Shown one piece after another: positions 1 to 26,261 of a stretch of DNA of 26,261 bases. The stretch is from a virus, in the IMG/VR virus record IMGVR_UViG_3300037247_000137, positions 1 to 26,261 of that record; one strand, written 5' to 3'. Below the pieces are notes generated by a model. It saw only the letters and a list, made by a program, of their open reading frames with translations, was not told where the DNA came from and made no database searches. Position 1 is the stretch's first letter, and every line of letters begins with the position of its first letter. A program made the position numbers and the translations under genes.

Positions 1-1159
1 ACTGGTTAAAAAGGTCTTTCCTTCCAGTACGCTCAAGCGCCTCACCGATGCTTTCAGTAAGGGCTTGGTTTAGCTTCTTGATAGTTCCTTTGCCAATAGT
101 AGTATCAGATGCCTTGGATATAGAAAACAGCAGCTTTCTCAAATCTATAGCTTTCTCAATTGGTATATTGCGTGGTATAAAGTGAGTAATCTCTTTTCCG
201 GCAGCATCCAAGATAGTGCTTTTAATTGTCTTGCCGGTACTCGCAAAGTCATCTAGGATTGATATAGCTCTTTTCAAGTCCTCTACGCCAAGCAATGACG
301 TGAATTCTTTTGTCGAACCCTTTAGCTTGCTGCCTAGCTTTCCTGCCGTTTCTGAAAGTATGGTCTTACCTCTTATGGATGCATTAGGAACCTGTTTGGC
401 TATTTTGAAAACAGCATTATTAAATGTATCTCCAACCTTTTTTCTAGCTAGGTTTAAGAATGATATGAATGCTTCTCCTGCCTGGTCTGTTTCCAAATTG
501 GATTTCGATATTCCTTTAACGAATTCGTCTATAGTTCTATTGATTTCTGGGATTTGTGATTTAAGGCGAAACTTCCTGATAGCCGAGCGCCCAAGTGGAG
601 TTGATTCAATAAACCCTTCTAAGGCTTGCCTAATTTCCCCTGGTGCAACATCACCTTTTTTAACGGGTATTCCAAATTCCTTTGCCGCTGCCAACTCAGA
701 TGATACTTTTTTACCAAAGACCTTGCCTAATATTGGTTTTAGAAGTTGATTTACAACCCTGCCGCCACCTTCTTGTATGACCCCGGTCGTACCAGCTTGA
801 AATAACTTCCTAGAAGCTTCGCCTGAAGTCTGTGGTACATCTTTCTGTCCAAGCGCTCTACGAGTTAACTGGTCTATGGCTTCGGCACCCATGGCTCCTA
901 GCGCCGCTCCTGCTATGATACCTCCTGGGCCAAGCGGTGCTCCAGCTATACCCCCACCGATAGCCCCCACAGCCGTTGGGCCTTCTTCTCTGACAAATCC
1001 AGCCGCCTGTCTAAATAACCCTTGAGTTTTGGCGACCCCAGTCAATCCTCGTATCTGTCCAGCTATCGCCCCATCAGACATATCACCAGGAAATTCTACC
1101 ACACCAAACCCTGGTACTTCTACTATCTTAGGCTTAGCTTGTAGTTTTTTATCACCCAT
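1..1159 (-). CDS. Large internal virion / DNA-ejection-like protein, 3' end cut by window edge
   Basis: The frame is open from an ATG at 1159 to the left edge, giving 386 visible residues with no stop. The N-terminus has a short segment ending in VEFPGDMSDGAIAGQI; segments of this type (aromatic-Pro, then M-S/T-D and an I-x2-x-I helix) recur near the start of large internal or ejection proteins of phages. Residues about 50-95 are very rich in Gly and Ala and hydrophobic, like the membrane-active stretches of ejection proteins. The rest is predicted helical and Lys-rich. The start overlaps the stop of the upstream gene as TAATG, suggesting coupled translation. It is last in a run of four Gln/Gly/Ala-rich genes, where podoviruses carry ejection proteins. 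The role is inferred from composition and position, not from a recognised catalytic domain; a transglycosylase domain could lie beyond the edge. Confidence 0.6.
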   Translation of the reverse strand, partial: MGDKKLQAKPKIVEVPGFGVVEFPGDMSDGAIAGQIRGLTGVAKTQGLFRQAAGFVREEGPTAVGAIGGGIAGAPLGPGGIIAGAALGAMGAEAIDQLTRRALGQKDVPQTSGEASRKLFQAGTTGVIQEGGGRVVNQLLKPILGKVFGKKVSSELAAAKEFGIPVKKGDVAPGEIRQALEGFIESTPLGRSAIRKFRLKSQIPEINRTIDEFVKGISKSNLETDQAGEAFISFLNLARKKVGDTFNNAVFKIAKQVPNASIRGKTILSETAGKLGSKLKGSTKEFTSLLGVEDLKRAISILDDFASTGKTIKSTILDAAGKEITHFIPRNIPIEKAIDLRKLLFSISKASDTTIGKGTIKKLNQALTESIGEALERTGRKDLFNQ

Positions 1160-2487
1160 TAGCTTACTGGTACTATTTTCCCATCAACAAATTTATGAGT
1201 TGGCTTAGGCTTATCAGTGGTTGCAGGCTGACCACCTGATGGAAACTTCTTAAACCCTTCTTGTAAAAGAGTATTCTGTCCATTATCTATGATAGCCCGT
1301 AACACAGCAATCTCTCTTGAAATAAACCCTGGAGCAAAGTTGGCTGCTTTCCATCCAGGTAGCAATGACTTGGCACGTTGAATATCTTCTTCTCTCAACA
1401 CACCTTTCTCTTGGAAGATGCCTCTTGATAGAATGGAAGCGATACCATCTATGAATCCTTCTAGTAAAATGGAGCGGGCAATCTTTTCTTTTGTATCAGG
1501 GGCAGCAACCACATCGTTTGCCATCCGTTCTAGCATATCAACCAGGTTAGACGCCGTACCAAGGCTGGTAATTGCATCTCTAACCCTTGGAGGCAATAGC
1601 AGGGAGGGTGATTTAACTAATTCAGCGGCAAGCGCCTGTTTCTGTTTTGACCCCACAACTTGACCCTTAGCCTGCTGAATTGTCATCTGCCCCGTAATTA
1701 CCCGTTGAACCAATCCCTGAATGACATCTTGATTGGCTTCCGGCGCTCGTACCTCAAGTGTGCGCTTAAAGCGGGATTCGGTAGAACGGTCATCCTGAAT
1801 ATCGTTAAACCTTCTGGCGAATCCATCTACCCCATTGGCTTTGTGAGCTAATCTTAAGTTAGACAGTTCATTCTTGTTAAACCTGATTCCGCCTTCTTTG
1901 GCTGATTTTAACAATGAATCGAATGACTGGCTGGGGTCAATCTGGAAAATAGATACTGCCCCTGATTGTAACGGGTCTTGTCCAGGCTGGAGTTGTGACA
2001 ACGACAGCTTACTAACTATCCCAAATGAACCATTCCCAAGATTGAGTAACTGAATATCGCCTTGGGCAGCCAGTCTGGATTCCTTTTTCTCAGCAAGTCC
2101 AAACCTTTTACTTTCTAAATCAAGTCCTACATTAGCCCTTCTATTCAGTTCTTGTTGCTGAACAAGCTGAGTTTGTAAATCTACCTGTCCTTGCTGAGCA
2201 CCAAACAGTCTCTCAGTCTGTGCTGACCTTTGAGCTTGCTGTTGAGTAGCCGCACCTGGCCCTCCACCAAAACCGGTAAGGAAATCGGCTACAAAATTGA
2301 TACCTCTATTGGGGCCTTGAATCTCTATATCCTGAGTTTGCAACTCAGGTGGAGGTGGTTGAGGAACACCTTGTACGCCCAGTCCCGGCACACCACCTTG
2401 GCCCGTATTAACTGGAGGAGCCTGCTGTGGCCCAACTAAGCCAGTTACTTCTCTACTCAGCGTCTGTCGTTGGAATAGTTGCGGCAC
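1159..2487 (-). CDS. Probable internal virion / ejection protein (442 aa)
   Basis: GTG start at 2487, whose codon overlaps the preceding stop as TAGTG. The first 60 residues are rich in Pro, Gln and Gly (VPQPPPPELQ is typical); residues about 80-130 are Gln-rich and probably coiled coil. The C-terminal half (about 230-410) is helical, followed by a short tail THKFVDGKIVPV. No enzyme motif, signal peptide or clear transmembrane helix is seen. The N-terminal MPQLFQRQ resembles MPQFLTRQ of the next gene upstream. Size, composition and position after the nozzle-like gene suggest a protein carried inside the capsid and released on infection, as with the ejection proteins of P22-like and T7-like phages. 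That is an inference from context. Confidence 0.6.
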   Translation of the reverse strand: MPQLFQRQTLSREVTGLVGPQQAPPVNTGQGGVPGLGVQGVPQPPPPELQTQDIEIQGPNRGINFVADFLTGFGGGPGAATQQQAQRSAQTERLFGAQQGQVDLQTQLVQQQELNRRANVGLDLESKRFGLAEKKESRLAAQGDIQLLNLGNGSFGIVSKLSLSQLQPGQDPLQSGAVSIFQIDPSQSFDSLLKSAKEGGIRFNKNELSNLRLAHKANGVDGFARRFNDIQDDRSTESRFKRTLEVRAPEANQDVIQGLVQRVITGQMTIQQAKGQVVGSKQKQALAAELVKSPSLLLPPRVRDAITSLGTASNLVDMLERMANDVVAAPDTKEKIARSILLEGFIDGIASILSRGIFQEKGVLREEDIQRAKSLLPGWKAANFAPGFISREIAVLRAIIDNGQNTLLQEGFKKFPSGGQPATTDKPKPTHKFVDGKIVPVS

Positions 2488-3053
2488 TAGAAACCCCCAA
2501 ACAGATTTCTATTTAATGGGTTAGTCGCGGTGGTTGTAGTAGGAGAACTTGGAGAAAGAGTAGGAAACGGTGCTCCAGTATTAAGGGTAGGATTAAACTT
2601 ATCTACGCCTCCACCAAGCGGTACGGCAGAAGAGGTTGCAAAAGTAGTTTCAGCAGCAGGTGCACCTAGCGGGTCAAAGGCACCGCCAAAGACGAACTGG
2701 CCACCGGGGCCAAGCCTGGGAGAGCCAGTATTTGAACCAGAGAGTCTAGCCTGGCTGGCATTGAAAGTTCCCATCATAGCTTCTGGAAACTCATTTCTAA
2801 AACCTAGTATACTATTGACTCTACGATTACCAGATCTCTCAAAACGTTCTCCTACTAATGCTTGTAACTCTTGTGGTGATAGTCCAGTAGGAGCTAACAG
2901 GTCTTCTGGCTGCATACCGGCATCGGGAAAAGCTATTCCACCAGTAGTATCACCTTGTAAAGGCCCCCTGTTACCCCCAAATTGAGAGAAGGGTAACTGG
3001 GCTGCCTGTGGTTGCTGTTGAAAGAATGATTGTCGGGTCAGGAATTGTGGCAT
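2487..3053 (-). CDS. Gln/Pro/Gly-rich virion protein (188 aa)
   Basis: ATG start at 3053, two bases after the stop of the upstream gene; its TAG overlaps the GTG of the downstream gene. The protein starts MPQFLTRQ and has a low-complexity N-terminus (FFQQQPQAAQLPF), Gly/Ser/Pro-rich spacers and a Thr-rich segment near the C-terminus (SPTTTTATNP). It has little predicted globular structure and no Cys. No family was recognised. It lies between two other ejection-like genes, so a small internal virion protein or a chaperone-like partner is the best guess. The call as a real gene is firmer than the function. Confidence 0.55.
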   Translation of the reverse strand: MPQFLTRQSFFQQQPQAAQLPFSQFGGNRGPLQGDTTGGIAFPDAGMQPEDLLAPTGLSPQELQALVGERFERSGNRRVNSILGFRNEFPEAMMGTFNASQARLSGSNTGSPRLGPGGQFVFGGAFDPLGAPAAETTFATSSAVPLGGGVDKFNPTLNTGAPFPTLSPSSPTTTTATNPLNRNLFGGF

Positions 3054-3055
3054 GA

Positions 3056-3658
3056 TTATGTAGTAACCGGCTTAGGTACTGGTGCTGGTCTAGGTTGACC
3101 AAAACCAGATAGGGCCTGCCCTAGTCCGCCAGCGGCAGCAGTGGCTATTTGTACCCCAGGCCCTTCAGGCTGACCAATAACATTAGCAGCCGACTGGCTA
3201 GCTATACCACCAGTAATCTGAGGGTTAAATATAGCCTGTTGGCCTTGGAGTAAGTTAGCACCTTGCAATCCTAGTTGTACTGCCTGTAGTGGCAACCCAG
3301 CGGTCAATTGAGACTGTTGCTGGGCCTCTTGTCCAAACAGGTTAGCTAATGGCCCCACACCTACTCCTGAGCCGGTAGAGAATCCCCTACTACCCAGCAG
3401 GTCAACCAACTGGCTACGGGCTGCTTCAAACTCTTGCCCAATAGCAGTTCTGCCAGGCATCAGCAAAGATACCCCCAGAGGGGTACTCAAAATAGATGCA
3501 GGGTCTAGCCCCAGTGCAATCATAGCTTTTGCAAATGGCTCAATATTGGCAAATGCTTGCTTACGCAGCTTCAGGTCATCTTGTAAGGCTTGATTAGCCA
3601 GCTTCTGCTGCTCAAGTTCTAGGCGGCCAGATGCTTTTTTAGTTTTACTTTTTGGCAT
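3056..3658 (-). CDS. Probable internal virion / DNA-transfer protein (200 aa)
   Basis: ATG start at 3658, preceded two bases upstream by the TAA of the 55-aa gene. The N-terminus is Lys-rich (MPKSKTKKASGR), then comes a Gln/Leu helix (LELEQQKLANQ), a hydrophobic stretch with Gly and Ala, and a Gln-rich region with repeated LQ and GQ pairs. The C-terminus is Gly/Pro-rich. The mixture of a basic head, amphipathic helix and Ala/Gly/Gln-rich body is typical of the small ejection proteins that line the capsid interior of podoviruses. No enzymatic motif is seen. Function is inferred from composition and neighbours. Confidence 0.55.
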   Translation of the reverse strand: MPKSKTKKASGRLELEQQKLANQALQDDLKLRKQAFANIEPFAKAMIALGLDPASILSTPLGVSLLMPGRTAIGQEFEAARSQLVDLLGSRGFSTGSGVGVGPLANLFGQEAQQQSQLTAGLPLQAVQLGLQGANLLQGQQAIFNPQITGGIASQSAANVIGQPEGPGVQIATAAAGGLGQALSGFGQPRPAPVPKPVTT

Positions 3659-3660
3659 AA

Positions 3661-3828
3661 TTATATACTCTCTATACCGGCAGCCCTAAGAAACACTTCA
3701 TCACTACAGTCAGGGCCAATACCAAGTAATATTAAATCTATATAGAATGGCTGAATGGAGTCGAGTATCTTTCTACGTTCCACGAGGTCTTCATTCATCT
3801 CTTTAATCATCTTAGCAAAGTTATCCAA
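3661..3828 (-). CDS. Small hypothetical protein (55 aa, TTG start)
   Basis: This short frame fills the gap between two longer genes. It begins with a TTG at 3828, two bases after the TAG of the upstream gene, and ends two bases before the ATG of the next. A purine-rich GAGAG lies about 7 bases before the TTG; the next candidate start is an ATG at 3810 with no ribosome site. The product begins MDNFAKMIKE and contains a charged helix (NEDLVERRKIL), a hydrophobic stretch (FYIDLILLGIG) and ends GIESI. The exact fit between neighbours supports it as real. No function was recognised. Confidence 0.5.
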   Translation of the reverse strand: MDNFAKMIKEMNEDLVERRKILDSIQPFYIDLILLGIGPDCSDEVFLRAAGIESI

Positions 3829-3830
3829 AC

Positions 3831-4199
3831 CTAATCTCTCTTAATTATATATATCTTATGGGGTATTTCTTCCTCGCCTTCTAACCCATAGTGCTTCTCT
3901 AAGAACTTCTGCATTGACTCATTTTTATTGGGCACAATCCATTCATATTCTTTATAAGCCAGTAACTGAGAGTCAGCATGAGCAGCCAACTCACAAACAG
4001 TTACAGGGGAATTGTCGAAGTTAACCAGATTACCAATGGTAGCCCGTACTTGTAAGTCATATAGACCTAGTATCTCTCCATTCTTAACCTTTATAACCAC
4101 TCCCAGCCAGTTAGGTTGCGAAGCCCAGGGATATTTCTCAGCGAACTTATCAGAGGCTTGCTTAATCTCTTCTGGTTTAATTCTGCGAAAGGAAACCAT
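3831..4199 (-). CDS. Hypothetical protein, possibly GNAT-like (122 aa)
   Basis: ATG start at 4199, overlapping the upstream stop as TAATG. The protein is a compact alpha/beta sequence: an N-terminal helix (RIKPEEIKQASDKF), strands around NWLGVVIKVKNGEILGLYDLQVR, and a C-terminal helix-strand pair (SMQKFLEKHYGLEG, then KIYIIKRD). That end resembles the last helix and strand of GNAT acyltransferase folds, which some podoviruses carry as virion or accessory proteins. The acetyl-CoA P-loop (Q/R-x-x-G-x-G/A) is not visible, so catalysis is doubtful. The fold assignment is tentative; the gene itself is well supported by length and packing. Confidence 0.6.
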   Translation of the reverse strand: MVSFRRIKPEEIKQASDKFAEKYPWASQPNWLGVVIKVKNGEILGLYDLQVRATIGNLVNFDNSPVTVCELAAHADSQLLAYKEYEWIVPNKNESMQKFLEKHYGLEGEEEIPHKIYIIKRD

Positions 4200-4684
4200 T
4201 ACCTTAGCTGGCCTCCCCCGCCACCTGGAAATTCAGGTGCTTCCGGCGTCTCGGGGTCGGGATTAGATGGCGGGTCGGCTGGTTCTGAATCGCTGGCACC
4301 ACCGTCTACAACACTGGTAGCTTCTACTGGCACACTATACTCAGATACTACCCGTCCACCGGAGTAGTCAATGAAAGCCTGTACTGAAAACTGTCTGGTA
4401 CTTGCCACATCCCCGATGTAGTAACCTCTCTCCATTGCTTCGCTGCCCATTTCAGTTAATATAAGTTTAGGAGCAGCTAGGTCATTGTCAGTCATGACGG
4501 CAATGTGATACCCTGTGGAACCATCAACCTTTGACCATTGGATACGGAACCCTAACTTTAGTCCAAGAACAGTTACATTAAGCGGTATCTCAGGCCTGGC
4601 CGGTGCCAGCGAAAGAGTATCCCGCATCTTTCTGGTACCGAGTCGGGCTAACTCTTCTATTGGAACCGATATTCTAGGAGGCAT
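4199..4684 (-). CDS. Fibronectin type III-like virion protein with Pro/Gly tail (161 aa)
   Basis: ATG start at 4684, directly after the TAA of the upstream gene. Residues about 33-125 read like one FN3-type beta sandwich: a strand with the core Trp (FRIQWSKVDG), the conserved Gly-Tyr (STGYHIAVM), and a late strand pair (RQFSVQAFIDYSGG, then VVSEYSVPV). The remaining 35 residues are a Pro/Glu/Asp-rich linker ending in a run of Gly. Phage FN3 and Ig-like domains usually sit on virion surfaces and bind sugars or envelope components weakly. Position just after the nozzle and zinc-ribbon genes fits a tail-associated accessory protein. Confidence 0.6.
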   Translation of the reverse strand: MPPRISVPIEELARLGTRKMRDTLSLAPARPEIPLNVTVLGLKLGFRIQWSKVDGSTGYHIAVMTDNDLAAPKLILTEMGSEAMERGYYIGDVASTRQFSVQAFIDYSGGRVVSEYSVPVEATSVVDGGASDSEPADPPSNPDPETPEAPEFPGGGGGQLR

Positions 4685-4873
4685 TTATTTAAGTCTTACC
4701 AGCTTTTGGTTACTGGTCTTTTTTACGTCATTATTAAGAAATACTATCTGCCAAGAACCATGAATCTTGCAGGTAAATTTATCTTTACTAGGGTCAGTTA
4801 CCGTTCCACAGTCAGGACAACGAAAGTATTTCAGTTCGCTGGTTGGAATGGGCTTACTGTAGGTTAGACTCAT
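4685..4873 (-). CDS. Small zinc-ribbon protein (62 aa)
   Basis: The ATG at 4873 overlaps the TGA of the nozzle-like gene as ATGA, so it is preferred over a TTG at 4900. The product has a CPDC pair at residues 19-22 and a CKIH pair at 35-38, a C-x2-C / C-x2-H zinc site, flanked by beta-prone residues and a basic C-terminus (KKTSNQKLVRLK). No enzymatic domain fits. It is one of several small metal-binding proteins in this structural module. It could be a virion assembly factor or a host-interacting protein; the sequence does not decide. Confidence 0.65.
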   Translation of the reverse strand: MSLTYSKPIPTSELKYFRCPDCGTVTDPSKDKFTCKIHGSWQIVFLNNDVKKTSNQKLVRLK

Positions 4874-6930
4874 GCACTCATCTCCGGCTTGGGCGACCAA
4901 GTAAAGCCCATCTTATAAATTGTATTAATTCTATTAGTCTCACGGTTATCAGCGTTGCCAGTATCATCTACGCCAGCAGCATATTGAGCTTGGAATAGAA
5001 ATTGCTTAGCAAAGGCTCCGGCCTTGGTGGTATTGGTGGTGTCTGGTATCAGCCACGCCCGTTTGTCACCACTGGTAAGAGCACTATCTAATGTCAAGGT
5101 AATAGCCGTGCCAGGGCTATCAGCGGAAACGGGGTCTATCCAACTGCTGATGGTAGGTTCGGTGAAAGTGCCAGCCGATGGCACACCAGGGTCATTCTGG
5201 TCACCGGTTAAGAGTTGCAGGTAATGTCCTGCTGACCACTGGTCAGAAGAAGGTAGTAATAAACTGGTACGCATATCAGCCTGGGGATTATTCTGTACCG
5301 TAGAACCTAAGTAACATTCACCTAATATGAAGGAGCGGTTCAAATGGCAGGGGCTTACGATAGTATCTGCCTGCTTAACATTCCCTGAAGAGTCACCTAT
5401 TAGTAAGAACTCTTGCCCATCATTGGCGATATAGGTATCGATGGCGGTAGCGGCAATATCATCCCACTCAATCCAGCTTCCAGGGTCAGGTTGCTGCCTA
5501 TCGGGTCGGGGCGATGGCAGCGAGAAGTCATATATCAATACCCTTTGGGCCAAAGTAGAACTATCATCTGGGCTTTCTCCATCCCTGCTATTAAGAGCAA
5601 TGACCAACCATTGGCGACCATTACCTTCCCACCATTTCATGTAAACATCATCTAGGCTACTAGCTGGTATAGTACCTAGCAAGGTTTGGATAGGTTCACC
5701 TATATCCAACAGTTCTTGGCCCCTTGCCCACAGCCATAGTTTGCGCCCAGGCGTAAACCATACCAGGCCAAAAGGGGTACTTTCTATCGCATCAGCCCCG
5801 GCACAGCCCTCAGAGAAGACCTCTAGCTTAGTCATATCTCTGGGAGAGCGGTTATCCAGCAAAGATAGCTCACCGGTCAGCCCAAAGCCCCTACGCTTAC
5901 TGAATAGGAAGATGATATTATTATGGCTCTTAATAGCAGATATTTCCCTGTCGGGGATAAAATCATTGTTTACCAAGTTTGATATAGAAGAAGAATCCTT
6001 GCCTGGAAATGATTCATCTGGCGCACCGTTGTTCGACCCTTTAACCTCACCTAAGGCAGAAAACCATAAGTTTTCAGGGTTCTGATTGTCACGCAGGAAA
6101 ATACGGTTTTTTGTAACCTCACCCACAGTTGTCTTGGGTGGCGGGTCGTTTAGCGTGGGTGCTTTCGGGTCAAGGGCTGCTGGTAACGTAGTTACAATAA
6201 AGGTATCAGTTGAGATAATGGTAGTATTTGTTCTTCGCAATATCTTGCTGCCGTCTAGCTCAGACACATATCCTGACCAATGGGTTGCTCTAGCGTCATC
6301 TGACAGTCCAGACTTATCAATCTGCATGTTTTGGTTGGACAATACCTGAAATGCAGCAACATCAGAACGACTGCTTTCGTGTACTCTATTGCTAGCCTCA
6401 TCTAACACTACCCAAGTAATGGCTGCTTTAAGTCCAGTAGCGGCAGTAAGACCGGTTCCAGTAGTAGAAGTAGATGGCGCAGATGTTTCCCTAGAAATTC
6501 CCCATGACTGAATGTCTCTGCCGTCATAAACATAGCCCGCACTACCATCGTGCCAAAAGAATCTGTTACCGAGTTGGCCAACAAAAGGCTTCTGATTCAG
6601 AACTGAGAATGAAGTAACACCGGGGAATATCTCTTGCTCAGCAGATGGTACTCTTTTATAAACCCTGCCGTTATCCTTGAAGATAAGAAGTTCATTCTCT
6701 GGTGCGTTGGCGCGGGTATATCTGAAATTCTTAACATGCCATACGTCATTGGCATTGGGAGAAGATACAAAGTCGGGACTGAATGACTTGCGCGCCAAGC
6801 GGCCACGCTCAGGAACGAAGTTGCGCAATATTCGCGCAGACCCTACCTGTTGGGCGAAAGGATTAAGAGCCAAGCGTATCCCTGGAACGATTCCGAGTGA
6901 TGAAATCTTTTGTTGGTTACGAATTCCCAT
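4870..6930 (-). CDS. Tail nozzle / tail-tube-like protein (686 aa)
   Basis: ATG start at 6930, directly after the previous stop. The N-terminal pattern NPFAQQVGSARILRNFVPER followed by GRLARKSF matches the way podovirus nozzle proteins (T7 gp12-type and relatives) begin: a small motif, an Asn after a run of hydrophobics and a Gly-x-Leu-x-Arg-Arg/Lys turn. The body is long, beta-rich and repeats short propeller-like blades (FKDNGRVYKR, NRFFWHDGSAGYVYDG, EISAIKSHNNIIFLFS, SSLDDVYMKWWEG). No transmembrane segment or enzyme motif. Following two adaptor-like genes, a nozzle closing the portal channel is the likely role. A P22 gp10-like tail hub is the main alternative. Confidence 0.65.
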   Translation of the reverse strand: MGIRNQQKISSLGIVPGIRLALNPFAQQVGSARILRNFVPERGRLARKSFSPDFVSSPNANDVWHVKNFRYTRANAPENELLIFKDNGRVYKRVPSAEQEIFPGVTSFSVLNQKPFVGQLGNRFFWHDGSAGYVYDGRDIQSWGISRETSAPSTSTTGTGLTAATGLKAAITWVVLDEASNRVHESSRSDVAAFQVLSNQNMQIDKSGLSDDARATHWSGYVSELDGSKILRRTNTTIISTDTFIVTTLPAALDPKAPTLNDPPPKTTVGEVTKNRIFLRDNQNPENLWFSALGEVKGSNNGAPDESFPGKDSSSISNLVNNDFIPDREISAIKSHNNIIFLFSKRRGFGLTGELSLLDNRSPRDMTKLEVFSEGCAGADAIESTPFGLVWFTPGRKLWLWARGQELLDIGEPIQTLLGTIPASSLDDVYMKWWEGNGRQWLVIALNSRDGESPDDSSTLAQRVLIYDFSLPSPRPDRQQPDPGSWIEWDDIAATAIDTYIANDGQEFLLIGDSSGNVKQADTIVSPCHLNRSFILGECYLGSTVQNNPQADMRTSLLLPSSDQWSAGHYLQLLTGDQNDPGVPSAGTFTEPTISSWIDPVSADSPGTAITLTLDSALTSGDKRAWLIPDTTNTTKAGAFAKQFLFQAQYAAGVDDTGNADNRETNRINTIYKMGFTWSPKPEMSA

Positions 6931-6931
6931 A

Positions 6932-7429
6932 TTAGGTTATCTGCTGAACCATAATCTCAAATTTAGTTTGGGTAACAGTATCACTACCATTGGCAAGTTG
7001 AACCCTGCATCTAATTGTTACACTAGCCGTTGTATCTATGGTGGCTGTGAGGTATCCTGCATGATTCATTGTTATGCCATTATGAGAACTGCCTTCAAAT
7101 TGTATTCTTTGAGCATTGGTTGCAGTATTTGAGATTACCGCCCGTACAGACCAATCATCGGTTCCGGTTTCCGAAGCTGTTATCCAAACATTCTGACTGC
7201 CAAAATCAAATCTGATTGTTTTTGCTCCAGCAGAACCAGTTACAGTTCCCGATGCTTCTACAATTATCCTTCCAGTTGACCCCATAGTTCCGCCAGCCAT
7301 GCTAAAACTCGAAAGAACGGTCAGATTAGTGTCTCCGGTATGTGCGGTATCGGTATTGTCACGATGAAGTCCTCGCAACATATTATTTACATCATTGGCT
7401 ACGATGCTATCTGTGTTTGCGAATGCCAA
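6932..7429 (-). CDS. Beta-rich tail-associated virion protein (165 aa, TTG start)
   Basis: A TTG at 7429 is chosen because AGGAG at 7438-7442 sits 8 bases before it and it follows the upstream stop by one base; a TTG at 7450 lies upstream of that ribosome site. The product begins MAFANTDS, has a helix (NDVNNMLRGLHRD) and then alternating polar/hydrophobic strands with many Thr, Ser and Gly (GGTMGSTGRIIVEASGTVTG). It ends in KFEIMVQQIT, one base before the nozzle-like ATG. Composition is like a short fibre or plug domain of a virion surface protein. No known domain recognised. Confidence 0.6.
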   Translation of the reverse strand: MAFANTDSIVANDVNNMLRGLHRDNTDTAHTGDTNLTVLSSFSMAGGTMGSTGRIIVEASGTVTGSAGAKTIRFDFGSQNVWITASETGTDDWSVRAVISNTATNAQRIQFEGSSHNGITMNHAGYLTATIDTTASVTIRCRVQLANGSDTVTQTKFEIMVQQIT

Positions 7430-7430
7430 T

Positions 7431-8054
7431 TTACATTCTCCTGCGTCCAACTGTCATCATTTCAACCCTTTTATGATTAGCTAACAAACTGAAAAAGGTA
7501 TTCTTCTGAGATTCTTCCCTCACATCATCCTGCAGTACCATTCCCTGCCACAAGACTCCGGCCTTCACGACATTGGTAAATGCTTCCGGTATATCCCAAG
7601 TAGCAGAGTTAACAGTAAAGATGGTTGGTCGAGCGTAGTAGTGCCACTGAAAGGTATAGGTAGCATCTGGTGTAGGCCACAGGGTTATTTTAGTAGGACT
7701 AATAAGACCAACTGCTATGGGTTGGCCGGTAGCCCCGCCTCGCAGCCTGCGGGGAAGTCCCCCGGCAGACCAGGGTATTAGTTGTGGTTCCTCGGTTGAG
7801 CCATCGAGCAGATTAGCCTTATAGATAGCTAGAACCTTATTCTGGTCACCGGAGTCCATGCTGTATTCTTGGGTACTAGAGGAGATAGATATGTCAGTCC
7901 CAGCAGTAATAGCCCAATTCCACAGGTGGAACATGGATATTTCGGTCTGGATGAGATTAGCCATACGCAACTCGTCAGCGGCTGAGTAGGTTGTTGAACT
8001 CAGCTTAAGCGTTGAGGTTACGTAACTGGTGGCATTTGCAACCGTAAATGACAT
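7431..8054 (-). CDS. Head-tail adaptor-like protein, second copy (207 aa)
   Basis: ATG start at 8054 with AGGA about 9 bases upstream; that ribosome site lies opposite the plus-strand promoter of the adjacent gene. The protein starts with a short Ser/Thr stretch, then a helix pair around ADELRMANLIQTEISMFHLWNW, beta strands (EYSMDSGDQNKVLAIYKANL), a PTPDATYTFQWHYYARP segment and a C-terminal helix ending KRVEMMTVGRRRM. This helix-strand-FxxxYYARP order also appears in the next gene upstream and in podovirus adaptors, where the domain sits below the portal. Two adaptor-like genes in a row suggest an adaptor and a second tail-hub layer. Confidence 0.6.
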   Translation of the reverse strand: MSFTVANATSYVTSTLKLSSTTYSAADELRMANLIQTEISMFHLWNWAITAGTDISISSSTQEYSMDSGDQNKVLAIYKANLLDGSTEEPQLIPWSAGGLPRRLRGGATGQPIAVGLISPTKITLWPTPDATYTFQWHYYARPTIFTVNSATWDIPEAFTNVVKAGVLWQGMVLQDDVREESQKNTFFSLLANHKRVEMMTVGRRRM

Positions 8055-8055
8055 G

Positions 8056-8064
8056 TGTTATAGT
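8056..8064 (+). promoter_or_regulatory. Extended -10 promoter, leaderless, for plus-strand gene at 8071
   Basis: TG-T-TATAGT at 8056-8064 is an extended -10 element. TTGCAA at 8036-8041 lies exactly 17 bases upstream and matches four of six -35 consensus bases. The expected start point, 7 bases after the -10, is 8071, the A of the ATG. The transcript would be leaderless. A second plus-strand gene at 19305 has the same layout. Confidence 0.6.
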
Positions 8065-8070
8065 CCTGTC

Positions 8071-8268
8071 ATGGAATGCAACAGATGCAAAGAATCAATA
8101 GACAGATATGAATGTTGCTGGTATTGTGATAGCAAACTTTGTGGGGCTTGCTGGGAATTACTAGGACATTGCGGGCATCCCGAAGCAGAATATATAAATG
8201 AAATAAGTAGAAAGGCTGGGCCGAATGGACGAATATGGATATTTAACCACATAATAAACAAGAATTAA
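8071..8268 (+). CDS. Orphan plus-strand zinc-finger protein (65 aa)
   Basis: The ATG at 8071 is preferred over upstream in-frame starts because an extended -10 promoter ends 6 bases before it. The product is Cys-rich: CNRC at residues 3-6, a CC pair and CWYC at about 14-18, CGAC at 23-26 and a C-x-H near residue 33, a pattern like a RING, B-box or double zinc knuckle. The remainder is short and basic (EISRKAGPNGRI). Its stop codon shares bases with the convergent stop of the minus-strand gene at 8265. Strand, own promoter and tight fit suggest a later-inserted gene, perhaps early or constitutive, such as a host-takeover or regulatory protein. Function is not known. Confidence 0.7.
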   Translation: MECNRCKESIDRYECCWYCDSKLCGACWELLGHCGHPEAEYINEISRKAGPNGRIWIFNHIINKN

Positions 8269-9194
8269 GGTAGCCTAATTGGAATACTGCGTTGCTCTCT
8301 CAGGATACGGTGCTTCCAAAAGCGGTCATGGAACTTCAATCGCTTAGGTGGGAAATTAGGTGACTCTCTGATAAGCAACTCATGTATCCGCTTTTCAAAC
8401 TCGCGTTCCTGGTTCTGCTGATGCTGACCGGCATTGGGAGGGGCATTATCGTGCCTGCTTCTCCAAGACCAGTAATCAGCCAACCAGCCACTACGCAGCA
8501 GCCCAAAAGGTATCTGGGGAATAATGGTTACATCAGCATCATCCAGACTGGGCGTGCTCTCCAAGTATTGATAGAGGAAACCATGGGTTTCATCTGGTAT
8601 GGGATAAAGCTCTATCTGTTGATTATTAGAACTATCTCTACCCGCATAAGACCAGAAGCCGGGGTTGCCCAACGAGGGCCGATTGGGTAGGACAGTGGCA
8701 AGTTCTTCCTGGGATACTTCCGTAAGTAAGCCTGGATTTTCTATCCGAGCAATAGACATCACTTCACGGACATCGGTTGCCAGTGAGTAGAACCGCTGGA
8801 AGATTGTATAACCAATAACTGTTCCGGTAGGCCCCTCATAGTTTCTGTTGAGGGTAAGAGTATCTGGGTTGGCATCCCCAAAAGATGATATTAAATAGAA
8901 CTCACTGTCACCATCACGCCGAAAATATCTATTAGCAACCGAGGATGACCAGCCATTGGCATTGCTGGTAGTCTCAGTGACAGTCGTAGAACCATTGGTA
9001 GCCGTCACTGTTCCAGCAGTAATCTCAGCAATGGTCTGGAAGGTGGCTTCTTTAATTAAAAAGGGCCACGGTGCTCGTGTCAGAACAGACTCATATCGTT
9101 GCTGTAACCAGTCGAGAGCCAGCATGGGATTAGGTGGATTATCACCCGCTTCCATCTGGAGGGATTGTAAGAGGTCGCCTACTATAAGTGCCAT
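8265..9194 (-). CDS. Head-tail adaptor-like protein, first copy (309 aa)
   Basis: ATG start at 9194, one base after the stop of the tailspike gene. The N-terminus has an amphipathic helix (VGDLLQSLQMEAGD) and a WLQQRYESVLTRAPWPFLIKE segment, typical of podovirus adaptors that dock under the portal. A central beta region (GTVTATNGSTTVTETT, FYLISSFGD) is followed by IELYPIPDETHGFLYQYLES, the strand pair that also appears in the 7431-8054 protein. The C-terminal 60 residues are basic and helical with several Arg and Trp (EFEKRIHELLIRE). No enzyme motif. Confidence in adaptor-type role is moderate. Confidence 0.65.
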   Translation of the reverse strand: MALIVGDLLQSLQMEAGDNPPNPMLALDWLQQRYESVLTRAPWPFLIKEATFQTIAEITAGTVTATNGSTTVTETTSNANGWSSSVANRYFRRDGDSEFYLISSFGDANPDTLTLNRNYEGPTGTVIGYTIFQRFYSLATDVREVMSIARIENPGLLTEVSQEELATVLPNRPSLGNPGFWSYAGRDSSNNQQIELYPIPDETHGFLYQYLESTPSLDDADVTIIPQIPFGLLRSGWLADYWSWRSRHDNAPPNAGQHQQNQEREFEKRIHELLIRESPNFPPKRLKFHDRFWKHRILREQRSIPIRLP

Positions 9195-9195
9195 A

Positions 9196-11043
9196 TTAGG
9201 TAGCTATTAATCCTACGCCGCGCAAGGCAGCCAAGGCAGCGTTTACCTTGTCTTGTACTTCTTGAAAGTTATTATTAATATTGGCATCGTCGCCGGAACC
9301 AGATATGGTTGCCATAGCCCCATCAGCGGTGCCAGGAGTGCCAGTCAGGGCAGCCGAGGCCGATGCCTGAGATGCCGGGGTGGTACCATAGAATCCAAGG
9401 TTCTTACCACTTCTACTAATTTGGGTTCCAACTAAGTCTGAGTCATTTCCTATTTGAAGAATATCTGATGTATTTACCTTTGCAACTTCCACAGTTGCTC
9501 CGCCAGCATCTTGTGTCCAATACGGCTCATTGTGGGGGATAATTAACCCCGTAGCTTGTGGTGATATATTACCAGTGCCCAACGACCCCTTAATCTTCGT
9601 GCGGGTTGAAGTTTGGGCAATCTCAACTTGGTTGGAAGCGTTGAGCGCGATGACGTTTATATTTGTGCTATCGCCAGCATCGCGTGACCTGATAAGACCT
9701 GCGTTAGCAAGTCGAATATCGCCAGCGGTGGCAGGCGTAGTACCAACTGCTAAACCTTCTGGCATGTGCCAAGCGTCTAGGTCGGGCTGCTGCTGAAACA
9801 GAGTCACGGTTGTAGGTGAGGAGTTAGATATAGCCGTGTCCAGGCTTACCATTGCAAAGGGACCGATGGTTGCGGCCTGATGATTAGATGTGACAGTAAT
9901 GGCGGTTCCACTTCCACCGCCACGATATAAACCGCCAATGACAGTGTTCTGGTTGCCCCAATCTAAGTTGAGAGCCGTGACAGTATTGGAGAACCCGATT
10001 TCATTGTTGAATACGTGTACTGCTGTCGCTCTGTCACCCGAACTTCCTGAAATATCTACAACTGCCGCAGCCGTCACAATAGTTGTTGCCCCGATCTCGT
10101 TTCCGGGACCGAGGAAGATCTGGTCAGCCTTGTCCACTACAACAATGCGGAAATCAGGATTGGTGCCTGCATAGTCCAGTTTAGAGTTCTTCAACCAGAC
10201 TTGGGTTACAGCGGGGCCGATATAGAGTGCTATGCCTTGCTTGTTATTTCCTCCTGTATTGTCACCTTCCCACAGCATCTCCTCAAACCAAAACTGTTCA
10301 CTAGGGCTTCCAGGGGTAGAGCGATTTTCAATCCGCACTGTTGCGGTAGCTGCTGTATCTCCGGTGCCACAATGGAAGAAATTTCCACCACGAAAATGGA
10401 AGTGGGTTCCATCGTCAATGTCCACGGCTTGCCCAAGTTCCGCAAATTGCACGCGCTCGATGAAAGCGACTTGGGTGAAGTTCGCAAGCAGACCAATCTG
10501 TCCATCAGCGGTGTCGGTTCCTTCTATGGTGAGGTCGGAAATTCTAATGACGGTGGTATTAGTGCTAGTGCCTGTCCCTAGAATCCGCACCAAGGGAGTC
10601 ACGCCACTACTAGCTGCCACGATCCGCGTCCCACCATCGGTGCTAGAACCCTTACCAATTCCGATTAGAGAACTATGGCGACCAGTTCGTGGAAAATCAA
10701 ACGCTGGACTAGCAGAGCTTGTATAGGTTGCATATCCGAGCAAAATTACGACAGCCTTATTTACAGTAATGGTGCTGGCAATGGTCTGAGCACCCTCAAT
10801 ACCCCTTGCATCTACCACTCCACCCGTTGATGGCAGGTCTAATATGGCGGCGGCTATTTGTGCTCCGGCATCACTGCCACTGAAAGCATTAGCATGGCGG
10901 ATATTATTAATATCCTTAAAGTTGACACCAGGGGCTATGACAGCATTGGCCCCTAGGCTTAGGGTGCCGCTAATACTTACATCTTGAAAATGGTCTTCTC
11001 TAGGCACGCCCGGTTTCCATCCTATTCGTTGTAACCAACTCAT
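9196..11043 (-). CDS. Tailspike / tail fibre with right-handed beta-helix (615 aa)
   Basis: ATG at 11043 overlaps the stop of the lipoprotein gene as ATGA. After a head segment of about 45 residues the sequence has the pectate-lyase-like start GSDAGAQIAAAI followed by STGGVVDARG, then many short beta-coil rungs with conserved Gly/Asn turns (SDLTIEGTDTADGQIGLL, VWLKNSKLDYAG, VHVFNNEIGFSN). The C-terminus carries a segment DDANINNNFQEVQDKVN that recurs as a trimer-forming end in phage fibres. No catalytic acid pair can be assigned by eye. It is expected on the virion tip and to bind or cleave host surface polysaccharide. Three GATC sites lie between 10093 and 10624. Confidence 0.75.
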   Translation of the reverse strand: MSWLQRIGWKPGVPREDHFQDVSISGTLSLGANAVIAPGVNFKDINNIRHANAFSGSDAGAQIAAAILDLPSTGGVVDARGIEGAQTIASTITVNKAVVILLGYATYTSSASPAFDFPRTGRHSSLIGIGKGSSTDGGTRIVAASSGVTPLVRILGTGTSTNTTVIRISDLTIEGTDTADGQIGLLANFTQVAFIERVQFAELGQAVDIDDGTHFHFRGGNFFHCGTGDTAATATVRIENRSTPGSPSEQFWFEEMLWEGDNTGGNNKQGIALYIGPAVTQVWLKNSKLDYAGTNPDFRIVVVDKADQIFLGPGNEIGATTIVTAAAVVDISGSSGDRATAVHVFNNEIGFSNTVTALNLDWGNQNTVIGGLYRGGGSGTAITVTSNHQAATIGPFAMVSLDTAISNSSPTTVTLFQQQPDLDAWHMPEGLAVGTTPATAGDIRLANAGLIRSRDAGDSTNINVIALNASNQVEIAQTSTRTKIKGSLGTGNISPQATGLIIPHNEPYWTQDAGGATVEVAKVNTSDILQIGNDSDLVGTQISRSGKNLGFYGTTPASQASASAALTGTPGTADGAMATISGSGDDANINNNFQEVQDKVNAALAALRGVGLIAT

Positions 11044-11558
11044 TCATCTATTGTATAATCTGGAACAAATTTCAATGTTGCTAGCCAAGGAGGGATGTAG
11101 TTATAATAAAAGTCCACATCATCCCAGCGGAACCCTTCTCTGAAATGAAGTCCATTCTTGGTAGTAAAAGCATAGTACCTGCGCCACGAACCATCCTTAT
11201 CCTTCCAATGCCAGGTTTTGGTTCCGCGTGGAGGTATAGGTTTGCGCCTGTCAGTGGTTATTTCATCCGGCCACTCAGGGCCATCACCACAAAAAGCATT
11301 AGCCCAGCGAGGCACCTTATTTAGGGGTGGGGGCCAGTCGTTGTGTAATTTATCTTGTAGATGTTCCGGTAAGCATTGCTTACCCCAGCTATCTCCGTTT
11401 CCAGTCGAGTCAGCAATTACCCGCATTATTTCTATGAAGTTGGCTACTGGGCCGCTGTCAATTAGCTTGGGTATAAATTCTAAGCGCCTTCGTAGTACAC
11501 AGCCTTGCAGGAGCAATAGACTAAGAAGGATTACCGGTAAGTATAATCTCTTTATCAT
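11040..11558 (-). CDS. Phage lipoprotein (172 aa)
   Basis: ATG at 11558, inside the end of the coiled-coil gene (38-base overlap). The N-terminus is a classical lipoprotein signal: MIKR, a hydrophobic run (LPVILLSLLLL) and the lipobox LQGC, giving a lipidated Cys at residue 20, then Arg-rich residues (VLRRR). The mature part is Trp- and Pro-rich (WPPPLNKVPRWANAF, TKTWHWKDKDGSWRRYY). It would be exported and anchored to a membrane. Phage lipoproteins act as outer spanins or block superinfection. Being downstream of two membrane peptides and a coiled-coil gene favours a lysis or envelope role, but 172 residues is long for a spanin. Confidence 0.7.
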   Translation of the reverse strand: MIKRLYLPVILLSLLLLQGCVLRRRLEFIPKLIDSGPVANFIEIMRVIADSTGNGDSWGKQCLPEHLQDKLHNDWPPPLNKVPRWANAFCGDGPEWPDEITTDRRKPIPPRGTKTWHWKDKDGSWRRYYAFTTKNGLHFREGFRWDDVDFYYNYIPPWLATLKFVPDYTIDE

Positions 11559-11736
11559 TCAGTATCTTTTCCTTCTCATTCAACATCCGCTCTCTACTGT
11601 CCAGTTTGCGGTCACGTATATTTACCATCTCAGTTAATATCTTCAGACGTTTCTCTTGGGTTTGTACCCAGCTAACCAGGTAGTCATGTAACTCACTTAG
11701 CTCTTGTTCCGGTGTCAAGTCTAATATGTAAGACAT
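11521..11736 (-). CDS. Coiled-coil protein (71 aa)
   Basis: ATG at 11736 overlaps the upstream stop as TAATG; the 3' end overlaps the lipoprotein gene. The product is nearly all charged helix: ELSELHDYLVSWVQTQEKR, then heptad-like KILTEMVNIRDRKLDSRERM and LNEKEKILNDKEIIL. No transmembrane segment, Cys or signal. Because it lies between a one-helix membrane peptide and a lipoprotein, it could act with them, as a coiled-coil spanin-like or scaffold element, or as a regulator. The short helix-only product makes function uncertain. Confidence 0.6.
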   Translation of the reverse strand: MSYILDLTPEQELSELHDYLVSWVQTQEKRLKILTEMVNIRDRKLDSRERMLNEKEKILNDKEIILTGNPS

Positions 11737-11864
11737 TATAGTTTTGTCTTACCTTTCCGCTTATTGCTATTTGGTATCCCTGACGCACTATCTAAAGCGT
11801 ACAGTAGGGCACCAATGGCAGCCAGTATGAATAATCCCATTAACCCAATTTCCAGCCAAGGCAT
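11736..11864 (-). CDS. Single transmembrane peptide (42 aa)
   Basis: ATG at 11864, TAATG overlap with the coiled-coil gene. The product starts MPWLEIG, has one hydrophobic helix (LMGLFILAAIGALLYAL, about residues 8-24) and a basic C-terminal tail (NSNKRKGKTKL), giving an N-out, C-in topology by the positive-inside rule. It is short, but the overlap and the neighbouring membrane gene support it. Holin, inner spanin or other membrane component are candidates; none is demonstrated. Confidence 0.55.
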   Translation of the reverse strand: MPWLEIGLMGLFILAAIGALLYALDSASGIPNSNKRKGKTKL

Positions 11865-11872
11865 AACAATAC

Positions 11873-11995
11873 CTATTTAACATAAGATAGAATTATCTGA
11901 CTAACTCCATATATAAGTCCTAAGGCTAAAATCATGGCTACTAATCCAAATGGGTCATCCTTTAACATTTGTAATAGATTAACCAACCAGTGCAC
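11873..11995 (-). CDS. Single transmembrane peptide (40 aa, GTG start)
   Basis: GTG at 11995 with GGTAGG about 5 bases before it, three bases after the stop of the LamG-like gene. The product begins MHWLVNLLQMLKDD and has a hydrophobic helix (FGLVAMILALGLIYGV, about residues 16-31), ending SYVK. Together with the next gene it makes a pair of one-helix membrane peptides ahead of a coiled-coil protein and a lipoprotein. A holin-type role is possible by position only. Confidence 0.5.
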   Translation of the reverse strand: MHWLVNLLQMLKDDPFGLVAMILALGLIYGVSQIILSYVK

Positions 11996-11997
11996 AC

Positions 11998-12678
11998 TTA
12001 CCTACCACAACCCATTGAGGAACCCCACATACGTTCTACTTTCGGTATAGACCCCATCGTTGCTCCCGCAGCAGTACCGTTGCCGGTTGCTGTGCCTTTG
12101 TTTACTAAACTGGAAGTCCACATGGGTTGCCATATCTCTATTGTAGAAAGCCCACCTGGGGCTACGCCCCACCAGCGATGTCTATTAACGTCACTAGCAC
12201 TCCATTTTGTGCTTCCATAGGTTAGAAAACCTTGTCTTCCATCGTAGTCTCCAAATCCACCGATAGTCTCTCCAATGCGTAGCGTGGCTGCCGCATCACT
12301 GTCTAAGGTTCCAGTGGCGGCGGTTAAAACGCTTACGGTTGCAGCTGTTCCATCTATGTAAATATCCGGCACATTGGAAGTAGAAGCCCCATCATAAGTA
12401 GCAACTACATGATGAAGGCCAGTTGAAAGTAAGGCAACGGAGGATTCCCATTCGGCAAATTGCTCTGTTGACCAGGAATGAGAATAACGAGAGCGTCCGT
12501 TAGAACGCATGATATAACCCCACCCCACATCTGACGCTTCCTTGTTAGCCATTGTGTCCGAGTTGCCAAGCACATCTATATCTAGCCAGAAGGCCACAGT
12601 CTTTTGAGTGAATGCGTCTATGCTACCGTCAGACCCAAAATCTATATTGTCACCGGTGCCGTCAAAATCTCTAGCCAT
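11998..12678 (-). CDS. LamG/concanavalin-like lectin-fold virion protein (226 aa)
   Basis: ATG at 12678. The sequence follows the LamG-type jelly-roll pattern used by phage and bacterial surface proteins: start FDGTGDNIDFGSDGSID, the strand TVAFWLDIDV, a GLHHVVATYDG strand-turn about midway, and PDIYIDGTAATV. The C-terminal part is Gly/Ser/Trp-rich (GVAPGGLSTIEIWQP). Such domains bind sugars. No signal peptide or catalytic residues. Its position among small surface proteins suggests a decoration or fibre-tip sugar-binding protein on the virion. Confidence 0.7.
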   Translation of the reverse strand: MARDFDGTGDNIDFGSDGSIDAFTQKTVAFWLDIDVLGNSDTMANKEASDVGWGYIMRSNGRSRYSHSWSTEQFAEWESSVALLSTGLHHVVATYDGASTSNVPDIYIDGTAATVSVLTAATGTLDSDAAATLRIGETIGGFGDYDGRQGFLTYGSTKWSASDVNRHRWWGVAPGGLSTIEIWQPMWTSSLVNKGTATGNGTAAGATMGSIPKVERMWGSSMGCGR

Positions 12679-12680
12679 GA

Positions 12681-13076
12681 TTAAATTTGATGAGAAGAGT
12701 GAACTACTTCTAACAGCACAACCCCATCATAAGGTTCCTGATAAGGCTTGCCATCTCTGATACCACGAAGGCAGGGATATAGTTGACCATTGCTAGTGCG
12801 TGAGAAAGCATCCTTGGGCTGGTTAACCAATGAGCGTCCAAAGGCAGGCGACAGTTCCTCTAATTTCTTATTATTGCATCTGGTGTGAAATTTTCTCTTA
12901 GTATTGTCTGAATAAATAAACTCAACTATGTAACATTTCTTTGATTTAGCTTCCTTTATATTACTCTCGCGGTCATTCTTGGCCTTTTGCTTTCTAAGAT
13001 CAATAACAACACCTGGTAAAGAATCTCCCAGTAACCATTCAATTAATCTAAGTAGCAGTGATTTTATCCAGTTCAT
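12681..13076 (-). CDS. Hypothetical protein with N-terminal amphipathic membrane helix (131 aa)
   Basis: ATG at 13076, TAATG overlap with the repeat-protein stop. The first 17 residues (MNWIKSLLLRLIEWLLG) form a hydrophobic, possibly membrane-skimming helix with Trp and Arg, then a basic region (LRKQKAKNDRE) and a compact alpha/beta part with Cys at CYIVEF, a C-N-N-K strand, and CLRGIRDG. No family recognised. The membrane-like N-terminus and closeness to other membrane genes make an envelope role plausible; a virion surface role is equally possible. Confidence 0.5.
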   Translation of the reverse strand: MNWIKSLLLRLIEWLLGDSLPGVVIDLRKQKAKNDRESNIKEAKSKKCYIVEFIYSDNTKRKFHTRCNNKKLEELSPAFGRSLVNQPKDAFSRTSNGQLYPCLRGIRDGKPYQEPYDGVVLLEVVHSSHQI

Positions 13077-14041
13077 TATATTGCTATGGTAAATCCAGTA
13101 ACGATGATTGAGAGTTCCCCGCCTACGGGGTCATCAGTGGTATATCTAAGGTCTTCATTAGTTGCACCGATACCTAGAATTCCGGAGCCATCACCTTTAT
13201 TGGCACCGCCACCAGGAACAATACCGGCATGATGAAACAATGCTTGAGCGGTACCAGTAGTGGCCTCGGCGGGAAGGGCGGCAGTACCAAAACCTATCCT
13301 GACACTTACTCCTACTGTGCAAGCTTCATCCACATGGACTTGAATGCTGGTTACTACAATGGAAGTGCCAGCAGCAACGGTTAAGAGGGAGGTGGCAGTC
13401 TGAGCACCATCGGAGTCAAGTACAACCGCCTCTCGGCTGAATGTATCCAATCCGCCGCCAATAACATGAAGCATTCCCTGGCGATTGGCATACAGGTCGG
13501 TTCTATCATCGGCAGCCACCTCGCTTGGGGTGGCTGATACCTCTAAGGCCTTAGCCCCTATCTTGACCGGGTTGCCAGCATCAACGGCATCGTGGGCCTC
13601 ATCACCAGTTACCTGGGCACCAGCATTAAGGAAAGTCAGTCCCGTAACTGAGGTTACATCCACATCCCCAATGTCCACGCCGCTATTGGCTGCTAGTTTA
13701 CCAAAGGCGGCAGTACCTGCCGTAAGGGTTACATCTCCGATATCTACCCCTGAGTTAGCCGTTAGTTTACCGATACCAGCCGTACCGGCAGCTAGTTTTC
13801 CTATTTCCGCTGTACCGGCATTAAGGGTTACGTCACCAATATCTACGCCTGAATTGGCAGCCAGAATTACACCAGCATCACCGTTGGAGTCTACAGTTTG
13901 TTTCTGAGTAGGCGTACTAGCATCTACCAGCACACATTGCTGGGCATGTTTAGTTACGGCATCTTCGCTGAAAGATACTGTTGCGATGTTTTTAAGCGTT
14001 GCCGCAGTATCGTCAGTGCGTTGTATGCTTGCTGTAGCCAT
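13076..14041 (-). CDS. Virion protein with ANSGVDIGDV beta-repeats (321 aa)
   Basis: ATG at 14041, one base after the upstream stop. Residues 62-130 hold three imperfect units starting ANSGVDIGDV, separated by AGTA-x-I/F-GKL stretches; the pattern suggests a beta-solenoid or fibre shaft. The N-terminal 60 residues (MATASIQRTDDTAAT..., SEDAVTKHAQQCVLVD) look like a head-binding portion and the C-terminal 180 residues are beta-rich with Gly-Gly turns (GIVPGGGANKGDGSGILG). No enzyme motif. It is likely a minor fibre or decoration protein of the virion. The repeat units may differ between related phages. Confidence 0.65.
   Translation of the reverse strand: MATASIQRTDDTAATLKNIATVSFSEDAVTKHAQQCVLVDASTPTQKQTVDSNGDAGVILAANSGVDIGDVTLNAGTAEIGKLAAGTAGIGKLTANSGVDIGDVTLTAGTAAFGKLAANSGVDIGDVDVTSVTGLTFLNAGAQVTGDEAHDAVDAGNPVKIGAKALEVSATPSEVAADDRTDLYANRQGMLHVIGGGLDTFSREAVVLDSDGAQTATSLLTVAAGTSIVVTSIQVHVDEACTVGVSVRIGFGTAALPAEATTGTAQALFHHAGIVPGGGANKGDGSGILGIGATNEDLRYTTDDPVGGELSIIVTGFTIAI
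13652..13858 (-). repeat. Tandem coding repeats in the fibre-like gene
   Basis: The DNA encodes three copies of ANSGVDIGDV with linked AGTA/GKL segments (residues 62-130). The copies are diverged at synonymous and non-synonymous sites, so the array is not a fresh duplication. Such repeats can expand or contract by recombination and change fibre length. Confidence 0.75.
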
Positions 14042-14042
14042 A

Positions 14043-14228
14043 TTATCTCAAGAAAAGTGTTATCAGTATAAGAACAATATTTACGATGGCGAACCTCAAC
14101 CTGCGTCTGGGTCTTTCACCTAAGGAGGTTTTATGGGCAGACATACGGTGAGCTAGTGCCCTGCTTCCAGGTGGGCGGGTAGGTGCAGGAGCACCGCCGC
14201 TCCCAGCATCAAGTGCAGCTATCGGCAT
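14043..14228 (-). CDS. Small tail-anchored membrane protein (61 aa)
   Basis: ATG at 14228. The N-terminal half is Ala/Gly/Pro/Arg-rich (DAGSGGAPAPTRPPGSRALA), a basic patch follows (GERPRRRLRF), and the last 14 residues are a hydrophobic helix (AIVNIVLILITLF) ending in LR. A C-terminal membrane anchor is the only clear feature. It lies among structural genes and could serve virion assembly or lysis. Composition of the first half resembles a disordered linker; there is some chance that the reading frame is spurious, but packing on both sides is exact. Confidence 0.45.
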   Translation of the reverse strand: MPIAALDAGSGGAPAPTRPPGSRALAHRMSAHKTSLGERPRRRLRFAIVNIVLILITLFLR

Positions 14229-14230
14229 TA

Positions 14231-14644
14231 TTAGTCTTTCTCGAAAGTAACTACTAGGTCGAAACCGTCTGCGTTAGCCAACCCGCTGGATGTCAATAGT
14301 AAGTCTCCGAGAAACCCAGCCGCGCCATCATCGGCATGCCAGGCACCACCAGGGAAGTCAGTAAAGTCCCTAACCATTTCAAAGGAAGCATCAACAGTCT
14401 GGCCTTCGGCCACAAACATTGTTTCGTTTGAGTCAGCGTTAATCAGCAAGGTCAGAATAAAGTTTCCATACATAGTAAGCTGTATGGTACGTATTTTAAC
14501 TGCCGCTGGAGCGGGTGCTAGGTCAGCCGAAAGGTCAAGTATGCTAAAGGCAGTCAGGGCCGTGCTGTCAGAAGATAGGTTAAAGTGAATCGCTCCCCTA
14601 ACTCCGTCCCATTCGATGTGGTCTATGTTTGTAGTATTTGCCAT
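14231..14644 (-). CDS. Beta-rich virion protein (137 aa)
   Basis: ATG at 14644, adjacent to the next stop. The product is acidic and beta-rich (HIEWDGVRGAIHFNLSSD, FGNF-type strands around TMYGNFILTLLINAD), with Trp and His only near the end (GGAWHADDGAAGFLG). No Cys, no signal peptide. Similar size and composition to its neighbours at 15006, 15302 and 15950, so a member of a set of small surface or decoration proteins is likely. No specific family recognised. Confidence 0.55.
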   Translation of the reverse strand: MANTTNIDHIEWDGVRGAIHFNLSSDSTALTAFSILDLSADLAPAPAAVKIRTIQLTMYGNFILTLLINADSNETMFVAEGQTVDASFEMVRDFTDFPGGAWHADDGAAGFLGDLLLTSSGLANADGFDLVVTFEKD

Positions 14645-15004
14645 TTAATAAATCTCGCTTATAAGGTTTCCCAATGATGGCGCATATCCAATTGGCCATC
14701 TGGGTTGTTTATTATTGCCTTGCCACTTGTAACTACACTCAGGCGGTATAGCATCTTGTGTGCGCGGGTAAATACTTAGACACTGACCCTCATAAGAGCC
14801 GACCCCATCTCCAGTATAAAATATGACTTTCATGCCTAACGTCTTAGTCTTATGGGCAGCACACATGGTTGCCTGGGGCCTTCCTGGAGTTTCACCCAAG
14901 ATAAGATTCTCACAGTAAACAGTTACCAATTTCTGCTCATGGGGGTTCCAAGTCGTCCCCGTGCAACACTTACCACAACTATTACAATCTCCTGAATAAC
15001 TCAT
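14645..15004 (-). CDS. CxxCxxCC cluster protein, YkgJ-like metal-chelating (119 aa)
   Basis: ATG at 15004. The N-terminus holds CNSCGKCC (Cys 7, 10, 13 and 14), the signature of the YkgJ/UPF0153 zinc- or iron-chelating family. Further Cys at about 31, 48, 75 (GQCLSIYP) and 90 (PPECSYKW) complete the usual set; the last pair resembles the family's C-x-I-Y ... RP-x-x-C end. The protein could hold a metal cluster and act in modification or folding; its role in phages is not established. It is one of several metal-binding proteins in this region and lies inside a structural operon. Confidence 0.65.
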   Translation of the reverse strand: MSYSGDCNSCGKCCTGTTWNPHEQKLVTVYCENLILGETPGRPQATMCAAHKTKTLGMKVIFYTGDGVGSYEGQCLSIYPRTQDAIPPECSYKWQGNNKQPRWPIGYAPSLGNLISEIY

Positions 15005-15005
15005 T

Positions 15006-15302
15006 TTATGACAGTGTTATAATTACCAATGCCCCTGTAGAAGGAGTTCCAAATTTTACGTAGATACCTTTCTTGAATCTTTTACCCACTTTAAGCGCCG
15101 AATAAGATGATTCCATGTCTTCTTCTATTCCTAAAACATATCTGGTCAGTATCAATTCGCTGGCAGAGGTATTATCGTAAAGAGTTACAACAGTCTTTTC
15201 AGAACCGCCTGACAACTTGATATGACCAATGAAGCCTCTGCCGGTAAATGCCGTAGCGGAGGTATCTAGTTGTAGGTGTGGTGGTCTTAAAAGATTGGCC
15301 AT
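15006..15302 (-). CDS. Small beta-rich virion protein (98 aa)
   Basis: ATG at 15302, overlapping the upstream stop as TAATG. The product is beta-rich with Gly turns (GRGFIGHIKLSGGSEKTVVTLYD) and a short basic patch (GKRFKKGIYVKFG). No Cys. Its size and strand pattern, a short jelly-roll-like domain, are common in phage decoration or head-fibre proteins. Function inferred from context only. Confidence 0.55.
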   Translation of the reverse strand: MANLLRPPHLQLDTSATAFTGRGFIGHIKLSGGSEKTVVTLYDNTSASELILTRYVLGIEEDMESSYSALKVGKRFKKGIYVKFGTPSTGALVIITLS

Positions 15303-15946
15303 TAATCAGGAAATCTATCAAATCCATAGGCTATGCAATCAAAGGTAGTCAGTCCTGCCAATGCATCTCTGACCCGCAGGGTCAACCTCTGGCTGGTTCC
15401 GGCATCCAGTTTAATCCCAAAGGGCGGCATGAACTCTTTCAGGTCTACCACCGGCAACATGACTTCGGCTGTTCCTATAAAGTTGGTACCCCTGAAGGTG
15501 GTGGCAGCAGCACCGAAAGCCGGTCTTCCCAATGCCAAACGGGTAAAGTCGAAGTTAATCTTAAGGGCATCATGGATATCCACTTCGTCGCCTGAACCTC
15601 TGGTATAGAACAACCTGCAACCATTGGTTAGAGATATACCAAGGTCGCCAAACTCATTCTGAGCAAAGTTGCCTGTATCGGCTATAACGAAAGATAATAT
15701 CGTTATGAATCTATCATTGACGGAATCAGCCGCTACCCAGAAATTGACATTGGTGCTCGAACCATTAACAATCATATCGTTACTGTCGGATGAAGTCCCA
15801 CCATTGGTCAGAAATTGGCGGAAGGGTTTTATCTTCTGAGGTAGGAAGGCTGGTTCCGATAAAGGCTGGATGCATATTGCACCCCTAGGCGTTACTTCGG
15901 CTCTTTGACCAGAGCCAACATCCTGTATATGTACCGGTAGGGCCAA
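15302..15946 (-). CDS. Beta-rich virion surface protein (214 aa, TTG start)
   Basis: TTG at 15946 (no ATG occurs nearby), three bases after the upstream stop. The product begins MALPVHIQDVGSG and is mostly strands with Asn/Ser/Gly turns (SSTNVNFWVAADSVNDRF, GDLGISLTNGCRLFYTRG), ending YGFDRFPD. A single Cys pair is not evident. The C-terminal part contains a LRVRDALAGLTTFD strand-turn. It resembles neighbours at 15006 and 15950 in style. A virion surface or decoration role is likely. Confidence 0.55.
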   Translation of the reverse strand: MALPVHIQDVGSGQRAEVTPRGAICIQPLSEPAFLPQKIKPFRQFLTNGGTSSDSNDMIVNGSSTNVNFWVAADSVNDRFITILSFVIADTGNFAQNEFGDLGISLTNGCRLFYTRGSGDEVDIHDALKINFDFTRLALGRPAFGAAATTFRGTNFIGTAEVMLPVVDLKEFMPPFGIKLDAGTSQRLTLRVRDALAGLTTFDCIAYGFDRFPD

Positions 15947-15949
15947 TGG

Positions 15950-16531
15950 TTAAATACTCTGAAAATAGAACCTGATTACCGCACTAACTTCATCGGTAGT
16001 GCTGGTAGATGCCATCTCAAGTGTAAAGGCATTGTTTTTACCTAAAACAATAGCGCCATCTATTGGGTGAACGGTTACACCTACCCCCTCACTAAAGGTG
16101 CTAATAACAGTGCCGCCTGACAAGCCACCTATACCGTTGTTACTCTCATCCCATGAGTGGGCCGTGACATCGGCAACCTTACCGGATGCAAAATTGCCAT
16201 TCACCGGAGTAAGACTGTTATTATCAGCGATTGTGCCGATGACATTATTCTTGATAAATCTTATAATAGTTCCAGCCTCGTTTGAAGATACTAATATTTT
16301 CTGGATAATAAGTTCCTTAGTACTGGAATCATTCTGTAAGTGAAGTACGGCCCCAAAGTTAGTAGTTATGGTTAGCAGGTTGGCAGTAGTGGCAGAGTTA
16401 ATACTATAGGCTTCACCATCCAGGGCCTTTCTATGCTCATCTGATTCCGAGACTGATTCAACCCTGAGACGATTATTTTCATCTACTTGGGCCTGAAAAC
16501 CTTTCCCCGTACCATCGGTAATGGTAGGCAT
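15950..16531 (-). CDS. Beta-rich virion surface protein (193 aa)
   Basis: ATG at 16531 overlaps the stop of the small acidic gene as TAATG. The product begins MPTITDGTGKGFQAQVDENNRL, a motif set seen at the start of phage surface proteins with T-D-G-T-G-x-G, then strands with Asn/Thr/Ser-rich turns (TTNFGAVLHLQND, AGTIIRFIKNN) and ends EVSAVIRFYFQSI. No Cys and no membrane segment. A decoration or short-fibre role is inferred from composition and position. Confidence 0.55.
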   Translation of the reverse strand: MPTITDGTGKGFQAQVDENNRLRVESVSESDEHRKALDGEAYSINSATTANLLTITTNFGAVLHLQNDSSTKELIIQKILVSSNEAGTIIRFIKNNVIGTIADNNSLTPVNGNFASGKVADVTAHSWDESNNGIGGLSGGTVISTFSEGVGVTVHPIDGAIVLGKNNAFTLEMASTSTTDEVSAVIRFYFQSI

Positions 16532-16680
16532 TAATCTTTCTCCTCAGAATCATCCAGTTGCTCATCTGTCATAGATTGCAACTGGCTGACTATAATGGTA
16601 AGTTGTTTAAGAATCTGTCGAAGAAGCTCTTCAGAGTCTTCTTCGGTTGATTCTAATCTCTTGGGGGATAGATATGTCAT
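16531..16680 (-). CDS. Small acidic helical protein (49 aa)
   Basis: ATG at 16680 is preferred over a TTG at 16713. The product is MTYLSPKRLE, an acidic helix (STEEDSEELLRQILKQLTIIVSQLQSM) and an acidic end (DEQLDDSEEKD). TAATG overlap with the next gene. It is probably a small coiled-coil or assembly factor; no family recognised. The 75 bases upstream of its ATG, to the end of the FmdB-like gene, hold no clear coding frame. Confidence 0.5.
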   Translation of the reverse strand: MTYLSPKRLESTEEDSEELLRQILKQLTIIVSQLQSMTDEQLDDSEEKD

Positions 16681-16755
16681 AATGTCTGCCCGCTGCCACA
16701 GACCCCCCAGCAACGGGTATAAGGGATTATCTCAGAGGGCTTGAGGTGTTATGAG

Positions 16756-17079
16756 TTAATTACCGTACACTTCGCGTTTACGTGCAGCCAACTTGTCGGC
16801 CAGGCGTGGGCCTGCCGGTTGTGGCCTGGCTGCAACGATACCGGCTTTCTCACAGTCAATTGAGGCACGCTGGGCTTGTTTAATCGTACCCAGCTTATGT
16901 GCCCCACTACCGTAATCATTATTGTAAAAGCCACTACCACGAAAATCAAAAGAAGCTATGGAAAATTTCTTCTCCATTTGCTCTTCGCAACAGGTGGGCG
17001 GCTCCTTGTTGTCTACTAGTGATTCGTAGCGCTCAATAACCACCTTGCACCTGTCGCATCCGTATTCGTAGATCGGCAC
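16756..17079 (-). CDS. FmdB-family zinc-ribbon protein (107 aa, GTG start)
   Basis: GTG at 17079. The start MPIYEYGCDRC is the hallmark of the FmdB family (MPIYEYxCxxC), followed by residues matching E-R-Y-E-S, a second Cys pair (PPTCCEEQ, Cys 30 and 31) and the conserved FRGSGFYNNDYG at about residues 47-58. In typical FmdB proteins the second knuckle is CPxCG; here it is a CC pair, so zinc binding may differ. The C-terminus is basic and Ala/Arg-rich (DKLAARKREVYGN). FmdB is a regulatory or zinc-binding protein in bacteria; phage copies are of unknown function. It contains one GATC at 17071. Confidence 0.8.
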   Translation of the reverse strand: MPIYEYGCDRCKVVIERYESLVDNKEPPTCCEEQMEKKFSIASFDFRGSGFYNNDYGSGAHKLGTIKQAQRASIDCEKAGIVAARPQPAGPRLADKLAARKREVYGN

Positions 17080-17084
17080 AGTTA

Positions 17085-18098
17085 TTAACTAGCCTGTGGT
17101 ATCTTCCAGGTGATACCAGTAGCAGCATCAGCACCACCAGAAGTGATATCCAGGGTGTAATTCCCAGACCAGTCATCATTAGTACCAGCGTTGTAGAAAC
17201 CACTGCCCGCAATAGTGTTGTACGTGCCGTGAAACTGGTTGCCATACACTGCGTTGTTAGCGCCGTTTCGTAGATCAACACCGTGCGTCATGGTATTCTC
17301 TTTGTTCATACCTACGAGGTTGTAGGCAATCACGCTGTTGTTGTAAGAGTTTTTGACGTTGATGACGTTATCCATGAACCAGTTGCCCTGGATAATGCAA
17401 CGTCCTGGATCTTCTGTACCCGTTCCATCGTCTCCCAGTGCAGCAAGTGCCGCTGAGAACAGTTCAAACTGGTTATTGACGAAGCGGCAGTTACCGGCCT
17501 CGGTGTGCATGATACCAGCCGTACTCCCAACCGCGCCGTAAAACACACAGTTGTCAACCGTCGTACCAGCTGCCCACTCAATGCCAGGTGTGGCAGTAGA
17601 ACCATCCTGGTTAATACGGATGCAGACCGGGGAACCAGAGTCTCCGACGATACGGAAACCGCTGACACGCCAGCCTTGCGCTCGGATGTTTAGCGACCAA
17701 TCTGCACCACTCACGTTGTAGAGTTGTGGGCTATCAAAGGGAAGAAACCCCTGAGTAACACCGATCAGGTTGACATATCGGCCTCGCCCTGGATCCGGTA
17801 CTCCAACTGCGGTTGGCGATCCTGGGGTCAACCCTGTGGAAAGCTTCTCGTCATACGAACCACGCATGACAATGATCGTGTCCTCATCCGTCACAGTATC
17901 GAGGGCCTTCTGAACCGTAGCGAATGCTTGTTGAAGCGACAGCCCACTATTGCCATCGCTCCCTGAACCCTTAGCACTACCGCCCTTGGTTGGGTGGTCA
18001 ACAAAATAGACATTTCTGTAAGCCCTCAACCCCGCGCCACCACCAAGGATCGGCACGCCCATATTTGTAATTCCATTCGGAAAATTAGTTAAAGTCAT
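17085..18098 (-). CDS. Parallel beta-helix virion protein of foreign composition (337 aa)
   Basis: ATG at 18098 with AGGAG 5 bases upstream. The N-terminus (MTLTNFPNGITNMGVPILGG) is of the type used by phage head or fibre proteins. Then comes a beta-helix with Gly/Asn turns: TVQKALDTVTDEDTIIVMRG, GWRVSGFRIVGDSG, TTVDNCVFYGAVG, NNQFELFS, CIIQGNWFMDNV, NNAVYGNQFHG. Such proteins are sugar-binding or sugar-cleaving fibres or head spikes. The coding DNA is richer in G and C than its neighbours, contains seven of the window's 14 GATC sites, and has CTAG only at the stop codon, though CTAG is common elsewhere. This points to recent acquisition from a different background. Confidence 0.7.
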   Translation of the reverse strand: MTLTNFPNGITNMGVPILGGGAGLRAYRNVYFVDHPTKGGSAKGSGSDGNSGLSLQQAFATVQKALDTVTDEDTIIVMRGSYDEKLSTGLTPGSPTAVGVPDPGRGRYVNLIGVTQGFLPFDSPQLYNVSGADWSLNIRAQGWRVSGFRIVGDSGSPVCIRINQDGSTATPGIEWAAGTTVDNCVFYGAVGSTAGIMHTEAGNCRFVNNQFELFSAALAALGDDGTGTEDPGRCIIQGNWFMDNVINVKNSYNNSVIAYNLVGMNKENTMTHGVDLRNGANNAVYGNQFHGTYNTIAGSGFYNAGTNDDWSGNYTLDITSGGADAATGITWKIPQAS

Positions 18099-18227
18099 TC
18101 AATCTCCTATAGGGACACATACGGGCGTACTGGTCAAAAGACTTTCCGTTACCGCTGTGCCTGGGGGAATTCCACCCCCACTTACCCTAGATTTACCCGC
18201 TATTAATACTCCCCATAACGGGGTAAT
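18099..18227 (-). CDS. Possible small protein without an NTG start (about 34-42 aa)
   Basis: After the TGA of the zinc-knuckle ORF the same frame stays open for 44 codons and ends TGA directly before the ATG of the beta-helix gene. It reads ITPLWGVLIAGKSR, then a Gly-rich SGGGIPPGTAVTES and STPVCVPIGD. No ATG, GTG or early TTG is in frame. An ATT lies at 18227, and an ATA at 18203 has GGGGAG 5 bases upstream. It could be a gene with a rare start, a readthrough tail of the preceding ORF, or chance. Confidence 0.3.
   Translation of the reverse strand: MTPLWGVLIAGKSRVSGGGIPPGTAVTESLLTSTPVCVPIGD
18162..18180. repeat. GC-rich inverted repeat between capsid and beta-helix genes
   Basis: TGGGGG at 18162-18167 pairs with CCCCCA at 18175-18180 around a 7-base loop. 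A second, weaker CCCC/GGGG pair flanks 18215-18219. Neither is followed by a T-run on either strand, so a classical terminator is not supported. It might slow ribosomes or polymerase between the highly expressed capsid gene and the next gene. Confidence 0.4.
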
Positions 18228-18233
18228 ACTTAC

Positions 18234-18341
18234 TCAGGAGAGTTTGAGAATTACTTGTTTGCAATAATAACAAACAAGTTCTTGTGGCCTATCATTACCA
18301 TGAAAGAGATAGACCTTTACTTTATGTTTACAGTTACGCAC
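18234..18341 (-). CDS. Tiny zinc-knuckle protein (35 aa)
   Basis: A short frame overlapping the end of the capsid gene by 8 bases from a GTG at 18341; a TTG at 18353 with GGGG upstream is an alternative start. The product has NCKH near its start and CYYC at about 24-27, with a hydrophobic stretch (KVYLFHG) between them and ending VILKLS. The Cys-x-His ... Cys-x2-Cys spacing is that of small phage zinc-binding proteins. The inverted repeat at 18253-18279 lies inside it. Overlap and zinc motif make it likely but not certain. Confidence 0.5.
   Translation of the reverse strand: MRNCKHKVKVYLFHGNDRPQELVCYYCKQVILKLS
18253..18279. repeat. Inverted repeat downstream of the major capsid gene
   Basis: ACTTGTTTG at 18253-18261 is perfectly complementary to CAAACAAGT at 18271-18279, with a 9-base AT-rich loop. 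It begins about 55 bases after the end of the capsid gene and falls inside the zinc-knuckle frame. There is no T-run after the stem on the minus strand, so it may be an mRNA-stabilising or processing hairpin, or incidental. Confidence 0.5.
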
Positions 18342-19266
18342 CGGCACTGGCAAATATCCCCACGCCGTTGTTCACCCAGTCTACATCAAATCTTCCCCAA
18401 GCGGCTGTTTTTAGGGTTCTAGTATCAAAGTCCACGTCAGTTTCAACCGTGAACTTCTCCCTTTCCAGGAAGATTAGGCCGTGGTCTTCTTTCGGGCCAA
18501 CTAACACCCATGAGTCAATATCAGTCAGGTAATCATTTGGGGGTAGCTGTCTCAGGACGCCACCCTCAAAGAAGCTCTTACTGACGTTGGTAGCCCGGTT
18601 CGCGGTATCTGAACGGTCGGTTGATTGAAGGACTTCGGCAATATCGAACCAGTTATCCGGTGGCGACATAATCACTTCCGGCTTCAGGTTCAAACGCTTG
18701 CCTCGGCCATCCCTGAAATTGCGAAAGTCAATGAAGGCTGTCCTTAAGGATGTATGTGAGAAGTCGGCATCGGTAGCCAACCTATTACGGAAGGTGACAC
18801 CATCTTCTCTCAGGTGGGAAGTGCTGAATAGCACGACCCCGTCAGCGCCGGTAATGGCACCGCTGTAAGCGTTGTTGATAACATCAGCACTTAGGATGTT
18901 TCTGGATTCAGTCCATGACCAACCCAGGTCAGATGCCATATTCTTCAAAGCACCCAGGCGGTCATCATCAAACGCTAGGCGAGAAATCCTGAAACCCAGC
19001 GAGTATTGCAAGGGGGTGAGGGTACGGTCAAAGCCCTGGATAGCGGAATCATACGTAACACTGGAACCTTCATCAGTCTCAACGAAAAGTCCAAACTTAG
19101 CAATACTGGTATACTGTTCATGTGGCCGGTCAGTGGATTCCATTCTAAATACATCCTGGAACCATTCGGGCCGACGCTTCCTACCGGATTCTACCAGTCG
19201 CCTAAGAAACGGCAACGCTGCGGTAGTCTCCCAGTCGGGAAACTTCAATCTAGTCATTAAAGCCAT
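18334..19266 (-). CDS. Major capsid protein (310 aa)
   Basis: ATG at 19266; AGGAG at 19279-19283 is 12 bases upstream. The sequence begins MALMTRLKFPDWETT and has features of the Mu-type/HK97-fold major head protein: RRPEWFQDVFRMES, GFRISRLAFDDDRLG (the spine helix region), a DGVVLFSTSHLRED loop, LKPEVIMSPPDNWFD and a C-terminal TAAWGRFDVDW. Length 310 is usual for this family without an attached scaffold domain. It lies after scaffold-like and decoration-like genes, the expected head order. It forms the shell of the virion. The +strand gene at 19305 is wedged between it and the next minus-strand gene. Confidence 0.9.
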   Translation of the reverse strand: MALMTRLKFPDWETTAALPFLRRLVESGRKRRPEWFQDVFRMESTDRPHEQYTSIAKFGLFVETDEGSSVTYDSAIQGFDRTLTPLQYSLGFRISRLAFDDDRLGALKNMASDLGWSWTESRNILSADVINNAYSGAITGADGVVLFSTSHLREDGVTFRNRLATDADFSHTSLRTAFIDFRNFRDGRGKRLNLKPEVIMSPPDNWFDIAEVLQSTDRSDTANRATNVSKSFFEGGVLRQLPPNDYLTDIDSWVLVGPKEDHGLIFLEREKFTVETDVDFDTRTLKTAAWGRFDVDWVNNGVGIFASAGA

Positions 19267-19289
19267 AGTGTAATATTTCTCCTAATTTG

Positions 19290-19298
19290 TGGTACAAT
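19290..19298 (+). promoter_or_regulatory. Extended -10 promoter, leaderless, for plus-strand gene at 19305
   Basis: TG-G-TACAAT at 19290-19298 is an extended -10 element. Its expected start point, 7 bases downstream, is 19305, the A of the ATG. No good -35 is present at 16-18 bases. It repeats the layout of the promoter at 8056-8064. Confidence 0.55.
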
Positions 19299-19304
19299 TA
19301 CCCC

Positions 19305-19487
19305 ATGAAAGATAGAATTATTGAGTGGGGCAGCCATGAACGTCTAATCCTTGATAAAGTTTTTGGCCCTCTTTGTGTCCCCAATATTGCAGTCTCGATA
19401 CAAAAGGGAGACTTGGTAATTGAGGTTCAACAAGAGGACGAGAACGGGGATTGGACAGATACATGGGCTGAGATTTACAGACGCTAG
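19305..19487 (+). CDS. Orphan plus-strand small protein (60 aa)
   Basis: ATG at 19305, 6 bases after an extended -10. The product starts MKDRIIEWG, has LILDKVFGPLC, then alternating strand residues (NIAVSIQKGDLVIEVQQED) and ends TDTWAEIYRR. No Cys pair, membrane or nucleotide motif. Its TAG directly abuts the convergent TAA of the decoration-like gene. Such placement between the capsid and decoration genes, on the opposite strand with its own promoter, suggests an insertion with autonomous expression. Function is unknown; a small regulatory or host-modifying protein is the simplest guess. Confidence 0.65.
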   Translation: MKDRIIEWGSHERLILDKVFGPLCVPNIAVSIQKGDLVIEVQQEDENGDWTDTWAEIYRR

Positions 19488-20012
19488 TTAGACACCAGCA
19501 GTTGCGTTTGCATACTGGCGGTCATTCATAAGAACGAACCAGCGGGCGTTGGTTAAGGTGCCATCGTTATCAATATAGGGAGCTACCTGATAAAGATGTA
19601 AGTCAAGCGCGGCATTGTTAGCGGTGTCAGAGTTAATCTCCATAATGGAATTAGGCGACGTTGCCGAGGCCACGCCATTGACAATTACATCAGCCCCCGA
19701 ACCCTCTGCCGCCGTACCCATAGCTCCGCCATCGCCATCTTCCTGTGCTTCAAAGAGGGTATCCTCAAAGGCAAGAGTTACTGGATGACTGGTTGCAGTA
19801 GAGGCAGCTCCAAAGGAACCGCAGGAACCTAATACCAAATCATCCTGGTCATATTGTTCAATCACATCCAAAGCCCCAGTGAGGGTTACCAGGTCACCAA
19901 TACCAAGAATCACGCCATCACCAACGGGCTTAGTATAAATTCGCGTAATCATGTCTCCGCCACCCAGACTCTTCAGGGGGTCGAAACCATGAGGCGCATC
20001 AACATTTGCCAT
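19488..20012 (-). CDS. Capsid decoration-type protein (174 aa)
   Basis: ATG at 20012 has AGGAG about 10 bases upstream; an upstream TTG at 20036 lies before that ribosome site. The product begins MANVDAPHGFDPLKSLGGGD, a start seen in small head-associated proteins encoded next to phage capsid genes, then strands with Asp/Gly turns (VILGIGDLVTLTGAL, DDLVLGSCGSFGAAS) and a C-terminal strand pair (RWFVLMNDRQYANAT). It probably binds and stabilises the capsid shell. Adjacent to the major capsid gene, on the expected side. Confidence 0.7.
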   Translation of the reverse strand: MANVDAPHGFDPLKSLGGGDMITRIYTKPVGDGVILGIGDLVTLTGALDVIEQYDQDDLVLGSCGSFGAASTATSHPVTLAFEDTLFEAQEDGDGGAMGTAAEGSGADVIVNGVASATSPNSIMEINSDTANNAALDLHLYQVAPYIDNDGTLTNARWFVLMNDRQYANATAGV

Positions 20013-20014
20013 AG

Positions 20015-20125
20015 TTATTTTTCTCCTAACATCCAATCCAGGCAGGACTGGATACCTAATAGAATTAGAATTAGTTTAATTACCCATAGCCAGAATCGGT
20101 ATGAGTAGAAGTGTTTGGTTATAAT
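20015..20125 (-). CDS. Possible transmembrane peptide without an NTG start (about 36 aa)
   Basis: After the TAA of the zinc protein at 20129 the same frame runs open for 37 codons, ending TAA two bases before the next ATG. It reads ITKHFYSYRFWLWVI, a hydrophobic KLILILLGIQSC and ends DWMLGEK; about 15 residues could cross a membrane. The only in-frame NTG is an ATG near the end; ATT (20125) and ATA (20122) are the first possible rare starts. AT-rich DNA favours such hydrophobic frames, so chance is a real possibility. Confidence 0.25.
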   Translation of the reverse strand: MITKHFYSYRFWLWVIKLILILLGIQSCLDWMLGEK

Positions 20126-20128
20126 TTG

Positions 20129-20452
20129 TTAGAGCTTATTCTCGTAATGAAATTTCGTTTTGTGATACTGGGAATCAGTTCTATGTTTCTTGTCAGAGCA
20201 GGGAACACAGAAGAAAGCAAACGTCTTGGCATCCACTACCCAAGTAAGATACCCACCAAGATATATAGGCTGGTTACATTCATAGCAAAGATAATTATCT
20301 CCTTGCTTGAAGTTATCAAACCTGAATTGCTTCCGCATGTTCTCGCTGCGGTCATACCAGCAGTTGGCACATAGGTCGGCAACTATTTCTCCATCTAGGC
20401 AGTATCTGAAACAGGTTTTACACTTGGTTTTGAGGGGGTTAAGTAAGCGCAT
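20129..20452 (-). CDS. Zinc-binding protein with several Cys knuckles (107 aa)
   Basis: ATG at 20452, two bases after the upstream stop. The product carries CKTC at 11-14, Cys 18, CANC at 28-31, CYEC at 56-59 and CVPC at 82-85, enough for two zinc sites, with basic residues between them (RSENMRKQFRFDNFKQ) and a basic C-terminus (KKHRTDSQYHKTKFHYE). The CYEC/CVPC half looks like a zinc ribbon. It lies between head genes, so a protein or nucleic-acid binding factor in head assembly or packaging is possible; no known family was identified. Confidence 0.65.
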   Translation of the reverse strand: MRLLNPLKTKCKTCFRYCLDGEIVADLCANCWYDRSENMRKQFRFDNFKQGDNYLCYECNQPIYLGGYLTWVVDAKTFAFFCVPCSDKKHRTDSQYHKTKFHYENKL

Positions 20453-20454
20453 AC

Positions 20455-21288
20455 TTATCTACGTCCACCCATGTCAAAGGTTACCCGGCCCTTACGGGCC
20501 TGTTCTTGCTGGTGGGTTATCCTTTCAACCACCTCTTCACGGCTTAGGCCACGGTGCTGGCCAGCCGGACGCTTGCCTAGGGCAGGGCGCTCACCAATGG
20601 CTATGCCGCTGGTACCTTTGCCCTTGGCCTCGTAGGGTTGCAAGCCAGCCGCAGCCGCACGGTCATTCATCTCTATTTGATGTTCCTGAAGCTCTTTAAC
20701 CCTTTGGGTAGAATCTTCAGCCACCTTGTCGTTATACCGCTGAGCACGCTCTTCCGGCATAGCAAACAACATAATGTCGTTGCCGCGCTTAAGCCCTTCT
20801 CCGTAACCCAAAGAGGGGTCAGTAAACTTCTGCCAACCCTTGTAACCCATTCCCAGTCGGTCTACTCTAGCTAGGCTCCGCCAGTGAAACCTCATCTCCG
20901 GATACTTGTCCCTGATATTTTTAGGAACAGACATAGTGTTTACGTCTTCACCGAATTCCCAATAATCCAATTGGTTCGGGTCTTTGGTATACTGGAAGTG
21001 TTCTAGTTTCTTATCATGGGGGTCAGCGCTTGCTCCTGCCACGGCATATCTCTTATCGCCTTTGTCGGCATTATCTCCTGCCGACTCAGGCAGGGCAGTG
21101 GCACCATTTGAAGAATAAGTAGCTACGGTATCCTCAACGGGAGGAACAATTAAAGCGTTATGGGCAGCAATCTCGGCAGGGGTAGCATCGTGTACTGTTT
21201 CTTCAACTTCATGTTTCTTCTCGGTATGAGTTTTAAAGTCCTCATCCAAGCCGAGAGACTTCTTTACCTTCTCTTTGAAACTAGTCAT
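20455..21288 (-). CDS. Head-region structural or assembly protein (277 aa)
   Basis: ATG at 21288, three bases after the scaffold-like stop. The N-terminus is charged and helical (FKEKVKKSLGLDEDFKTHTEKKHEVEE), the middle has conserved-looking Trp/Arg residues (MRFHWRSLARVDRLGMGYKGWQKF), and the C-terminus is a helix with EERAQRYNDKVAEDSTQRVKE then a basic region (GLSREEVVERITHQQEQARKGRV). No enzymatic motif. Its position between scaffold and zinc genes suggests a minor head or scaffold-associated protein. Confidence 0.55.
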   Translation of the reverse strand: MTSFKEKVKKSLGLDEDFKTHTEKKHEVEETVHDATPAEIAAHNALIVPPVEDTVATYSSNGATALPESAGDNADKGDKRYAVAGASADPHDKKLEHFQYTKDPNQLDYWEFGEDVNTMSVPKNIRDKYPEMRFHWRSLARVDRLGMGYKGWQKFTDPSLGYGEGLKRGNDIMLFAMPEERAQRYNDKVAEDSTQRVKELQEHQIEMNDRAAAAGLQPYEAKGKGTSGIAIGERPALGKRPAGQHRGLSREEVVERITHQQEQARKGRVTFDMGGRR

Positions 21289-21291
21289 TAG

Positions 21292-22158
21292 TTAAGACCT
21301 CTCCTGTTGCTGCTGCTGTGATAGTTCACGGTAGGCTTGCCCTACTGCCGAGGTGCCACTGAAGATGGTAGGATTCCAGGCTTCTTCAGCATACTCTTGG
21401 AAGAGCTTTATCCATTCAGGTGAGTTCTGCTCTACCCCACGATGAAACTTCTTCATCATGGCTACGTTTTCCCATTGTTCTTTCCATTTCTTTACCCAGG
21501 CTTCTTTGTCTTCCGGTGGCTCTACTGACTGACCGGAAGTATTGGGTAAATTGGCACTGGCCGCACCTTGACGGTTAGCGTCAGTTACTGCCTGCTGGCT
21601 GGCAGCCACATTCTTTTTGGCCAACAGCACCTTTTCCGCTTCGGCAATAGCACGATCTTGAACCAGGATGTCATCTACCTGCGCCCATACTTGGTTCTGC
21701 TTGAAGGTGGAATATTGCTTGCGGGCCTCTTCCATCAGTTCGGAGTTATCAGCTAAAACATTCTGATGAGCAGCCTGCTGAACGAAACGGTAACCGGTCT
21801 TTTCAGCCTCTGTCCGCGCGACTCGCGCAGCGATAATTTCTATTGCCTTGCGGTCTTGCTCACTGTATTGGCCCAGGATGTCATCATCGCCAGCCTTGGC
21901 TGGCTGAGTGACAGCCTGTGTCTGGGTTTGTACTTGCTGCTGCTGAGCCTGATACTGGCCCAGTACGGTTTGATACTGAGTGTTTAGCTCTTCCTTCTCT
22001 TTTAGCTTTCTTTCTAACTCAGCAACGGTATTCTTGTAAGGGACACCCCTGGCATCTAGCGGTTCAGCCGGAGGAGTATCAGTTATTACTACGGGCGCAG
22101 CCCCAGAGTCAACAATATCAGGTTCCCCTGGAGGTATTACTCTATCTACTTCTGCCAT
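21292..22158 (-). CDS. Scaffold-like protein (288 aa)
   Basis: ATG at 22158, AGGAG about 9 bases upstream. After a Pro-rich head (VIPPGEPDIVDSGAAP) the protein is mostly coiled coil and Gln-rich: VAELERKLKEKEEL, QYQAQQQQVQTQTQ, RKAIEIIAARVARTEAEK, and an acidic C-terminus (PEWIKLFQEYAEEAW, YRELSQQQQQERS). High helix content, acidic nature and place between portal and capsid genes match scaffolding proteins that organise capsid assembly and then leave. No protease domain is seen. Confidence 0.75.
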   Translation of the reverse strand: MAEVDRVIPPGEPDIVDSGAAPVVITDTPPAEPLDARGVPYKNTVAELERKLKEKEELNTQYQTVLGQYQAQQQQVQTQTQAVTQPAKAGDDDILGQYSEQDRKAIEIIAARVARTEAEKTGYRFVQQAAHQNVLADNSELMEEARKQYSTFKQNQVWAQVDDILVQDRAIAEAEKVLLAKKNVAASQQAVTDANRQGAASANLPNTSGQSVEPPEDKEAWVKKWKEQWENVAMMKKFHRGVEQNSPEWIKLFQEYAEEAWNPTIFSGTSAVGQAYRELSQQQQQERS

Positions 22159-22218
22159 TTTCTATTTCTCCTATTCACGACGTTTTCTACACGGGCGTCG
22201 TCCCGCGAATTGAGAAAT

Positions 22219-22494
22219 CTACTCAAGTGTACTTCTCTCACTTACCCCTACTTTACCAGCAGCATCAAACTCGCCCTGCTCATTAGGAAAAGGGGATGCG
22301 GGGTTCTTGGGCCGAGGTAATTTCTTTTTGGCCTTAGCCTTGCGTGCCGCCTCTGCTAGTCCAGGCGGGATACCAGCACGAGGGCCAATAACTACTTTTG
22401 GTTTCTTTTTATTACCCTTCAGTAATACTACTGGCTTCTTAGGTTTATTTAGCCGCTGGAACTGCTTTGCCCTAGCCTTACTTTGATGAGCCAT
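22219..22494 (-). CDS. Very basic small protein (91 aa)
   Basis: ATG at 22494, directly after the stop of the preceding ORF. Lys and Arg make up about 27% of the residues: SKARAKQFQRLNKPKKP, KGNKKKPKVVIGPRAG, ARKAKAKKKLPRPKNP. The last 25 residues are less charged (FPNEQGEFDAAGKVG). There is no fold recognisable; the composition is that of DNA-binding or histone-like proteins. Being placed between portal and scaffold genes, it may neutralise DNA in the head or shape packaging. Confidence 0.6.
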   Translation of the reverse strand: MAHQSKARAKQFQRLNKPKKPVVLLKGNKKKPKVVIGPRAGIPPGLAEAARKAKAKKKLPRPKNPASPFPNEQGEFDAAGKVGVSERSTLE

Positions 22495-22626
22495 TTATTT
22501 CTTCTTCTTTTGCTTCTTGGGCTTAGGCTTAGGTTTAGGTTTCTTAAAACCTACAGGGAACTTCTTATGTTTAGCCAAACTGACTCCTATAAAGTCGGGG
22601 AATTTACTTCTGACTTGCAGGCTCAT
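22495..22626 (-). CDS. Short Lys/Pro-rich peptide (43 aa)
   Basis: ATG at 22626 overlaps the preceding stop as ATGA. An in-frame TTG at 22578 has AGGAG 5 bases upstream and may be the true start, giving 27 residues. Either way the last part alternates Lys and Pro (KKPKPKPKPKKQ) and ends in four Lys. It ends directly against the ATG of the next basic protein. A nucleic-acid-binding role is suggested by charge only. Confidence 0.5.
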   Translation of the reverse strand: MSLQVRSKFPDFIGVSLAKHKKFPVGFKKPKPKPKPKKQKKKK

Positions 22627-22892
22627 CTCTTAAACGGTATTACCTTATCCCTGAGAGCCTTATACCCGGTGGATTCACCTAGTATCTCTTTCCTGAGAAT
22701 CTCCGGCAGGGCAAGTATTAAATCACAAGTCTTGCGAGAGCCTACACCCATGCCATGAGTGAATGGGTCTGGACTCTCCATGTAGACCTCATCGTTGTTT
22801 CTTCTCCATTGCTTGACACGCTCAATTAGCTCTTTCCAAGCCGGGTTGGATAGCAACTCTTCTACCTGAGCTTCTGAAAGTATCCTAGCCAA
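22623..22892 (-). CDS. Small hypothetical protein next to portal (89 aa)
   Basis: TTG at 22892 is chosen: it overlaps the portal stop by eight bases and GGTGGGG lies about 6 bases upstream; a GTG at 22904 is the alternative. The product (MARILSEAQVEEL...) is a helical, mildly acidic protein with a WKELIERVKQWRRNND segment and a PEILRKEILGES helix. No Cys or membrane segment. Possibly a portal-associated or packaging accessory; no family recognised. Confidence 0.55.
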   Translation of the reverse strand: MARILSEAQVEELLSNPAWKELIERVKQWRRNNDEVYMESPDPFTHGMGVGSRKTCDLILALPEILRKEILGESTGYKALRDKVIPFKR

Positions 22893-24948
22893 GATTAGCC
22901 CCACCAGTATTTAGAATACTTGAGAGTTGAGAGGCAGGGTCAACCGGGGATTGCTGGCCAGGCTGTTGTTCTAAAGCACCGCCTAGTTGCTGACCTTGGC
23001 CTAGCTGAGCCTGTTGAGGCTGTTGTTGTGTTTGCGGGGTAAGGCCACCGGCCCCAAGACCACCACGCTTAACCACCTGCTTATGCTCGTCTATGTGGCC
23101 TGCTATCCGGCCTAACACACCGGGATTCTGTCTCAGGAGAGCCTGGGCCTCATCTGACTGCAATCTATCCATCAAGTCCTGGTGGACAGCTATATGCCTG
23201 GAATGGTTGTCCTGGGGATTAGGGTCAACGTCCTCACCCTGCAATAGACGTATGTTTTCCTTGGCCGGGTCTTCTGACTGCTTCATCTCAGAGGCATCAG
23301 GTATGAGGGCTGCTACATCAGGGAAGCCAATCTTTTCTAAGAAACGCTTGAATAGTGCCATTGTTACTTGCTGGATGCCTACTTGTCCTGACAGGGCTAG
23401 TCCTTGCATAAGTTCTCGAGTCTTCTGTTGGCGGTTACTGAGAGCGGTAAGCGGCCCAATATCAAAGTCGTAAGACCCTTGCATATCTTCTTCAGTCATT
23501 GTGTCGCCAGGGTCTTCTTCGGTAACCCGGAAGAATACCGGCTTCTCTAGGAAACGCTTATCCAGTTCCCAGATACGCTTTAGCAGTTCTCGTAGATTCT
23601 CTCTTTCCAGCCTAATATCCAGTAAGAGTCTTACGTTGGACTCGGCCTGAAGTAGTTGCTGCTGACCTAATGTTCTAGGAGCGTTGGGTTGGGATAGCTG
23701 TCTTCCAAGCTGCGGGTCATTCAGGGCAGTTAATCTTTCCGCAAAGGAAGTCAACTCTTGCATCAAGGTTATGTAAGGCCCCATGTTAATCTGACCCAAG
23801 GGAACAACCTTGATGTCCTGCGGGTTAGGAGTGAAAATAACGGTATTTGGTTCTATTTTTATCTTGTCCCAGTTGATGCCAGCCGAAGGAGAGGCGAAAA
23901 TAACTGTGCCAACCGCGCCTTCAGCTGCACTCACAGCCAAGGTATGTAAGGCATCCATCTCGGTACTGATTGGCTCCAGTAACTCACACAGACCGGAACC
24001 CCAGAACTGATTGACGTTCATAATGGCATCGGACTTGATAAAGGGCCGTCTGCCATCAGGGAAAGACTCAACTAGAAGACTTACGCCTAAGACTTTCTTT
24101 AACTCAGGCTGGTAGAAAGCTACCACATCCTGACTGCGTTCTAGGTCGTTGGTGCCCTTCTCGTCTATACGGAACTTACCAAACCAGTTGTAGAAGGTAA
24201 CTCTGGTTTCACGGCCTTGTGGGACTTCCGGCACACCCTGTTGCTCTTTCTTCTCTTGGAAGACATCACTGTTAAGCTCGGTGGCCTGGAAAGTATGCTC
24301 GGAGATTCTGCGCAGGTTATCAATATTATCTTTAATTAACTTGTCATCGAGCTTGCCGCTGTCAGACATATCAAGTATTTCATCAATGTCCAACCTAACA
24401 ATACGTATGAAGTGGTCAGCATTATCAATATCTTTGGCAGTTGCCGGTACCACCCAGTCTTCCAGGTCTTCTACCACTAAGTCAGGCCCGTCGTAGTCTA
24501 TGACTTCCTCGATAACCTCTTGTACTTCTGTTCGGGTAAAGGGTACCTGGGCCGGTAGGCCATCTACTATCTGTTCCTCAAAGCCGGGTACTTCCTCGGG
24601 AACAAACTTCTTAACTTGTCGCTTGCGGGTTACCCAGGGAACAAAACCAATCGAGGTTCCCATAATGCTTTTCTGTAACAGGTAGGGATAGAGCTTCTTG
24701 AACAGCTTGAGGCTGACCTTGATGCGCCAGTTCATCCATTTCTTTACTTTCTTGGCGCGCTTGACATCGCTCTCCCCAATCGGGGTGACGGATATTTCAG
24801 ACTCTTCCCCTAGTAAAACATCTAGTTCTTTAGCCAACTTAGCCAGTAGCTGCCACAGGATTAGCGGGATGGAGAAGTTAGACCTTTCTTCCTGGGGTAT
24901 TCCATGAACATCTGAGGCTGCGCGCGCTAGCCTGGAATACCGCTTCAT
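22885..24948 (-). CDS. Portal protein (687 aa)
   Basis: The ATG at 24948 has AAAGGA about 8 bases upstream. The sequence is that of a podovirus portal: helices with SIPLILWQLLAKLAKELDVL and VTPIGESDVKRAKKVKKW, KLYPYLLQKSIMGTSIGF, the DIDEILDMSDSG segment, YNWFGKFRID, a VVPLGQINMGPYIT helix, and a long Gln-rich C-terminus (about residues 640-680). It forms the ring through which DNA enters and leaves the head, and docks terminase and adaptors. The frame stays open for a further 43 codons upstream (to the TGA at 25078) with no ATG, GTG or TTG in it; the real N-terminus may lie in that region. Confidence 0.85.
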   Translation of the reverse strand: MKRYSRLARAASDVHGIPQEERSNFSIPLILWQLLAKLAKELDVLLGEESEISVTPIGESDVKRAKKVKKWMNWRIKVSLKLFKKLYPYLLQKSIMGTSIGFVPWVTRKRQVKKFVPEEVPGFEEQIVDGLPAQVPFTRTEVQEVIEEVIDYDGPDLVVEDLEDWVVPATAKDIDNADHFIRIVRLDIDEILDMSDSGKLDDKLIKDNIDNLRRISEHTFQATELNSDVFQEKKEQQGVPEVPQGRETRVTFYNWFGKFRIDEKGTNDLERSQDVVAFYQPELKKVLGVSLLVESFPDGRRPFIKSDAIMNVNQFWGSGLCELLEPISTEMDALHTLAVSAAEGAVGTVIFASPSAGINWDKIKIEPNTVIFTPNPQDIKVVPLGQINMGPYITLMQELTSFAERLTALNDPQLGRQLSQPNAPRTLGQQQLLQAESNVRLLLDIRLERENLRELLKRIWELDKRFLEKPVFFRVTEEDPGDTMTEEDMQGSYDFDIGPLTALSNRQQKTRELMQGLALSGQVGIQQVTMALFKRFLEKIGFPDVAALIPDASEMKQSEDPAKENIRLLQGEDVDPNPQDNHSRHIAVHQDLMDRLQSDEAQALLRQNPGVLGRIAGHIDEHKQVVKRGGLGAGGLTPQTQQQPQQAQLGQGQQLGGALEQQPGQQSPVDPASQLSSILNTGGANLG

Positions 24949-25084
24949 ACGGTTATTCCTTTCTAATAGGTCGGCGCTATCCTTAGAGAAATCATTCTCT
25001 ATGGTAAACTTCAGCCGGTTGCCAGCTTCGGTTGATAGGACTAATTGTTTGGCTTTTGGGAGGGGAATGGTATTATCTCAATTA

Positions 25085-26261
25085 TTATCTGAATATAACT
25101 GCTGGTTTCTTTACTGGTGGAGCTGGCCGAATAGACCTGAAAGGGTGATATTTAACTGTAGGCAGGGTCAGGGTAGCATCCTTGTGCTTATCGCTCAGAA
25201 TGGGAGGAGCCACTTCCAGCATCTTATTGGCTATGGCCAGTGAAAAGACTCTATCATCCTTACGGCCACTGCCGGCCTCTATGCGGCCATCGGGTTTGGT
25301 GACAAAAGCCTTAAGCTCATTAACGGTTTCATCGCTGTTGATTAGAACTTCTCTTGAGCGGATGGACATATCCAGGTTGCTCATCAGGCTCTTGCGGTTA
25401 GCCTTAGTGGTAGTCCAGCCCAACTTGCGTAACTGTTGGTCACGATATAGCAGGGCAGGGGAATAGCCCTCATTTTCCATTGTGGTTAAGGTGTGTCCAC
25501 CGTATCCGCCGTTATTCTCCACCCCGACAAAGGCTTGATTGTAAAACCTAGCGAGTAAGTTAAGTTGCCGCCCGAATTCATCAGGAGTAATCCTTGCATG
25601 TAAGGTAGCAACAACCTCTCCTGTTCCTCTATCGAGAACATCGGCACAAGAGTAGTCATGTCTGTCATCTGCTGGCGCTCCATCTATCTCAATACCTTCG
25701 GCAACGTCGGCTCCGATAACATATTGATGTCCTTTTTGGGGTCGCTTCCAGACTGAGAGAAGTCCACGAGGATTAGGTACTGGTCTAGTCTCTTTCTGCC
25801 CACTGAGTCCTTCAAACACTCGCAAGTCACACTGGAGCGGCTGGCTAGTATTGATTGCCTCAATGGTTGGGATATGAAAGAAAGTATTACCGGAGGCCAG
25901 AAAGGCTTCTCTGGCGGTGGCAGGATACTGCTCTCTGAACTTTTCATCATCACCTTTGCACTTGTTTCGTATCGCCCACCTACGCCATTCAATTTGTTCC
26001 AACGAGAGGTTAAAATCAGCAATCAGGCGCCGCTCGTATGGCTCCAACTGAGCCTCGTAGATGTTTCTATCCGACAGCGGAAGCTCTCGCTTGTACTCCA
26101 AGTGTTCAAACCAGGGCATAAAAACATTCAACCAGTCATCGTCTTTACGATGCCACTCATCGTAAAACCAGCCTTGCATCCCGTTGGCAACTGACTCTAC
26201 GATAATCATTGTCTCAGGTTCTTCTGGAACCGCATTCATAAGGCCGATAATTGTGTCGTCG
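25085..26261 (-). CDS. Terminase large subunit, C-terminal part, 5' end cut
   Basis: 391 residues are visible; the frame is open past the right edge, so the N-terminal ATPase is mostly missing. The segment VESVANG near the visible start is the coupling motif that follows the ATPase core. The RNase H-like nuclease is complete: GADVAEG holds the first catalytic Asp, GVENNGGYG the Glu, and GRKDDRVFSLA the last Asp. The C-terminus is basic (PPVKKPAVIFR). The enzyme pumps and cuts the genome during head filling, docked on the portal. It is first in the visible gene order, as usual. A tandem gene for the small subunit is not in view. Confidence 0.9.
   Translation of the reverse strand, partial: DDTIIGLMNAVPEEPETMIIVESVANGMQGWFYDEWHRKDDDWLNVFMPWFEHLEYKRELPLSDRNIYEAQLEPYERRLIADFNLSLEQIEWRRWAIRNKCKGDDEKFREQYPATAREAFLASGNTFFHIPTIEAINTSQPLQCDLRVFEGLSGQKETRPVPNPRGLLSVWKRPQKGHQYVIGADVAEGIEIDGAPADDRHDYSCADVLDRGTGEVVATLHARITPDEFGRQLNLLARFYNQAFVGVENNGGYGGHTLTTMENEGYSPALLYRDQQLRKLGWTTTKANRKSLMSNLDMSIRSREVLINSDETVNELKAFVTKPDGRIEAGSGRKDDRVFSLAIANKMLEVAPPILSDKHKDATLTLPTVKYHPFRSIRPAPPVKKPAVIFR

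Follow-up and report, generated by a model that had tools for sequence, protein, structure and literature searches.

How does a gene that lies backwards in a tightly packed phage operon come to be expressed? The question is raised by a small open reading frame, ORF A, in an IMG/VR virus record of 26,261 bases (the window, analyzed over its whole length) whose terminase, portal, capsid and adaptor genes all lie on the minus strand. ORF A is encoded on the plus strand, antisense to this late operon, and runs for 60 aa from an ATG at 19305 to a TAG at 19487. On one side lies the major capsid protein gene (18334-19266, minus strand; PF25209, 5e-10; phrog_371, 3e-12), whose ATG occupies 19264-19266. 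On the other side, the ORF A TAG abuts the TTA stop (19488-19490) of a convergent minus-strand gene at 19488-20012, which carries the Shine-Dalgarno (SD) sequence AGGAG and whose position is conserved in L003, a close relative of this phage. The first-pass annotation had labeled the latter a decoration gene, but it has no match in Pfam or PHROGs to confirm the name; it is duplicated in tandem in L003 (L009:15377-15889 and 15892-16413) and single in the window. Downstream of the capsid gene, the gap contains a perfect 9-bp inverted repeat at 18253-18279 (ACTTGTTTG/CAAACAAGT), which has no T run and whose minus-strand fold is better than those of shuffled sequences (z -3.0). No such repeat was found at the matching place in L003.

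Immediately before ORF A is an extended -10 promoter-like element on the plus strand, TGG-TACAAT (19290-19298), whose function we infer. It is composed of TGG at 19290-19292 and TACAAT at 19293-19298, and is followed by TACCCC at 19299-19304 and the ATG at 19305. The arrangement described at first pass, a 60-aa plus-strand gene with TGG-TACAAT, a 6-nt gap and an abutting convergent stop, is thus borne out by the coordinates. RNA polymerase starts approximately 7 nt after a -10 element and prefers a purine, and so, with a 6-nt gap, transcription would begin at the A of the ATG; any leaderless gene should have approximately this spacing. ORF A has two features expected of a leaderless gene, namely a -10 placed for transcription to start at the start codon and no SD in the upstream 20 nt, ATTTGTGGTACAATTACCCC. 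Many co-directional genes, including both neighbors of ORF A, have AGGA-type SDs, whereas ORF A and a second antisense ORF discussed below (ORF B) do not. No recognizable -35 accompanies TGG-TACAAT, although extended -10 elements work without one.

The same junction is empty in related phages. In L003 (a contig of 37,326 bases whose capsid and portal are 94% and 90% identical to those of the window), the same intact neighbors are separated only by 28 nt, CCAGTAATTGCCCTTTCTTTTTATCTTT, which precede the shared AGGAGAAATATTACACTATG. Relative to L003, insert A occupies approximately 19285-19487 on the plus strand (boundaries ± about 5 nt), and the AGGAG of the capsid gene is kept beside it. In L002 (capsid 70% identical) the two genes abut as TAAATG, and L004 also lacks the insert. 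Nor is an antisense insert present at this junction in annotated phages whose capsids are related (Caulobacter phage GB2A, MW202796). At the site of ORF B, the flanking genes of L003 are 3 bp apart. Because L003 lacks ORFs A and B at otherwise conserved junctions, we regard both as presence/absence inserts. The simpler reading of these junctions is that insert A was gained in the lineage of the window, a polarity that is itself deduced; loss of ORF A in L003 is a possible alternative, as one close relative shows the empty site. The proteins scanned, from incomplete contigs, include no integrase or repressor. Early genes of L003 lie on the strand opposite its late genes, and inserts A and B share this early strand.

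Several features of the reading frame itself suggest that ORF A codes for protein. Its codon score is 0.22 bits/codon in its own frame and negative in the other five, compared to a 5-95% range of 0.08-0.45 for 60-codon segments of the phage's genes, and it lies above the scores of 95% of antisense frames (0.039). From composition, a frame this long (59 open codons) would stay open with a chance of approximately 1.4%, and the frame fills the insert from promoter through stop. Homologues were found neither in IMG/VR, GTDB genome contigs, plasmids and INPHARED phages nor in Pfam, PHROGs, PADLOC and PDB, and a search of Rfam gave no match. As a result, selection is not measurable and homology gives no clue to function. 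AlphaFold, run on the single sequence, suggests a helix and three strands with low confidence (pLDDT 55.5), and ORF A matches no DNA-binding family. From its coding character, we conclude that ORF A is probably a genuine small accessory gene, with a presumed benefit to the phage.

Classical morons carry a terminator and are expressed from the prophage apart from the lytic genes. ORF A resembles such elements in being an extra gene that is absent at the same junction in relatives (L003 and L002). Its candidate promoter has the extended -10 and no -35. It has no terminator of its own: no terminator-like site follows it within 18200-20200, and the downstream fold is no better than those of shuffled sequences. 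Its transcript should therefore run antisense into 19488-20012. ORF A would work like a moron but, having neither SD nor terminator, is a variant rather than a textbook example. In phage P22, the late-region ORFan moron pid is likewise transcribed against its neighbors, but it has a canonical SD and a 3' Rho-independent terminator (PMC3573128). ORF A lacks both, and its mRNA is predicted to have no leader.

Leaderless phage genes have precedents. The cI and cro genes of PY54 yield leaderless mRNAs, with 5' ends mapped in that phage, and lambda cI is cited there as leaderless too (PMC4488713). In these genes, as predicted for ORF A, the promoter is placed so that the mRNA begins at AUG; however, they encode immunity-region regulators, whereas ORF A is an accessory ORF inside a structural operon and is known from sequence. 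In Deinococcus, TANNNT adjacent to ORFs drives leaderless genes, and the -10-adjacent ORFs of Deinococcus-Thermus resemble ORF A in having TANNNT beside the start codon and no ribosome-binding site (PMC12340547). There the arrangement is a genome-wide host expression mode, whereas in the window it marks two antisense inserts of a phage whose other genes often have SDs, and ORFs A and B add a TG extension to the TANNNT. Passenger genes are already known, but such a minimal leaderless-type start signal on one is unusual.

ORF B (8071-8268, plus strand) codes for a 65-aa Cys-rich protein (CxxC ... CWYC ... LCxxCW ... GHCGHPEAE). Its start region reads TGT-TATAGT-CCTGTC-ATG(8071), such that the extended -10 (TGT-TATAGT, 8056-8064, plus strand, with TTGCAA 17 nt upstream) stands at the same 6-nt spacing as at ORF A and no SD is present. 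The stop codons of ORF B and of the convergent gene overlap, and the ORF B -10 begins 5 nt from the divergent start codon. The complement of its promoter and start (8059-8073), CATGACAGGACTATA, contains AGGA and may serve the divergent gene at 7431-8054 as an SD. This gene and the one at 8265-9194 both match Pfam SU10_adaptor (PF24175), and so ORF B lies between what appears to be a tandem pair of paralogues. The codon score of ORF B is -0.07, versus 0.22 for ORF A. Relatives of the ORF B protein are encoded by six IMG/VR contigs (52-61% identity, with L094 at 61%), and none were found in bacterial genomes. All these relatives are co-directional with their neighbors and at least four have AGGAG- or GGAGG-like leaders; antisense orientation and a leaderless-type start are found in the window copy only. 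Since the relatives are co-directional and mostly SD-led, leaderlessness presumably arose with or after insertion. Outside the -10, the 45 nt upstream of ORFs A and B match at 11 of 45 positions, which is chance level. The best reading of these sequences is that ORFs A and B were acquired separately and converged on a common geometry, rather than being copies of a shared cassette, and their spacing would be equal because a leaderless start requires it.

The motif TGNTANANT-N6-ATG matches the window twice, at ORFs A and B only. Dinucleotide shuffles of the window yield a mean of 0.40 matches and reach two in 5 of 100 cases, a count that leaves aside that both window matches open real minority-strand ORFs. 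Across the fetched loci, the exact motif precedes 6 of 32,766 ATGs (0.018%), and the looser TGNTANNNT at 5-8 nt spacing precedes 0.47%. The 38 co-directional start sites listed in the window all lack the pattern. At this looser rate, the chance of finding two in two (0.47% squared) is about 2e-5, an optimistic value because the pattern was picked after seeing both cases. We consider coincidence at both ORFs unlikely. When 83 flanked minority-strand ORFs from 86 contigs are compared, an extended and near-consensus -10 is present only at ORFs A and B, and one other minority-strand ORF, of 309 aa, matches the motif at an internal ATG. Thus, the search of related phages that had been proposed as a check adds no further case among the 86 contigs. 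In L016-L085, matches approximately 6.2 kb upstream of the capsid gene were set aside as one inherited coincidence rather than independent cases; they sit on the reverse strand of an apparently conserved coding gene.

The first-pass annotation had viewed the shared geometry as a recurring mode of gene acquisition, wherein leaderless units land in tight gaps and spare the neighboring genes. Part of this view stands, in that there are two independent inserts with intact neighbors, both missing from L003, and each has an extended -10 at leaderless spacing and no SD. Moreover, L003 has an antisense insert of its own, insert C (contig 23221-23574; L010:5895-6248, minus strand), which is absent from the window and encodes a 117-aa protein with a signal-peptide-like beginning and a weak DUF5658 match. 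Comparison of these contigs supports recurrent antisense insertion. Insert C, however, probably has a different promoter and a leader of about 38 nt, as implied by its best promoter match (TTAACA-16-TATAAT, 11/12, sigma-70-like), which lies about 45 nt upstream. A near-leaderless candidate for insert C, TTGACA-17-TACTCT, was dropped because TTAACA-16-TATAAT scores 11/12 further upstream. With this differing geometry, and with no other surveyed contig among the 86 adding a case, two cases, both from a single phage, speak for a recurrent leaderless mode, and a dedicated mechanism of acquisition is not supported. Insertion of ready-made leaderless gene units into phage gaps would account for two inserts of one phage having the same geometry and fitting precisely between neighboring genes, but we find this very improbable. 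The inserts share no ends, no target-site duplication is longer than expected by chance, the relatives of ORF B are mostly SD-led and co-directional, and the regions upstream of ORFs A and B are unrelated outside the -10. The polymerase fixes the spacing, and insertions that damage late genes do not persist; the pattern calls for no mechanism of acquisition.

ORF A might instead be translated from a longer transcript with its start inside the capsid gene, and would then be neither leaderless nor dependent on TACAAT. This reading would fit the missing -35 and an in-frame TTG at 19287 that would give 66 aa, but we judge it quite unlikely, given that the sole plus-strand promoter-like match upstream of ORF A in 18200-20200 is about 1 kb off (18267-18295), that neither the ATG nor the TTG is preceded by an SD, and that the extended -10 is at exactly leaderless spacing. 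It is also unlikely that ORF A or its promoter is a chance pattern, whether in a neutral insert or in a source of antisense RNA only. Phage-like codon bias in the frame of ORF A only, an open frame that occupies the insert from promoter to stop, and the membership of ORF B, with the same geometry, in a real protein family all speak against chance, even though ORF A is short at 60 codons and lacks homologues, and a motif chosen after the fact also occurs twice in some shuffles.

We favor a different explanation, which we consider probable: ORF A is a moron-like accessory gene, backwards in the late operon of an uncultured tailed phage, that is expressed leaderless by host RNA polymerase and shares its geometry with ORF B by convergence. 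Host RNA polymerase would recognize the extended -10 of ORF A (TGGTACAAT) and initiate approximately 7 nt further on, with the A of the ATG as the first nucleotide of a leaderless mRNA. Ribosomes would start directly on this mRNA. ORF A would thereby be expressed independently of the late transcription program, and the common geometry of ORFs A and B would reflect convergence on the most compact set of signals that a tight gap can hold. A broader proposal, that antisense arrivals in the late operons of this phage group repeatedly gain an extended -10 at the start codon, leaderless initiation being the cheapest route to expression, we regard as rather doubtful.

These observations bear on how a newly arrived gene gets expressed inside a tightly packed phage operon. 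If the favored explanation is confirmed, two unrelated inserts make do with an extended -10 of 9 bp at the start codon, with no leader, SD or terminator. Genes of this kind would escape gene-finding programs that give weight to ribosome-binding sites and to consistency of strand, and their start signals would permit expression outside the late program.
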